Shown piece by piece: positions 1 to 64,000 of a stretch of 64,000 bases of DNA (positions are counted from its first letter, which is position 1; each line of letters opens with the position of its first letter). Both the position numbers and the translations under genes were made by a program. The notes beneath the pieces were generated by a model. That model was not told the origin of the DNA. It saw nothing but the letters and a program-made list of their open reading frames with translations, and ran no database searches. Source of the stretch: Fuerstiella marisgermanici (GTDB lineage Bacteria > Planctomycetota > Planctomycetia > Planctomycetales > Planctomycetaceae); assembly GCF_001983935.1 (NCBI RefSeq), contig NZ_CP017641.1, positions 4,464,001 through 4,528,000 on the forward strand, read 5' to 3'.

Positions 1-636
1 AGCCCGAATCAGGACTGCGACGAATTGCACCTGGCCGACGCCGAAGGTCACTGGTCCTACACCGTCTGCATGACGGCGCTGGGGCGGTATCTGGCCGTCA
101 AACTGCAAGCCAATCAACTAGACGAACACTACGCTTACGTTCGAGAAACTTTGGCGCACTACGGTCGCTGGATGGCGGCCAACGAAGAACCCGCGCTGGC
201 TCATCCGGAAAGGCTTGAGTTCCCCAACGTGGCCTGGGCGGCTCAGGAATTTCGCAAAGCGAACGCTCTTCGGATTGCCGCGTCATGCTCAGACGACGCA
301 ACTGAAGAAACTGCAATGCGACGCAAGGCGGACGAATTGAACGAAGCCGCATGGAATGACCTCTACAAATTCGAGGACTCGCATCTTGCGTCTCGATGCC
401 TGTCGATTGTAATGACGGAAGGGCTGCGAGACATCTTTCACCGGACATGCCGTCCCGAATACATGCCGCCAGTCGAACAGCAATACGAATGGCCGGAATG
501 GACAATGTTTGTCCTACAGAAACACCGAGTCAAAGCTATGTTGAAGAATCCCGCGAAGGCAATTCTGGCGGCGACGAAACTGGCCAACCCTTTCCGGCTG
601 GCAAAAACCATTGACGCCGTGAAGCGGCAAATGTAG
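1..636 (+). CDS. Unknown protein, 5' end outside the window
   Basis: The frame is open from base 1 to the stop at 636, so this is the C-terminal part (211 residues) of a longer protein; the apparent TTG start at 25 is only an internal codon. I do not recognise the family. The visible part looks largely alpha-helical, rich in Trp, Tyr and His, with no membrane segment and a basic C-terminus (KTIDAVKRQM). It lies 44 bp upstream of a run of glycosyltransferases on the same strand, so a role in the same polysaccharide pathway is an inference from position. The helical, aromatic-rich composition would suit an alpha/alpha-barrel carbohydrate enzyme, but no catalytic motif is visible and I would not assign one. 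Confidence 0.7.
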   Translation, partial: SPNQDCDELHLADAEGHWSYTVCMTALGRYLAVKLQANQLDEHYAYVRETLAHYGRWMAANEEPALAHPERLEFPNVAWAAQEFRKANALRIAASCSDDATEETAMRRKADELNEAAWNDLYKFEDSHLASRCLSIVMTEGLRDIFHRTCRPEYMPPVEQQYEWPEWTMFVLQKHRVKAMLKNPAKAILAATKLANPFRLAKTIDAVKRQM

Positions 637-680
637 CCGACAATATCCCAAGATCTTCTATTCTCCTCATCACCCTCACC

Positions 681-1847
681 ATGCTTCAGGCCGCCCCGAC
701 AACACAGCCTTCCAACACAACGGACACTCACCCGACCATCTGCCACGTAATTCACGCGTTGGGAGTTGGCGGGGCAGAAGTCCTTGTGGACGTGATGGTG
801 CGCCGCATGAGCGATCGGTATCGCTGCGTGATTGCCGTGCTGGATGAAATCGGCCCGATCGGTGAACGGTTGCGGGCCGATGGGTTTGTCGTAGAGCACC
901 TGCATCGTCAGCCGGGAATCGACCGAGGCTGCGCCAGAAGGCTGCACGCTTTCGCCGACCAGCACGGAGCCGAAATCTTTCACGCTCATCAATACACGCC
1001 ATTTTTCCAGGCCATGCTTAGCCGAGGACTCACCGGTTCGCGGCCTGTGTTGTTTACCGAACACGGTCGCCACTTTCCGGATGCTCCCAGCCGCAAACGC
1101 TCCATCGTGAATCGACTGCTGCTGCGAAAGCAGGATCGATTAGTCGGTGTTGGCGGAGCAGTACGGCAGGCATTAATCGACAACGAAGGCCTGCCGCCCA
1201 GTCGGTGTGAAGTAGTCTACAACGGCGTAGACCTGGATGATCTGGCCTCGGCTGCAGATGACGCTCGGATCCGCATTCGGCAAGAGTTTGGATTCGCAGC
1301 CGACGACTTTGTTGCCGTTCAGGTGGCTCGCTTACACGAACTGAAAGACCATCAAACGGCTCTTAAGGCTATCGACGAGGCTCGCCAAACGGCGCCCAAC
1401 ATCCGTCTTCTGATTGTGGGTGACGGAGACGAACGAGCGGCGATCGAACAAACAATCGCCCAACTCAACTTAGCCGACCACATAAAGCTGGCGGGAACGC
1501 GATCAGACATTGCGGACCTGTTGGCCGCGTCGGATGCGTTTCTGCTTAGCAGCATCAGCGAAGGCATTCCGCTGACAATCATCGAAGCCATGGCCGCGTG
1601 CCTGCCCGTGGTGTCGACCGCCGTGGGTGGCATTCCTGAAATGATTACACAGGGCAATTCGGGATTCCTCGCCGATGCTAGGGACCACGCAGCGCTGGCC
1701 GCCAGCCTCGTGCAACTACAGCAGAGCCCCGCGTTGTGCCTATCCGTTGGCAGCGAAGGTCGAGCGGTCGCTCACCGGACGTTCTCTCTTGCCGGCATGC
1801 TGAATGCGTACGGTCGCATGTATGAGGAGATGCTGCATGCCCGATAG
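681..1847 (+). CDS. GT4-family glycosyltransferase
   Basis: A 388-residue cytosolic GT-B fold glycosyltransferase of family GT4, transferring a sugar from a nucleotide-sugar donor to a growing glycan or lipid-linked acceptor. The N-terminal acceptor domain opens with ICHVIHALGVGGAEVLV (glycine loop, residues about 19-35). The donor domain has the retaining-GT4 signature SEGIPLTIIEAMA (about residues 295-310), followed by AVGGIPEMI. Length is normal for the family. The ATG at 681 is the first plausible start. The stop overlaps the next glycosyltransferase by 11 bp, so the two are translationally coupled. The donor and linkage cannot be read from the sequence; neighbours suggest exopolysaccharide synthesis. 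Confidence 0.9.
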   Translation: MLQAAPTTQPSNTTDTHPTICHVIHALGVGGAEVLVDVMVRRMSDRYRCVIAVLDEIGPIGERLRADGFVVEHLHRQPGIDRGCARRLHAFADQHGAEIFHAHQYTPFFQAMLSRGLTGSRPVLFTEHGRHFPDAPSRKRSIVNRLLLRKQDRLVGVGGAVRQALIDNEGLPPSRCEVVYNGVDLDDLASAADDARIRIRQEFGFAADDFVAVQVARLHELKDHQTALKAIDEARQTAPNIRLLIVGDGDERAAIEQTIAQLNLADHIKLAGTRSDIADLLAASDAFLLSSISEGIPLTIIEAMAACLPVVSTAVGGIPEMITQGNSGFLADARDHAALAASLVQLQQSPALCLSVGSEGRAVAHRTFSLAGMLNAYGRMYEEMLHAR

Positions 1848-3042
1848 ACAAGCGACCCAACCCGCGTCACTAGTCGTCTTTTCCGACGACTGGGGACGGC
1901 ACCCGTCTTCGTGCCAACACCTGATTAAGCAACTGCTTCCCAGCTACAAAGTGCTGTGGGTCAACACCATTGGCACTCGCGCGCCGAGACTGGACATGGC
2001 CACGCTTCGCCGCGTGACAGAAAAATTAAAGCAGTGGAAGTCGAATCGTGGTGAGGTCGCCAGCGACTTAGGCGGCAGTCCTCAACACGGCAACCTAACC
2101 GTAGTCAACCCGCGCATGTGGCCATGGTTCACTCGCAGCGTTGACCGAAAGATCAATGCGTCGATGCTGTCCCGAAGCCTAACACCGCTGATTAAGGCAC
2201 TACCGCAACCAGTTTCAGCCATCACAACTCTGCCAATCACTTCGGACCTGCCAGGTCGACTGCCGGTCGATCACTGGCTGTACTATTGCGTCGACGATTT
2301 TGGTGAGTGGCCAGGTCTGGATGGAAACACGCTTCGCGACATGGACGTGCAGATGATCAAAAAAGCCGACAGCATCGTGGCTGTCAGTGAACACCTGCAA
2401 AAAATGATCCGCGGGCATGGCCGTGAATCCGCACTGCTGACTCATGGAGTCGACCTAAACTTCTGGAAGGCGACTTCAATCGCTGAAGCCGCTCCGCCCG
2501 CAATAGGCGCCTTCAACGGGCCGCTCGCCGTTTTCTGGGGCGTTGTCGATCCGCGGTTGGACACGCCAATGTTGACAACTCTGTCCAAACGCATGAAGGA
2601 CGGCACCATCGTCCTTGCCGGGCCGCAGCAGAATCCGGATGACGCTATTTTGAAGCTGCCAAATGTGCGAGCTATCGGTTCGCAACCGTTTGAAGACCTA
2701 CCAAAGATCGCTCAGGCAGCCGACGTCCTGATCATGCCGTATGCTGACCTGCCGGTGACGCGAGCAATGCAGCCACTGAAAATGAAGGAATACATCGCGA
2801 CCGGAAAGCCCGTCGTCACCAGCAACCTTCCGTCTGTCCAGGAATGGCGAGACTGCATGGATGTCGCAGCCATTGACACTGAATTCGCCGATGCTGTGTT
2901 AAGAAGAATTAGTGAAGGCCTGCCGACTTCGCAGGCACAAGCGCGTCAAAGACTGTGCCATGAAAGTTGGGCAGCGAAGGCTCAGACGATCGAACAGCAC
3001 ATCAACAGACTTTCCACCTCAGAAGAACTTCATCTGGCATGA
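1837..3042 (+). CDS. Glycosyltransferase, GT-B fold
   Basis: 401 residues from the ATG at 1837, chosen because a strong Shine-Dalgarno (gaggag, 1824-1829) precedes it and the protein then starts in the conserved region ASLVVFSDDWGRHPSSCQHL. An in-frame GTG at 1804 lacks such support. The N-domain resembles sugar transferases of the TuaH/PEP-CTERM-associated kind (my recollection of the family, not checked). The donor-side region contains ADVLIMPYADLPVTRAMQPLKM followed by EYIATGKPVVTSNLPSVQEW, equivalent to the GT4 E-x7-E region but without its second Glu at the usual place. It overlaps the preceding gene by 11 bp and the next by 4 bp (ATGA), a tight operon. Substrate unknown. Confidence 0.85.
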   Translation: MPDRQATQPASLVVFSDDWGRHPSSCQHLIKQLLPSYKVLWVNTIGTRAPRLDMATLRRVTEKLKQWKSNRGEVASDLGGSPQHGNLTVVNPRMWPWFTRSVDRKINASMLSRSLTPLIKALPQPVSAITTLPITSDLPGRLPVDHWLYYCVDDFGEWPGLDGNTLRDMDVQMIKKADSIVAVSEHLQKMIRGHGRESALLTHGVDLNFWKATSIAEAAPPAIGAFNGPLAVFWGVVDPRLDTPMLTTLSKRMKDGTIVLAGPQQNPDDAILKLPNVRAIGSQPFEDLPKIAQAADVLIMPYADLPVTRAMQPLKMKEYIATGKPVVTSNLPSVQEWRDCMDVAAIDTEFADAVLRRISEGLPTSQAQARQRLCHESWAAKAQTIEQHINRLSTSEELHLA

Positions 3043-4256
3043 TCGATTCAGTTCCGAAACAGAAGCCAAAGCCATTTGTCCTGCATACGCGAGTCGTGAC
3101 AGGCACGGGCGGCGGGCCGGAAAAAACGATTCTGAACTCGCCCCGATACCTGCGAGAACTTGGAATCGATTCCGCCTGTCTGTTTATGCGCCCGCCTGGC
3201 GACGAAGGCTTCGCGACGCTGGAAACCAAGGCGGCCACCGCCAAAGCGGAGATCATTGGCGTCGATGACTGCGGCCCATTTGATCGCAACGTGGTGCGAG
3301 AATGCATTCGCATTTGCAAAGAACGCAACGTGACAATCTGGCACGCGCACGATTACAAGAGTAACGCGCTTGGGCTACTGGTACGGCGGGCCCACAAGAT
3401 GCGCCTTGTCACGACGGCCCACGGCTGGGTCCGCTTCACCGCAAAGACGCCGGTGTATTACATGATCGATCGCCTCAGCATGAAGCGGTACGATCAGGTC
3501 ATCTGCGTGTCGCAGGATTTGCACGATCGTTGCCGCAAGATGCGTATTCCAACGGAACGGCTAACACTGATCGACAACGCCATCGTGGTCGATGACTACG
3601 ATCCTTCGCCACCGCACCAAATCGAACGCAATCGCTTCGGCTTCGACAACCAACACATCGTGCTGGGTGCGGTCGGGCGATTGTCCGAAGAAAAAGGGTT
3701 CCATCACCTTATCGATGCGGTTGCGCAATTGGTCGCCGATGGCCGCCCAATCGGACTGCTCATTGCCGGCGAAGGCCACCTGAAAGAACAATTGCAGGCT
3801 CAGATCGACAAGCGGGGTTTGCAAAACAACGTCCGTCTGGTCGGTTTCCTGAGTGATCCGCGAGACCTTTACCGAGCCATCGACATTTTCGTTTTAAGCA
3901 GTTTGCGTGAAGGTTTGCCAAACGTTGTGCTGGAAGCCATGGCGTCTCAACGAGCCGTCGTGACAACTAACGTGAATGGTATCCCACGGTTGGTCACCAA
4001 CGGTGAAAACGGAATCGTGGTCGAAACAGACAGCGTTGAAGAACTGTATCAGGGACTGGAAGTCTGCCTGGAAAGCGAAGAACTGCGCCAACGAATTGCT
4101 GCCGCAGGTCGACGCACGGTGGAAGAACAGTTTTGCTTTGGCCGACGGATGGCGACGGTCGTAGACGTATACAGCAAGTTGGACGCATCCTTAGCACAGC
4201 AGATCGCAGCGAGCCATGCGCAGGAACGACACATGGCCGAACCTGCCGGCGTTTGA
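3039..4256 (+). CDS. GT4-family glycosyltransferase
   Basis: 405 residues from the ATG at 3039, which overlaps the previous stop as ATGA. A longer upstream extension from 2967 would lie entirely inside the preceding gene and is unlikely. Retaining GT-B enzyme of family GT4: N-terminal glycine-rich loop TGTGGGPEKTIL (about residues 22-33), His-containing acceptor motif TTAHGWVRF, donor domain GAVGRLSEEKGFHHLIDAV and the E-x7-E motif LREGLPNVVLEAMASQ. These are the expected donor-phosphate and sugar-binding elements. Third consecutive glycosyltransferase of the operon; 24 bp separate it from the FemAB-like gene. Acceptor and donor specificity are not visible. Confidence 0.92.
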   Translation: MIDSVPKQKPKPFVLHTRVVTGTGGGPEKTILNSPRYLRELGIDSACLFMRPPGDEGFATLETKAATAKAEIIGVDDCGPFDRNVVRECIRICKERNVTIWHAHDYKSNALGLLVRRAHKMRLVTTAHGWVRFTAKTPVYYMIDRLSMKRYDQVICVSQDLHDRCRKMRIPTERLTLIDNAIVVDDYDPSPPHQIERNRFGFDNQHIVLGAVGRLSEEKGFHHLIDAVAQLVADGRPIGLLIAGEGHLKEQLQAQIDKRGLQNNVRLVGFLSDPRDLYRAIDIFVLSSLREGLPNVVLEAMASQRAVVTTNVNGIPRLVTNGENGIVVETDSVEELYQGLEVCLESEELRQRIAAAGRRTVEEQFCFGRRMATVVDVYSKLDASLAQQIAASHAQERHMAEPAGV

Positions 4257-4280
4257 ATTCAAAAGATCAGGAACGTAACC

Positions 4281-5345
4281 GTGTCAACAATCGTCATCGA
4301 CAAACCCACAACCGCCACTATTCACGGCGCGAACGCTGCGCCAAACGGATGGAATGATTATCTGCAGAGCTGGGGGTACGACGGCTTCCACCTGCGCGCT
4401 GAGTGGGCGAACGTCTTCGAGTCGTCTCTTAGTCACCGTCCTCATTTCCTATGGGCAACTATTGATAACCGGATCGTTGGCGTGCTGCCGCTGATGTTCG
4501 TCGCCGGTCCAATCTTCGGCCGATTTCTGGCCAGCCAGCCGTACCTCAACACTGGCGGAGTCCTCGCAGATTCCGACACGATCGCAAAGACGTTGATTGA
4601 TCGAGCCGTCGACCTGGCAGACGAACTCGACGTCAAGCACCTCGAGCTTCGTCACGAACACTACCACGAACACCCACGCATGAATGCTTCCGCAACGGAA
4701 AAAGTTCACATGCGTTTAGCGCTGCCGGAAACATCCGAACAGCTATGGGACAGCCTGAAGTCGAAAGTCCGCAGCCAGATTCGCAAGCCGCTCAACAATT
4801 CGGAACTCACCCATGAGTTCGGTCGCCACGATGCATTGAATACGTTCTACGATATTTTCTGCCGCAACATGCGAGACCTCGGCACGCCCCCGTTTCCGAA
4901 GTCGCTGTTCAACCAGATGCTGAACCAATTCGGCGACGATGCAGAAATCTGTACCGTTCGCTTCAACGGTACACCGGTCTCGTCCGGCTTCCTGCTGCAC
5001 GGACCCGAAACAACTTTAATCCCCAGCGCCAGCGCACTCCGCGAATTCAATCGCACTAGCTGCAATATGCTGATGTACTGGCATGTGCTGGAACGAGCCA
5101 TCGAGCGTGGCCAGACGACGTTCGACTTCGGTCGCAGTTCCGTCGACGCGGGAACTCATAAGTTCAAAAAGCAGTGGGGCTCAGAAGAGTTCCCCGCTGT
5201 TTGGCAATACTACAGCCGCAAAGGAAACGTCACGGACGCTCGGCCCAACAGCGGCAAGTACGACCGCATGATCGCAACCTGGCAAAAACTCCCCGTCTGG
5301 CTCACCAAAATCATCGGCCCCAAAATCGTACGCGGCATCCCTTAG
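4281..5345 (+). CDS. FemAB-like GNAT-fold protein, PEP-CTERM/XrtA-associated type
   Basis: 354 residues, starting at GTG 4281 with AGGAACG upstream. The protein has the double-GNAT organisation of FemAB enzymes: an N-terminal acyltransferase-like half (WNDYLQSWGYDGFHLRAEW, GVLPLMFV) and a C-terminal half with KSKVRSQIRKPLNN, SSGFLLH and the conserved end FDFGRSSVDAGTHKFKKQWG. This last block is typical of the FemAB-like proteins found in exosortase/PEP-CTERM exopolysaccharide clusters (family knowledge). FemAB enzymes add amino acids to peptidoglycan precursors using aminoacyl-tRNA, but the EPS-cluster members have no proven substrate; aminoacylation or acylation of the polysaccharide made by the three upstream glycosyltransferases is an inference. 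The stop codon lies inside the first copy of an 89-bp tandem repeat. Confidence 0.85.
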   Translation: MSTIVIDKPTTATIHGANAAPNGWNDYLQSWGYDGFHLRAEWANVFESSLSHRPHFLWATIDNRIVGVLPLMFVAGPIFGRFLASQPYLNTGGVLADSDTIAKTLIDRAVDLADELDVKHLELRHEHYHEHPRMNASATEKVHMRLALPETSEQLWDSLKSKVRSQIRKPLNNSELTHEFGRHDALNTFYDIFCRNMRDLGTPPFPKSLFNQMLNQFGDDAEICTVRFNGTPVSSGFLLHGPETTLIPSASALREFNRTSCNMLMYWHVLERAIERGQTTFDFGRSSVDAGTHKFKKQWGSEEFPAVWQYYSRKGNVTDARPNSGKYDRMIATWQKLPVWLTKIIGPKIVRGIP

Positions 5346-5593
5346 GCGGGGACGGCCCCGCGGCCGATTGGCGTGGTGACCGGGTGACGGCGTGCCGACT
5401 GAAGCGCCGGCGGTGCTCCCGTTGGTCGCCGCAGGCGGGGACGGCCCCGCGGCCGATTGGCGTGGTGACCGGGTGACGGCGTGCCGACTGAAGCGCCGGC
5501 GGTGCTCCCGTTGGTCGCCGCAGGCGGGGACGGCCCCGCGGCCGATTGGCGTTGAGGACGGGTGACGGCTTGTTGACTGAAGCGCCGGCGGTG
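5344..5593. repeat. 89-bp GC-rich tandem repeat, about 2.8 copies
   Basis: Copies start at 5344, 5433 and 5522, giving an exact 89-bp period. The first two copies are virtually identical; the third diverges after about 31 bp and ends near 5593. Each unit opens with aggcggggacggccccgcgg, which contains a GC-rich near-palindrome. Because 89 is not a multiple of three and stops are rare at this composition, several meaningless long frames cross it on both strands. The first copy begins on the last two bases of the FemAB stop codon. Confidence 0.9.
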
Positions 5594-6130
5594 AATCTCT
5601 GGTTCTGTGTCCGATGAATCATCCGTATCGGAGCGGGCCTCGAGCTCGAGTTCCGCCATCGCCATCGCGTCTGGCGAAATACGGATCAGCAAATCGGAGC
5701 ACGATTCAAGCGAACGAAGTCCCTCTAACGAAGCCTTCAATGCATCGTCCGAAGTGACGCGTCCTCTTCGCGATTTCAGCGGCGATCGATTGCCGCCTCT
5801 CCCGTGGCGGTCGGTGAATAAATAGCCCGCAGGCTGGAATTTGGCGGTCCCGACGAACTGTTGTCGATGTAGCTTATCGCGCCGAAATATCTCACCACTT
5901 GCGGCAGGCGGAATGCCGTTGATGCGCCAAACAGCGTGTCGAGGCAAGTAAAAAGCGGGCCAGGCAACTCAAACGATCAGCTAACACGGGCACCAGACCA
6001 CCTCACCCGAACGCATCACCTAACGCCCCACCGCAATATTACTTTTACACTTGCCCGCAGTATTAACCAGGATATATTCGGCCGAGCGAGCGATTCAGGA
6101 CAAGACAATAATTGCATTTGGGGCGATGCG
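5594..6130. other. Intergenic region, possible dispersed-repeat remnant and weak promoter
   Basis: No convincing gene. On the minus strand about 5590-5950 stays open and gives a protein-like stretch (YFGAISYIDNSSSG, YSPTATGEAAIDRR), which reminds me of intergenic repeat families seen in Rhodopirellula-type genomes; this is memory only. Upstream of the patatin gene, ttgccc (6053-6058), a 16-bp spacer and tatatt (6075-6080) could form a weak sigma-70 promoter. Frames reaching from 5936 into the patatin gene are extensions, not a real start. Confidence 0.4.
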
Positions 6131-7869
6131 ATGAGTGAACAACCCAGTGAATGGGAACTGATCCGTGAAAGAAGGGCCGCCGCTTTTCCTGATAGCGGCG
6201 TCGCACCCGCAAAGGAATCACCACAGGCTGAACAGCGGCCTGACAATCTGGTTGGACTGGCTCTATCCGGCGGCGGAATACGGTCTGCCTTGTACAACGA
6301 CGGATTCCTGCAGGGGTTGTCTCACCGCGGTTTTCTGAGATATGTAGACTATATGGCGAGCGTCTCGGGTGGCGGCTACATTGCCGGCCACCTGACCGCT
6401 CAGGCAGACCCGCTGCCGGACGGAGCAAAGTCGCCACCAGACGAGAAGCCTGACGCAGCCCAATCCAACGCGAAAAAGTCGTTTCACGACGACCCGCACC
6501 GCTGGAAGCTGGGACGCGATCCGGACAACGGACAAATTCGCCAGGACAGGCTCACCGGAATCGGTGGCTATCTGAGCCGACCGCTGGATCTGCTACCGAA
6601 TTATCTCTGGTCGTGCGGATTCAATGCCGCGTTTTACCTGGGTCTTTCCGGCATCGTGGCGACGTTCATCGCACTGCTGTGGCGTTCGTTCGACACCATT
6701 GATTTCCGGTACTTGTACTTCAGTGTTCTAGGCCTGACAGCTGGAAACGAACTCACCGTAGCGTTTATTCCGGCCATGATTGTGCTGCTGGTGTATCTCG
6801 CGACAGGTGCCGTGTTCTGGACACTCAGATCTGCTGCCGGAGTAGCGGCATGGCGGACTCAGCGATCAAATTCAGGGGGTGCGACACAGCAAGAGCCGTC
6901 GAAGTGGCGGACGCAACTTCAGCGTTGGCATGTGGCGTGCAGAAAAATCGGCCTGGGATTGCTTGCAGTCGCACTGTTGGCGTCCGTGGCCGTATTTATC
7001 GGCAACGGCAAGACTCGGTTTCAGGCGAACTCACAGGACTTTTTCCTGAACCATTACGCGCAGGTTTTTGCCATCGCGGCGGCGGGCGTTCAGATCCTCG
7101 TGTTTCTTGGAAAGGATCGCCTGTTCCGATCAGAACAGCAGGAAGCCAAGAACTGGCTAAAACACGGCCAGCGCATGATCACGGCCGGACTCATTGTGTT
7201 AGCCGGATTTGCCATCGTTCACTGGATGGCGCGTGAAGACATTAGCCACTACACGCAAAGACGTGACCCGCATCTGGAAACTGGTGACGTCACGGACTGG
7301 TACGCTTTGCACGACCTTTTCGAATCCGATCGGGTCGCCGATCCTTCACGCCCAAAAGTTGAAACAGCGATCCGTAGCTTTTGGTTCGGCGAACACCTGA
7401 CTAGCCTTGTGGAGTACATGAAACTTATCTACGGGCCCGGCCACCTGGAAGCTGCCGACAACGTTCCTATTTCAGTGCGGCCGAAACGCAGTTACCTGGA
7501 ATCCATTGCTTCTCGCCGCGTGTGGTTAAAAAAGGAATTCGAAGACCGCCACGAGATCAACCCCGTGCTTCCGCAAGCCGTTGAAGCGTGGAATCTATGG
7601 CACCGGATCTACGGGGCCGCGTATGCCTACCACATCACTGTAATCCAGCCCTCGATCATTGATTCGTTGCGTGCCGAAGAGATGATTTCAGAACCCGGCG
7701 GCGTTCGCGAAACACTGCTCAGGCAACTGATGGCCTACAAGGCCACTCAAAAACGGCAGCAAGCCTTTTTGCGGAACTGGAATCGAACTCTGGAATCTCC
7801 AGCGTTCACAGCAAGATTGCTGGCAAGTCTGGAAACTAATGGCAGCGGCAGGAACGCAGAAAAACCTAA
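6131..7869 (+). pseudogene. Patatin-like phospholipase, 5' fragment (interrupted by IS1380)
   Basis: First third (579 codons) of a patatin-like serine lipase gene. Start is the ATG at 6131 (MSEQPSEWELIRERR). The oxyanion-hole motif GLALSGGGIRSALY lies at residues 42-55 and the nucleophile motif ASVSGGGYIAGH at 76-87, Ser79 being the expected nucleophile. Four or five hydrophobic segments follow (around 175-195, 220-245, 275-297, 313-330, 345-365), unusual for a patatin and suggesting membrane association. The IS1380 element enters at 7870, so the surviving frame runs on 28 bases to a stop at 7897 (SRDRG end) and lacks the catalytic Asp. It is continuous in frame with 9587-11416 and 12718-13798 once both insertions are removed (1549 residues). 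Confidence 0.9.
7866..7869. repeat. IS1380 target-site duplication, left copy (ctaa)
   Basis: The four bases ctaa directly outside the left terminal repeat recur at 9583-9586 outside the right one. Four- to five-base duplications are normal for the IS1380 family. Joining the flanks with one copy gives cct-aag-ggc-gaa, preserving the patatin frame. Confidence 0.85.
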
Positions 7870-8061
7870 CCCGGATGTCTCACGCGATCGGGGTTGAGTA
7901 GGCGGCGGTGGTAGAATTTCGTTGGCGTTGAGATCCTGGTATGAATCTGAGGCCCATTCGACCGAAATTGGGATCGTGGCTTCGTACATTTCCAGACGCG
8001 CGCAGCGGTGCGTCACCGATCTTCGAAGCCGGCTGAGGAATCTCATGTTGTCGCACTGAAA

Positions 8062-9489
8062 TCAGACCTGCATGACCTGCGGTCTGTGGCGGCGGAGATT
8101 AGCAAGGACTCGTTCGAACAGTGGCTGGTACGGATATGATTCGGAAAAGCTGATCACCACGCGCCGAACGCTCACCTGAATCTTCGTGCCGATCTTCAGC
8201 AGCTTCGAACGAATTGTGCCCGCCTGAGCGTTCTGCATCTCGGTCCCCGCCAGGCCGAATTCCCGCAGCACGTGGTGCAGCAAATACGCCATCGTCGAGA
8301 ACAGCAACCGCAGTTGATTCGAACGCATGTTGTGAGTGCTCGTGCGATCCGCGAACAGATAAAGCTGCTGTTCCTTGATCCGGTTTTCCATGTCGCCCCG
8401 CGCGCAGTAACGATCTTCGTACAGCATACGTGCGTCGACGCGTTCGAGCGAAAGACTGGTGACGACGAAACGCGAGTTGGCTCCTTTGCGAAGATGTTCG
8501 GCTTTGCCGATGACTCGGCGTTCGCATGACCATGTCTCCTTCGTGCGATACCGAAAATCTTTGAACACCCGAGCCGCTTCGCCCGTTGCTTCAAACTGAA
8601 CCTTCGCCTGCTGAAGTTCGCCCCCGATTGCCTTCACAAGACGCTTGTTCTTTGCCAGGCCAATGATGTAATCGACACGGTTTTTCTCGCACCAGGCGAG
8701 AATATTGTCGCGACAAAAACCACCGTCCGCTCGAACGATCATCCGAACGTTCGGCCATGCGGCTCGCAGCCTGGGAACGATGCGTTCGAGTTCTTTCACC
8801 GTTCCCGCACAGCCGTCAATGTTTGAAGGACGCAGCACGGCGCCGAGCGGCCAGCCGCCGCAGAACGTATACAACGGCAGAAAGCAGTAGCTTTTGTAGT
8901 AGCCGTGGAAAAATTTCCCGAGCTGATCGCCGTGCACCGGATCATCCGTGGCGTCGAGATCAAGCACGAGTTCCGTCGGCACACCTTGCTTGCTTCGCAT
9001 GCGAATGAAAACATCGACCAGAGTATCCTGAAGTGTGGAAACACTGGCGACGATCTTTTTGTAGCGACTGTTTTTGGTCGCCCCAACCGGCGTGAGTTCC
9101 AACCGATTGAGCGTGCTCTTCCCGGCCAGCGGAACACCTTTGCTGCATTCGGCAGCACGATCCTGTCCGGTGATATCTCGTCGCCCGCACATCAGAGCCA
9201 GCAGAGGATCATGTCGCAACTGCTCGTGATCGTTCAGATCTTCATAGCCCAGAGCGATTCCCATGACTCGCTGCCGCAACAGTTCTTCGACTGAGAACTC
9301 ACTGTGCTCACTTCGATGATCCGTAAAGCTCGCCGTGAACGATCGAAGGATACCAAACCGCTCTTCGACTTCCCGCAACAACAACCCGCCACCATCTGAC
9401 GTGATCTTTCCACCATCAAACGCGGCACAAACTTCTCGCCGACCGTGACCCTCGAATAACAACTTCTCTCTGCTACACTCTGTCACCAC
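8062..9489 (-). CDS. IS1380-family transposase
   Basis: 475-residue DDE transposase, full length for the family with no frameshift. The Asp residues are in DLDATDDP (about 175-182) and RADGGFCRDN (about 258-267), the Glu in YCARGDMENRIKE (about 365-377); these match the IS1380 signature. The start is GTG at 9489 (or the adjacent GTG at 9486). The start lies inside one arm of a 14-bp perfect inverted repeat (9487-9500 with 9545-9558), which would hide it in transcripts entering from outside. The protein should catalyse excision and integration of the element; it appears functional. Confidence 0.95.
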   Translation of the reverse strand: MVTECSREKLLFEGHGRREVCAAFDGGKITSDGGGLLLREVEERFGILRSFTASFTDHRSEHSEFSVEELLRQRVMGIALGYEDLNDHEQLRHDPLLALMCGRRDITGQDRAAECSKGVPLAGKSTLNRLELTPVGATKNSRYKKIVASVSTLQDTLVDVFIRMRSKQGVPTELVLDLDATDDPVHGDQLGKFFHGYYKSYCFLPLYTFCGGWPLGAVLRPSNIDGCAGTVKELERIVPRLRAAWPNVRMIVRADGGFCRDNILAWCEKNRVDYIIGLAKNKRLVKAIGGELQQAKVQFEATGEAARVFKDFRYRTKETWSCERRVIGKAEHLRKGANSRFVVTSLSLERVDARMLYEDRYCARGDMENRIKEQQLYLFADRTSTHNMRSNQLRLLFSTMAYLLHHVLREFGLAGTEMQNAQAGTIRSKLLKIGTKIQVSVRRVVISFSESYPYQPLFERVLANLRRHRPQVMQV

Positions 9490-9558
9490 AAAACCGCCTC
9501 CTGATGTTGACGTAAATCCTTCTCACAAAAGACTTACGCACGCAGAGGCGGTTTTGTG
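9487..9558 (-). promoter_or_regulatory. Inverted repeat masking the IS1380 transposase start
   Basis: cacaaaaccgcctc (9487-9500) and gaggcggttttgtg (9545-9558) are perfectly complementary over 14 bases with a 44-base spacer. In minus-strand RNA the GTG start (9489-9487) is in the second arm. Read-through transcripts would contain both arms and mask the start; a transcript beginning inside the spacer would not. Such protection from read-through is established for IS10 and IS50; for this element it is inferred. Confidence 0.6.
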
Positions 9559-9586
9559 CATTCTCTGTGTGAGATTTCCGGGCTAA

Positions 9587-11416
9587 GGGCGAAGCAGAGC
9601 CCTCTCAAGCAGGCACGGCACTCAGCATTCGGCTCGGTGACCGACTAACAAGTCTGCTGAATTCGGACAAATTCGGTCTTAATTCGCGCGCGAAAAAGAG
9701 TCTGATCACAGCGGCCCGGCGTATTGAAACACTCAAGTCGCCAAACGCTGCTGGCACGACAAAGAACGCTGCCACCACAGATACCGTCAGCCAGCAACGT
9801 GCCTTTGCCGATCTAAATCGGCGTTTGTTGGAAGCTCTGTTTCCATCGGCTATCCAAAGCATGGACGTTCCAAGCACGCACGTCGTCCCACCGTACGATC
9901 GATTGGCAAGATGGGAATGGCTTGGTTGGTGGATGCTGCTGGCCCTGATCGGCGCCATGGCCAGTGCCATCCGTTACGAGCTAAGTGAAGTGTCTATCAA
10001 TCCGGTGTCGCTGAGTGCCGTGTACCGGTTCTATCGAGAACAACTGGGGGCCAATTTTCTGACCAACACTCACACACTGGGAAATGTGGCCGCCGTGAAA
10101 TTGCCGGACCTGCGACCAACAGCAGACGGACTGCCGTACCCGTTGATTCTTGCAAGTTCAATGGAACCGGTGACCGTGAACGGATGCTATCGGGTTCATG
10201 CCGAACCGTTTGTCTTCAGCCCACTGTACAGTGGCAATTTTGATAGCAGCATCGACCAGGGCTGGCGAACTCCTGAAACATCGAAGCCCACCGTCGGCCC
10301 TGTCAGTAGCCGAGACGTGACTCTACCAGGCGGGGCCACTGTAACGCTTGCCGATACCATTACGATTTCCGGAGCGGCTGTTACGCCGTTGATGACTGGA
10401 AACCGTTGCCTGTCGGTGCTGTTAGACTTCTTCAACACAGGGCTTGGCCAGCGAGTCTGTCGGAAAGAGCAGTCCCCCCAACCGGAGTCGGCTCAAACGC
10501 AAACGAACGGAACTCACGTTCCAGATCAGCGATTGTCAGAACGCGCAAGTGCCTTGTTGGTCGCGGCGAGCGGCATCGCGATCGCCATTTGGCTGCTTAG
10601 CCCGGGCGAATGGACTTCGGCGATTCCACTTCTTTGCCTTGCCGGGTTAGTGGCTATCAGCCTGAAAAACAAATCGGGCTCTGCCTACCTCCTCAGCTCC
10701 CTGATCCGTCCGCAGGCACGTTCTGCCAAAGACAACGGGAGAGCGTTGGAGCCTGGTGATTCAGTATATGTTGCTGACGGCGGCTTCACAGATTATCTGG
10801 GCGTGACACCGCTGCTTCGACGCCGGTGTGAGTTGATCGTCGTCAGCGATGCCGGCGCCAATTTAGGGACCGATCCGCTTGGAACACTTGCTCGCATGTG
10901 CGAATCGGCTGCGTCCAGCATGGGCGTACGGTTTCTGGATCTGGACCATGAAGCGCCCATCGATTTTGGTCGGCTGAAACAGGACGACCAGCGTCTGGTT
11001 CATCAGCCCTATCTGTGTATGCGAGTTCGCTATCCGGAGGATAACACGCCTGACGGATTGCTGTTCTACTGTCAAATGGCCATCACGGAACGTGACCCGA
11101 TTGAAATTCGCCAGATTCGCAATCGTTTTCCGTCGTTTCCGGATGAGCCTACCAGCAATCAGTTTTATACGGACGAACAGGTATCTGCGTATGGATCCCT
11201 GGGCCATCATATTGCGAGTCAGTTGTGTCGCGAGCTGGAACGGTGGGACTTCGCAAGCCACGACAATTTACCCGCTGCGGTTCAAACACCGGCGGCGAAC
11301 ACAACGCAAAATGCTTCAGCTCACCTGGATACAAGGCCGGCGGCAGGGGGCACAATGACGCCACGCTGCGTCAAGGTTCATTCATTCCAGGGCCGCAGAG
11401 CGGCGGACTACGTTGC
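9587..11416 (+). pseudogene. Patatin-like phospholipase, middle fragment
   Basis: Residues 580-1189 of the ancestral patatin protein. The frame is open from 9573 to a chimeric stop at 11435, but everything before 9583 and after 11416 is insertion-sequence DNA. Two hydrophobic segments are visible (WLGWWMLLALIGAMASAI and the region around SGIAIAIWLL / AIPLLCLAGLVAI). The catalytic Asp motif is present: SVYVADGGFTDYLGVTPLL, followed by RRCELIVVSDAGAN. The nucleophile Ser is on the other fragment, so neither piece alone can be an active patatin. An internal TTG at 9825 could start a product but no ribosome site supports it. Confidence 0.88.
11407..11416. repeat. ISAs1 target-site duplication, left copy
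   Basis: actacgttgc immediately outside the left end of the element; identical to 12708-12717 outside the right end. Confidence 0.95.
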
Positions 11417-12707
11417 CAGGGCCAGCGCATACTAAGTTGTTTTGCCGGTAAGGATTTGCATCAAATAGTCAATGTTCCATCCGGCCATTCTTCTTTTCAT
11501 GACGTTGCTTTGTTTGCCAGGATGTTTCTTGATGAGGCTGAGTGTGAGTCGTCTGAGCCATGACAAATTGTTCGCGAAGATTCGGTTTCGGACTCGACTC
11601 TCATCCTCGCGGTAGGTCATGTCGAGACTCCAGTGCAGCGTGTTTTCTATGGCCCAGTGACCACGAACCGTTGTTGCGAACAGCTCGCCTTTGCGACGCA
11701 GACTGCTGATGTAGTAGCGAACGTCAGAATGATGAATGCCGTCCTGCTCGTACATTCGGATCGCCGTTCCGATGGTCTTGAGTCCGGCCCATTTGTGGCC
11801 CACGTCAAAATCGACAGGCACGGTCGCCTGATAGTAGATTCTCTGTTCCTGCCGACCGTGTCCCTTCTCTGTTTCTTCATAGCGACTGACGGGATAGCGA
11901 GCGAAGTCATCCTCCAGGTGATCGAGAAAAAACTTCTGCACGACCTCATAGAGTTTCGGTTGGTTGCCTTTCAGGGCTAACACATAGTCTGCATTGCCAG
12001 ACACGATCTGCTGCGCAATGTTTTTTTGACAACCCGCTGCGTCAATCGTAATGATCGCCTCATCGATATTGATTTCGTTCAGTAATTTCGGGATCGCGGT
12101 GATCTCGTTCGACTTCTCTTCCGTCGCCACCTGTCCCAGAGAAATCCCCTGATCAGAAGCCCACGCACTCACGATGAACAACGCACCCAGCCCATTCTTT
12201 TTGTCATGTGATCGACGGAGTGCTTTGCCATCAATCGCAATCTGTTTTCTGTAGCCTTCTTTCTGTTCGTCGGAAAGTCCTTCCAGCGATTCAATCCATT
12301 GCACGAAGCACGCTTGAAAGTCGTTCGGCTTCAGGAGAGAAAGGACGCGCCGGTACGTATCTTTTTTCGGAATGCCATGCGGAAGTGCCAGGTGTTTCTG
12401 CAGGCCATCGGCATTCAGTCGCGCCCATTCCGCAATCGCACTGGGGCCGTCGGCGTTGGCCAGCACTCCGCAAATGGCGATCACAATCACATCACCAAGC
12501 AGATGCAGACGATTGATGTTGGAACGCGGGTCTTTCAATTGATCAAAGTAATGAACAATGTTTCCTGTCAGCTCCTGGGTGACCGCCAGTTCAACTGTCG
12601 ACATCTCTTGTCCTCTCCTCGTGAAGTCCGATGTTACGACACGAAAAGACTAACCAATACTCACTTGTCGCGCCAGCCTAAATTGCCCAAAGTGCGCGCT
12701 GGCCCTG
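11417..12707 (-). mobile_element. ISAs1-family insertion sequence, complete (1291 bp)
   Basis: Left end cagggccagcgcatac (11417-11432); the complement of the right end reads cagggccagcgcgcac, 14 of 16 identical. The target duplication actacgttgc is found at 11407-11416 and 12708-12717, a 10-bp length usual for ISAs1. The single transposase gene is on the minus strand, again antisense to the patatin gene. Removing the element and one duplication rejoins gac-tac-gtt-gcc-gct-gta in frame. All parts are intact, so insertion is recent. Confidence 0.95.
11432..12604 (-). CDS. ISAs1-family transposase
   Basis: 390-residue DDE transposase of the ISAs1 group, full length. It opens with the N-terminal domain LTGNIVHYFDQLKDPRSNIN (residues 12-31), the helix LLGDVIVIAICGVLANADG, then IAIDGKALRRSHD (first Asp), ITIDAAGCQKNIAQQIV with DYVLALKGNQP (second Asp region), and GHWAIENTLHWSLDMTYREDESR containing the Glu. 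Start ATG at 12604. It fills almost the whole element, ending 15 bp from the left terminus. No frameshift is visible, so the element is probably active. Confidence 0.96.
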   Translation of the reverse strand: MSTVELAVTQELTGNIVHYFDQLKDPRSNINRLHLLGDVIVIAICGVLANADGPSAIAEWARLNADGLQKHLALPHGIPKKDTYRRVLSLLKPNDFQACFVQWIESLEGLSDEQKEGYRKQIAIDGKALRRSHDKKNGLGALFIVSAWASDQGISLGQVATEEKSNEITAIPKLLNEINIDEAIITIDAAGCQKNIAQQIVSGNADYVLALKGNQPKLYEVVQKFFLDHLEDDFARYPVSRYEETEKGHGRQEQRIYYQATVPVDFDVGHKWAGLKTIGTAIRMYEQDGIHHSDVRYYISSLRRKGELFATTVRGHWAIENTLHWSLDMTYREDESRVRNRIFANNLSWLRRLTLSLIKKHPGKQSNVMKRRMAGWNIDYLMQILTGKTT

Positions 12708-12717
12708 ACTACGTTGC

Positions 12718-13798
12718 CGCTGTAAAATCGGACTACGGTGTAAGACCACATCACCAAACGGAGGCCGCCAACACTCGTAACGGGCTTCCACTGTTCGATG
12801 TCTTAAACGAACGTTTGCTGGTGGCATATCGTCTCACGTGTCATGAAGAAATTACGTACCGCGAGAACGACATTTTCAGTGAAGCAGTCTGGCCAACAAC
12901 CACATACGCGTTTCCTCAATTCGCGGATCGCGTAAAAAGCCTGAAGCCATCTCAGCAGAATCGCTGGAGCATCGCACGTGGATGGTTGTCGAATTTCCAA
13001 CAAGGCGCCGACATTCGCAGTGCGTATCGAAAGGCTGTTCTGGAAGACATCAACGCCATGAACGTCGGCGCAGGTAGCTTTTCGGCGCGGCTATGGTTCG
13101 CGATTAGGGACTTGCGATCGTCGGGCGGCGAACTGCAGACGCACCATGATGAAGATAGTCAAGCATGGATGGCCGCGCACTTGACAACGATTGCAACGGC
13201 ATGCCATGAAGTTCACCGAGGGCGGCCGCACGCGACATTTCAGATTGGCGGACGAGAAAAACTTGTGGAACTCTGCAGCCGCATGGCCTCCGTTATCGTT
13301 GAAGAAACGCAGAACGGAATCGTGGGAGGCCAGCCAGCCAGCGTCGATCGCCACTGTCCTGTACGGAAGGCGATGGATAGGATTACGGCCGAACTCACGG
13401 AACTCGAGCGGTCAATATTTCAGGGTGGGCAACACGTTACCACAATTTCATTCGCCCAGTGCCTGTCCGCAATGTGGGGACGGATCGAACGGGCTGACAG
13501 AAAATTTGCAGAACTGACCGACGAAGAGATTAATCAGGCAAGAACTGCTCTGGCATTTGAAGGTGCGGATGCGACTCGCCCGGGCAGATCACCAATGGGC
13601 CAGGAGTCGCTGATGATGAGCCTGCGCAAACGACTGGACAGGGGACTTCGTGAAATGGAGCCAGAGGAAATCCTGCAGGCACTTGTTCAGTCGTGGTACT
13701 GGGGCTACATCAACGACGACGTCAGGGAATGGATCGATGCGGTCGATCATGCGGGATCTGCATCGCATGCAGAACGGGCTTCTGAATGGCCGGTTTAG
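12718..13798 (+). pseudogene. Patatin-like phospholipase, 3' fragment
   Basis: C-terminal 360 residues of the ancestral protein (AAVKSDYGVRPHHQTEAANT to RASEWPV), ending at the original stop at 13798. The same frame stays open upstream through the ISAs1 element to 12299, but that stretch is merely antisense to the transposase. No domain is recognised; the sequence is soluble-looking, with several helical stretches (ELTELERSIF, DRKFAELTDEEINQARTAL). It has no start of its own, so it is probably not expressed. Confidence 0.85.
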
Positions 13799-13858
13799 GA
13801 CGGGACGGTCGAACATGGATAACGCCAGGGCCTGAATTTGTTGAGGCCGGATGCAGCG

Positions 13859-14698
13859 TTATGTTCGGCCCAACAGCGTCCGGTAGTTCTCACCCAAAAT
13901 CAGTCGCCGATCGGCATCAGAGATCTCTGCTGCCGTAACTTTGCTAAGTTCTGTGCCCAACGAACGCGACGGTAAATGGCTGCCGAACACGATTCGTTCC
14001 GCGCCGAGTTCTCGGACTGCCATTTCAATAAAGCCAGCGGTGGCGTCGAAGCCGCTGGTTTCCACAAGCACGTTGGGCGATGACTGGACCGCTCGAATCC
14101 CGCGCTGCCACTCACCGCCGGCATGGGCACTGATGAATTTTTGCTGCGGGTGCCGAGCCGCCAGTTCGGCTAACTCGGATGGTGTCGATTCGCCTTCGCT
14201 TTGCTTGCCTCCGGTCTTGAACCACGTGTGCTGCATGATGACGGCATTCAGTTCCGACACACGTTCGACAAGGCGATCGAACTTGCGGTGATTGCATGTT
14301 AAAGCCGCCGGTCCTCCACCGGGAAAGTAAACACCCAGCATCGGGCCGTCAGCGATCCAGCGGTTGATAGCATCCAGCGAACCGGCAACATCGTTTGCAT
14401 TAAGCTGAATCATGCCCAACAGCAGTTTCGGCCAGCGCTGCAACGGCTTCAGGACGATGTCAGGCTTGCTGCGAACCAGCTTTTCGAACACAGGATCGGT
14501 TGTGGTCCCCACGCCGACGTGAGCGAAATAACATAGCTTCTCAAACCGGCCCGCTCGAATCGCAGGCATCGAACGTTCAACATCGGCAAACAGGCGAAGA
14601 CTTCCGTCAGCACCGGGATGCCCGAAAGAGGGCGTGAAGTAAGAATCCCAGATGCGATAGCTCTGCAACAGATTCGCTGCGGGAAGGCCAAGCTGCAT
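13859..14698 (-). CDS. Amidohydrolase-fold (amidohydrolase_2-like) protein lacking usual metal ligands
   Basis: 279 residues with the overall pattern of amidohydrolase_2 TIM-barrel proteins: IWDSYFTPSFGHPGADG at the N-terminus where the family has an HxH metal motif, FISAHAGGEW (about 195) at the barrel histidine, NVLVETSGFD, and near the end RIVFGSHLPSRSLGTELSKV where the family has FGSD. The HxH is absent here and the late Asp is His, so the protein may be non-catalytic or use a different centre. It starts at ATG 14698 and ends 60 bp past the patatin 3' fragment, on the opposite strand. No operon partner is evident. Confidence 0.7.
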   Translation of the reverse strand: MQLGLPAANLLQSYRIWDSYFTPSFGHPGADGSLRLFADVERSMPAIRAGRFEKLCYFAHVGVGTTTDPVFEKLVRSKPDIVLKPLQRWPKLLLGMIQLNANDVAGSLDAINRWIADGPMLGVYFPGGGPAALTCNHRKFDRLVERVSELNAVIMQHTWFKTGGKQSEGESTPSELAELAARHPQQKFISAHAGGEWQRGIRAVQSSPNVLVETSGFDATAGFIEMAVRELGAERIVFGSHLPSRSLGTELSKVTAAEISDADRRLILGENYRTLLGRT

Positions 14699-14997
14699 GA
14701 TGACGAATTACCTGCGGTGCGCAATACGATTGAAGCGGTCCAATGGCTGATCTGGCCAGGTTTGCGGCGCTACATAATTCCCCAGAAAAATGGGAGCACC
14801 GTTCCCAAAATGGTGGCCGAGGTTGGACCGAGCGAAGCGAAGGAAACCCCGGGGGCTCACTCGTGCCTCGCTCCAACCTCGACCACACACATCGCTCCCA
14901 AATTCACAAGGATCTATTGTACAGATCGTATCAGGGCGCAAACCTGCCGTCATCCATGATCGAACCGAACGGAAATCGCCCAAGCGGACTTCGCAGA
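14699..14997. other. Intergenic region with a stem-loop
   Basis: gaggttgga (14819-14827) plus cgag (14829-14832) pair with ctcg (14867-14870) and tccaacctc (14872-14880), a 14-position stem with one c-c mismatch and a 34-base loop rich in gaagcgaag. It has no T-run on either strand, so a dispersed palindromic repeat is more likely than a terminator. Apparent frames across this region look spurious. Confidence 0.6.
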
Positions 14998-16425
14998 CTA
15001 TCTCCCCGCGACGTCGAAATCAGCCGCATTAATTCCGAACGTTCGCAGCTTGTTCCGAAGAGTGACTCGGGAGATCCCGAGAATCGCGGAGGCATGGACC
15101 TGGTTTCCAGACGTATGCTTCAGGACGGTCGTGAACAGCTCGCGTTCGGCATTTGAAATCACCTTGGCATACAAGTCGGTCGCGCCGTCTTCACGCAAGT
15201 GATCTTCGATCAGTTTCTGTAGCTGAAACGAATGCCCATCGGCGTGTTTTTCTGAGCCGCCGAGTGATGGGGGAAGGCATTCCGGCAGCAGGACTGCTCC
15301 GGGCGTGTTCAGAAGCGACTGCTTGATTGCGCTTTCCAGTTCCCGCACATTGCCGGGCCAGGGAGCGGCTCGCAGTACGTCCATCGTGGACTCAGCAACC
15401 TGCGTGACATTCTTGCCAAGAGCTGCACTGTGTTTGCAAAGGAAGTGTTCGACAAGCATCTGAATGTCGTCGCCGCGTTCGCGAAGTGGCGGCAAATTGA
15501 TTGTGAAGTCTCGCAATCGGAAGAACAGATCTGAACGAAACTTCCCTTCTCCGACCAGTTTTTCGAGGTCCAGATTCGTGGCCGCAATAACGCGGACATC
15601 CACACTGATAGTTTCGCTGCCACCGACGCGTTCCAGAGTGCGTTCCTGCAGAACTCTTAACAGCTTTGACTGCGTCATCGCAGACATATCGCCCACTTCG
15701 TCCAAAAACAGGGTGCCATGGTTGGCCTGTTCGAAATGTCCAATGCGGCGACGGTCGGCTCCGGTAAACGCACCTTTTTCGTGACCGAAAAGTTCACTTT
15801 CCAACAGCGATTCGGGAATCGCGGCGCAGTTGAGTGCTCGGAACGGCCCCTTGCTGCGGAGGCTGTGTTTGTACAGGGCTTTCGCAACCAGTTCCTTACC
15901 GGTGCCGCTCTCGCCCTGGATCAATACCGTGATGTCTTTCGCAGCAACTCGCCCGATCGCTTTGTAAATTTCCTGCATAGCTTCGCAGCGACCGACCATC
16001 GCCTGCTTACCGGCGACGCCGCTGTTGTTGTCCGGATTCACGACCGGTGTGGTCTTCATCATCTCGCTTAGGCGGAGTGCCTTCGCGACTATGGCTTTTA
16101 GTTCGGAAAGCTCCAGCGGCTTGAAGAGATAATCGAATGCTCCGTGCTTCGTGGCTTCGATTGCACTTTCGACGGTGCCATGTCCAGTGATGAAGATCAC
16201 GGGAATGCGAGGATCGATTTCCTTGATGCGCTCGAAGCATTGCAGTCCGGATCGATCGGGAAGATTCAAATCAAGGACGACAACGTCCGGAAGGTCTTCA
16301 CGAACGATATGCTCGCCGGCCGCCGCCGTTTCCGCCGTCAACAATTCCAACTGTGGGTCATCAAAGACTCGACGGAAGGCATGCAGAATGGACGGTTCGT
16401 CATCAATCACAAGCAGCTGCGCCAT
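14998..16425 (-). CDS. NtrC-family sigma-54-dependent response regulator
   Basis: 475 residues from ATG 16425, chosen because ggaagga precedes it and the receiver domain begins at once (MAQLLVIDDEPSIL). Domains: receiver 1-120 (Asp8, Asp9, phospho-acceptor Asp52 in VVVLDLNLPD, Thr80, Lys102); sigma-54 AAA+ domain about 142-375 with Walker A GESGTGKE (171-178), the sigma-54 contact loop GAFTGA (218-223) and Walker B GTLFLDEVGD (237-246); C-terminal Fis-type helix-turn-helix (NQVHASAILGISRVTLRNKL). Phosphorylated by its kinase it should oligomerise, bind upstream sites and open sigma-54 promoters. It starts 1 bp after the kinase stop (one operon). The divergent pump operon with a sigma-54-like promoter is its likely target. 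Confidence 0.95.
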   Translation of the reverse strand: MAQLLVIDDEPSILHAFRRVFDDPQLELLTAETAAAGEHIVREDLPDVVVLDLNLPDRSGLQCFERIKEIDPRIPVIFITGHGTVESAIEATKHGAFDYLFKPLELSELKAIVAKALRLSEMMKTTPVVNPDNNSGVAGKQAMVGRCEAMQEIYKAIGRVAAKDITVLIQGESGTGKELVAKALYKHSLRSKGPFRALNCAAIPESLLESELFGHEKGAFTGADRRRIGHFEQANHGTLFLDEVGDMSAMTQSKLLRVLQERTLERVGGSETISVDVRVIAATNLDLEKLVGEGKFRSDLFFRLRDFTINLPPLRERGDDIQMLVEHFLCKHSAALGKNVTQVAESTMDVLRAAPWPGNVRELESAIKQSLLNTPGAVLLPECLPPSLGGSEKHADGHSFQLQKLIEDHLREDGATDLYAKVISNAERELFTTVLKHTSGNQVHASAILGISRVTLRNKLRTFGINAADFDVAGR

Positions 16426-16426
16426 C

Positions 16427-17797
16427 TTAGTGGTTTCCTTCCGTCGAATGGCCTGCTGATGGTAAACACAGTTCGAAGACCGCTCCGCCAGACGGGCCAT
16501 TTGCAGCTGTCAAAGAGCCACCGTGTTCTTCTGCGATCCGCCGGCAGATGTTCAACCCCAATCCAACTCCCTGCTTTCTGGTGGTGAAAAATGGTTGAAA
16601 GATGTCATCGAAAATATCCGCCGCGATGCCGGGACCAGTGTCGGACACCAGCACGCACGCCATCCCGTCACCATGATTTCTCAGACTAAACGCTAACGTG
16701 CCGCCGTTTGGCATCACGTTAAGTGCATTGAGCCCCAGATTCAGAATCAACTGCTGGAGCTGGTCACGATCAGCATTCAGCACGAGGTCGCCAACGACTT
16801 CTTCAAACTGAAGTTCCACACCCTGTTTTTTCGCCTGCCCCTCAAGCAGACGAATTACATTGGGAATCAGTTCTCGCAAAACCAGCGATTTTCTTTCCAC
16901 TGGCGACGGCCTGGCAAAATCGAGTAGAGCGTTCACCGATTGTTCCATGCGTCGAATTTGATCTTCCACGATTTGAACATCTTCAGTTGGTAGAGTTGTG
17001 CTGTCACCATCCGTTTGAGTGCTTTGGATCAACATCTTGATCGCCGTCAACGGATTACGAATCTCGTGAGCGACGCCAGTGGCCAGTTGCGCGAGCGTCG
17101 CCATTTGTTGGGCTCGCAATGCTTCCTGTTCGCGTGCAGCCGTTGTACGAGCGATTTCGGCGCGATGGGCCTCCGTCAGGTCACGCACGATGATAACCAG
17201 CGCCGACTGGTCGCCTTCGCCAATCTTTCTCACAGACACAGATGCTGGAAAGTCGTCTCCCGTTTGGCGTCGTCCGGTCGTCGACACGGCTTCACCGACG
17301 GTGGTGGTGGTCAGACGGATGTCCGGAAGAAGCTGTTCGATTGGCTGTGCCAGAATCTCTTCCGCGGCGCGGCCAAACAACTGGTGAGCCGCCGAGTTAT
17401 AGGACAGCACTTTGCCGAACGGATCGACGGTCACAATTCCGTCGCCAGCGTTTTCGACGATGGTGCTGGAAAGGGCCTGAGCTTCAAGGGCAACTCGCCG
17501 CAGCGGACTGATGATGACCCACCAAAGCAATGGAGCACACGTCGCGGTCAGCAATGCGGAATCGATAAGTGCTTCCCAAATTCCCGGCAAGTCCGCTGGC
17601 AACAGCCTGGGCAGCAGAAGCATCACGACGGCTTCGACAGCGAACACCACCACCAAAACCAGTCCCAGAATTCGCCAGGGAGTGGTCAACAATTGCAGCA
17701 GGATGCTGTTGCGTGAGGTGGATCGTGGTGACGGTTCGCGTCGCATTCGTAGTCCGGACAGTGCAAGGGACCGTCGGTCCAATATTTCACCGGACAT
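16427..17797 (-). CDS. Membrane PAS-domain sensor histidine kinase, NtrB-like
   Basis: 456 residues from ATG 17797 (ggag 7 bp upstream); a TTG at 17836 would add 13 residues and is less likely. Two membrane segments (about 43-63 and 77-95) enclose only a very short exported loop, so the signal is probably sensed in the membrane or cytoplasm. A PAS domain (about 108-210) is followed by the phosphorylation site GVAHEIRNPLTAI (His244), then HATPase motifs NLGLNALNVMPNGG (N box), VSDTGPGIAADIFDDIFQPFFTTRKQGVGLGLNI (G1, F and G2 boxes). It phosphorylates the NtrC-type regulator encoded 1 bp downstream. The operon diverges from the metal-efflux genes. The stimulus is not visible; metal stress is inferred from position. 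Confidence 0.93.
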   Translation of the reverse strand: MSGEILDRRSLALSGLRMRREPSPRSTSRNSILLQLLTTPWRILGLVLVVVFAVEAVVMLLLPRLLPADLPGIWEALIDSALLTATCAPLLWWVIISPLRRVALEAQALSSTIVENAGDGIVTVDPFGKVLSYNSAAHQLFGRAAEEILAQPIEQLLPDIRLTTTTVGEAVSTTGRRQTGDDFPASVSVRKIGEGDQSALVIIVRDLTEAHRAEIARTTAAREQEALRAQQMATLAQLATGVAHEIRNPLTAIKMLIQSTQTDGDSTTLPTEDVQIVEDQIRRMEQSVNALLDFARPSPVERKSLVLRELIPNVIRLLEGQAKKQGVELQFEEVVGDLVLNADRDQLQQLILNLGLNALNVMPNGGTLAFSLRNHGDGMACVLVSDTGPGIAADIFDDIFQPFFTTRKQGVGLGLNICRRIAEEHGGSLTAANGPSGGAVFELCLPSAGHSTEGNH

Positions 17798-18009
17798 ATC
17801 CGGGCTCCGAGAACTGCAGGATAAGAGATCGACCAACTAAAAACGAACGGTGACTTCGCAGAATTGATGACACCCTTCGGTATCTCCACGTTGATGCAAT
17901 CCACATGCCAGCGTGGCCGCCGCAATTCGATTCTAGCGCCGCGACGGAGTTTGCGTTGAAATCCGCCCCGCCGCGGTACTCATATCGCTCGCCGCCAAAT
18001 CGCTGCCTG

Positions 18010-18049
18010 TGGAAAGAATCTGTCCACCTGCGTGAGAGGATTCTTTCCA
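18010..18049. promoter_or_regulatory. 11-bp inverted repeat, candidate NtrC-type enhancer site
   Basis: tggaaagaatc (18010-18020) and gattctttcca (18039-18049) are exact reverse complements separated by 18 bp, the arm centres being 29 bp apart. The dyad centre lies about 150 bp upstream of the -24 GG at 18179, the usual distance for enhancer-binding regulators of sigma-54. Binding by the adjacent regulator is inference. Confidence 0.6.
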
Positions 18050-18176
18050 TCGCCTCTGCGTAAATCCGTCGCGGTCCGCAGCCAGGTTTCCCGCAAAGTC
18101 GCGTCACATCAGGTGAAGTGAAGCGAATTGGCCGTAGTTTACGGTCGCTGAGGCCAGTCGCGTTCCGCGCAGGACT

Positions 18177-18194
18177 TTGGCATCGAACGTGCTT
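18177..18194 (+). promoter_or_regulatory. Sigma-54-type (-24/-12) promoter
   Basis: ttggcatcgaacgtgctt compares with the consensus ytggcacgrnnnttgcw: GG at 18179-18180 and GC at 18191-18192 with the obligatory 10-bp gap, and T-T-G-G-C-A plus T-G-C-T conserved. Predicted transcription start is near 18204, about 110 bp before the adaptor gene. Its position beside an NtrC-type gene strengthens the call. Confidence 0.6.
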
Positions 18195-18312
18195 TAATTT
18201 GCTACCGCAAGTCCTTCCGATCGGATGCTGCAGAATTTCCTTCTGCGTCGCGTCTGTCCCGATCACTGGCCCAAGCGGCTCGCTGATCCCCAGAACTCAA
18301 GGTTACGCCGAA

Positions 18313-19797
18313 ATGTCGAATCCTAAAGTGAAACCTGCGTCTCGTGTGTCTTCTATCGTTTCCAAAGCGATGACCGGACTGTTTCTCGCTGCCGTCGTGG
18401 TTGGTGGTTGGTTTGCCGTTCGGTCGTTGAATTCTCCGGATACGAGCGAACCCTCGGCTGAAAGCGATGCGGGAACACCATCTGTGGAATCAGAATTTAC
18501 GCTGCCCGCGAAGAAGGTTGCGAAAGCCCGTTTTACAACAGCCAACTCCAACATCAGAAAGATCGAAGATATCCGTACGGTGTCGGGGCGTTTGACCTAT
18601 GACCAAGCTCGCCATATCGAAGTCAAAACGCCCGTATCGGGAGTTCTTGTCGACGTGATGGTCAAGCCTGGCGATATTGTCACAGAACGCCAGCTACTCG
18701 CGATTATTGACAGCCCGGAGATCGGCAAAGCCAGAGCGGCCGTATTGAGTGAACAATCGAAACAGAAGGTCATTCTGAAGCACATCCAGCGACTCGAGGA
18801 AGTGACGAACAATCTTCGAAGTCTGTTTGTCATGCTCGACAAAAACGCAGCTCTGGACGAAGTCGAAAAGCAATTCAGCGACAAATCTCTGGGCTCGTAT
18901 CGTCAGGAAATCATTGCGGCATATTCCCAACGATTTCTGTCCAATCAACTGGTAACGGCCGCGCGGCCACTGGTCGAAACCGGGTCGCTGCCGCTTCGTA
19001 CGTTGCGAGAACGCGAGAACGACCGGCACGTTGCAGACGCTGAGTTTCGTTCGGCCCGCGAAACAACGGCCTACGATATCGGCGTCCGCATGCAGCAACT
19101 GGAAGCCGATCGCAACAACGCCGATCGTCAGGTCATGATCGCTCAAAACCATCTGAAGACATTGCTCGGGTTCGAAGATGATGAAGGGATGGAAATGACA
19201 ACCGAATCGCTGTCCCGCATGGAAGTCCGAGCTCCCTTTGCCGGTACGGTGGAAGCTCGGTTCTTCGCCAGGCGGGAGCGTGTTGAGCAGTCGGATTCGA
19301 TGTTTGTTCTGGCCAACACAGATTCGTTGTATGTGTCGGCTGATATCCGCGAAAACGAATGGGCGGCGATGGCTATCAAGCCCGGGCAGGACGTCACTGT
19401 AGTCGCGCCCGCAATTCCCGGACGGTCGTTTACCGCGAAGGTCCATTACATCGGTCGTGAGGTTGCCGTCGAAAGCAATTCGCTGCCGTTGGTGGCCACG
19501 ATTTCAAACGAAGACGGTCTGCTGCGACCGGGCATGTTTGTCAGAGTCTCGCTCCCGGTTGCGCAATCTGATGATGTGGTTGCGGTGCGTACCGAATCCG
19601 TGATGCAACACGAAAACGAAAAATTCGTATTCGTCTCCCTGGACGATCAAACGTTTCGGCGAGTCGACGTGCAGACTGGCGTCAACAACGAAGAGTGGGT
19701 CGAGATCAAAGAAGGCCTTCAGGCGGGTGAACCGGTCGTTGCCGGTGGCGCGTTCCTGCTGAAGTCGGAACTGCTGCTCGCGGGCGAAGAAGAATAG
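18313..19797 (+). CDS. RND efflux periplasmic adaptor, CusB/CzcB family
   Basis: 494 residues from ATG 18313. One N-terminal membrane anchor (MTGLFLAAVVVGGWFAVRSL) places it in the periplasm. The membrane-fusion protein order is visible: beta-barrel start VSGRLTYDQARHIEVKTPVSG, lipoyl half GVLVDVMVKPGDIVTERQLLAIIDSPEIGKARA, a long alpha hairpin (about 145-300), the second lipoyl half VRAPFAGTVEARF, barrel LYVSADIRENEWAAMAIKPGQDV and the membrane-proximal end VQTGVNNEEWVEIKEGLQAGEPVVAGGAFLLKSELL. Such proteins link the inner-membrane pump to an outer-membrane channel and hand over substrate. The pump gene follows after 105 bp. No CusF-like or His-rich metal tail is seen. Confidence 0.92.
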   Translation: MSNPKVKPASRVSSIVSKAMTGLFLAAVVVGGWFAVRSLNSPDTSEPSAESDAGTPSVESEFTLPAKKVAKARFTTANSNIRKIEDIRTVSGRLTYDQARHIEVKTPVSGVLVDVMVKPGDIVTERQLLAIIDSPEIGKARAAVLSEQSKQKVILKHIQRLEEVTNNLRSLFVMLDKNAALDEVEKQFSDKSLGSYRQEIIAAYSQRFLSNQLVTAARPLVETGSLPLRTLRERENDRHVADAEFRSARETTAYDIGVRMQQLEADRNNADRQVMIAQNHLKTLLGFEDDEGMEMTTESLSRMEVRAPFAGTVEARFFARRERVEQSDSMFVLANTDSLYVSADIRENEWAAMAIKPGQDVTVVAPAIPGRSFTAKVHYIGREVAVESNSLPLVATISNEDGLLRPGMFVRVSLPVAQSDDVVAVRTESVMQHENEKFVFVSLDDQTFRRVDVQTGVNNEEWVEIKEGLQAGEPVVAGGAFLLKSELLLAGEEE

Positions 19798-19902
19798 TCA
19801 ATTCTTTGCCAGCCGGATCGTACGACACGCTGGCCCACGTCGCAGGCCACTCACTGCGGCCTACACACCTTCTACTCGGCAAGACGCTGAAAGTCATTTC
19901 CG

Positions 19903-22900
19903 ATGCTGACGAAACTTATCGAGCTGTCGCTGACCAATCGAATGCTGGTGCTGATCCTGGTGTTCCTGATGGCTTGCGGCGGAATATATTCGGCCATTCA
20001 TCTGCCCATCGACGCCGTCCCCGACATGACGAACGTGCAGGTGCAAGTGGTCACCGACGCGGGTTCGCTTTCTCCGATCGAAGTCGAACAGTACGTCACC
20101 TATCCCGTAGAAGCCGTCATGGGAGGGTTGCCCGACGTTGAAGAACTACGAAGCGTTTCGAAGTTCGGGATCTCCGTTGTGACGATCGTGTTTCAGGAAG
20201 GCACCGATATCTATCGAGCTCGCCAGTTGGTGACCGAACGTCTAAACGATGCGGCCGACAGCATTCCGCCGGGCTACGGCACGCCCGCCATGGGTCCGCT
20301 CACAACTGCGCTTGGCGAGATCCTGCAGTTCGAAGTTCGCAGCGACAACCATAATCCGATGGAACTGCGCACGATTCTGGAATGGGATGTCGCCCCCAAA
20401 CTGCGTGAAGTTAGCGGCGTAACGGAAATCAACACACACGGCGGCTACTACAAAACGTTTGAAGTTCAGCCCGACCCAAATCGCCTCACCAGTTACGGAA
20501 TCTCGCTGCAACTTCTGTTTGAACGCCTGCAGCAAAACAACGCTACGGCCGGCGGTGGTTACGTCGTCCACAACGGCGAACAGAGATTTATTCGCGGTGT
20601 CGCATTGCTGAAGAACGAACAGGACATTCGCAACGTTGTTGTCCGTCGCGAAGCCGATGGCACGCCGATTCTGGTGAAAGACATCGCAAGCGTCACCATC
20701 GCGCCGATGACGCGTCAAGGAGCGGTCACGCGCGACGGCCGTGGCGAAGCGGTGACCGGACTGGTCATGATGCTGATTGGCGAGAACTCCCGCGAAGTCG
20801 TCGTGGCTGCAAAAGAGCGACTCATCGAGATCGAGAAGACGCTGCCGCACGGCGTGACGCTGGAAGTGACCTATGACCGAGCTGCGTTGATCGGGCGCAC
20901 GCTGGACACTGTCGTGCGCAATCTGTTCGAAGGTGGTATCTTCGTGATTGTGATCCTACTGCTGATGCTCGGAAGTTTTCGAGCCGGCCTGGTGGTGGCA
21001 CTGGCGATTCCGCTATCGATGCTGTTTGCTACCAACCTGATGCACTTCTTCGGAATCACGGCAAGCCTCATGAGCCTGGGTGCCATCGACTTTGGATTAA
21101 TTGTCGATAGTTCCGTGATCATGATCGAAAACTGCATTCACCGTCTGTCAAAGAACAACGAAGGCACGCCACACATTGATGTCATTCGCGACGCAGCCGT
21201 GGAAGTGCGTAAGCCGACGATGTTTGGCGAACTAATTATTTCCGTCGTCTATCTTCCCATTCTGTTGCTGCAGGGCACGGAAGGAAAACTGTTTCGCCCG
21301 ATGGCACTGACGGTGTTGTTCGCTCTGGCCGGGTCCATGATTCTGTCGATGACGCTGATGCCCGCGTTGGCTTCGTTGTGTCTGCCAAAGAAGATGAAGG
21401 AAAAGGACATCTTCCTGATTCGCTGGCTGAAGTTCGTCTACGAACCAATCGTCACGCGAGCGATCCGCCACCCGTTTGTGACAGTCGCGACAGCATTGAC
21501 GGTGTTTGCCGTCAGCATTCCCGTCGCAATGAATCTCGGTGCGGAATTTATGCCGCGGCTTGAAGAAGGTGACCTTCTGATTGAAGCGTCTCGCCTGCCA
21601 AGTGCGACGCTGGAAGGTTCGATTGAGATGTCGACACAGATCGAAGAAATTGTCGGCGCGTTTCCTGAAGTGCAAACGGTGTTCTGTAAAACCGGTCGAC
21701 CGGAAATCGCAAACGACGTGATGGGCGTGCATCAGACCGACGTTTGGGTGCTGTTGAATCCCGTTGAAGAATGGCCGCAGCCAAAAACGCGCGACGAGCT
21801 AATTCAGGAAATGTCAGACTTGTTAAACGATCAGGTCCCCGGCGTCGCGTTCGGGTTCACTCAGCCGATTGAAATGCGTGTCGATGAACTGGTCGCCGGT
21901 GTCAAAGCCGATGTCGCCGTGCTGCTGTACGGAGACGATCTGCAGGTGCTGGCCGATAAGAGCAAAGAAATTGAAGCAGTGTTGCGACAGATTCCTGGTG
22001 CTGTGGATGTGAAAGCCGACTACCAGGCGAATCTGGCAACGCTGACCATCAAGACGAAACCCGAAAAGTTGGCGATGTATGGAATAGACGCTCAGACCGT
22101 TCTGGATGTTGTTTCATCGCTGGGCGGCCATCCTGTTGGGCAGATATTCGAAGGCCGATCGCGGTTTCCAATTCTGGTTCGCATTCCGGAAAAATGGCGG
22201 AAGAAGGTTTCGCTGCTAAAACAGCTGCCCGTTTCAGATGCGGGCGGCAAACCCATTCCGTTAAGCGAGCTGGCCGACATTACGATGGAAGAAACTCCTC
22301 CGACCATCGAACACGACGCCAACCGCCGTCGCACGTTCATCTCGGCGAACGTTCGAGGTCGCGACGTCGCCACGTTTGTGACAGAAGCTCAGCGAACGGT
22401 TGATGAAAAGATCGACATGCCGGCAGGCTACGAAATCCGCTGGGGAGGCGACTTCGAAAACCTTCAGTCCGCCAGCAAACGACTGATGATCATCACCCCG
22501 ATCGTGCTGATCATTATCCTGCTTCTGCTGCACACCAGTCTCGGTTCGGCTCGCCTTGCCATGTTGATTTTCCTTGCCGTGCCGATGGCCGCTTCGGGAG
22601 GTATTTTTGCGTTGTACCTGCGAGGCCTTCCGTTCAGTATTTCTGCGGGGGTCGGCTTCATCGCCTTGTTTGGTGTTGCAGTTTTGAATGGCCTAGTGTG
22701 GGTGAGTGCGGCCGAACACTTGCGTCACACCGGACTTCCGCTACTGGACGTCAGTCATGAAACCGCGTTGGCACGCCTTCGCCCGGTGTTGATGACCGCG
22801 CTGGTGGCAAGTCTCGGTTTCCTGCCGATGGCATTGTCCACTGGCGACGGAGCCGAAATGCAGCGGCCACTGGCAACTGTGGTTATCGGCGGCTTGGTGA

Positions 22901-23007
22901 CGTCAACTCTGCTGACATCACTCGTCATTCCGTGCATCTACCCATGGTTCTCGCGGGGCCTGCACCTTCCCCATCTGACGCACCACGGCGTTCCTGAAGA
23001 CGAATAG
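19903..23007 (+). CDS. Heavy-metal RND efflux permease, CusA/CzcA family
   Basis: 1034 residues, normal for the heavy-metal branch of RND pumps. N-terminal TM1 (RMLVLILVFLMACGGIYSAI) is followed by the HME-branch sequence IDAVPDMTNVQVQVVTDAG and PVEAVMGGLPDVEELRSVSK. TM4 carries the proton-relay motif GAIDFGLIVDSSVIMIENCI, which in CzcA/CusA proteins has the acidic residues needed for proton coupling. The second half repeats the fold (LIIIPIVLIIILLLLHTSLGS-like TM7 region near 865-890, IALFGVAVLNG). It exports metal cations from periplasm or cytoplasm by proton antiport. Which metal cannot be decided by eye. No outer-membrane factor gene is adjacent. Confidence 0.95.
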   Translation: MLTKLIELSLTNRMLVLILVFLMACGGIYSAIHLPIDAVPDMTNVQVQVVTDAGSLSPIEVEQYVTYPVEAVMGGLPDVEELRSVSKFGISVVTIVFQEGTDIYRARQLVTERLNDAADSIPPGYGTPAMGPLTTALGEILQFEVRSDNHNPMELRTILEWDVAPKLREVSGVTEINTHGGYYKTFEVQPDPNRLTSYGISLQLLFERLQQNNATAGGGYVVHNGEQRFIRGVALLKNEQDIRNVVVRREADGTPILVKDIASVTIAPMTRQGAVTRDGRGEAVTGLVMMLIGENSREVVVAAKERLIEIEKTLPHGVTLEVTYDRAALIGRTLDTVVRNLFEGGIFVIVILLLMLGSFRAGLVVALAIPLSMLFATNLMHFFGITASLMSLGAIDFGLIVDSSVIMIENCIHRLSKNNEGTPHIDVIRDAAVEVRKPTMFGELIISVVYLPILLLQGTEGKLFRPMALTVLFALAGSMILSMTLMPALASLCLPKKMKEKDIFLIRWLKFVYEPIVTRAIRHPFVTVATALTVFAVSIPVAMNLGAEFMPRLEEGDLLIEASRLPSATLEGSIEMSTQIEEIVGAFPEVQTVFCKTGRPEIANDVMGVHQTDVWVLLNPVEEWPQPKTRDELIQEMSDLLNDQVPGVAFGFTQPIEMRVDELVAGVKADVAVLLYGDDLQVLADKSKEIEAVLRQIPGAVDVKADYQANLATLTIKTKPEKLAMYGIDAQTVLDVVSSLGGHPVGQIFEGRSRFPILVRIPEKWRKKVSLLKQLPVSDAGGKPIPLSELADITMEETPPTIEHDANRRRTFISANVRGRDVATFVTEAQRTVDEKIDMPAGYEIRWGGDFENLQSASKRLMIITPIVLIIILLLLHTSLGSARLAMLIFLAVPMAASGGIFALYLRGLPFSISAGVGFIALFGVAVLNGLVWVSAAEHLRHTGLPLLDVSHETALARLRPVLMTALVASLGFLPMALSTGDGAEMQRPLATVVIGGLVTSTLLTSLVIPCIYPWFSRGLHLPHLTHHGVPEDE

Positions 23008-23486
23008 CCTCGTGCAACGGAAAGCCGTTCCGCGACGCTCTTTTGGGCGGCCGAAAACGCGGCGCGAGTGATCGGTGAGCAAATTCGTATTGCTCACCGA
23101 AGTGCAGCACTCGTCACTCCTGTCCCGGCGGGTGCTGCACAACTTTTTCACGGCGTCAGTTCAGCCACGGCAGGCGCGTCAAACGTCGCTGGCCCTGGAA
23201 AAGTGTGCAGAGACTCACCGGGAACCTTCCGCGGCGACGAGTTCAGCGTTGGAATCGTTAAGCGATGGTGGCGGTAACGCCTGCTGGTCAGAATCGCCCT
23301 AAAAAAAACGCTACTCAAGTCGCCTCCTGCGCGAGAGAATCGCCGTGAACACAGTAGTGCGCGGGGGGCTCGCGGTGAACAATACTTTCACATCAAACCG
23401 ACGCTTAAATTCGGATTCCACGACCTCACCCAACCAGCTCAACCACGGCTGATGCGGTTTCTTACGAACGGCCCAAAGTTACTTAC
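23008..23486. other. Intergenic region with a stem-loop after the pump gene
   Basis: tcggtgagcaa (23072-23082) and ttgctcaccga (23090-23100) form a perfect 11-bp stem with a 7-base loop, 65 bp after the permease stop. It lacks a T-run, so termination at it is only possible, not shown. The remainder shows no gene; short frames here have no ribosome sites or recognisable sequence. Confidence 0.6.
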
Positions 23487-25142
23487 ATGAAACCGAATTG
23501 GATATCTGTGCTGCTGGCTGTCGCGGCATTCCTGCTGGCGACGACGCGGATCAATCATGGCCTGATCGATTCGCCCCTGCCGCCGGGTGCCGCGTTGACG
23601 CTGGACGAATCGTTCTACATCGGACAGGGCGTGTTTCTGTTTGAATCGTTGCTGGACTGGGGCCCTGCGCTGTTCACTCCGACCGGCGTGGAAGCCGTGT
23701 TCGGGCACCCGGACTACTTTCCTGATCACCCGCCGCTGGGCAAGCTGGTTCTGGGAGCTGCCCATCAAAGCTTTTCCGGAGTGATCTCGGGCGCTGAAGA
23801 AAGTGTCCTGAACGTCGCTGCCGCGCGGTTGGGTTCCTGCTTCGCGTTCGGACTGACGGTGCTGGTGCTGGCAGAATTCACTCGACGTCAATTCGGGCTG
23901 ACCACGGCTGTCCTTGCGGTTGTCGCCTTGATGATCATGCCGCGAGTCGTCGGACATTCGCGAATCGCGTCTTTAGAAACGGTGACGACGCTGGCCTGGC
24001 TGGCTGCGTTCATTCCGCTGTGGACGTGGTGGACGAAGGCGGACGCTCCGACAAATCGGCAGGCGATTATCAGCGGCATTTTGTGGGGCCTGTTGCTGCT
24101 GACAAAGGTGCAGGGCATTCTGATGCCGCCTTTGGTAATCGGTTGGGCGCTGTGGCGATACAAAGAAAAAGCGATCCGGCCGCTGGCTGTCTGGGGAATT
24201 GTCGGCGCGGTCGTTTTCTTTGTCGGCTGGCCGTGGCTGTGGCTCGATCCCGTGGCGAATACGATGAGCTACTTTGTGAAGACAGCTCAACGCCCAACGC
24301 TGTACGTGTGGTATTTCGGTCAACGGTTCGCCGACAAGTCTGTGCCGTGGCATTTCCCCTTCGTGATGACGTTGGCCACGTTGCCTGTGGTCGTGACGGT
24401 GCTGTTTGGGGCTCGCCTGGTGCAGCGAAAGTTCACCGCGACAGAATCGCTGATGTCATTATCTGCGGCGTGGCCATTGATCGTTTTCGCAATCCCGGGC
24501 ACGCCGGTTTACGATGGAGCAAGACTGTTTCTGGTAATTATGCCCGCCATAGCCGTTCTGTCGGCTCGCGGTCTTGTCCCAGTGACAAATGACGGGGCAG
24601 CGACTGGTGAAACAGAAAAACTACCGCAGCCACGTTGGGTGCGACACGCAGGAGTGGTTGCATTTATGGTGTTCATGCTGTTTTCCTTCAGCAAGACTTT
24701 GCAACCGTTCTGTCTGAACAGCTACAGTGAACTCGTCGGGGGCGAACGCGGTGCTCAGCGGCTGGGCCTTGAAGCGGGCTACTGGGCCGACGGCCTGAAC
24801 GGCGAATTCTGGGCGCAGGTTCCGGAGGACTCAACAATCTACGTCGCTCCCGTGTCGCATCAGTTTCAGCTTGGCGACATTCAGCACCTTGTTCCGATTG
24901 TCGCGCAACGCAACATTAAGCTGCTGCCGTTCGAATACGATCCGCAGGCGCAGCGAGGACTCACCCTGCTCATCCACCGCCTCGCCGACCTGCGGCCAGC
25001 GCTGCGAAACGTTCCGGACGGAGCGACGGTTGTCGCCGAAGTAAAGTACGGTGATGTCGTACTGGCCAGGCTCATCGACACGTCCCAAGCCACGTGGCTA
25101 AGCGTCCCGGACTGGCCGAAGCGGCCTGCTATGATCAAATAG
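23487..25142 (+). CDS. GT-C membrane glycosyltransferase, PMT/ArnT-like (GT39/83 type)
   Basis: 551 residues with about 10-11 membrane segments and the GT-C layout: a first TM helix (WISVLLAVAAFLLATT), then a large first loop with the acidic catalytic site region LDESFYIGQGVFLFESLLDWG and HPDYFPDHPPLGKLVLG, where the DE and the PDHPPL parts match the lipid-phosphosugar-dependent mannosyl/arabinosyl transferases. Later segments include GILWGLLLLTKVQGILMPPL and PVVVTVLFGARLV. The C-terminal 120 residues form a soluble exported domain. Family members move a sugar from a polyprenyl phosphate to protein or lipid at the outer face of the inner membrane. Acceptor unknown; no operon partner. Confidence 0.85.
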   Translation: MKPNWISVLLAVAAFLLATTRINHGLIDSPLPPGAALTLDESFYIGQGVFLFESLLDWGPALFTPTGVEAVFGHPDYFPDHPPLGKLVLGAAHQSFSGVISGAEESVLNVAAARLGSCFAFGLTVLVLAEFTRRQFGLTTAVLAVVALMIMPRVVGHSRIASLETVTTLAWLAAFIPLWTWWTKADAPTNRQAIISGILWGLLLLTKVQGILMPPLVIGWALWRYKEKAIRPLAVWGIVGAVVFFVGWPWLWLDPVANTMSYFVKTAQRPTLYVWYFGQRFADKSVPWHFPFVMTLATLPVVVTVLFGARLVQRKFTATESLMSLSAAWPLIVFAIPGTPVYDGARLFLVIMPAIAVLSARGLVPVTNDGAATGETEKLPQPRWVRHAGVVAFMVFMLFSFSKTLQPFCLNSYSELVGGERGAQRLGLEAGYWADGLNGEFWAQVPEDSTIYVAPVSHQFQLGDIQHLVPIVAQRNIKLLPFEYDPQAQRGLTLLIHRLADLRPALRNVPDGATVVAEVKYGDVVLARLIDTSQATWLSVPDWPKRPAMIK

Positions 25143-25509
25143 GTACCGGGAGACCTGAGTCGCATTAGGATTGGTGTTCAACGGGTGAAAGTACCCCTGA
25201 TTGTTCCGCTTCGTCCCCGCCGGAAGGAATTCACAGGCGTCTGTGCGGTAAAATTTAAAATTACTGAGCCGGAAGCGGTCCGACAGCTTAGTTGGCTGAA
25301 CTTAGCCTACGGTACCGAGTTCCCTGACGAGTTTGCGCTGTAATAAGCCACCGGAAGCAATCCCCGGGGATGTATCTCGAAAATTGGTGAGCAGGAAAGA
25401 ATTCCCGTCACTATTTGTTCGGTGCCACTGCTTGCGCGAGCTGAATTTCGCGAGTGCCGCACTCGGCCCTGACTGGGAAGGTGGGTCGTGTCGGTTGTAT
25501 CGATATCGT
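25143..25509. other. Intergenic region, nothing recognised
   Basis: 367 bp between the convergent ends of the membrane glycosyltransferase and the 583-residue secreted protein. It has an AT-rich patch (ggtaaaatttaaaattactg near 25249-25268) but no hairpin with a T-run, no RNA gene and no credible frame. Confidence 0.6.
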
Positions 25510-27261
25510 TCAACGTTCGGATTCGGCCTTCTCGACATCTATGCCGGATAACATTTGTCGTGCCATCAGCAGGCCGTAGAGTTCACGACCGACCGTACAG
25601 TCTGCCCGCAATTCGGTCCCCGTGCGGTTGGCTGTCAGCCGGATTTCGAAACGATTGTCGCCGTCCGCTCGCAGATTTTCAAACAAAGACGTCACCGGTA
25701 TCGATGGTGACTCCGATCTGAACCACAAAAAGCGGATCCGTTTGGGCAGCCGGTAGACCATCCAGTGCTGGTAAAGTTTCTCCAGATGGCCGAACACAGA
25801 TTTTCCTGGAGATTCCGTTTCGTCATTTGGTGCGTCTTCATCTGCGGCCCACAAACTCAGGTCACCCCGAATCAAGACCAGTGTGTCCGGGGTGATCGCG
25901 GTCGTCGCTTCCTCCGTCAATTTGGTCGACGGCTCATTTTCATCGAGAGGCATTGAAAGCCGTAATTGGCCGTTGTCGATCTTGGCACCAACTTGTTTCG
26001 CGGGCCAGACATCGCCGAAGAATGGAACGTTGAGCGGCACTATGGCTTCACCTGCTTCATTGACGGTGCCGCCAAAGAGACTCGTCAATTCCGTGGACGG
26101 GACAGCCTCAGCGGAAACCGGTGACACGGCGTGAATCGTCGCGTCGTCATCGTTGACTTTTATCCATGCCGAAAGCCGAACGTCGCCTTCGTCAATTGTG
26201 TCTTCCAGCACACGACCAGCCGACGTCTGATGCAAGAGCGAATTCGTCACTAAAGCCTTCATGCTGTCACGAACCATCTCCGGTAGCCGCATATTGACGG
26301 AGACACTCACGTCTGCCGATTGCGGTACAGACGATCGGGCACCACCGGAGGTGCGTAGTTCCCGAATCAGGGCTGATAACTCACTCTTGGGCTGCACGTT
26401 GACAATCGCGTGAGCTTTGAGCGGTTTGGTACCGGAGGGATACTTCCAGTCGGCAATCACGCTGGTCACGTCGGTCCACAGGATTTCGGTGAGGTCAATC
26501 GCATTCTGCCCGAACAAACGGCGGACAGCGTGTTTCGTCTCCGCTTCGCCATCCCTTTGCTGCATCCTGACGCTGGTCTGCGTCTCAAATTGCCGGATGA
26601 GAAGATCGCGAGCGGCACGTGGAGTCGAAGATGGATCGACATAGGCGTACCAGTCCTTGCCGCGTCCGCGTTTGATATGGTCGGTCAAATGCGCCGTCGG
26701 CACATCGAATACTCTTTTAGTGTCGTCTGAAAGAAAAACACCGTTCTTTCGTGTCCAGTAAAAGTCTTTCGTCGCAATCTTTGCCCTGATTCCGTCGCCA
26801 ATTTCACGATACTCTACCGGGCTGATCAGTCGAACCTTGACGCCCGTTCCCTCCATTCGAGCGTTTGGTCCCCGACGCTTCAGTTCCGCTGCGACAACTC
26901 GGTGAAATTCATCCTCTCCAGGCATTGTCCGAAAGAGAAACTTGTGGACTGTTCCGTCGAACTCAAGACAACTTGCAACGCCGGTGACATAGTCTGAGTT
27001 GCCGACATCAAATTTCCAAACGATACGCTCCGCAATCTGCGTTTCGGTGTCGCGTGGCAGTCGACCGGCAGGAGCCGAGTCGGCGACCAGTGCAGATATC
27101 TCCGCCTGGCGATCCGCCCGCCAATCATAGTTTCTGATTTCGACGAGATACGGTGGGGGCAACTCGCCCGAAAGACCTGCGGGCAGCGACAACCAGCTCG
27201 GGTGCAGGAAGACGAGAGTCTGAATAGCGAGCAAACGGGCGAATTGGGGCCGGGTAAACAT
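25510..27261 (-). CDS. Secreted protein of unknown function
   Basis: 583 residues, start ATG 27261. I do not recognise the family. A signal peptide is likely (MFTRPQFARLLAIQTLVFLHPSWLSLPAG, cleavage near residue 28-32), so it is exported. The remainder is hydrophilic and mixed alpha/beta, without cysteine clusters, membrane segments or CxxCH motifs. Repeated segments of the type 'SVSVNMRLPEMVRDSMKALV' and 'RFEIRLTANRTGTELRADC' suggest a tandem domain, as in planctomycete surface proteins that measure self-contributions, but this is weak. It sits 178 bp upstream of nothing related; the small secreted protein 27440-27907 precedes it on the same strand and may be co-transcribed. Confidence 0.75.
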   Translation of the reverse strand: MFTRPQFARLLAIQTLVFLHPSWLSLPAGLSGELPPPYLVEIRNYDWRADRQAEISALVADSAPAGRLPRDTETQIAERIVWKFDVGNSDYVTGVASCLEFDGTVHKFLFRTMPGEDEFHRVVAAELKRRGPNARMEGTGVKVRLISPVEYREIGDGIRAKIATKDFYWTRKNGVFLSDDTKRVFDVPTAHLTDHIKRGRGKDWYAYVDPSSTPRAARDLLIRQFETQTSVRMQQRDGEAETKHAVRRLFGQNAIDLTEILWTDVTSVIADWKYPSGTKPLKAHAIVNVQPKSELSALIRELRTSGGARSSVPQSADVSVSVNMRLPEMVRDSMKALVTNSLLHQTSAGRVLEDTIDEGDVRLSAWIKVNDDDATIHAVSPVSAEAVPSTELTSLFGGTVNEAGEAIVPLNVPFFGDVWPAKQVGAKIDNGQLRLSMPLDENEPSTKLTEEATTAITPDTLVLIRGDLSLWAADEDAPNDETESPGKSVFGHLEKLYQHWMVYRLPKRIRFLWFRSESPSIPVTSLFENLRADGDNRFEIRLTANRTGTELRADCTVGRELYGLLMARQMLSGIDVEKAESER

Positions 27262-27439
27262 GGCTAGCTCCTTCTCTGCTGAATCAAACCATCAAGACGA
27301 GCGACAGATAAGAACTCCCTTCGGTATCTGTGGCATCCTGCCCGCAATAAGGAAGAAACTCACTTGCCGCTCGCCCAACAAATCAAATTGGTCGATTCGT
27401 CTTTCTCCGCGACAACGAAGCGACCAAAACCCTGACCGC

Positions 27440-27907
27440 TTAATCTTCTTCCTCTTCCTCTTCAATTTCGGTCTCGGCGGAGTCTACCGCCAGATTCCCA
27501 TAATTCGTGGCTCCGTCAACTTTCCAGCGAAGTTCAGCATCCGCTGTGTAAACACCCGTGACCGATGTCGTGGGATTTGGAATCGTGGGAAGATCAAAGT
27601 CGCTGGACTGACCCGGGGCGAGGGTATAGGTTAAAGGGCCAAGCGTCGCATACGTCGTGCTTCCGGGGCCTGTTATCTTTAATTGTGCCTTGAAATCCCA
27701 CGACTTCGCGGCTCCCCCGTCGACGCTTGATTCGAAGTCCGCATTGGCAAACAGTCTCCAAATGTTTATCTGAATCTCTGTATGCTCCATGCGGGCACCA
27801 TCGACCTCTCCATCAGCGTCCGCACCCTGCACGAAAGCATCACGTGAATTTCCCGCCACTGATACTGTCACTACGGCCGTAGCGAGTACCAAATTCTTCC
27901 AGCTCAT
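27440..27907 (-). CDS. Small secreted protein with acidic C-terminal tail, unknown function
   Basis: 155 residues from ATG 27907, preferred over a TTG five codons upstream because ggagg stands 7 bp before it. A signal peptide (MSWKNLVLATAVVTVSVAGNS) is followed by a beta-rich domain (ITGPGSTTYATLGPLTYTLA, VTGVYTADAELRWKVDG) and ends with an uninterrupted acidic run (EIEEEEEED), which may bind cations. No family recognised. It is 178 bp upstream of the 583-residue secreted protein, same strand, possibly one transcript. A 9-bp GC-rich hairpin lies 66 bp upstream of the start, perhaps in the leader. Confidence 0.75.
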   Translation of the reverse strand: MSWKNLVLATAVVTVSVAGNSRDAFVQGADADGEVDGARMEHTEIQINIWRLFANADFESSVDGGAAKSWDFKAQLKITGPGSTTYATLGPLTYTLAPGQSSDFDLPTIPNPTTSVTGVYTADAELRWKVDGATNYGNLAVDSAETEIEEEEEED

Positions 27908-28419
27908 CAGATCAACCTCCAAGTGAAAGCGAAGAGCTGGCTCGCAAACACTACGCCCAGCTCGGTAACGCCAGGGGCCTCACCCCGAGGCCCCTAGTGA
28001 AGACAAGTTTAAAAAAAATAAAAAGCGACTTGTCAAGAACTCGAATCCTGGAATCTGGACATTGTGCAAGAATGTTGTTTGCATTAAGTCGCAGCAACAG
28101 GGAACGCGTTAGCAATTTTGTGGCGTTGCATGGTCCGGGAGGAATCTCTGCCACGAGGCCCTGTGTCCGCCCCGATTAGGCTTTTCGATTGACGATGCCA
28201 TTCTGTCAACATTCACGAAGCCATGAACTTTGTAGGTCACGCTCGGAGGCATGCAGGAACATGCCCTCAGCCGACTCGCTCGAAAGATCGTAACTGGCTC
28301 CCACGCCAGGTTCTGACTTCCAATTTCCACGCTGCGCAGGTATCACATTGGCCCGCGTATTTGTTCCTGCCATAATCTGTTGCCCGTTCGGCGCAATCCA
28401 GTCTTCACAGGTATTGACG
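27908..28419. other. Divergent intergenic region with a GC-rich hairpin
   Basis: aggggcctc (27973-27981) and gaggcccct (27987-27995) form a perfect 9-bp stem with a 5-base loop. Its only nearby homopolymer is an A-run at 28011-28018 on the plus strand, which on the minus strand is a T-run lying before the stem, so it is not a terminator in either direction. It may sit in the leader of the small secreted gene. The remainder, up to the heme-protein start at 28420, has no supported gene. Confidence 0.55.
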
Positions 28420-31392
28420 ATGTCATCACTTTTTCTGCTGCTCGTTTTATTTCAGAACCAGTCGGGCGATCTGCTGGACGCCGTCAACAGCGAACGCGGC
28501 GGGCGGCACTGGATTGATCAGAAGCCTGATCCCCCTAAGTCACCGGCCGAACAAGCGGCTAGTTTTCGACTGGAACCCGGTTGCAAACTGGAACTGGTCG
28601 CCGCCGAACCTCTGGTGCTGGACCCCGTTTGGATCGATTTCGACGCTCGTGGCCGCATGTTCGTGGCCGAATACAGCGACTACCCCATCGGCCCGGTGAA
28701 CGAAGACGGTACAGAAAATAAAGACGCTCCGCCGCTGTCTCGCATCGTGATGCTGGAAGACAAAGACGGCGACGGGAAGATGGACAAACGCACCGTCTTC
28801 GCTGACAAGCTGCAATTCTGCCACAGCTTTATGCCGCTGATGGGCGGTGTGCTGGCGGGTGCTCAAACAGAAATCCTTTTTCTGAAAGACACCGACGGCG
28901 ACGGTGTGGCCGACGTACGAGAAGTCTGGTTCGATGGCTTCACGCCCGCTCACCCACAGATGCAGATTGGGTGCCCTCGCTGGGGCATGGACAACTGGAT
29001 TTACCTCACCTACGCACCTGGCGAAGTGCGATGCCGACGGCCGGGATTCGAAACCAAAGAACCTGTCAAGCTGGCTCGGCAGGACATGAGATTCCATCCG
29101 GTGACAATGAAGTTTGAAACGGTCAGCGGAATGGGCCAGTTCGGCAACACTTGCAACAACGACGGCTACCGCTTTTTCAGCACGAATCGCAACCCGATCA
29201 TGATGGAAGTGATTCCTCAGGACGTGGCTGGTCGCAACCCGTTCGCGTCCATCAGCAAGCGGCATTCTGATGTCGGGCCATCTGGCGGCGACACGAAAGT
29301 CTTTCCGCTGGTCACGATGAAAAGCAACTGGCTGTCGCACGCGGGAACTCACACGTCTGCCTGTGGGGTCACCGCTTATCGCGGCGATTTGTGGGATGAA
29401 AGTTTTCAACAAAGCGTCTTTGCATGTGAACCGGTAGGGCTTCTGGTGACTCGCACAATCGTGACGCCGCAGGAAGACAGTCCGGTCCTGGCGGCAAAAC
29501 GAGCGGAAGCGAAGGCCGACTTTTTGGCGTCCAGCGACACCTGGTTTCGCCCAGCCAGCATGAGAACCGGAATGGACGGCGCACTGTATCTGGCCGACAT
29601 GTATCGCATGTGGGTTGAGCATCCGAAGTTTCTGCCGCCGGAAATTGCCGCTCAAATTGATTGGCGAGCTGGCGAAGACAAAGGCCGCATCTGGCGAATT
29701 GTGCCTGAAGAAAATTCGTCACCATCGCAGAAATACGTGGCGCCAGAATCTGCAGACGATCTGGTGGCGATGCTAAGCGATACCAACGGCCAACGCCGCA
29801 TTACCGCTCAGCGCCGACTTGTGGAAAACGCAGACGCGGGCGTGGCCGATAAAATTGCCGCTTTGCTGTCTTCCAAAGATTCGACGCCTTTTGCTCGCAT
29901 GCATGCGTTGTGGACATTGCACGGGCTGAGCCAGCTGAACGACGAACAGCTGGTGGCCGGTTTGAATGACGAATCGTTTCACGTCAGACGACAGGCTGCA
30001 GAGATCGCTCGAAGAATGCCCGATCGCTCAAACAGCGTGACTGCAGCCTTGCTGAAACGGGGCAATGATGTGGCCGTCGTACAGCATCAGGTGGCGCTGG
30101 CCAGCGGCCAGCAATCAACTGCCGAATCGGTGTCAGCATTGACGGCAATTGCCAAAGCACGAGCCACCTCGAAATGGTTCCAACAGATCGTGCTGACGTC
30201 CAGCCGCGATTGCAGCGGCGCCGTGATTGCGGGACTGTTAACCGAACCCGATTCCTTCAGCGCGAAAGACAGAGCCGCAGTCGGGGCGTTCCTGTCCGAC
30301 CTTGCATCCGTCGTCGGGGCTCGCGGTGACGCCGACGAAATCGCAGCGACGTTGAAAGCAGCGACGGATGGCAACGTTCAGGAACTATGGGCTCCGACCG
30401 CCATTCTGACCGGACTTGCCAAGGGCTTGCCTCGCCATCGAGGCAGCATGAAACAAAAAAGCCTGGCTTCGCTGTTAAGCGACCCATTGCCCGAAATGGA
30501 AGATGTCAGTGGTTCGGTGCAGAAGCTCTTACTGGAAGCGGCTGACTGCACAGTCGATGAGGATCGCTCAACAGAAGACCGCGTCGCCGCTGTGGCATTG
30601 TTATCCAGCCAGGCACCCAAAACGCTAACAGCGTCGCTGGAGAAGATTCTCTCGCCCGGTCAACCGGCATCCCTTCAACAGGCCGCCATTCAGGCCGCCG
30701 GGCTGAGTGCGGTCGATTTGGTGCTTGATCGCTGGAACCAGTTGCCGCCGGCCGTGCGATCGCAGGGGCTAACGCTGATGCTGGCTCGCCCCGCGACAAC
30801 TCAAAAGCTGCTGGACCTCATGTCGGCCGGCACGATAGCTCCTTCGGTGGTGGACATCGATCAGCGAGTTCGCCTGCTGCAGCATCGCGATGAAAAGATC
30901 AAGAAGCTGGCCGGTGAAATCTTCGGTGGAGTTGTGTCGGCCAACCGCAAGGCAGTCGCCGACGAATACCAGCCCGCGTTGACGCTGACGGCATCGAAAG
31001 AACGCGGTGCGGCCGTGTTCGAAAAGACGTGCAGCAAGTGTCACAAGATCGATGGCAAAGGCAACAATGTTGGCCCCGACATCAGTGACACTCGAAACCG
31101 ATCACGCGATGCTTTGCTGTACGACATTCTGGACCCCAATCGGCGAGTCGACCCGCAGTTTAATGAGTACATTGCCGTCACCGTCGATGGCCGCACTTAC
31201 AATGGGCTGCTGGTCAGTGACACCGGGCAGCAAATCGTGTTGCGGCAGCCGGAAGGCAAGGAGCAGACTTTGGCTCGAGCTGACATCGAAGAGCTGCAGG
31301 CCACCAGCCGGTCCCTGATGCCCGAAGGCATGGAAAAGGATGTGACCGTTCAACAAATGGCAGACCTGCTCGAGTTCCTGAAGGCTCGGTAG
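28420..31392 (+). CDS. PVC-type heme-binding CxxCH protein (beta-propeller, HEAT-like, cytochrome c)
   Basis: 990 residues from ATG 28420; a short hydrophobic N-terminus (MSSLFLLLVLFQNQSG) acts as signal or anchor. Residues about 45-400 match the planctomycete membrane-bound dehydrogenase propeller (PGCKLELVAAEPLVLDPVWIDFDARGRMFVAEY, EDKDGDGKMDKRTVFADKL, TDGDGVADVREVWFDG). Residues 420-840 are HEAT-like helical repeats. The C-terminal cytochrome c domain binds heme through CSKCH (Cys871), followed by GKGNNVGPDIS and later VDPQFNEYIAVTVDGRTYNG. These proteins are thought to oxidise sugars or similar substrates outside the cytoplasm and pass electrons to the chain, but no substrate has been proven. 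It appears to be transcribed alone. Confidence 0.9.
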   Translation: MSSLFLLLVLFQNQSGDLLDAVNSERGGRHWIDQKPDPPKSPAEQAASFRLEPGCKLELVAAEPLVLDPVWIDFDARGRMFVAEYSDYPIGPVNEDGTENKDAPPLSRIVMLEDKDGDGKMDKRTVFADKLQFCHSFMPLMGGVLAGAQTEILFLKDTDGDGVADVREVWFDGFTPAHPQMQIGCPRWGMDNWIYLTYAPGEVRCRRPGFETKEPVKLARQDMRFHPVTMKFETVSGMGQFGNTCNNDGYRFFSTNRNPIMMEVIPQDVAGRNPFASISKRHSDVGPSGGDTKVFPLVTMKSNWLSHAGTHTSACGVTAYRGDLWDESFQQSVFACEPVGLLVTRTIVTPQEDSPVLAAKRAEAKADFLASSDTWFRPASMRTGMDGALYLADMYRMWVEHPKFLPPEIAAQIDWRAGEDKGRIWRIVPEENSSPSQKYVAPESADDLVAMLSDTNGQRRITAQRRLVENADAGVADKIAALLSSKDSTPFARMHALWTLHGLSQLNDEQLVAGLNDESFHVRRQAAEIARRMPDRSNSVTAALLKRGNDVAVVQHQVALASGQQSTAESVSALTAIAKARATSKWFQQIVLTSSRDCSGAVIAGLLTEPDSFSAKDRAAVGAFLSDLASVVGARGDADEIAATLKAATDGNVQELWAPTAILTGLAKGLPRHRGSMKQKSLASLLSDPLPEMEDVSGSVQKLLLEAADCTVDEDRSTEDRVAAVALLSSQAPKTLTASLEKILSPGQPASLQQAAIQAAGLSAVDLVLDRWNQLPPAVRSQGLTLMLARPATTQKLLDLMSAGTIAPSVVDIDQRVRLLQHRDEKIKKLAGEIFGGVVSANRKAVADEYQPALTLTASKERGAAVFEKTCSKCHKIDGKGNNVGPDISDTRNRSRDALLYDILDPNRRVDPQFNEYIAVTVDGRTYNGLLVSDTGQQIVLRQPEGKEQTLARADIEELQATSRSLMPEGMEKDVTVQQMADLLEFLKAR

Positions 31393-31494
31393 CCCGGGAC
31401 CGACGCCGGGCAATTCTTGCCTCAGCACAGTCCGGCTATAGAATTAAACAGTTCGTTTCCTTCATTGCCAATCACTGTTTCGCAGATCGTCGCC

Positions 31495-31827
31495 ATGCCG
31501 ACTTATGTTTATCAAGTCATCCGCCCTGACGGCGAACCCGGAGAACAATTCGAAGTCGAACAGCCGATTAAAGCCCCCGCTCTAACGGAACACCCGGAAA
31601 CGGGTGAGCCCGTCGAACGAGTGATCCAGCCGGTGTTTGTCGGCGGCATCTGGACAGAATCGTCGATGTCGCGCCGATTGAAGGACGAAAAGAAGCTGGA
31701 TAAGCAGGGGTTCACGAAGTACGTCAAGGCGGGCGATGGCGTGTACGAAAAACGGACCGGTAAGGGCCCGGAGATCATCACGCGCGACAAACCGGTCAAG
31801 GGCAGCGATTTCAAGTTTCTGGACTAA
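31495..31827 (+). CDS. Small FmdB-like protein without zinc-ribbon cysteines
   Basis: 110 residues from ATG 31495 (MPTYVYQVIRPDGEPGEQFEVEQP), since an alternative start at 31417 adds 26 residues with no family similarity. The N-terminus resembles the FmdB regulatory-protein family (typical pattern MPTYxYxC...GxxFE), but the CxxC pairs of its zinc ribbon are replaced: no cysteine exists in the whole protein. The tail is basic (KKLDKQGFTKYVKAGDGVYEKRTGKGPEII). Function unknown. It lies 102 bp after the heme protein, perhaps in the same transcript. Confidence 0.7.
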   Translation: MPTYVYQVIRPDGEPGEQFEVEQPIKAPALTEHPETGEPVERVIQPVFVGGIWTESSMSRRLKDEKKLDKQGFTKYVKAGDGVYEKRTGKGPEIITRDKPVKGSDFKFLD

Positions 31828-32117
31828 GCACCTGCCCGAAAACCTGGCAGGCCGCTATCGTCGCAACCAACAGTGCCGCTTGCAGTTGTGTCTGAAGGCT
31901 CGTCCGACGTCGGCAGCAACCTCCGTCTAACCCAGCCTCACTATGCCGGTGACGTTGGCACAAACGTTGGCTTCTTAGACTCGCAGATAGTCTGCAAGTC
32001 CCTGCTCGGCAATTTTCAGCCTTGGCTACCACGAAGGGTTGACATTGAGACTCAGTCGCAGTAACTTCCCGTCAACAATGAATGCCATGCTGAAAGCCCT
32101 TCGCTCAACCCAAAACG
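31828..32117. other. Intergenic region upstream of the hemP-like gene
   Basis: Contains the candidate promoter listed below and a small palindrome gcagatagtctgc (31983-31995). No Fur-like box (gataatgataatcattatc) is seen. No gene recognised. Confidence 0.5.
32039..32067 (+). promoter_or_regulatory. Candidate sigma-70 promoter of the hemP-like gene
   Basis: A perfect -35 ttgaca (32039-32044), a 17-bp spacer and a poor -10 taactt (32062-32067). Expected start near 32074, leaving a 44-base leader to ATG 32118. Confidence 0.35.
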
Positions 32118-32303
32118 ATGAATGCAGACAGCGACGATAAACCAAAACCGCCTCAAACAGGCGACACGCGACCGGCGCCGGAACCGCAGGCGTTGTCGTT
32201 TGACGCGCTGTCGAAGGGGGCGACGGAGATTACGATCGAACACAAAGGACAGCGGTATCGCCTGCGGACGACTCGCAATGGCGGTCTAATTCTGAACAAG
32301 TAG
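32118..32303 (+). CDS. hemP: Hemin uptake protein HemP family
   Basis: 61 residues. The second half, [20 protein letters not shown] followed by [12 protein letters not shown], matches the HemP pattern of a short beta domain ending in RxTrxGKLILTK; the first 25 residues are a Pro-rich variable leader. HemP is found beside heme-uptake receptors and was shown in proteobacteria to promote expression of the heme receptor; its role in planctomycetes is unknown. No TonB receptor or heme transporter is adjacent here; it stands 290 bp after the FmdB-like gene and converges with the lactonase gene, the two stops being 9 bp apart. Confidence 0.8.
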
Positions 32304-32312
32304 CCAACGGCA

Positions 32313-33455
32313 CTATTTCAGCAGTCGAATGCACGATGGCATCGGCATGGACACCGGATCGCCAGTAGCTGTCAGAGCTCCGGTATCCGCATCGATCGCA
32401 AACACAACCACGTTATTGCCCGGCATGTTGGCACAAAGCAACCATCGGCCGTCCGGTGTAATCAGCAGGTTCTGAGGCCCCTTGCCAAGACTTGGCTCGA
32501 TACTCAACAACGTCAACTGGCCGTCATCCGCAATCCGAAAGATGGCGATGCTGTCGTGACCACGATTGGTCCCGTACAGAAACTTCCCATCCGGCGTGAT
32601 TTTCAGATCGGCCGTATGAGTCGTTCCCTGAAAGTCTTCCGGCACTGTCGAAATCGTCTGCCGCAACGTGAGCACGCCTGTCTCGGTCGCGTAGTCAAAC
32701 AACGTGACAGTGTTCTTCAGCTCATTAATCACATACACACGGTTCCCATTGGAATGAAACGTGAGGTGTCGCGGACCGGATCCTGGTGGAAGCGTAACGA
32801 AGGGCTGCGTGTCGTGTGCCGTCAGCTTCGCATTCGCCGCATCCAGACGGTACACCATGACTTTGTCGATCCCCAGATCAGCCGACAAAGCAAACCGGTT
32901 GTCAGGGCTGACCACGATACAATGTGCTTTGGGACCGGTTTGACGAGTCGGGTCGATGCTGGTTCCGGAATGCTGTTCAAACGAAGCCGCTTCGCGCAGC
33001 GAACCGTCCGCCTGAACGGGCAACGCTGCGACGCTGCCCGTTGTGTAATTCGCCACGACGACGGTTTTGCCGGTCGCATCGACGTCCAGGTAACACGATG
33101 CCGTTCCGCGAGCGGACTGTTGGTTCAGTCTGGTCAGCGTCCCGTCGCGGCCTTCGATTCGATACGCGGCAACAAACTCATCGTCCTTGCCACTAAATTC
33201 CTTCGCGTCGATAGCGTACAGGAATTTCTGGTCGGGTGACACAGCAAGGAAGAACGGGTTCTCGATATCCGTGGTACGTTTTAGCAGCTTGAGCTGCCCG
33301 TTCTTCAGGTCAAATTCAAACGCATGAATGGCCCCTTCGTCACCGGACGTGAAGGCCGAAACAAGAACGAGTGGATCGGCCGCTGTCGTTGAGGAAGCCA
33401 TCATAGTTGCCGCAAAGGTAAACAGGATCGAACGCCACAGAAGACTGGTTTTCAT
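32313..33455 (-). CDS. Secreted lactonase-family beta-propeller protein (Pgl/YbhE-like)
   Basis: 380 residues with a signal peptide (MKTSLLWRSILFTFAATMMASSTTA). Seven propeller-like repeats carry the family's phrases: ENPFFLAVSPDQKFLYAID, KAHCIVVSPDNRFALSADLG, GPRHLTFHSNGNRVYVINEL, ITPDGKFLYGTNRGHDSIAI and GKGPQNLLITPDGRWLLCAN. The family includes 6-phosphogluconolactonase of the YbhE type, but exported planctomycete members cannot act in the cytosolic pentose phosphate pathway and probably handle other sugar lactones. The ATG at 33455 overlaps the stop of the DUF1080 gene by 4 bp, showing translational coupling. A lactonase beside a 3-keto-sugar hydrolase suggests a shared sugar-oxidation route (inference). 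Confidence 0.88.
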   Translation of the reverse strand: MKTSLLWRSILFTFAATMMASSTTAADPLVLVSAFTSGDEGAIHAFEFDLKNGQLKLLKRTTDIENPFFLAVSPDQKFLYAIDAKEFSGKDDEFVAAYRIEGRDGTLTRLNQQSARGTASCYLDVDATGKTVVVANYTTGSVAALPVQADGSLREAASFEQHSGTSIDPTRQTGPKAHCIVVSPDNRFALSADLGIDKVMVYRLDAANAKLTAHDTQPFVTLPPGSGPRHLTFHSNGNRVYVINELKNTVTLFDYATETGVLTLRQTISTVPEDFQGTTHTADLKITPDGKFLYGTNRGHDSIAIFRIADDGQLTLLSIEPSLGKGPQNLLITPDGRWLLCANMPGNNVVVFAIDADTGALTATGDPVSMPMPSCIRLLK

Positions 33456-34990
33456 TTTGTGTCTCCCGCATAAAGTTCTTTTACGCCGCCGTCCAAACCG
33501 TACAACTTTTTGATTTCGTCATGGCTGAGAACTCGATTAAACACAGCCAGGTCATCCATGTGTCCTACGTAGGCGGCCCCCAAAACCAGCAGCACCTGAG
33601 ATGGGTCCCAACCGAATGACAGGTCCCAATCTTCGATTGCTCCTTTAAGTTCGCCGTTCATGTACAGCCGGCCTGCCTGGACGCCGTCTTTGTTGTTTAT
33701 GTTTTCCAGAGTGAAGACGACGTGGGTCCATTCGTCGCGAGAAAATGGCGGACGTTCAACCTGCACCATTGGCCGTTTGTCGAACGGAATGTCAGCCCAC
33801 GAGATGTTGGTCGGGTTCCAGATGTCGAACAAAGGCCGAATGGCGTAACGAAAGAAGCGAGGTGTTTCGTCTTTCGAAAATTCCAGAAAGATGAAGCCTT
33901 TTTTGCCATCGTCACCGACAATCTGCACCGGGTCGCAATAGCCCGGTTCCAGATCTTTGTCCGGATTCAGCCGCAGCCAAACGGACACCGTGGCGTTCCA
34001 GTTTTTGTCGTTGTATCCGAGGACTCCGGAATCGGTAAACGCCGGTCGATAGCCGCTTTTCCGGGGAAAATGCAGGGCTCCGCCAAACTTTCCGGCATCG
34101 GCGACCACCTTCGCGTCATCGTTGGTTTCGGCGTGCAGCAGTTGCTTGCCGGACTGCACATAGCTGGTACGATCGCCTTTGCTGAAGTCGGCATCAAGCG
34201 TCTTGTCGAACGAAGCGTGCAGCGTCAGAGCAGACGCCATATCAGTAGATGGTTGCTTGACGGCGGCAAGGATCTTGTCTGCTTCTTCTTTGGGGATCTC
34301 ACGCACAAAGATGTTTCGCCAGCGAATTTCACCACCATGAGTCTGCAGCATGATGGGGCCCTTTTCAGGCAGCGGCGTTTTGCGATCCCAGAAATTTTCC
34401 ATCACGGCGCCGTCGACGACCGATTTACCGTTGAGCCACACCCAGGTGTGAGCACCGATTTGTCGGATACGGAATGTGTTCCATTCGCCGAACGGCTTGT
34501 CGGCAAAAACCATGGGATCTCGTCCGGCAGAACCCGGCGTGTTGTTAAACAGGCCGCCCGAGCCCAGATGCGGTTTTCGAGTCGGTCGCTTGGGATCGAA
34601 TGGCTGGTGCCAGTCCCAGATCTGCACCTGCGGCGTTCCTCGCAGGTAGATACCGCTGTCCGCCTTTGCGACGGTTTTGTAATCAATCAGGAATTCGATA
34701 TCGCCGAATTCTTCTTCTGTGGTGGCGTACGGTCCATGTCCGTCGTTGACCAGCTCGCCATTTTCGACGGTCCAGTTCTTTGAAAACTCGGCCCGCTGTG
34801 CCTTGAGGTTCTCAGCCTTCTTTTCGCCGGTTAATTTTGCCGAGCTATGAGGATTCCAGCCGTACCAACCGGTCAGGTCCTTGCCATTGAAAACCGCTCG
34901 AAATCCATCCGGTGGCGTGGGTGGGGCGGCCAGAGCGGACACTGGCAACAGCATCGCGGTGATCAATAACAGACGGTTGGTGAAGGGCAT
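33452..34990 (-). CDS. Secreted DUF1080 (3-keto-disaccharide hydrolase-like) and LamG-like protein
   Basis: 512 residues from ATG 34990, where a signal peptide begins (MPFTNRLLLITAMLLPVSALAA); a longer frame to 35113 adds only spurious sequence. Residues about 25-255 form the DUF1080 concanavalin-like domain (DGFRAVFNGKDLTGWYGWNP, DSGIYLRGTPQVQIWDWHQP, FGEWNTFRIRQIGAHTWVWL). Residues about 275-505 are a LamG-like sandwich (LHASFDKTLDADFSKGDR, GGALHFPRKSG, HMDDLAVFNRVLSHDEIKKL). DUF1080 proteins include hydrolases of 3-keto-glycosides in Bacteroidetes (family knowledge). First gene of a two-gene operon with the lactonase (4-bp overlap). A 60-bp sequence at 35121-35180, upstream, resembles one upstream of the DUF1553 operon. 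Confidence 0.9.
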   Translation of the reverse strand: MPFTNRLLLITAMLLPVSALAAPPTPPDGFRAVFNGKDLTGWYGWNPHSSAKLTGEKKAENLKAQRAEFSKNWTVENGELVNDGHGPYATTEEEFGDIEFLIDYKTVAKADSGIYLRGTPQVQIWDWHQPFDPKRPTRKPHLGSGGLFNNTPGSAGRDPMVFADKPFGEWNTFRIRQIGAHTWVWLNGKSVVDGAVMENFWDRKTPLPEKGPIMLQTHGGEIRWRNIFVREIPKEEADKILAAVKQPSTDMASALTLHASFDKTLDADFSKGDRTSYVQSGKQLLHAETNDDAKVVADAGKFGGALHFPRKSGYRPAFTDSGVLGYNDKNWNATVSVWLRLNPDKDLEPGYCDPVQIVGDDGKKGFIFLEFSKDETPRFFRYAIRPLFDIWNPTNISWADIPFDKRPMVQVERPPFSRDEWTHVVFTLENINNKDGVQAGRLYMNGELKGAIEDWDLSFGWDPSQVLLVLGAAYVGHMDDLAVFNRVLSHDEIKKLYGLDGGVKELYAGDTK

Positions 34991-35294
34991 GAAAGTTCTC
35001 CGGTGGGATTTTCGCAAACAGGCAGGATAGAAGGCGGCAAGCCGCGCGGTCAAAGTACCGTAGCCGGAGCAAAAATTCCAACGCAACAACCGCCTTAAAG
35101 TGCGTCCGCTCAATTGTGATGTCGTCGATTACGCCAGAAACCCGAAGCTGCGGTCGAATCGCAGAAACTCTGTCGCGTCTCACGACAATGCCCCGTGCCT
35201 CAACCAGCCGACGTACTGTTAATACGCGACCGCCACGCAATCAGACGTCGGCGTTATGACCAGCAAGGGAAAGAATCGCCCCCGCCTCAGGGGC
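34991..35294. other. Intergenic region with a sequence shared with 42961-43020
   Basis: 35121-35180 aligns without gaps to 42961-43020 at 46 of 60 positions by my count; the shared core is cgaatcgcag-aactctg. It lies 131-190 bp upstream of the DUF1080 start. No gene is supported here. Confidence 0.55.
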
Positions 35295-36557
35295 TCACGA
35301 CTTGGGCTTGATGAACAGCACGTCTTTTCGAGCAATCCACCCTTCTCGCAGATCGACTCGGAACCAGCCGTCGCTGTTCTTCGGGTGAAAACGTGCCGGC
35401 GATCGGGCGCCCAGTTCAGCAAGGTCGTATTCCTTCCAGGTCTTGCCCATGTCCGGTGAGAAGGCGATGCCGGTGGCGAAGGTGGAAGCCGGCGCACAAT
35501 GTCCCGCCAGGATCACTCCATCTTCAATGATCATATTCGCCATCTCGAATTCAGCATCGAATAGCAAAGTATGCTTTTTCGGATCGGCCAATTCTTCGGG
35601 AGTGCAACGGAAGATCCCTCGGTCGTGTTTCTCGTTTTCTGGCTTTGGACCGTTGGCGTCTGCAGCCCAGTAAAGCTGCCCATCGACGAAGCTGATGCCG
35701 CCGGATTTGTAGCGCGAGTTTGAGTTCACCGACACTAAAATTTGCCAGTCCCAATCGTCGGCCTTCGAATCATAAACACCGCGAATCCAATGGCATTCAT
35801 TTCCGAATCCACGGTCGATATCGCCCGTGCATGCGTAGAAGGCATTCTCATCAGGATTGTAAACCACGGAATGAATGTGTCGGCAAATGACCGGGTTGTC
35901 GGGATTGCCGAGGTACGAATCGGGATCGGTGCCTTTCTCCTGGAATTTCGGGTTACGGCCGAAGGAGTAAGCAATCTTGACGGTCTCTCCGTTGTCGGTC
36001 GAATAGTAGATATTCACCGGCACCGGACCGCCAAGGACATTGCAGTAGTTTCCCCAAACCAGCATTTCTGAGCCATCGATGTCCCACGTGTGAACTCCAT
36101 CCAGCGGATGAAAGTACCAGCCTGGCTGATCCGGATCTTTGGGCGTATGTGGCAGGTAGTCCTTGCCGTCCTTATCTTTGACCGTGATCTCTCGGTGCGT
36201 TTTGAGATCGTCGGTACTGAGAAACAGTTTTTCGCGCGTGGCAAACAGGATATTTCCGTTCTTCAGAATGCAGCTGAACGTAATGTTTTCCGCCTCGGGA
36301 AACGCTGCACTGTGAGCCCAGGTTTTACTGTTGTCTTCTGATAGAAAAATCTTCCCGTCACCAAACGCGAACGACTTATTATCACGCTGTGAATCGATGT
36401 ACGGACCTTCTGGAGCGCGGCGCCACCAGAAGTGTTCGTTTTCACCGGATGGTGTGTCCGGCAGGCGCGCGATGGCGGGAGCCATCAAACCGCCCATGGA
36501 GACTGCGGCTGCCGCACCGAGAAAACGGCGGCGATCAAGATGTAGTTGTGGGGACAT
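35295..36557 (-). CDS. Tat-exported BNR/sialidase-like beta-propeller protein
   Basis: 420 residues. The N-terminus is a Tat signal (DRRRFLGAAAAVSMGGLMAPAIA), so the protein is exported folded. Asp-box-like repeats of BNR propellers are visible: IFLSEDNSKTWAHSAAFP, IYYSTDNGETVKIAYSF and GIAFSPDMGKTWKEYDL. This fold is shared by sialidases and other glycoside-binding proteins, but the Arg triad of true sialidases was not identified, so enzymatic activity is uncertain. It is last in the minus-strand operon 42836-35295, 61 bp after the CxxCH cyclase-fold gene. Confidence 0.75.
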   Translation of the reverse strand: MSPQLHLDRRRFLGAAAAVSMGGLMAPAIARLPDTPSGENEHFWWRRAPEGPYIDSQRDNKSFAFGDGKIFLSEDNSKTWAHSAAFPEAENITFSCILKNGNILFATREKLFLSTDDLKTHREITVKDKDGKDYLPHTPKDPDQPGWYFHPLDGVHTWDIDGSEMLVWGNYCNVLGGPVPVNIYYSTDNGETVKIAYSFGRNPKFQEKGTDPDSYLGNPDNPVICRHIHSVVYNPDENAFYACTGDIDRGFGNECHWIRGVYDSKADDWDWQILVSVNSNSRYKSGGISFVDGQLYWAADANGPKPENEKHDRGIFRCTPEELADPKKHTLLFDAEFEMANMIIEDGVILAGHCAPASTFATGIAFSPDMGKTWKEYDLAELGARSPARFHPKNSDGWFRVDLREGWIARKDVLFIKPKS

Positions 36558-36618
36558 TATTGTGCTTTCTTATTCTGCGGTGGGATAAGCGTTGGGAGGA
36601 TGTGAGCAGGGGGGAAGG

Positions 36619-37728
36619 TTACTTGTCGGCGGGCTTGGTTTTGCCGAACGGCCAATCTGGTAATTCGCCGCAGGCCTGAAGAGCCAGGACAGCATAAGCG
36701 CTACCAGCGTTGGAGATGAGGTTCCCGCATTCATGGACGGGCGAGCGAGTAAACCACTTGCCGCTTTCGCGCTGATTGGCGTGCAGCCACTCGATGCCGC
36801 GTCGCAGGCGGGGATCGTCTGCCGGAACGCCGAGTTCTCGAGCAACAACAATCGTGAATCCGGTTCCGTATCCGTCACTGGTTTTGGTGTCGAGTGGTTC
36901 ACCGTCACTGCGTTCTAGGCCTTTCCAGTCCGTCAGCAGACCGGATGTCGACCAGCCGCCGTCGTCCAGCTGCAGGGCGAGCAGTTCCGACAATGCCTCA
37001 TTTCGCTGTTCTTCTGTCGCGATGTCATCAATTTGAACGGACACCCACGCCAACATGGCTCGATGATGCAGTGACTTGGGGGGATTGTTTCGCAGATAGG
37101 TACGAACCTTTTCCAGACCAGCGAGAGCTTGTGGAGTTTTTGCATAGTCGCCAGGAGCCATGCCGACCGTGAGTAGGGCGAGTGTTACACCGTAGTGATC
37201 GTCAATTTCCAGCGGCGCGTAGTCGCAGTGAGGCCATTTCCATCCACCGTCTTCGCGCTGCACGGTCCACATAATGTCCAGCACTTCGCGTGATACGTCG
37301 CTAAGCTTTCCAGTGCTCTGAATGTCGTTAAGCGTCAGGCCTGTGCCGACGACAATTGGCCAGAAGCCCTGGTTCTCGGTGGGAAGTTTCTTTTCCCAGC
37401 GAACCTTACGATAGTCTTCATAGAAGCTGCGGACTTCACCTGAGTCTGCCAGCGTCGCCTTGAGTGCCGGTCGCGCGGCCATGTAGAACAGGTTGGTATG
37501 GCACGTGGCGCACTTCTTGGTCTTCAGCCAGTTTAACGCTGAACGGTCGAGGTACTCCGCCGCTTTTTTCGCAGAGAACTCAGCCGCCAAAGGCTCCTTT
37601 GCAGAAATCTCCGGCAAGCCTTCTTCAACATCGGCAAGCGTGATGGGCTCCTGCGCCGCGGCGTCCCTTGCCAGGATCGCGACGAGCAGAAGAAAAGCGC
37701 GTTCAATTGTCTTCACTGATGATCTCAC
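36619..37728 (-). CDS. Exported prenyltransferase/squalene-cyclase-fold protein with CxxCH motif
   Basis: 369 residues from GTG 37728 (a GTG four codons later also fits). A signal peptide (TIERAFLLLVAILARDAAAQ) is followed by CATCH at residues 73-77, a single c-type heme motif. The rest is an alpha/alpha barrel with QW-like repeats: VQREDGGWKWPHCDYAPLEIDD, LALQLDDGGWSTSGLLTDW and GIEWLHANQRESGKWFTRS. The cyclase catalytic DXDD motif is absent, so steroid or hopene cyclisation is unlikely. It sits 39 bp after the DUF1501 gene in the same operon as the DUF1553 cytochrome. A heme-carrying glycan- or peptide-binding role is plausible but unproven. Confidence 0.8.
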   Translation of the reverse strand: MRSSVKTIERAFLLLVAILARDAAAQEPITLADVEEGLPEISAKEPLAAEFSAKKAAEYLDRSALNWLKTKKCATCHTNLFYMAARPALKATLADSGEVRSFYEDYRKVRWEKKLPTENQGFWPIVVGTGLTLNDIQSTGKLSDVSREVLDIMWTVQREDGGWKWPHCDYAPLEIDDHYGVTLALLTVGMAPGDYAKTPQALAGLEKVRTYLRNNPPKSLHHRAMLAWVSVQIDDIATEEQRNEALSELLALQLDDGGWSTSGLLTDWKGLERSDGEPLDTKTSDGYGTGFTIVVARELGVPADDPRLRRGIEWLHANQRESGKWFTRSPVHECGNLISNAGSAYAVLALQACGELPDWPFGKTKPADK

Positions 37729-37767
37729 AGGCTGGAGGTGGCGGGGGCCGAGGCTACGTAATTCATG

Positions 37768-39075
37768 CTACCCGAACAATGCAGCGATCGGTATCCCCTG
37801 GTCGGTGATTGGCACGGGGCGACCGTTGTCGTAAAGGTTCTTGTGGTAGTCGATTCCCATTGCGGCGCACATGGTGGCAAAGAAGTCGGGGACGCTGACT
37901 GAGTCGGACACAATCTTCCGACTCAGTTCATCCGTTTCGCCGTAGGCTCCGCGATGCTGCAGTCCGCCGCCAGCGAGGACACAGGTGAAGGCTTTGCCCT
38001 GGTGAGCTCGACCGCCATTGCTGTCGAAGCCGGGTGGTCGGCCGAATTCTGTGGTGATGACGATCAGAGTCTTGTCCAGAAGCTTCTTGTCTTCAAGGTC
38101 GGAAATCAGTGTGGCGATGGCGGTGTCCAGTTCCTGAATCAGCTTGTGCTGCTGCAGGATTCCTTCGTTGTGAACGTCCCAACCCGATCCGTTCAGAAAG
38201 TTCAGGTTGTGCGAAACTTCTATAAACCGCACGCCGCGTTCGACAAGGCGTCGTGACAGCAGGCAGCGCTGGCCGAATTCTCCGCCGTAGCGATTGCGAA
38301 GATCGTCCGGTTCTTTGTCCAGTTGGAACACGCGCGTAAATTCGGGGCCGCTAAGTTTCAGGCTTTGCTGAATCGCGGCTTCGTAGTCCAGCAGGCGCGA
38401 ATCCTGTGTCGGGGCGGCATTGTTGCGAAGGATGGACAGAAAGCGTTCTCGCCGCGACTGGCGATCGGGGGAAACAAAGTCGGGGCGAGACAAACCGGCC
38501 GGGCCCTGAGTCGTGTCGGTCAGGTACAGATAGCCGGCGTTGGCTCCCAGAAATCCGGGTCCGCGAGTCACGTTGGGATAGCCGATCACAACGTACGGTG
38601 GTGCATCGTCCGACGCTGCGCCGAGTTCATGTGTGATGATGGAACCAATCGATGGATACGTGACCGTGCCGCTAATGCTTCGACCGGTGTGCATGCGATT
38701 AGTGGCAGCGGCGTGTTCGTCGATCACTTCGTGATGCACGGTCCGCACAGCGGTGACTCGATCCATCAACGGAGCCAGTGTCTTCAGATGTTCGCACACC
38801 TGCACGCCATCGACAGCGGTGTCGATAGAGTCGTAATATGAGCCTGGCTTCTTCGACTTGGGATCGCCTTTGACCTTGGGATCGAAGGTATCGATCTGTG
38901 CCATGCCTCCGCCCAGCCAAACGGAAATCACGTGTTCCGCTTTGCCGCCCAGCGGCGCATCACCGGCGGCCGCCATGGATGAACCAGGCAACAGCAGTCC
39001 GGCCGAAGCCGCGGCGCTGGCTTTGGCAAATTGACGTCGGTTAAGATTCGAATGCATGTTGAATATTGAACTCAT
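37768..39075 (-). CDS. Tat-exported DUF1501 protein
   Basis: 435 residues from ATG 39075, which overlaps the stop of the DUF1553 gene as ATGA; the frame upstream of that lies inside the DUF1553 gene. Tat signal [20 protein letters not shown]. The DUF1501 core has the alkaline-phosphatase/sulfatase-like pattern: [60 protein letters not shown] and, near the end, [34 protein letters not shown], with His and Asp residues likely to bind metal. DUF1501 genes almost always follow DUF1549/DUF1553 cytochromes in planctomycetes, as here, indicating a joint system; its chemistry is unknown. Confidence 0.95.
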
Positions 39076-42000
39076 GGTATCCAGACAAATTCGCGGTGAT
39101 TGATCAGACTCCAGACGACATCTTCGTACACTTCGCGCCACTTTGTTTTCAGGCGAGGATCGACGGGCGGCCCACGGCGAACTCGGCGTTCCAGTTGCTG
39201 CTGAATCGTGTTCGCGTTCGGTCGCACATGATTGAACCATGTCACCAGCGGCAACGGTTCCGGTGGTTCGACCACTGCAATCTGCGATGGCGGCACGAGA
39301 CGATCTTCGAAGCCTTCTGTCAGGACTTCGGTAAATGCGCGTCGTTCTCCATCGTTTGGATGTCGTGTCAGAATGCTCAGAAACAGCGAATCCACCAATT
39401 CCTGCGGCGATTTCGTGTCGACGGCAAGCTGCGCGAGCGGGCTTCCATGAGCGGCTCGCGACAGAGTATTGGAAAGAACTCCGTTGGCCAACGCTCCCGG
39501 TTGCAGCACGTTGGGGTCGGTGTTGCGATCGGAAATCGGCATCTGCCGCGACCCCGTCCAGCCGAACGCTTCCAGCACGTCCGTCACCACGATCGCTCGC
39601 GGTAACGCCAGACTTGGACGGTCTCGTTCGTTATTCAGTCGAGCCAGCATCCACGCGCGGGAAGGATGTCCGAGCGTTTGACGGTTGCTTAACGCCCGAC
39701 GACCATCGTAGACGAAGGTGAGTTCCCCGATGTCCATGGGAACGGACGTGACCGCGTACAACGAATCCACCACCTGTTCGGCCGACAGCCGACGACGGTT
39801 CGGCGCGTTGAAGAATCGCTGTTCGGAGGCCGCCAGTGAATTCTGCCCTGTCGCTTCGCGCTGGTACGCGTCGGACGTCACAATCAAACGGACAATGTGT
39901 TGCCGGTCAAAATTGTGAGAAACCAGTTCACTTGCCAGCCAGTCTAGTAGGTCAGGATTGCTGGCCGAACGGCCTTCCCAATCGTGAATCGGTTCGACCA
40001 GGCCGACGCCCATTAACCTCTTCCAAATGCGGTTGACCATCACCTTCGGGAACCGCTGATTGTCAGCCGCGGTCAGCAGCGTCGCGAGGCGTTCGCGACT
40101 GTCGTCCGGAGTTTGCATCAGCTGATCGACGGTCGCGCCATCCGCAATTCCGGAAACGGTTTCGAATGGCCACGCGGGAGGCACCGGTTCGCCCGCTTTA
40201 AGCGTGACCTGAATCATTGACGGTCGCTGCATGCTGTCAAAGAATGCGGCGGGGACTCGGCTTGTTCCCGGAACCGTTGCTGGCTTTCGCTGCAACATGG
40301 CCGCCAGCGAAAACAAATCCTGTTGAGTGACGTCATGAAATGGAGCATCATGGCAGCGAGCACACTGCAATTCGACGCCAAGAAATGCGGACGCCACAAT
40401 GTGCGCCTTCCCGGCAAACGGAGCGTCGTTTTCAGCAGCCATCGAAAAACCGGCGCTGCCGCCTTCTTCCCGACCGCCACGCATCATGATCAGTTCGGTG
40501 ACCATGCGGTCCAGCGGCTTGTTGTCTCGCAGTGCGTCGTGCAGGAAGAAGCGGAACGGCCCCGTGCTTCCCTGCGACTTGTTCAGCAGCGTTGGGTTTT
40601 CGCCGAGCATGTCCAACCACTGCGACACTTCGTTGTCGGCACAACGTTCGTCAGCCAGCAATTGATCGATCAGGCGTTCACGTTTGTTCTTTGCGTGTTC
40701 CTTGTCGGCCTGCTTGTCAGCAAGGAAGGCTTTCGCATCGCTGGCCGAAGGAGGAATGCCAATGGTGTCCAGAAAGATGCGTCGCAGAAACTTCGCATCG
40801 TCGATGATCGGCGACAACGCAACATCCGCTGCGGAGACTGGCGCCGCTGGCCATTCGGCTCCTGACTTGATCCAGTTTTCGAGCGTCGTGATTTCCTCCG
40901 TCGGCAACGCGCCGCCGGTGGGCGGCATGCGAATATCGATATCCGTTTCCCGAACGCGGGCCAGCACTTCACTTTCAGCGGGCTTGCCAGGAACAATGGC
41001 AGAACTTCCCGAATCACCGCCTGCCAGCAGAGCGTCGCGGTTACTGATCGTCAGTCCGCCTTTCGCCTGGCCGTCGTGGCAGCGGAAACAGTTGTCTCGC
41101 AAAATCGGCAAGACCTTGTCGTGAAAGTGACGCGCTGCGGCGAGGTCGCCAGCGGGACTGGCTTCCAGCGCTCGTTCCATATCAGCCTGCAGAAACGCGT
41201 CGATCGGATGAGTCGCTGGCTGTTTTGTGACGGGGACTTCCGCAGCCGGATGTTTATCGACCCACGTTCGCGCGTATTCGTGTCGCTTGTTCCAGAATTC
41301 GTCCTGAGAACTCGCGGCCGTGCGGCGCGTGTGGTCGTCAAGTTCAGCAATCGCATCTTCAATGGCGTTGAGCTTCGGCTTGATCGCAGCATCCGTGAAT
41401 GGAACACGATCGGCAGCACGCGGCGTCAAAAGGGCCCACGTTGTTGAATCGGCCGGCGGTTTGGCATCCGTGGACAGGATCGAAATGCTGACTTCCCCAG
41501 TTTCGGCCCGCAGCGATTTCCCGCCAACGACCAGTTCCAACACGACGCGCGATAGCTGTTTCGCTCCTGGTTTGACGCTGACTTCGCCCGTCACTTCCTG
41601 CTGCCGATAGCTGGGCAGTCGCATTCCTGGCTGCAGGGGAACCGGGAGCGGCAGAATTCGTTCTTCGCCGTTGGGAGGATCCTTCGTGATGGGCTCCGTA
41701 CTGGCGATCAGCTTTCCATCAATCCACAATCGCCCCAGCGCTCGAGCTCGCAAAAGCAACTGATGTTCACCGGCGGCCAGGTCGACATCCGCCGACATCC
41801 GCAGAAGCACGGGCGACTTCCAGCCGGTTCGAATTCCCCAGTCGTCGTAACGCAGTGGAATGCGCGGCAGCAGAAACGAATCTCCCAGCCACGAAACCGT
41901 TTCCTCCGGCCAGCCTTCATGCTGATTGGGCCAACGATCATGAGCGGCCAACGATTCCGCCATGGTGACCATCACTTTGCCTGCCGGAATGTCCCCCACC

Positions 42001-42836
42001 TCGGGCATTTCCGGTTCCATCGCCACGACAATACGCGGCCCACCGACGCGATTAAAACGAGCTGCCACTTGCTTGTCGGTCAGTGCGCGGCGATGAATTT
42101 GTATGTCGTCGAGAGCCCCTCGAAAGCAACTTCCCGGATTTCCACCGAGCGATGAGCCGATCCACACGGCATCGTCGTCCTCAACGGGCGGCTCAGAAGT
42201 CGCTCCGCCGATCGACCAGATACCGTCTGTCGGAACGCCATCGATCCAGCCTCGGATGCTTTCCGGTTCACCGAATTGGTAGGACACCGCGACATGGTGC
42301 CAACCATTCATGACGGAGAATTCCGCTTTCGAATCCCAACGATGCCAGTGCGCCGTGCCGGGCCCCGGCGGATTGGCGAACAGAAAACTAATGGCCGCAA
42401 ACTCACCATGCCCCACAACTCGCAGCGACCAGTTCTGATTATCGCGAGCAAAGCCCGCAGAATTGGTACGCCCTTTGGAAACGAGATAGCGAGTGGCTGT
42501 GCTCTTCACCGCGTCGCACAAAACCCACGCTTCTAAAGTGATTGCATCGCCGTTGGCAAAATCGAACCGACTGTGCGTTCCTTCGTCCGCGATCGCCAGA
42601 TAAGTGCCTTTGCCGTCGAGTCGAACCGCTTTGTTCTTCGCTGAAAAAACCGGGAACTCCGTCGGCCGAGGCCCAGCGACGTCAAACTGCACGTCCCCAT
42701 GGAGTTCAAATGCAGAACGCTCTTCAGCAGAATCAAACGTCCATGCGGCAACCGGTGCTTCGTCTGCAAACGCGTTGGCGGCGGCGAGTGGTGCCAGCAG
42801 GCATATGGACACCAGAAAGCGAAAATCGAATCTCAT
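39072..42836 (-). CDS. Secreted LamG, cytochrome c, DUF1549/DUF1553 (PSD1) protein
   Basis: 1254 residues from ATG 42836 with signal peptide ([19 protein letters not shown]). In order: LamG sandwich (about 30-265), a linker sandwich with membrane-free beta strands (about 275-480), planctomycete cytochrome c with CFRCH at residues 583-587 ([16 protein letters not shown]), DUF1549 (about 690-890) with a second CARCH at 825-829 ([20 protein letters not shown]), and DUF1553 to the C-terminus ([35 protein letters not shown]). Two heme sites and a carbohydrate-binding type domain suggest an extracytoplasmic electron-transfer enzyme on polymers (inference). First gene of an operon with DUF1501, cyclase-fold and BNR genes. 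Upstream lies the 60-bp element 42961-43020. Confidence 0.93.
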
Positions 42837-43221
42837 GTTCGTGGAAGTTCTGGGTGGTGGGATAAACTCTGGCGGGATATTGATGTTACATTGAAGACAG
42901 CTCGCCCGCGAAAGTAAACCGACCGGGTTCGGGAGAAAGAACATATCTGCTCACAGGGAAGTCGTAGATTTCGCCCGAAATCCCAAGCAACCGCCGAATC
43001 GCAGGAACTCTGGCGACTCCCATTACCATTCCCAACGTCTCCCGACCAGACGGCGCGCCGGACGTTATGCACAGTGCAGGATGTAGGGAATCGGGAAGGT
43101 TTATCCGCTACGCAAAGCATGACACCGCTACCGCCGCCCTTGCGACGAATAGCTCTACAATCCACTGAAAATGCGTAGCTCGGCAGGGCTGAAGCACTTA
43201 GCCGTTCCCATCTATACGATA
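42837..43221. other. Intergenic region, shares a 60-bp sequence with 35121-35180
   Basis: 42961-43020 (125-184 bp upstream of the DUF1553 gene start) matches 35121-35180 without gaps. The minus-strand frame across the gap has no ribosome site or family similarity and is judged spurious. No terminator for bioA (stop at 43222) was recognised. Confidence 0.55.
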
Positions 43222-44592
43222 TCACGCATGCGATGACGTGACTTCGTTGATACTCGCGATCGTTTCATCGCACAGTCGCGAAACCAGTTCGGAAGGCATC
43301 CCGGGCGCGGGCATGAGAATCACGACATCGCCGAGTGGGCGAATCATGATGCCTCGCTTTCGACCTGCCAGAGTCACTTGATGGCCCACGCGCCGTTCTG
43401 CAGAAAGCGGTTCCATTGTGGTCCGATCCTGCACCAGTTCGATGCCAACCATGATTCCCTTCTGACGCACTTCGCCAACGTGGGGATGGTCGGCCAGCGT
43501 TGACAGCTTTTCTCGCATCAAGGCTTCGTTATGCGCGATGTGAGTCAAAAGGTCGTTGGCTTCGAATAACTCCAGCGAAGCAATCGCGGCGGCGCAGGCG
43601 AGTGAATTGCCGGTGTAGGTGTGGCCGTGAAAAAAGGTGCGGCTTTCAGATGGTGCCCCAAGGAAGGCCGCAAAGATTTCTTCCGTTGTCATGGTTGCTG
43701 CCAGAGGCAGATAGCCGCCCGAAATGCCTTTGGCCAGGCACATAAAATCGGGTTGCACGCCTTCTTGTTCGCACGCAAACATGGTCCCCGTGCGGCCGAA
43801 CCCGACAGCGACTTCATCGGCAATCAACGGGATATTGTATTGCGTACAAATATCACGAACGTGGCGCAGGTAGCCGGGCGGGTGGACCAGAATGCCGGCG
43901 GCTCCCTGCACGATTGGTTCGATCACAAACCCGGCCGCTCGATCGCTATTGGCTTTGATCGCGACTTCCACCTGATCAAAGCAATGTTGCAACCAGCTTT
44001 CTTTGGTGTGACCGTCCATGACTCGAGTCGCCGTGGGCGAAGGCACGCTGACGGTCGGAAACAGCATGTGCTTGTAGACTCGATGAAACAAATCAATGCT
44101 GCCCACACTGACCGATCCAATGGTGTCGCCGTGGTAGGCGTGCCCCACGCACAGAAAGGTATCTCGCTGAGGTTCCGGGTTCTTCTTTTGATGGTGATAC
44201 TGGTAAGCCAGCTTCAGCGCGACTTCGACAGCCGTGGAACCGCTGTCGGAATAGAAGACCTTTGTCAGGTTTTCCGGCGTGCGATCGACGAGCATCTTTG
44301 CCAATTGAATGGACACATCGCTGGACAGTCCCAACAGCGTCGAATGGGCGACTCGATCAAGCTGCGTACGAATGGCCGTGTCGACGTCGGGCACTCGGTG
44401 TCCATGAACGTTGCACCACAGGGATGAGATGCCGTCCAGGTAACGGCGACCATCAGTATCAATGAGGTCGAACCCGTCGGCCGACGTAATGATCGGAGCA
44501 CATTCTTCGACGTAGGCACTCATCGGAGCGAACGGGTGCCAGACGTGGGCGTTGTCCCATTCGCGAAGCTGATCGGCGGTAGGTTGTGACAC
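43222..44592 (-). CDS. bioA: Adenosylmethionine-8-amino-7-oxononanoate aminotransferase
   Basis: 456 residues, start ATG 44592. Cytosolic PLP enzyme that converts 7-keto-8-aminopelargonate to 7,8-diaminopelargonate with S-adenosylmethionine as amino donor, third step of biotin synthesis. Visible signatures: [16 protein letters not shown] at the N-terminus (BioA-specific opening), [19 protein letters not shown], the substrate-region [33 protein letters not shown] with the PLP-ring Asp, and [16 protein letters not shown] containing the Schiff-base Lys. Length is normal. No other bio gene is adjacent; the PAS-GAF-REC gene ends 87 bp upstream on the same strand and may be co-transcribed. Confidence 0.96.
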
Positions 44593-44679
44593 GTTGTTCT
44601 CGTGGGGGCTGAGGGAATCGGCGCGAACGCATTTCCGCTGGAACGGTCGCTTACCGAGGTGTCACTTGCAGACCGGCCG

Positions 44680-46371
44680 CTATTCGTGCGGTGGTGGGGG
44701 TGTGACGGCTTTTTCGACTTCTGTTAAAAGCTGTTCGCGACGGAACGGCTTGTACAGAACGGCCTTCAACCCACGCTGGCGACACTTGACGATGGAATGC
44801 CCCGCATCATAGCCGAAACCGGTCATTAGAATCACGGGCAGGTGGTCGTCAATTTCCTGCAACTGACAAAAGCATTCGTACCCCGTCATATCCGGTAGAC
44901 GAATATCGCACAACACCGCGTCGTAGTGATGACTGCGAGCCATCTGGCAGGCCGCTTTGCCGGACCGCACTGTTTCGACTGAGCAACTATGGCGGTCGAG
45001 TAAATCGTGAGCCGACGTCAACACAGACGCATCGCTGTCCACCACCAGAATCCGTTTGCCTTTTAGCTGCGGGCGTTCTTCACGTAGACGACTTATGGGC
45101 GGATGGAAACCAGCGTCTGTTGTTTCCACTTCTTCCGACACACGTTCAATCTGGCCTCGAATCTTTCGCGTGTTGTCGACGATTTGCTGCAGCTGTTCGC
45201 ACACGTCCGGATCGTGGCCAATGTACTTTTCCAAAATCGCCGTGGCGCTGGAAAGGATGTCGTCTGTGGGCAAAGCCACTTCGCTGCGAAGGCGATTGGA
45301 ACTGGCAGTCGCGGCCGTGACTTTTTGAGCCACCAGCAGATGCAGCTGATTAAGCGCCATGGCGACGACGATGCCGAACACTTCCAAAAATTCCAAATCC
45401 TTTTGGTCGTAACTTTGAGTGCCAGGGCTTTCGACATTAAACGTGCCCAGCACTTCATCGTGCATGATCAGTGGCACGGTCAGCGAACTGCGAGCGTCTG
45501 CGGCGCCGGTGATGTAAAGCGGATCGGCCTTCGTATCGCGGCACAGATGGCTTTTTCGCGTGGCCGCCACATAGCCGGTGACGCCATTATCTTCTGCGAC
45601 GGCATACAACTTACGTTGAACGGCTTCGTCCTGCATGCCAACTTCCAGCAGCGGCACCAGTTCGTTCGTCACCGGATTCAGCACTCGGATTTCGATAGTT
45701 TCGAAGCCCAGAATATCCTGCGAATACTCAAGGATTTTTTCCTTCAGTAGTTCGGTCCGGTCTTCGTGAGGCATCTCCGTGATTTCTTCCGGAGACAGGT
45801 CGCCCAGTTCGATGCCCGCAAGATACAGCGCTTCGCGCTTTTGGTTTTCCAGAATCTCTTCGCTGACGTCGCGGACCACGATCGTGGTGAAGTTGCGTGA
45901 TTCTGCGTCGCCAACGGCCAGAGCTGATCGAGATGCTCGAATGGCCACAAACGACTTTTCGGCCATCTTTAAAATGGCTTTTAACACCTGTCCCGGACCG
46001 GGATCCATGTTCAGCGGCAACACCGCGGGGCTGATGAGTTCCGGGTTCCCGAGCGCTTCTAAAAAAGAAAGACCGATCAGCGGCTGTTCGCTGTCGGCCA
46101 TCGTTCGAAAGACTTCGTTGTGCCAGACTACCTTATTCTGCGAATCAATCAGCACAAGAGCATCCGGAACGCTGTCCAGAAATCCGCGAGCGCACAATTC
46201 CAGATCATGAGTTCGCTTGGCCAGCCCGCCGGTAAACAGCATGCCGTCGGCGTCACCCTGACCGGCCCCTGGACGGACCACTTCAACGTCGTCACCCATG
46301 AGGCTGCGAAACTGGCGTTCTGTTTCGTCCGAGTCTCCGGACACAACCAACCGCGGTCGAAAGGCACCCAC
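44680..46371 (-). CDS. PAS-GAF protein with C-terminal receiver domain
   Basis: 563 residues from GTG 46371 (aggg about 10 bp upstream). A short N-terminal module (about 1-60, RLVVSGDSDETERQFRSLM, a degenerate receiver-like opening) is followed by a PAS domain (about 62-180, DSVPDALVLIDSQNKVVWHN), a GAF domain (about 210-350, ARSSLTVPLIMHDEVLGTFNVE), a helical segment without an H-box His (about 350-430), and a receiver domain (about 440-558: ILVVDSDASVLTSAHDLLD, AVLCDIRLPDMTG with the acceptor Asp, VILMTGFG, LYKPF). No ATPase domain is present, so it needs a partner kinase; the output is not visible and may be protein interaction. Genes for a partner are not adjacent. Confidence 0.88.
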   Translation of the reverse strand: MGAFRPRLVVSGDSDETERQFRSLMGDDVEVVRPGAGQGDADGMLFTGGLAKRTHDLELCARGFLDSVPDALVLIDSQNKVVWHNEVFRTMADSEQPLIGLSFLEALGNPELISPAVLPLNMDPGPGQVLKAILKMAEKSFVAIRASRSALAVGDAESRNFTTIVVRDVSEEILENQKREALYLAGIELGDLSPEEITEMPHEDRTELLKEKILEYSQDILGFETIEIRVLNPVTNELVPLLEVGMQDEAVQRKLYAVAEDNGVTGYVAATRKSHLCRDTKADPLYITGAADARSSLTVPLIMHDEVLGTFNVESPGTQSYDQKDLEFLEVFGIVVAMALNQLHLLVAQKVTAATASSNRLRSEVALPTDDILSSATAILEKYIGHDPDVCEQLQQIVDNTRKIRGQIERVSEEVETTDAGFHPPISRLREERPQLKGKRILVVDSDASVLTSAHDLLDRHSCSVETVRSGKAACQMARSHHYDAVLCDIRLPDMTGYECFCQLQEIDDHLPVILMTGFGYDAGHSIVKCRQRGLKAVLYKPFRREQLLTEVEKAVTPPPPHE

Positions 46372-47164
46372 GAGCTCTATCCCTGAAGAGTTTGCTTCTG
46401 GTCAACTGCTGCAATGGCCGGCAAACCGGGCGATCGCAGGGAACCCGCTACAAAGTGTACGTGGCCCAACGGCTTTGAAAACGGTTCTGAGTCGATTCAA
46501 AAATGAAGCGGTTGATTAGACTTCAACCTTCACCCGGCGGAAAGTCCAACTGCTCGGTTTTCTGACCAGATCTCACAAACTTCCGCCGCTTACAACGCGC
46601 ATGCAACTCGCGGTTCGGCAGGTCTCTCCAAACTGTCGGTCCAACGCGCAACAAGTCACCACCATTAACGGTACTCGCGCCGCGACCGACGCATCCCTTC
46701 ACGTCAGAAGCTGCAGCTAAGTTGCCGAACAATGCCAGCCGATTGCGCCGCGATTATTACAACAACGTTGCGAAATCGACTGCCCCAAAAGAAGGCAACC
46801 GATACCCATCACATCCACAGCGACACTGCCCGTTGCATCAATAAGGTGTCTCCCAACAGGCGAAGGGGCACGGGTTCGACAAAGTCAGGATCGAACAGCG
46901 AAACCCCGAAGATCGCAAGTCGTTTAGCAGCAGCAACTTACACCAGCGGTCCGCAGCGGGGATGATATTGACCCAATTCTGCAAATCCCCGTACCATGCG
47001 GCGAACTGTGGCGATGGTGCGTCAAATCGTCGCGCAGTGCCAACTCCTTCCACAAAACACATCTCAAAAAAAACTCTCCGGAAGCTCTCGCTTCCAAACT
47101 CACACCTCTCTCGTTTCCCGTCGCCGACAGGCCAAACGGCTTGTCCTTCCAGTGCGTCTTTCGC
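46372..47164. other. 793-bp divergent intergenic region, nothing recognised
   Basis: Between the divergent PAS-GAF-REC and LptD-like genes. Several short frames exist on both strands; none has a ribosome site with a recognisable product, and the long minus-strand frame 46838-47593 mostly opposes the LptD-like gene. No tRNA, hairpin terminator or strong promoter was found. A small RNA cannot be excluded. Confidence 0.5.
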
Positions 47165-50100
47165 ATGACCTTCGCTCAACGCGCATTGATCAGCACGGTT
47201 GCTGTGGCCACTTGCCTGTGGACTGCGGTACCGATGGCGTGCGCGCAGAACGACGTGCCGGTGAACGAGATTCGTGACGTCGGAATTCAGTCGCCGCCCA
47301 ACGAATTCATCACTGATGGAATTGGCCAGGCCGACGAAGCACCACCTGAGAACAACGATATCCAGGTGCCGGTTCGAGCAGTCGCCGCTCACATGGCGAC
47401 ATGGCGGCAGGGAGAAACAACCATCACCACCCTTCGCGGTGGCAACAACAAATCGGGGCTCGCCACGCTCTGGCAGGGCGAACACCTGCGACTGGCCGCT
47501 CAACGCCTGGTGGTCTTTGATCGCGTCGACAACGGCGTTCATGACGTTCGCGTGTATGCGGAAGAACGAGTTCAATACGAAATCAATCGCCATCGACGCA
47601 ACATGGCGTCACACCTGATCCGCATTCAATCGTTGCCACCGCTGGAATTAAAAGCGACGATTACCGATGCCGTCGATCATCCGGATCCGTTGATGAGGCG
47701 GGCGATGGAACGACTCACTCCATCGAACCGAACCGCCGTGGCACCGGTCGCGTTTCAGGCAAACCCGGATCCGTTCACGCTGCCGCAGCAGAATTTTTCA
47801 ACCAACCAGCCGACACCGCTGTCACGCAGAATTCAGATCCGGCCGCGGTCCAGTCAGCCTCTGGGATTCAGTTCTGAAATTTCCAAAGACACCGAACCTC
47901 GTGAACAGGTGCTGACTTTCACCGGCGGCGTAAACGTGCTGGTGGAAGGCTTCGAAATGGACACGGCGGGTCGAATGCTTCAGCCGGGAGTGCTGGACCT
48001 TTCCGCTGATCGAGTCGTCATTTGGACCGACCCCAACGATTCTGACAGCCTCGATCCCACGGGCACCGGAACGCTTGTTCAGTCGGCAATGAACAAGTTT
48101 CAGGTCTACCTCGAAGGCAACATCCTGGTTCGCCAGGGACAAAACACCGTCACGGCGACTCACGCGTTCTACGACGCCAACAACGACCGTGCATTGCTGA
48201 TGAATGCCGAACTGCGAGCCTTCCTGCCTCAAACCGGCGGCGTGTTCCGCATCCGCGCTGAGCGTCTGCGGCAGACGTCTGAGAATCGTTTTCACGCTCA
48301 AAATGCGTGGACCACCACCAGTCCCTATGGCAAACCCGGCTATCGGTTGCAGGCGAAGGACATCTTTGTCGAACCCGGCCCGGCTTCACCCTTCACAGAA
48401 CTTGATCCAATCACTGGATTGCCGGCCAACGGGCAGCCGCTGTGGGTAACGGCCCTCGACAGCCAGTTTATGATCGGCGACGTTCCCGTGCTGTCACTGC
48501 CTCGGCTAACGGCCCCGGCAGAAGACCCCAACATTCCTCTTCGTCGAGCCATCGTGAAGCACGATCGCGTGTTTGGCCTGCAGGTCAAAACGGTCTGGGA
48601 CCTGACTAAAATTCTGGGACAGAAAAACCAGCGTGGCATGCAATGGGACTTGCTGGCGGACTACCTGTCCGAACGCGGCCCCGCACTGGGCGTGGAAGGC
48701 GATTACGATGTGCAGAACAACGCTGGCCGAGCTCACGGAAACGCGAGCTTCATCTGGCAAATGGACCACAGCGAAGACAATCTTGGTTTAGACCGTCGCT
48801 CGCTGGATCCTGAAGATTCCAATCGTGGTCAGGTTATCTGGCGACACAAGCAACACCTTCCTGCCGACACATACATCTTTGGCGAAATCGGATTTCTCTC
48901 CGACCGCAACTACCGCGAATCGTTTCATGAAACGGAATTCGACCGCGATAAAGATGCGGAAACATTGCTGGGCATTCGCCGAGACTCCGGACTGTGGAGC
49001 GGCATGTTCTGGGGCAAGACGGAACTCAACGATTTCGAAGCATCAACCGACTGGCTGCCGCGAGCCGACCTGTACGGTTTCTCACAGCCACTTTTTAACG
49101 GGCTGGCGTACTACAGCACTCATTCCAGCGCCGGCTATGCCGACCTGCAAATGGGAGAAGCGCCCACCGATCCGACCGACCCATATACACCGTTAGGATT
49201 GCCGTACGTTCAGGATGCGTCCGGCCTTGTCGCGAAGTCGCGCCACCAGATCGATGCTCCATTCAATCTGGGTCCTGTCACAATAAATCCATTTGTGATG
49301 GGCGAAGCGGCGTTCTGGAATCAGGGACTGCAGGACTCAGACATCGATCGCTATGTTTTAAGCGGTGGAGTGCAGGCGAACCTGTCCGCCACGAAGATCA
49401 TGCCATTCTTCCGCAGCGATCTGTGGAATCTGAATGGCCTGGCTCATAAGAGCAATACATTCCTCGAATACCGCATCACAGACGTTTCGCGCGGAATGAA
49501 CGAGATCGCTCAGTACAACGAGATCGACGAAAACAATATCGAACGCATTCGTGCTCGCAACGCGTTGCAGAGTTTCGGAGGCATCGTGCCAGCCGAATTT
49601 AATCCACGCAACTATGCACTGCGCAACGGAGCGGGCCTGTGGATCAGTTCGCCGATTCACGAAATCGTCGACGATCAGGAAATGCTTCGACTTCGCTGGC
49701 GTAATCGCATTCAAACCAAAGTCGGTCCGATTGGGCAGGAACGAATTCGCGACGTGTTTGTCTGGGAAACCGGAGCCACATGGTTTCCGAACGCGGATCG
49801 TGACAACTTTGGCGAAGACTTCGGGATGATCTACGGAAACTATCGCTGGAACGTCAATGACCGCACCAGCCTGCTGGCGGACGGGATTATCGACCTGTTC
49901 GATAACTCGCAGGATGTGTGGAGTGTCGGAGTACTCAGCCAGCGAAGTACTCGCGGCAGCATGTATCTGGGCTTCCGGCAGGTGGAAGCGACCAACTATG
50001 TGGACAGTCAAACGCTGGTGGCCAGCTATAGCTACCAGATGAGCCCCAAATGGATTTCCACGGCGTCGCTGTCCTACGACGTCGCCGAAAGTGAGTCGCG

Positions 50101-50278
50101 TGGATCATCGCTGACGTTTAGTCGCGTCGGCCTGGACTGGGTCCTGCACATGGGCTTCGGCGTCGACATCAGCAAGGACAATGTGGGCGTCGCCTTCGCG
50201 CTTGAGCCTCGTTTCGGCCCGCCGTCGCCAACCAACCTCAGCTATCTGCTGGGACTCGATCGAGCTGGTGGACCGTAA
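47165..50278 (+). CDS. LptD/OstA-like outer-membrane protein
   Basis: 1037 residues from ATG 47165, giving a clean signal peptide (MTFAQRALISTVAVATCLWT, cut after AMACA near residue 27). Residues about 235-410 hold OstA/LptA-type repeats (LTFTGGVNVLVEGFEMDTAG, LEGNILVRQGQNTVTATHAF, GVFRIRAERLRQTSENRFHA), the periplasmic slide of lipopolysaccharide transport. Residues about 470-1037 are strand-rich with alternating aromatic residues (SMYLGFRQVEATNYVDSQTL, LVASYSYQMSPKWISTASLS), as in the LptD beta-barrel. LptD inserts lipopolysaccharide into the outer leaflet. The N-terminal 200 residues are unlike E. coli LptD and may include an extra OstA segment. Transcribed ahead of the PVC heme gene with a 133-bp gap. 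Confidence 0.8.
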   Translation: MTFAQRALISTVAVATCLWTAVPMACAQNDVPVNEIRDVGIQSPPNEFITDGIGQADEAPPENNDIQVPVRAVAAHMATWRQGETTITTLRGGNNKSGLATLWQGEHLRLAAQRLVVFDRVDNGVHDVRVYAEERVQYEINRHRRNMASHLIRIQSLPPLELKATITDAVDHPDPLMRRAMERLTPSNRTAVAPVAFQANPDPFTLPQQNFSTNQPTPLSRRIQIRPRSSQPLGFSSEISKDTEPREQVLTFTGGVNVLVEGFEMDTAGRMLQPGVLDLSADRVVIWTDPNDSDSLDPTGTGTLVQSAMNKFQVYLEGNILVRQGQNTVTATHAFYDANNDRALLMNAELRAFLPQTGGVFRIRAERLRQTSENRFHAQNAWTTTSPYGKPGYRLQAKDIFVEPGPASPFTELDPITGLPANGQPLWVTALDSQFMIGDVPVLSLPRLTAPAEDPNIPLRRAIVKHDRVFGLQVKTVWDLTKILGQKNQRGMQWDLLADYLSERGPALGVEGDYDVQNNAGRAHGNASFIWQMDHSEDNLGLDRRSLDPEDSNRGQVIWRHKQHLPADTYIFGEIGFLSDRNYRESFHETEFDRDKDAETLLGIRRDSGLWSGMFWGKTELNDFEASTDWLPRADLYGFSQPLFNGLAYYSTHSSAGYADLQMGEAPTDPTDPYTPLGLPYVQDASGLVAKSRHQIDAPFNLGPVTINPFVMGEAAFWNQGLQDSDIDRYVLSGGVQANLSATKIMPFFRSDLWNLNGLAHKSNTFLEYRITDVSRGMNEIAQYNEIDENNIERIRARNALQSFGGIVPAEFNPRNYALRNGAGLWISSPIHEIVDDQEMLRLRWRNRIQTKVGPIGQERIRDVFVWETGATWFPNADRDNFGEDFGMIYGNYRWNVNDRTSLLADGIIDLFDNSQDVWSVGVLSQRSTRGSMYLGFRQVEATNYVDSQTLVASYSYQMSPKWISTASLSYDVAESESRGSSLTFSRVGLDWVLHMGFGVDISKDNVGVAFALEPRFGPPSPTNLSYLLGLDRAGGP

Positions 50279-50411
50279 AGCCACGACGCACGCTATTCTT
50301 TTTTCCTGAGTCGCCTTCGCTTGCCATTCCGGCGATCCCGCGCGAAAATGCTGAGCCAACTTCGGAACGCTCTGCGACTTCACCCCACCGCTAGCAGGAA
50401 AGTGCCGCCTC

Positions 50412-53400
50412 GTGATTCGGTCCTCATCATACGTTTGTATTTTCGCCGCCATGGTTGCTCTGCTGTTTTCGAGCAGCGTCGATGCTCAGGAAGCCGCCAA
50501 AACGAAAGCCGACAACCAAGCTGCTGCCAAATCGAAGGCTTCTGGTAAGGCGAAGGCCAAGTCACCGGAAGCCAGTTGGATCTGGCTAAACGAAGGCGAC
50601 CAGCCCGCGAAGAAAGTTTACTTCCGCAGAGAAGTGAACAGCGGTGGAGTCGCTGCGGCTCGACTGTATGGCACCTGCGACGATGTGATGAAGATCTTCA
50701 TCGACGGCAAAGAAGTCATCAGACACGACTCGTGGCAGACACCAGTCTCGGTCGACATTTCGAAGTACCTGGATCTCGACGATCCTCAAAAAGAACACGT
50801 CATCGCTGTCGAAGGCGAAAACGGCACGGGTGCCGCCGGGCTGTTGCTGAAAATCGACTTCGACTCCGGCTGGCGTGATTCCTGGAGTACCGTGACAGAC
50901 TCGGGTTGGCAAGCGTCCACCACGCCGCAAAAGGGCTGGAAGACGATCAACTTTAAGCCGAACGAAGCATGGCAAAAGCCAGTCATCGTGGCCGCGTTGG
51001 GTGAAGGTCCGTGGGCCGCAGCCATCAATACGAAAACTCTGGCAGCCGCTGCTGCGTTGAAGAAGCCCACGGCGACGTCGGTCGAAGACATGAAGGTGGC
51101 GAAAGGATTTAACGTTGAGTTGCTGTATTCCGTACCGAAAGATGAACAGGGCTCATGGGTTAATATGTGCGTCGATCCGAAGGGACGCCTGATTGCATCA
51201 GACCAGTACGGCGCCCTGTATCGCATCACGCCGCCGGGAATCCTCGACGCTAAAGAGCTTGCGGTCGAAAAGATCAACGTCGACATCGGTGAGGCTCAAG
51301 GGCTGCTGTGGGCATTCGACAGCCTGTACGTGAGTGTCAACAAAGGCCAAAAGTACGAGTGCGGGCTGTATCGAGTTCGTGACACCGACGGTGACGATCA
51401 ACTGGACAGCGTCGAAACACTGCGCGTGCTAAGTGGCCGTGGCGAACACGGCCCGCACGCCGTGCTGCCACACCCCGACGGCGAATCGCTGGTCATCGTC
51501 TGCGGCAACCTGACTCAGTTGACGGACTACAGCAGTTCCCGAGTTCCTTCTTGGGACGAAGATCTGCTGCTGCCGCGCCCGCAGGGCAAATTTATGCGAG
51601 GCACGCGAGCTCCGGGCGGAGTGATCTATAAGGTTGATCAGGACGGTAAGAACTGGGAAATTCTTGCGAGCGGTTTCCGCAACCAGTACGACGCCGCCTT
51701 CGACCCAAACGGCGAACTGTTCACGTACGACGCGGATATGGAATGGGATATCAACACGCCCTGGTACCGCCCGACTCGAATCTGCCACGTCGTCAGTGGA
51801 GCTGAATTTGGTTGGCGCAGCGGTGGCGGCAAATGGCCCACGTATTACGAAGACAGTGTGCCGCCGGTTGTGAACGTCGGTCCCGGTTCACCGACCGGCG
51901 TCTGCTTTGGCACAGGAGCTAACTTCCCGGCGAAGTATCAGCACGCATTGTTTGCGTGTGACTGGAGCTACGGCAAGATGTACGCCGTTCATATGGAACC
52001 CAACGGCGGCACGTTCACCGGTAAGCTTGAAGAATTCATCACCGGCACGCCGCTGCCGCTGACGGATGTGGTGATCAATCCGCACGACGGAGCCATGTAC
52101 TTCACGATCGGTGGCCGAAAGGTGCAGTCGGGGCTGTATCGAGTGACGCATCCAGATGGTGCTCCTGAACCTGCATCTGTGCAATACGAGGAGAAACTCG
52201 TAGCCAAAAACAGGAGCAAACTTGCAAGCAAGGTTAAGGCTAATCGAGATGCCGCGCAAGCGGTGTTTACCGATGAGGAAATCGAAATGGCCCGCCGCGA
52301 ATTAGACGAGTCGGTTGCGGTACTGCGCACGGCACTCGGGGATTTCCACACGCTGTCAGCCGACCAACAAACGCGTCGTAAACTCGAAAAACTTCACACC
52401 GGCGACGGCGGCAAGTTCGAAGACCTGAAACCCTATCTTGGTTCCGACGATCGCTCCATCCGCTACGCAGCTCGCATCGCTTTGGAACACGCGCCCGTCG
52501 AAGAATGGCAGGACGCGGCATTGAACGCGTCGGATACGCAAACGAAGCTCACGGCGCTGCTGGCGCTGGCTCGCAGTTACGAACGGCTAAGCAAAGGCGA
52601 GCCGCCGAACATTGACACGCCGATTCCGAATTGGCAAAACGCACTGACTAGTTCCAAAAGGTCACGACTCACGGAACGAGTCTTAGAATCCGTGTCGCAT
52701 CTTGACATCGACAGCATGACGCCCGATCAGAAGCTGCAGGTGTTGCGAGTTCTCGCTGTGACCTTCTTGCGAATCGCGCCACCGACCTACGAATATCGCA
52801 TCGGAGTAATCGGCTATCTTCAGGCTTCGAAGCCTGCGGAAACTCAACAGCTAAGTTCCGAAGGGGCAAAGATGGCGGTCTACCTTCAGGCCCCTTTTGC
52901 CGAGAAAGAAATCGTCGCGATGCTGGAAGCCGCTCCAACACAGGAACAGCAGATAGACTACGCAGCGACGCTGCGGCATCTCACGAATGGCTGGACGCCG
53001 GATCTGCAGGAGCGCTACTTCAAGTGGTTCACACGAGCGGCGGGATATGAAGGCGGCGACAGCTTTCAGTTGTTTGTGAACAACATCAAGGCCGACGCCG
53101 TGGCCAACCTTTCTGAGGACGACAAAGCTCGGCTGCAGCCTATTCTCGACGCCAAGCCGGACGCTGATCAGCCCGTCTTTACCGCCGAACCGCGTTCGTT
53201 TGTGAAGGAATGGACAATGGAAGAACTCGTTCCGCTGCTGGAGACCGGTTTGAAGAATCGCGACTTCGAAAATGGCCGACAGATGTTTGGAGCGGCCAAG
53301 TGCTTCGCCTGTCACCGCTTCGACAATCAAGGTGGCTCTGTTGGCCCGGACCTCACGTCACTGTCAGGTCGTTTCAGCAGTCGCGACATCCTGGAATCGG

Positions 53401-53705
53401 TGCTGGAACCAAGCAAGCAAATCAGCGATCAGTACGGCAGCGTTCAGATCGTCACGATTGATGGCAAGGTCGTAACCGGACGCATCATCAATCTGGCTGG
53501 CGATGCCTTCCGCGTTCAGACCGACATGTTGAAGCCAGGCAAGCTGACGAGTGTCGACCGCAAGCAGATTGAAGAGATGTTCGAATCGAAACTCAGCATG
53601 ATGCCCAAGGGACTGTTGAACACGCTGCAAAAAGACGAGGTGCTGGACCTGATGGCGTACCTGCTAAGCCGAGGCGACCGGAAGCACGAGATGTTTTCGA
53701 ATTGA
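50412..53705 (+). CDS. PVC-type heme-binding CxxCH protein with N-terminal sandwich domain
   Basis: 1097 residues from GTG 50412; signal peptide [22 protein letters not shown] Lys/Ala-rich linker ([20 protein letters not shown]) precedes a galactose-binding-like domain (about 55-165, [20 protein letters not shown]), then a dehydrogenase-type beta-propeller (about 220-590: [72 protein letters not shown]), helical repeats, and a C-terminal cytochrome c with CFACH at residue 964 ([20 protein letters not shown]). It shares the terminal 130-residue domain with the 28420-31392 protein. Likely an exported dehydrogenase passing electrons to its own heme; substrate unknown. Confidence 0.9.
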
Positions 53706-54015
53706 TGTATCGCTTCGAAAAAGACGCAAATGCGCGAAGCCACTCGCCGAACGTATCCCTCCTGCAATCGAGTAGAAGGTTGCGGCGTTGGGCTTTAGCG
53801 TTGGCCGTGCCCATGCACCTCTCCCAGCGCAGCGTCGGGGGAGGTCGGACGAAGCGAAGCAACGTCCGGGAGGGGGCGCTGGTCGCTTCCCACGACCGAC
53901 GGACGTTGCTCCACCGGGCCGAGCGTTCTACCCCGAGTTTGCGGAAGCTAGAGTTAGCCGCCGGCTTGTGGCAAAATGCGAGTCGTCACATTTTCGCCCT
54001 GTCTGGACCGTTTCC
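53706..54015. repeat. Intergenic palindromic repeats
   Basis: cctctccc (53819-53826) faces gggggagg (53838-53845, one mismatch) and cggac (53848-53852) faces gtccg (53866-53870) around a gaagcgaag core, giving two adjacent small hairpins. The gaagcgaag core recurs in the stem-loop at 14819-14880. A longer frame from 53788 into the following gene is only an extension with no signal sequence. Confidence 0.5.
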
Positions 54016-56529
54016 ATGCTACGCCTCGCCCTGACGTTCGCCTGCGCTCTTTTCTGCTTCAGTCCTGCGTCAGCCGTCGCGTTTGACGGCCAGGTCCGTC
54101 GCGCCACCAACGACGACGAACTTAAACCGTGGCTGCAGAACATGGCGTGGCATCACGGCTACACGGTTGATGAGATGCAGCAGGTGACCGGTCTAAGCTC
54201 AGCGGAAATCGCCGCAAAGCTGAAGCGGTTCAATATCAGCGACGCGACCAAACCGAAACGTCCCGCCGAAAAGCTTTTTGTCCTGCCTTATCCTGGCGGC
54301 CGTCATCCGAGGATCGGTTTTCTCGATGGAGCCGTCGAGCCGCAGCGTGAAACGAAGCTTAGCGTGTTCTGCCCGTGGGATGACCACAGCTATGCCGTGA
54401 TGGATGTTCCCGAAGCCATCTGGTCGAACCTGGGGCTCACCTATCTGGCTCACACACACATCGACACGGTCTGGACAAAGCAGGGAATCGACTTGCCGCA
54501 GCAGGAATGGACGGTCTTGTCGGATGGCAACTTCGTGATGGAACGGAAACTTCCCAACGGCATCGAATTCGGCACGAAAGTGATCCCGCTAAAGGATCAT
54601 GTGCGGATGAAGATGTGGCTAAAGAACGGAACAGATCAACCACTTTCCGATCTTCGCGTGCAAAACTGTGTGATGCTGAAGGGCGTGGAAGGATTTGATC
54701 AGCAGTCAAACGACAACAAGCAGTTCATCAACGGATACGCCGTGGCGAAATCGCCTGATGCAACAAAGTGGATCATCAGCGCATGGGATCCGGTGCATCG
54801 AGCGTGGGGCAACGACAAGTGTCCGTGTCTGCATTCCGATCCGAAGTTCGAAGACTGTCCGCCGGGCCAGACCAAATGGCTGCGAGGCTGGTTTTCCTTT
54901 TATCAGGGCACTGACATCGATGCAGAATTAGCCCGCATCGAAGCAACCGGCTGGCGAAAGCATCCGCTGCATCATGTGACCGGTAACGTGGTTGGCAAGG
55001 TTGTCGATGCAGACAACGGGAAGGGCATTCCCTGTCGCTTGTACGTTCAGAATATCGACAGCGATGAATGGCACTTCGCATCCTCAACGGCTGTTGCTGG
55101 ATCCGCAGTGGAATACAACAAACAAAAGGGCCAGTCCAAAAGCATCGAAAGACACACGACGTTGTCCGCCGACGGTTTTCAGCTGCAGCTTCCGCCAGGG
55201 CATTACCGCGTGCGAGCAGAACACGGGAAGGAATTCATCCCCGCTGAAACGCTGATCGATGTTTACGAGGGTGAAGACCGAGTCAACATAAAGCTAAAGG
55301 TGAAGCGGTTTGCCAACATGACCAAGCGCGGCTGGTATTCCGGCGACACTCATGTGCATCGCACGATGAATGAGTTGCCAAACGTGGTGTTGGCCGAAGA
55401 TTTGAATGTCGCTCTTCCATTGAACTACTGGGTGCGCGACAGCCAGGAAATCCCGTCTACCAGCGGCCCCACATTGGACGCTCAGCCACACCTGGTCGAC
55501 GACACTCATGTGATCTACCCAATCAATACGGAATACGAAATCTTCACCATCGACAAAAAGTGGCACACGCTGGGCGCCGTCTTCGTACTGAACCACAAAA
55601 CGCCGCTTAACCTGCCCACTCCGCCGGTTCTGTCGATTGCCGAAGAAGCTCGACGGCAGGGAGCGATCCTGGATCTGGACAAGCATTCGTGGAACTGGTC
55701 GCTAATGATCATTCCCGTGATGAACGTCGACCTGTTTGAACTATCGAACAACCATCACTGGCGGACCGAATTTGGCTTTCGGCAATGGACCGCAGAAAAC
55801 GCTCCACCGAACTGGCCCGAAATCGAACGCGACAGCGGCGGCTTTACGGAACTGGGCTGGACACATTTCGGACTGGAGACTTATTACACACTATTGAACT
55901 GCGGCTTCCGCATGCGAGTCACTGCCGGCACAGCATCCGGCGTGCATCCCGTGCCGCTGGGGCACGGGCGAGTGTACGTCCACTGTGACGATTTCACGTA
56001 CGAGCAATGGATGCAAAACCTGAACGCGGGCCGCAGCTTCGTCACGCAGGGACCACTGCTGGATGTCCGGTTTAACGACCAACTGCCCGGCACGACATGG
56101 GCAAAGACACCCGCTTCGAATGAGATCAAAGTGACCGGCACAATCGAAAGCCTGCATCCGCTGGCATCGATTGAATTGATCCGCAACGGTGAGGTCGCTC
56201 AGAAACTTGATGCCCAACCGCAGAAGTCTTCCGACGGCGTTTACACCTATAACATCGCCGAGCAGGTCAAAGTGACCGGCAGTGGCTGGGTCGCGTTACG
56301 GTGCTTCGAAGACCTGCCAAACGGCAAAGTCAGCTTCGCCCACACGAACCCGGTCTACGTCGATGTCCAGAACCAGCCGCTACGCCCTCGCGCTGATCGC
56401 GTGGAGTTTTTTGTGCAGCAGATCGATGCCGAAATCAAACGAAGCACCGACGTGTTGACAGACGAGGCGCTAGCCGAATACCGGAAGGCTCGCGAGGTCT
56501 ACGCAAAGCTACTGGAAACGGCTCGCTGA
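54016..56529 (+). CDS. Secreted CehA/McbA-type metallohydrolase-like protein
   Basis: 837 residues from ATG 54016, where a signal peptide starts (MLRLALTFACALFCFSPASA). Residues about 40-330 are an unassigned beta-rich region; about 330-430 is a carboxypeptidase-regulatory-like sandwich (GNVVGKVVDADNGKGIPCRL). The CehA/McbA PHP-like domain begins at about 440 with the metal motif YSGDTHVHRTMNELPN and continues with GAILDLDKHSWNWSL and MRVTAGTASGVHPVPLGHGR. In the family, the His and Asp residues hold metal ions for hydrolysis of esters or phosphoesters. The usual substrates (carbaryl and relatives for CehA) need not apply. It follows the PVC heme gene on the same strand after 310 bp. Confidence 0.82.
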   Translation: MLRLALTFACALFCFSPASAVAFDGQVRRATNDDELKPWLQNMAWHHGYTVDEMQQVTGLSSAEIAAKLKRFNISDATKPKRPAEKLFVLPYPGGRHPRIGFLDGAVEPQRETKLSVFCPWDDHSYAVMDVPEAIWSNLGLTYLAHTHIDTVWTKQGIDLPQQEWTVLSDGNFVMERKLPNGIEFGTKVIPLKDHVRMKMWLKNGTDQPLSDLRVQNCVMLKGVEGFDQQSNDNKQFINGYAVAKSPDATKWIISAWDPVHRAWGNDKCPCLHSDPKFEDCPPGQTKWLRGWFSFYQGTDIDAELARIEATGWRKHPLHHVTGNVVGKVVDADNGKGIPCRLYVQNIDSDEWHFASSTAVAGSAVEYNKQKGQSKSIERHTTLSADGFQLQLPPGHYRVRAEHGKEFIPAETLIDVYEGEDRVNIKLKVKRFANMTKRGWYSGDTHVHRTMNELPNVVLAEDLNVALPLNYWVRDSQEIPSTSGPTLDAQPHLVDDTHVIYPINTEYEIFTIDKKWHTLGAVFVLNHKTPLNLPTPPVLSIAEEARRQGAILDLDKHSWNWSLMIIPVMNVDLFELSNNHHWRTEFGFRQWTAENAPPNWPEIERDSGGFTELGWTHFGLETYYTLLNCGFRMRVTAGTASGVHPVPLGHGRVYVHCDDFTYEQWMQNLNAGRSFVTQGPLLDVRFNDQLPGTTWAKTPASNEIKVTGTIESLHPLASIELIRNGEVAQKLDAQPQKSSDGVYTYNIAEQVKVTGSGWVALRCFEDLPNGKVSFAHTNPVYVDVQNQPLRPRADRVEFFVQQIDAEIKRSTDVLTDEALAEYRKAREVYAKLLETAR

Positions 56530-56746
56530 CAGGATCTGGCGTCACAGGGTGCCCGCGACTCCAAACCGGACTCAATCGTGGCGAAACGATTTGTCATGAG
56601 GAATTCCGTTCTGCGCCGCTCGTCACGCGGAGCGATGACGGCTACGTGGCCATCACACTCGGCCTGATGAGCCGCGCAGATGGCGATTACGGAAGACGGC
56701 CCGCAACCGTCCGGAGCTTCCGCTGTTGTCGCAGAAGCTACCTGCC

Positions 56747-59700
56747 TTAACCCATCTCGTCAATCAGCCGCTTCACGCTTTCCAGCTGAGCCTGTCGCTC
56801 GGCCAACGTCTTGCGGAAAGCTTCCACCACATGGTCCGGTGCTTTGTCGACGAAGCTGGGATTGCTGAGTTTCTTTTCGCTGCCGGCGATCTGGTTTTCC
56901 AGTTCATCCGCCTGTTTCTGCAGCTTCGCTTTTTCAGCCGACGTATCAACAAGCCCATCCAGCGGAATGTAGCCGTCCGCATCCTTCAGGCTGAAACTGG
57001 CAGCTCCAGCGGGCGGAGTGATATCCAGCCCTGCTGCTTCCAGCATTGTGCGAGCCAGGTTATCGAACTGGTCAGCCACGGCCTGCATCTGATCAGCCAC
57101 TTCCGGGGCACACTTCATGAACAGTTTGAGAGGTTCTTTGGGGCTGATCTTATATTGACCGCGAATGTTGCGAACCGCCACGATGATTTCCTGCAGACGT
57201 TCGAAGCGAGATTCCAGTTCTTCGCTGATCAGGTCGCCAGGCAGGTCGGGCCATGAGGCGATCATCACGCTTTCGGCCGCTTCCGTTTGTTCAGCCAATC
57301 CGCGTACCGGAGCCAGTTCGTTTAGCTTTTGCCACAGTTCTTCCGTGATGAACGGAGCAAACGGGTGCAGCAGCTTCAGCAGGTTGTCGATCACAACCAC
57401 CAGCATCCGCTGAGCTACCGGGCGGGCGGCATCGTCCTTCAAACGCGGCTTCACCATTTCCACGTACCAGTCGCAGAATTCGTTCCAGGTGAAGTCGCGG
57501 ATCGTGTGAGTCGCCTTGTCGAACTGGTAACGTTCCAGCATGGTCGTCACCGCTTGTGCCGTTGTGGCCAGGCGAGACAGAATCCACTTGTCTTCCGTTT
57601 GCAGATCCGCCGGATCGATTTCGCCGGGTGTGTAGCCTTCCAGGTTCATGAAGGCAAACCGCGACGCATTCCACAGCTTGTTGCAGAAGTTGCGACCGAA
57701 TTCAAATCGCTCGCTCACAATGCGAGCCACCGGCGCGCCTTCGTCCGGCGTGAACCAGGGACTCGGAAACTGAAAACTCTTCTTACAGCCTTTGCACTTG
57801 ATCGAAGGAGTTTCACCTCCGCGCGGTGCCATTTTTTGGTGCTTCGCCGTTTGAGGTGTGATGGCTTCGCAATGAGGGCACTCGTAGCCAACCGGCAGCC
57901 GCACGTCCTGAGTTTCTCCGCACAGCGACGCGATGGTGAACCTCACCGCATCGGTGCCGTACTTCTCGATCAGCTCAAGCGGGTCGACGCCGTTGCCTTT
58001 GGACTTGGACATCGTCTGCCCAAGGCCGTCCAAAATCTTCGGATGGATGTACACGTGCTGAAACGGAACATCGCCCATGTTGTACAGGCCCGTCAGAACC
58101 ATACGAGCCACCCACAGCGTGATGATATCTCGGGATGTGACGAGGACAGAGCCGGGGTAGAAGTAGTCGAGGACGGCGTTGGAGGAGTTTTCGGTTTTCG
58201 GTTTTCGGGATTCGGGACTTCCGCTTTCCGCTTTCCGCTCTCCGCTTTGCAACGGCGGGTTGTTTTCGGTGTCGGGCCAGCCAAGAGTTGCATGGGGCCA
58301 GAGGGCCGAACTGAACCATGTGTCGAGGACATCGGGGTCCTGCTCGAAGCCGTTGGCACTCAGGCGTTCCTCCAGCCCTTCACGATCAGCGTCGACGCAT
58401 GCGAGAACTAGAATTTCCTTCCCATCGTCGGACGGGAGCGAAACGTACGAGACACCGTCAACTTGCTGATCATTCAGGAAAAGGTGTCGAGCGGCAGTCG
58501 CTGAAGAGTCAGAATTTACTGGTTCCGAATGAAACGCCCATTCCGTGAATGGCGGTTCTGGTGTTGGTGAGGGCGCAAGCGCAGCCGTGAGCGCAAACTC
58601 AGCTTGGTACTTGTCATATTGCTGAGATTCGGGGTCTTCCGAAAGCTGCAGCACACGACTCCAAATAGGAATCCGATGCCCCCACCATAGCTGCCGGCTA
58701 ATGCACCAGTCTCGTTTTTCACCCAGCCAATCCATGTATGTTTTGGTGTAGCGCTGAGGAAAGATGCGCACACGCTTGTCGCTGACGGCGTCCATGGCTG
58801 ACTGAGCCAGTTCGTCCATCTTCACGAACCATTGGTCACTCAGGTACGGTTCGATTTCTGTCTTACTGCGGTCACTGAACTTCTTGGGGATCTTGCGGTC
58901 TTCGACGCCTTCCAGGTGGCCGAGTTCGTCCATTTTTGCGACGACCGCCTTGCGCGCTTCAGCCATGGTGAGTCCCTGAAACTCACCGCCTTCTTCGTTG
59001 ATCGTGCCGTCCGGGTTGAGGATGTTGATCATTTCCAGATCATTGCGCAGACCGCAGGCGTAGTCGTTGGGGTCGTGGGCCGGAGTGACCTTCACGGCAC
59101 CGGTGCCCAGTTCTTTATCTGCCAACAGCGCATCCGCGATGATCGGGATCAGGCGACCATTGACGGGAATCTGAACAAACTTACCGACGAGATCCGTGTA
59201 GCGTTCGTCGGTCGGATGCACGCACACGGCGGTATCGCCTAGCATGGTTTCCGGGCGAGTGGTGCTGTACTTGATCTTCTGACCGGTCGGTTGGCCGTCG
59301 TCGTCAACCACCGGGTAGTTGAACGTCCAAAAGTGTCCATCGACGTCTTCCGTAAAGACTTCATCATCGGCCACGGCGGTCTGCAGGTGAGGGTCCCAGT
59401 TAACCAGCCGCTTGCCTCGAAAAATGTACCCGTCGCAGAACATCTTGAAGAACGTCCGCCGCACGGCTTTGCTGCAGACGTCATCCAGAGTGAACCGAAC
59501 TCGCCGCCAGTCGCAGCTTGCTCCGATCTGTTTCAGCTGATTCAGAATGCGAACTTCGTATTCGTCTTTCCACTTCCAGATGCGCTCGACCAACGCATCA
59601 CGGCCGATGTCGCGGCGCGTGAGGCCTTCCTCTTCCAGCATGCGGCGTTCAACAACCGCCTGAGTCGCAATGCCGGCGTGGTCGGTGCCCGGCATCCACA

Positions 59701-59932
59701 ACGCCTCACGCCCCTGCATCCGTCGCCAGCGCGTCAACAGATCCTGCACAGTGCCATTCAGGCAATGCCCCATGTGCAAAGCCCCGGTGACGTTGGGAAG
59801 CGGAATCATGATGGTGTGCGATTCACGATCCGTTTGAGGATCGGCATTGCAGTAACCACGCGATTCCCATTCAGAAACCCAACGGGCTTGAGCGGCGGAT
59901 GGTTCGTAGGCTTTAGGGAGTTCGACTGTCAT
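56747..59932 (-). CDS. valS: Valyl-tRNA synthetase
   Basis: 1061 residues, somewhat longer than the usual 880-950. It charges tRNA-Val and edits mischarged Thr. The HIGH motif is PLPNVTGALHMGHCLNGT (residues about 48-65), the KMSKS motif is TMSKSKGNGVDP (about 640-651), and the editing domain contains TTRPETMLGDTAV. The anticodon-binding domain and a C-terminal coiled coil (SAEKAKLQKQADELENQIAG) are present. Two stretches are extra: about 100 residues before DVLDTWFSSALWP, and a low-complexity insertion QSGERKAESGSPESRKPKTE just after TLGWPDTE, coded by short tandem repeats (58188-58250). Start ATG 59932. Essential gene, so the insertion must be tolerated. Confidence 0.97.
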   Translation of the reverse strand: MTVELPKAYEPSAAQARWVSEWESRGYCNADPQTDRESHTIMIPLPNVTGALHMGHCLNGTVQDLLTRWRRMQGREALWMPGTDHAGIATQAVVERRMLEEEGLTRRDIGRDALVERIWKWKDEYEVRILNQLKQIGASCDWRRVRFTLDDVCSKAVRRTFFKMFCDGYIFRGKRLVNWDPHLQTAVADDEVFTEDVDGHFWTFNYPVVDDDGQPTGQKIKYSTTRPETMLGDTAVCVHPTDERYTDLVGKFVQIPVNGRLIPIIADALLADKELGTGAVKVTPAHDPNDYACGLRNDLEMINILNPDGTINEEGGEFQGLTMAEARKAVVAKMDELGHLEGVEDRKIPKKFSDRSKTEIEPYLSDQWFVKMDELAQSAMDAVSDKRVRIFPQRYTKTYMDWLGEKRDWCISRQLWWGHRIPIWSRVLQLSEDPESQQYDKYQAEFALTAALAPSPTPEPPFTEWAFHSEPVNSDSSATAARHLFLNDQQVDGVSYVSLPSDDGKEILVLACVDADREGLEERLSANGFEQDPDVLDTWFSSALWPHATLGWPDTENNPPLQSGERKAESGSPESRKPKTENSSNAVLDYFYPGSVLVTSRDIITLWVARMVLTGLYNMGDVPFQHVYIHPKILDGLGQTMSKSKGNGVDPLELIEKYGTDAVRFTIASLCGETQDVRLPVGYECPHCEAITPQTAKHQKMAPRGGETPSIKCKGCKKSFQFPSPWFTPDEGAPVARIVSERFEFGRNFCNKLWNASRFAFMNLEGYTPGEIDPADLQTEDKWILSRLATTAQAVTTMLERYQFDKATHTIRDFTWNEFCDWYVEMVKPRLKDDAARPVAQRMLVVVIDNLLKLLHPFAPFITEELWQKLNELAPVRGLAEQTEAAESVMIASWPDLPGDLISEELESRFERLQEIIVAVRNIRGQYKISPKEPLKLFMKCAPEVADQMQAVADQFDNLARTMLEAAGLDITPPAGAASFSLKDADGYIPLDGLVDTSAEKAKLQKQADELENQIAGSEKKLSNPSFVDKAPDHVVEAFRKTLAERQAQLESVKRLIDEMG
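58181..58266 (-). repeat. Short tandem repeats inside valS
   Basis: On the plus strand gttttcg units (58187-58208) and ccgcttt units (58221-58250) repeat three to four times each; in the valS frame they encode about 29 extra residues between the editing and second catalytic parts. The repeats keep the frame. Confidence 0.75.
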
Positions 59933-59939
59933 TTTTAAA

Positions 59940-59967
59940 CCACGGAGTCACGGAGGGCACGGAGAAC
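59940..59967. repeat. Left inverted 'cacggag' repeat flanking the GxxExxY gene
   Basis: ccacggagtcacggag (59940-59955) followed by ggcacggagaac. It is the inverted counterpart of 60374-60402 on the other side of the GxxExxY gene: the first 16 bases match exactly in reverse complement and the remainder differs by swapped gg/aa. Confidence 0.85.
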
Positions 59968-59993
59968 GTCTGGGCGATAGCGAACTTTGAGAG

Positions 59994-60368
59994 CTACAGA
60001 ACCAAGCGAACGATGCCATCCTTTAATAATGGAACGTTGAAGTTGATAAGCAGGCCGACAGGGAATTGGCCCAATTTCATGTATGTCAGAAGTTGCGCCT
60101 TAAACACCTTTGAAATTCCCGCGACTGCCTTCAGCTCCACAACACATGTTTTTTCAACCACAAGATCGAGTCGGTAGCCGCAATTTAACTTGAGGTTCTT
60201 GTAGCTCTCAGGAAGCGTAAGTTGCCGCTCGAACGCCAGATTCCTCTGAGACAACTCATAACAAAGACACTCTTCATACGCTGATTCAAGCAGACCTGGT
60301 CCGAGTCCTATATGAACCTCCGTCGCTGCTGCGCGGATGTTGAATGTAAGCTCTTCGTGCTGAATCAC
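59994..60368 (-). CDS. GxxExxY protein
   Basis: 124 residues, start ATG 60368. The name-giving motif is GPGLLESAYEECLCYEL (residues about 24-40), followed by LAFERQLTLPESYKNLKL and the nuclease-like strand YRLDLVVEKTCVVELKAVAG (D and E/K positions of PD-(D/E)XK folds). Function unproven; family members are common in planctomycetes and other environmental bacteria, usually singly between unrelated genes, as here between valS and cimA. The gene with about 30 bp margins is bracketed by inverted 'cacggag' repeats, which suggests it moves or is copied as a unit. Confidence 0.88.
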   Translation of the reverse strand: MIQHEELTFNIRAAATEVHIGLGPGLLESAYEECLCYELSQRNLAFERQLTLPESYKNLKLNCGYRLDLVVEKTCVVELKAVAGISKVFKAQLLTYMKLGQFPVGLLINFNVPLLKDGIVRLVL

Positions 60369-60373
60369 TGAGC

Positions 60374-60402
60374 TTCCCTCCGTGTTCTCCGTGACTCCGT
60401 GG
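60374..60402. repeat. Right inverted 'cacggag' repeat flanking the GxxExxY gene
   Basis: ttccctccgtgttctccgtg then actccgtgg; its reverse complement begins ccacggagtcacggag, identical to the left repeat. Confidence 0.85.
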
Positions 60403-60406
60403 TGAA

Positions 60407-61978
60407 CTAAACGTCCCCAACAGCACCTCGGTCTTTGTGAATCTTGTATTCAAACGCATCCACCAGCGCGATCCAGCTGGCTTCGATGATGTTTTCGCTG
60501 ACGCCGACGGTACTCCACACGTCGGTTTTGTCTTTGCTTTCAATGACGACTCGCACCCTGGCCGCGGTGCCTTCGGTGCTGTTGATGACTCGCACTTTGT
60601 AGTCCACCAGCGTCATTTCCGACAAGCCAGGGTACGATGACGTCAGCGCCTTTCTCAGCGCTGAGTCCAGTGCGTTCACCGGTCCGTCGCCTTCGCCCAC
60701 GACCAACTGCACTTCGTTGTCGACGGTGAGTTTGATGACCGCGTCTGTCACCGGCTCACGCGACTGGTTTTCGACGTTGACTCGGTAATGGTCGAGTTCG
60801 AAAGCCTGCTGATAGGTGCCGGCCTGTTTCATCACCAGCAAGTCGAACGACGCTTCAGCCGCTTCAAACTGATAGCCGTCGTTCTCCAGATCCTGCACAG
60901 CAGTGAGAATCTTTGTTTGCAAAACGCCGTCCTCTTCCAAACGAAACTTCGTGGTCTTCGCCATGATGTTGGATCGGCCGGAAAGTTCGCTAACGAGTAC
61001 TCGCCGCGCATTCCCCACTGATTCCGGTGTGATGTGTTCATAGCTGTGAGCGATCCGATTCACAGCATGAACATGCATGCCTCCCTTATGAGCAAACGCA
61101 CTATTGCCGACGAAGGGTTGGCCGTTGCGGAAGTTCATGTTGGCCATTTCATAGACATAGCGGGACAATTCAGTCAGCCGCTTGATGCCGCCATCGACCA
61201 GCACGTCGTAATGCATCTTCAACGCAAGGTTGGCGGCCATGGAAATCAAATCGACGTTGCCACAGCGTTCGCCAATACCATTTATCGTCCCCTGCACCTG
61301 GACCGCGCCGGCATTGACTCCGGCAAGCGAATTCGCCACAGCCAGTTCGCTGTCGTTGTGACAGTGAATGCCCACTGCAACGCCCAGTTCTTTCTGCAGC
61401 GCGGAGACACCGGCTGCGATTTGTTCGGGCAATGTGCCGCCATTGGTGTCACACATGCAGATCATGTCGGCCCCGGCTTCGGCGGCCGCCTTCCACGTCT
61501 GCATCGCGTAGTCCGGGTTGGCGTGCCAACCATCAAAGCAGTGCTCAGCGTCGTAAATGACTTCGCGGCCTTCGGATTTCACGTAGGCGATCGAATCACG
61601 AATCATGGCGAGGTTCTCTTCGAGGGAAACTCGCAGCACTTCATTCACGTGCAGGTCCCACGTCTTGCCGACAATCGTGACGACGGGGGCCTTACTGTTG
61701 ACCAGCGCCTGCATGCCGATATCGTCGCTGGCATCGATTTCTTTGCGGCGAGTCATCCCGAAGGCGCAGACTTTGGCATGCTTCCAGTCCATGTCGGCCG
61801 CTCGTTTAAAGAATTCTTCGTCCTTGGGATTGGACAGCGGGTAGCCGCCTTCGATGTAGTCGAAGCCCAGGTTGTCCAGTTTGGTGGCGATCATCAACTT
61901 GTCCTGCAATGAGAAGTTGACGCCTTCTCCTTGAGATCCATCGCGTAAAGTTGTGTCGTAGAGCTGAATGCGGGACAT
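60407..61978 (-). CDS. cimA: Citramalate synthase
   Basis: 523 residues from ATG 61978; the frame upstream to 62134 has no family similarity. Condenses acetyl-CoA and pyruvate to (R)-citramalate, the first step of threonine-independent isoleucine synthesis. N-terminal DRE-TIM barrel: YDTTLRDGSQGEGVNFS (substrate Arg and metal Asp), KTWDLHVNEVL, MCDTNGGTLP, GIHCHNDSELAVANS (metal histidines) and INGIGERCGN, which distinguish the citramalate/homocitrate type from plain isopropylmalate synthase. The C-terminal regulatory LeuA dimer domain (about 395-515, LVDYKVRVINSTEGTAARVR) gives feedback control, in this enzyme by isoleucine. Stands behind the GxxExxY insertion, 4 bp from the right repeat. 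Confidence 0.93.
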   Translation of the reverse strand: MSRIQLYDTTLRDGSQGEGVNFSLQDKLMIATKLDNLGFDYIEGGYPLSNPKDEEFFKRAADMDWKHAKVCAFGMTRRKEIDASDDIGMQALVNSKAPVVTIVGKTWDLHVNEVLRVSLEENLAMIRDSIAYVKSEGREVIYDAEHCFDGWHANPDYAMQTWKAAAEAGADMICMCDTNGGTLPEQIAAGVSALQKELGVAVGIHCHNDSELAVANSLAGVNAGAVQVQGTINGIGERCGNVDLISMAANLALKMHYDVLVDGGIKRLTELSRYVYEMANMNFRNGQPFVGNSAFAHKGGMHVHAVNRIAHSYEHITPESVGNARRVLVSELSGRSNIMAKTTKFRLEEDGVLQTKILTAVQDLENDGYQFEAAEASFDLLVMKQAGTYQQAFELDHYRVNVENQSREPVTDAVIKLTVDNEVQLVVGEGDGPVNALDSALRKALTSSYPGLSEMTLVDYKVRVINSTEGTAARVRVVIESKDKTDVWSTVGVSENIIEASWIALVDAFEYKIHKDRGAVGDV

Positions 61979-62015
61979 GATAATGATTCCGGGGCCGTCA
62001 AATTTACCGCGGCGG

Positions 62016-62073
62016 CACGGAGAACGCTGAAGAAGCCAGACTGACTTTCTCCGTGAACTCTGTGTGTCCGTGG
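62016..62073. repeat. Solo 'cacggag' inverted repeat, no gene inside
   Basis: cacggagaacg (62016-62026) and the inverted partner ttctccgtgaactctgtgtg plus tccgtgg (62047-62073) reproduce the arms of the GxxExxY repeat in 58 bp without any coding sequence, like a miniature derivative. Confidence 0.65.
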
Positions 62074-62136
62074 TTGAATTGAGATTATGTAACTTGAGGT
62101 GTCCCGCGTTGCAGGACGTGCAAAAGTTCAACAAAA

Positions 62137-62161
62137 AAGCCCTCAGGAAACCTGAGGGCTT
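62137..62161 (-). terminator. Rho-independent terminator (minus strand)
   Basis: aagccctcagg (62137-62147), loop aaa, cctgagggctt (62151-62161): a perfect 11-bp stem. In minus-strand RNA the stem is followed by a U-run (complement of 62133-62138), so it ends transcription coming from positions above 62161. Only the short frame 62194-62262 lies there on that strand. Confidence 0.85.
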
Positions 62162-62193
62162 GGAAAAGTTCGATTCTGTGTTCCTCAGGCAAG

Positions 62194-62262
62194 TCAGACT
62201 TCGCTGCTGACAATAATGTCGCAGATGCTAATGATCTGAATGCCGATAATTTCGTGCGTCAC
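62194..62262 (-). CDS. Possible 22-residue hydrophobic peptide
   Basis: From GTG 62262 to a TGA at 62194-62196 the minus strand encodes MTHEIIGIQIISICDIIVSS plus EV, a hydrophobic, isoleucine-rich peptide. It ends 33 bp before the terminator at 62161. No Shine-Dalgarno is visible, so the transcribed unit may equally be a small RNA. Included because a strong terminator needs a transcript. Confidence 0.2.
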   Translation of the reverse strand: MTHEIIGIQIISICDIIVSSEV

Positions 62263-62454
62263 TAGTCGCTCGCTTGCCTGGCTGGAACAATGCGGATGCT
62301 AATCGGTTACGCTCACAGCATCAACAATAACGCCATGAAACCCTTAGACTTACAGCGAATCTCGCTGACTTGTGGCCGCAGAACAGGCGTTTCGGACAAT
62401 GAAGGCTGTTTCTCGCGAGCCCGAACCGTCCACGGCAAAAGGAGAACTGCTCTC

Positions 62455-64000
62455 GTGACAGACGACGGACGAACCAGTTCACGTAGCCCGAATCGCGGCA
62501 CTTTGTGGGTGGTCCGACAGCAGACTGACCTTCAGCAACTCCCGCTGCGGCTCGCCTGCAGAAAACCGCCTGCCCGTCGCGAATCCCGCATTACAACCGT
62601 TATTCTGCTGGTCCTGGCGTTGCTGTTGTCCTTCGCAGTCAGGCCAGGTGAAGCGGCGGACGGGGAATTGGTGCGTCTGCCGCGAGGAGCCGTTCAGCGG
62701 CTGGGGACGACTCATTACCGGCATCCCGGCCGCGGGAAACAGCTTCACTTTGTGGCAAAGAGCAACCAGATCGTCATCTGCTCAGAAACTCACGGACCGC
62801 AGATTTTCGACGCCCTGACTGGCCGCCCTCTCAGGAAAGCGGCTCCCGGAGCCATTGGACGGTCCCTTCTGAGTGCCACCCGCGACGGTAAAATTGCGAT
62901 TCTGACAAGACGGCCCGATCTGGTGGATGGCACGCACGCAGTCGACTTTCGCATGCGCCGCGGCAACGGCGGGATCGCATTCAAGTGGAACGAACCGCCC
63001 AGCATCAGGACTCGGCGCATGGCGTGCTCACCCGACGGGAAGTTGGTGGTGACCGTCACGAGTCTCGGCCATCTGACGATGCGAGACGTCAGCACCGGTG
63101 AGATCACAACGCAGTCGAAGATCGCAGGAGCGGGCATTCGGTGTATCGACTGGTCGGCGGATGGTCGCTGGATTGCGTTTGCGACTCGAAAAGGCGTCGT
63201 GCTGTGGGAATACGCGAACTCCAACGCGCCCCCCAAACTGATCCAGGAACTCGGTAGACACCCCGTCGATTCACTGCGGTTTTCTCACGACAGCACTCTG
63301 TTGGCCATCGCGAATTCCTCCGACACACACGTGCAGCTGTTTAGTCTGACAACTCAGTCCATCATGGGCGAAATCACGACGGCAAGAGATTCGAGCCATC
63401 GCGACAGCCTTTGTTTCTCGCCGAATGATAAACGGCTTTACGTCCCCAACCTGTTCGAAAAATGTATCGATGTGTTCGACGTCGACACCGCTGAGCAAGT
63501 CGATTGCTTCGAAGCTGAGACGGTGGCACCGAGCGTGGTGGCGATGTCGGACGATGGCACGCTACTGGTCGCGGCAGGGGATGAGACTCCGTTTGTCGTG
63601 TGGGATGTCGCATCGAAGGAACGCGTCAGTGATCGAATTCCAGGACATCGTGCGGTACCCGCCGTCATGGAATTCAGCGACGACGGAAAGTTGCTGGCAT
63701 CAGGCGACGTGGCAGGGACGGTGAACGTTTGGGACGTCAACTCTGGAAGCATCATCGCGAAGTGCCAACACAAGCAGCCACCGCGAGGAACGTCTTCCGT
63801 GCTGGCGTTGGCGTTTTCACCGGACAGCAAACTGGTGGCATCGTGCGGCCAGGACAACGTGATTCGCGTATTGCACAGCGACACCGGCGATTTGGTAAAA
63901 ACGCTGCCGGGCCACGGCACGGGCGGCGGCGTTACGATTACAGAACTGGCGTTTTCACAAAACGGGAAGCAACTTCGATCTTACGGCAGCGACGACAAGA
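62455..64000 (+). CDS. Membrane-anchored or secreted WD40-repeat protein, 3' end outside
   Basis: Open from GTG 62455 to the window edge, 515 residues visible. ggag (62441-62444) lies 10 bp before the start. A basic N-terminus (residues 1-52) precedes one hydrophobic segment, TTVILLVLALLLSFAVRPG, an anchor or signal. WD40-type blades follow: MACSPDGKLVVTVTSLGHLT, DWSADGRWIAFATRKGVVLW, ALAFSPDSKLVASCGQDNVI and MEFSDDGKLLASGDVAGTVN with NVWDVNSG. Repeats like these build a beta-propeller that binds other proteins. Ligand unknown. It starts near the terminator region and appears to begin a new transcript. Confidence 0.85.
   Translation, partial: MTDDGRTSSRSPNRGTLWVVRQQTDLQQLPLRLACRKPPARRESRITTVILLVLALLLSFAVRPGEAADGELVRLPRGAVQRLGTTHYRHPGRGKQLHFVAKSNQIVICSETHGPQIFDALTGRPLRKAAPGAIGRSLLSATRDGKIAILTRRPDLVDGTHAVDFRMRRGNGGIAFKWNEPPSIRTRRMACSPDGKLVVTVTSLGHLTMRDVSTGEITTQSKIAGAGIRCIDWSADGRWIAFATRKGVVLWEYANSNAPPKLIQELGRHPVDSLRFSHDSTLLAIANSSDTHVQLFSLTTQSIMGEITTARDSSHRDSLCFSPNDKRLYVPNLFEKCIDVFDVDTAEQVDCFEAETVAPSVVAMSDDGTLLVAAGDETPFVVWDVASKERVSDRIPGHRAVPAVMEFSDDGKLLASGDVAGTVNVWDVNSGSIIAKCQHKQPPRGTSSVLALAFSPDSKLVASCGQDNVIRVLHSDTGDLVKTLPGHGTGGGVTITELAFSQNGKQLRSYGSDDK

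Follow-up and report, generated by a model that had tools for sequence, protein, structure and literature searches.

The locus is very probably a recent pseudogene, in which one membrane patatin-like gene was broken by two unrelated insertion sequences through ordinary transposition. All positions given here are those in the window, which is the whole 64,000-nucleotide stretch of the Fuerstiella marisgermanici genome that was analysed (NZ_CP017641.1, 4,464,001-4,528,000, forward strand). The patatin-like gene, of 1549 codons, was interrupted twice, by an IS1380-family element and by an ISAs1-family element, and all coordinates of the gene pieces, elements and duplications were confirmed on the sequence as follows:

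6131-7867, + strand: piece 1 of the gene, 579 codons, with the SGGGIR oxyanion-hole motif, the presumed nucleophile SVSGGG (Ser 79) and five hydrophobic segments
7866-7869: left CTAA target duplication, 4 bases, read from the sequence
7870-9582, - strand: IS1380-family element, 1713 bases, with two further identical copies elsewhere in the genome
8062-9489, - strand: IS1380 transposase, 475 amino acids, uninterrupted, PF13701 (484.8 bits)
9583-9586: right CTAA target duplication, read from the sequence
9588-11414, + strand: piece 2 of the gene, 609 codons, with the presumed catalytic Asp in DGGF (Asp 397 of piece 2)
11407-11416: left 10-base target duplication ACTACGTTGC, read from the sequence
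11417-12707, - strand: ISAs1-family element, 1291 bases, with 29 near-identical copies elsewhere in the genome
11432-12604, - strand: ISAs1 transposase, 390 amino acids, uninterrupted, PF13808 (92.0 bits) and PF01609 (59.9 bits)
12708-12717: right 10-base target duplication ACTACGTTGC, read from the sequence
12719-13798, + strand: piece 3 of the gene, 359 codons (12719-13795) and the stop; C-terminal region with no Pfam match in a scan of the frame 12299-13798, which contains it

The initial annotation had described two intact simple insertions with CTAA and ACTACGTTGC duplicated, and the coordinates and inverted-repeat ends bore this out. The IS1380-family element ended in the imperfect inverted repeats CCCGGATGTCTCAC and CCCGGAAATCTCAC (CCCGGA..TCTCAC ends). 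Three identical copies were found in the 8.9-Mb genome, all three flanked by 4-base duplications (CTAA, CTAG and TTAG), while target duplications in the IS1380 family are 4-5 bases long. The element shares with this family the PF13701 transposase, which we take as the family marker, the terminal inverted repeats (imperfect here) and the short duplication. It differs in its 4-base duplications from IS1247, which is listed with 5 bases in Table 2 of PMC3281130. The ISAs1-family element carried the inverted repeat CAGGGCCAGCGC at both ends and was present in 30 near-identical copies, the other 29 differing from that of the window by 1-3 bases. This count came from the best 40 of 58 candidates and was a lower bound; a fuller scan, with 73 of 73 candidates scored, again gave 30 matches in the same 30 places. 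Exact 9- or 10-base duplications flanked 25 of the 30 copies, one copy had a duplication with a mismatch, and for four none was found; in the ISAs1 family the duplication is 8-10 bases. The element resembles this family in its DDE_Tnp_1_assoc and DDE_Tnp_1 transposase (the PF13808 and PF01609 pair, presumably diagnostic), terminal inverted repeats with CAGGGCC... ends, duplication length and high copy number, and is a planctomycete member of it. A passage of PMC8763236 mentions a high ISAs1 copy number in Acaryochloris marina CCMEE 5410 without the same in its sister strain, and its section on activity names ISAm1 as the element. A second ISAs1-like element in the F. marisgermanici genome has a transposase about 46% identical to that of the window.

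Each element would have entered by ordinary DDE transposition with the usual target duplication, in a host genome that appears to have seen a recent multiplication of insertion sequences, ISAs1 above all. Both insertions are probably recent, as the initial annotation had held, given the intact frames, the identical IS1380 copies and the ISAs1 copies only 1-3 bases apart. An assembly artefact was rejected by reasoning, as a misassembly would not be expected to give duplications at both elements. Both transposases lie on the - strand and the gene on the + strand, in agreement with the antisense arrangement first described. Antisense insertion as a rule was rejected, as 4 of the 11 clearly intragenic ISAs1 copies were antisense and 7 sense to the host frame, read from the strands.

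The three pieces of the gene were all stop-free, and their phases agreed at both joints (579+1+609+1+359 = 1549). In pieces 2 and 3, only one of the three frames was open to the end, in each case the frame predicted by joining. Removal of the IS1380 element gave a joined open frame of 665+616 codons and removal of the ISAs1 element one of 614+360 codons; at the second joint, where the shifted control was made, joins displaced by 1 or 2 bases left at most 90 or at most 20 codons on the shorter side. The start ATG at 6131 is a choice, since the frame stays open upstream to a GTG at 5936. The phases, the joined lengths and the homologue described below all agree with the single 1549-codon stop-free frame proposed in the initial annotation, whose statement that no further damage had accumulated was correct for stops and frameshifts. 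The locus is a clean case of gene loss by insertion sequences: both elements are intact, stops and frameshifts have not followed, and the former frame is visible in an uninterrupted homologue.

The same joined frames had led to both insertions being called reversible on paper, and they would suit a switch in which precise excision turns the gene on and off. The open frames stand, but they are general to simple duplicating insertions: joining the flanks gave at least 100 open codons on each side for 11 of the 30 ISAs1 copies, 10 of them elsewhere in the genome (shifted joins, 1 of 30 and 0 of 30). Precise excision of such insertion sequences is also rare, and a switch is hardly credible.

Evidence for the former frame came from another planctomycete, in which an uninterrupted 1626-codon frame (L124, on one contig of a metagenome-assembled genome) matched pieces 1, 2 and 3 in order, each searched separately. 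With E-values computed against the 19 frames at the L124 locus, piece 1 matched residues 69-532 (36% over 488 columns, E 8e-79), piece 2 residues 735-1190 (37% over 505 columns, E 3e-81) and piece 3 residues 1242-1545 (28% over 306 columns, E 2e-24). Between the matches of pieces 1 and 2, 203 residues of the interrupted protein and 202 of L124 stay unmatched. None of the tail of piece 1, the head and tail of piece 2 and the head of piece 3 aligned with the matching L124 linkers above shuffled controls. As judged from the alignments, the homology brackets both joints and does not run through them, and the joint residues lie in unconserved linkers. The initial annotation had named an uninterrupted homologue that fails to align across the joints as a refutation of the single gene; L124 favours one former gene, with the joints in unaligned linkers. 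In a homologue search scoring at most the best five candidates per genome, no locus but L124 gave a convincing homologue that includes piece 3. A contig search whose query was piece 2 aligned with the corresponding part of L124 returned only L141, taken to be the contig of L124, and one with piece 1 as a single-sequence query gave no match.

A row of three distinct genes, parted by transposase genes, would be in keeping with the failure of piece 3 to match in any of 169 further genomes from the order, or at E < 0.1 in the 20 loci that had been fetched with pieces 1 and 2 as queries. Against this, L124 has all three pieces in one frame, and at each joint the duplicated target and the reading phase are as expected of one broken gene, which makes separate genes extremely improbable.

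The former single gene looks dispensable and patchily distributed. Piece 1 had matches in 40 of 170 genomes of the order, that of the window included; among seven congeners, five had no match and two had weak ones (E 3e-13 and 5e-4), so that no close copy was found there. The genome of the window also has two further long genes of patatin-like type, of 1314 and 1203 codons, both uninterrupted. An insertion-free allele was sought in the congeners through the neighbour genes and was not found. The upstream neighbour was present in four of the seven congeners and the downstream neighbour in five, never next to each other within the fetched stretches, and a homologue of the broken gene lay near neither; this comparison is incomplete, as in at least four of the nine stretches (L113, L116, L136 and L137) the contig runs out less than 5 kb from the neighbour. 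Besides the window's own, 54 places were found, of which 20 and a further 7 were fetched with full surroundings and the remaining 27 were not. Pieces 1 and 2 shared one open frame in 17 of the 20 loci, which were picked mainly for long frames and include two same-genome paralogues; the other three were cut by contig ends. Among the seven places picked for short frames, the N- and C-terminal halves of L147 and L148 did not share a frame, the aligned part of L143, from a congener, was interrupted by a stop, and in L146 the order of the halves was wrong. Decay in this gene family may be commoner than 17 of 20 suggests.

Insertion of the IS1380 element would part the presumed Ser from the presumed Asp, with the first product ending about 9 residues past the break. 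This insertion alone should abolish activity, because the presumed catalytic residues are separated; the ISAs1 element would remove the C-terminal 360 codons. Enzyme activity was thus presumably lost, and whichever element came first, after the first silencing insertion the second would be neutral.

The initial annotation had offered selection for loss or a preferred target as the reason for the double hit. Under selection, inactivation of the lipase would be advantageous and both elements would mark its repeated action. Two independent hits in one gene speak for this, as do the broken relatives L143, L147 and L148 among the seven short-frame picks from draft genomes. However, one insertion suffices to inactivate the gene, so within one lineage the second could not have been selected for a loss already suffered; the broken relatives come from drafts, where assembly errors are possible, and dispensability fits them equally well; and the first two pieces lie in a single open frame in 17 of the 20 loci, albeit loci picked mainly for long frames. 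The genome itself held 64 DDE_Tnp_1, 26 rve and 6 Transposase_20 matches over the cut-off. Of these families, 89 elements were counted, namely 64 of 65 DDE_Tnp_1 (one below the cut-off was dropped) and 25 of 29 rve (four were dropped, three for scores under the cut-off and one for an internal stop), the count excluding the six Transposase_20 matches and other families. Under a rough uniform model, 0.2-0.8 doubly hit genes were expected with 89 transposases (0.1-0.8 overall), and the chance of at least one among 64-89 insertions was 0.10-0.57, with gene lengths taken from the window alone, the coding fraction assumed to be 85% and the tolerated fraction either 0.5 or 1.0. Once this 4.65-kb gene had been hit, the probability under uniformity that another counted element would land in it was only 0.03-0.045, which leaves room for weak selection or a locally permissive region. 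Selection for loss is improbable as the cause of the double hit.

A preferred target or permissive region, where local DNA or chromosome context draws insertion sequences, is somewhat better placed, though still unlikely. Insertion sequences, with rve included, cluster moderately above the uniform model, which is therefore inexact: there were 10 pairs at up to 3.5 kb where the model predicts 3.0 (P 0.003), and 19 at up to 8 kb where it predicts 6.8 (89 elements). The pair in the patatin gene was accompanied by nine others within 3.5 kb, some inside triplets. In the four congeners with the upstream neighbour, the next frames look unlike each other and unlike the broken gene, which also suits a permissive region. 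Yet the 64 DDE_Tnp_1 elements alone showed no significant clustering, with 3 pairs at up to 3.5 kb where 1.6 were expected (P 0.23). The three IS1380 duplications are alike, but the YTAR tetramer is too common to single out the broken gene. Sequence-specific ISAs1 targeting was rejected, as the 19 ten-base duplications gave no significant consensus beyond composition (P 0.12). Neither explanation first offered was sustained; the double hit in the apparently dispensable gene probably arose by chance and needs no special explanation, because the genome is full of recently active insertion sequences. Caution is warranted in inferring selection from a double hit where a genome carries about 100 insertion sequences.

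The insertions are ordinary genome biology and the membrane patatin is less so; the larger interest may lie in the family of the host protein, with members widespread across the order. The gene product was probably a large membrane-embedded patatin-like protein, presumed from its motifs to be a lipase or phospholipase. It resembles the patatin-like phospholipases (PF01734) in the oxyanion-hole motif SGGGIR, the nucleophile-like SVSGGG and the DGG-type Asp motif, which we assume to be the oxyanion hole, nucleophile and catalytic Asp of patatins. It differs from them in its partial match below the curated cut-off (piece 1, 24.7 bits against 27.7, over the first 58 of 191 profile positions only), in the roughly 900 residues, with hydrophobic segments, between the presumed catalytic Ser and Asp, and in a C-terminal region of unknown kind. 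AlphaFold predictions from two-row alignments were too poor to use (mean pLDDT 34.1 for piece 3 and 37.7 for piece 1). A literature search on patatin in planctomycetes and on transmembrane patatin in Rhodopirellula found no title naming such a family. Tentatively, the protein may belong to an undescribed planctomycete family of membrane proteins of about 1200-1650 residues, with the patatin domain split by several hundred residues containing transmembrane segments, the Ser and Asp halves meeting across the membrane module, and fast gain and loss, the copy in the window being in mid-loss. By regular expression, 17 of 18 relatives had the oxyanion motif, 16 the Asp motif and only 4 the nucleophile motif. 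Two of six full-length relatives exceeded the PF01734 cut-off, L056 with 36.6 bits and L057 with 32.8 bits.

Analysis of the locus showed one large patatin-like gene at 6131-13798 split by an IS1380 element and an ISAs1 element, as the initial annotation had proposed; the target duplications, the reading frames and an uninterrupted homologue (L124, a locus in another planctomycete) all supported this. The locus contained the following features:

6131-7867, + strand, piece 1 of the broken gene
7870-9582, - strand, IS1380-family element (joint 1)
9588-11414, + strand, piece 2 of the broken gene
11417-12707, - strand, ISAs1-family element (joint 2)
12719-13798, + strand, piece 3 of the broken gene

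In agreement with the initial annotation, the target duplications were CTAA at 7866-7869 and 9583-9586 and ACTACGTTGC at 11407-11416 and 12708-12717. Both elements had their inverted ends at the positions listed. Both transposases were without interruption; that of the IS1380 element matched PF13701 (484.8 bits) and that of the ISAs1 element matched PF13808 and PF01609, which mark the IS1380 type and, for the latter two together, the ISAs1 type. Pieces 1, 2, and 3 contained 579, 609, and 359 open codons, respectively. For pieces 2 and 3, only one of the three frames was open to the end, and it was the frame continuing the preceding piece once the element and one duplication copy were removed. 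The continued frame had 665 and 616 codons at joint 1, while the shorter side at joint 2 had 360 codons as joined versus 90 and 20 with the join shifted by one and two bases. The phase thus fitted at both joints, and both frames are restorable as had been claimed.

Each piece was used as a separate search query. Within the order, piece 1 matched at 55 places in 40 of 170 genomes, a count that includes the window's genome. Twenty of the 54 other places were fetched, mainly for their long frames, and 17 had pieces 1 and 2 in one open frame in the correct order; two of these 17 were paralogues from the window's own genome. In the remaining 3 the frame reached the contig end. Piece 3 had no match in these 20 loci (best E 0.14) or in any of the order's 169 genomes besides the window's own. 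At E 0.01, piece 3 matched 7 of 392 sampled genomes of the phylum, including the window's own; five of the six others gave weak matches (best E 7e-4 to 0.003), and G429, at L124, gave the one convincing match outside the window's genome (E 3e-21). This locus presumably corresponds to contig RECD01000085.1 in the Planctomycetaceae metagenome-assembled genome DLM2.Bin10. Its 1626-codon open frame carried piece 1 at residues 69-532, piece 2 at 735-1190, and piece 3 at 1242-1545. Pieces 1 and 2 were separated by unmatched linkers of 203 (window) and 202 (L124) residues, and pieces 2 and 3 by linkers of 79 and 51; window and L124 linkers did not align above shuffled controls, and L124 therefore brackets both joints and does not run through them. 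An uninterrupted homologue failing to align across the joints had been named as grounds for refutation; since L124 carries all three pieces in one frame, it did not refute the proposal, and the broken locus is one gene.

Seven further places were selected for their short frames. N- and C-terminal halves were in different frames in L147 (G053) and L148 (G021) and in the wrong order in L146; L143 (congener G017) had a stop codon within the part aligned to a paralogue, L144 matched at the N-terminus only, and L142 and L145 had no match at E 1e-6. Because these genomes are drafts, L147, L148, and L143 may reflect decay or draft errors. The short-frame loci are consistent with a patatin-like family that is often lost.

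The host protein family is of more note than the double insertion itself. Piece 1 contained SGGGIR (oxyanion) and SVSGGG (nucleophile-like) and piece 2 contained DGGF, presumably the patatin Ser-Asp dyad by likeness to known patatins; if so, IS1380 falls between Ser and Asp. The distance from the presumed Ser to the presumed Asp was 898 residues for the window's protein and 893 residues for L124. By simple hydropathy, piece 1 is predicted to have five membrane segments and piece 2 to have two; L124 is predicted to have eight, all of which lie between its two motifs. The Pfam patatin match was partial and under the curated cut-off (24.7 vs 27.7 bits), which 2 of 6 full-length relatives exceeded; regular expressions found the oxyanion motif in 17 of 18 relatives, Asp in 16, and the nucleophile in only 4. 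The assignment as a putative patatin-type enzyme is therefore probable, not proven. The same genome contained two uninterrupted long patatin-like paralogues, L061:5085-9026 (1314 codons) and L062:5569-9177 (1203 codons), in both of which the oxyanion motif likewise preceded the Asp motif.

Both insertions are of ordinary kinds and probably recent. The genome contained three identical IS1380 copies and 30 ISAs1 copies. Compared with the ISAs1 copy in the window, each of the other 29 carried one to three base differences; one other copy, L076, had the one-base variant of the window's copy. No stop or frameshift had accumulated in pieces 1-3, and recent insertion is likely on these grounds. Of the seven congeners, four had the acetyltransferase gene that lies upstream and five had the amidohydrolase gene that lies downstream; in the stretches read, several of them short, neither gene had the patatin gene or the opposite neighbour alongside.

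Exact 9- or 10-base duplications flanked 25 of the 30 ISAs1 copies. A frame was broken with at least 100 codons on each side at 11 of 30 copies, versus 1 and 0 of 30 with shifted joins; gene breakage is thus common ISAs1 behaviour in this genome. The transposase ran antisense to the broken frame at 4 of these 11 copies and in the sense direction at the other 7. Other large frames broken by ISAs1 were at L070, L096, L073, and L082 (909 to at least 1799 codons with flanks joined). One of the 11, L074, had no detected duplication and sat between two opposed rve-type transposase genes separated by about 3 kb, which may represent a composite or nested structure.

The initial annotation saw selection for loss or a preferred target behind the double hit. 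Either is possible but not needed: a rough uniform model, restricted to the 64-89 insertions of the counted families, gave 0.1-0.8 doubly hit genes expected and put the probability that one or more would occur at 10-57%. The chance of a second insertion in the patatin-like gene once hit was 3-4.5%, which counts against pure chance. Selection would not account for both hits in one lineage, because the second insertion would be neutral after the first silenced the gene. Transposase matches over the cut-off in the genome were 64 DDE_Tnp_1, 26 rve, and 6 Transposase_20. The DDE_Tnp_1 elements alone showed no significant clustering (3 pairs within 3.5 kb vs 1.6 expected, P 0.23), and with 25 rve elements added there were 10 pairs vs 3.0 expected (P 0.003); some regions are therefore more permissive than others. 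Against a preferred site, the 19 ten-base ISAs1 duplications held no significant information beyond composition (P 0.12).

Upstream, an 89-base G+C-rich repeat occurred three times in tandem at 5344-5610, the array beginning where the acetyltransferase gene ends. No Rfam family matched anywhere in the window, and folding of the repeat (z -1.3 and -0.6) did not surpass that of shuffled sequences. Scoring 40 of its 118 candidates across the genome gave at least 58 matches at 73-100% identity, the three tandem copies included, and many of the matches listed were in small clusters.
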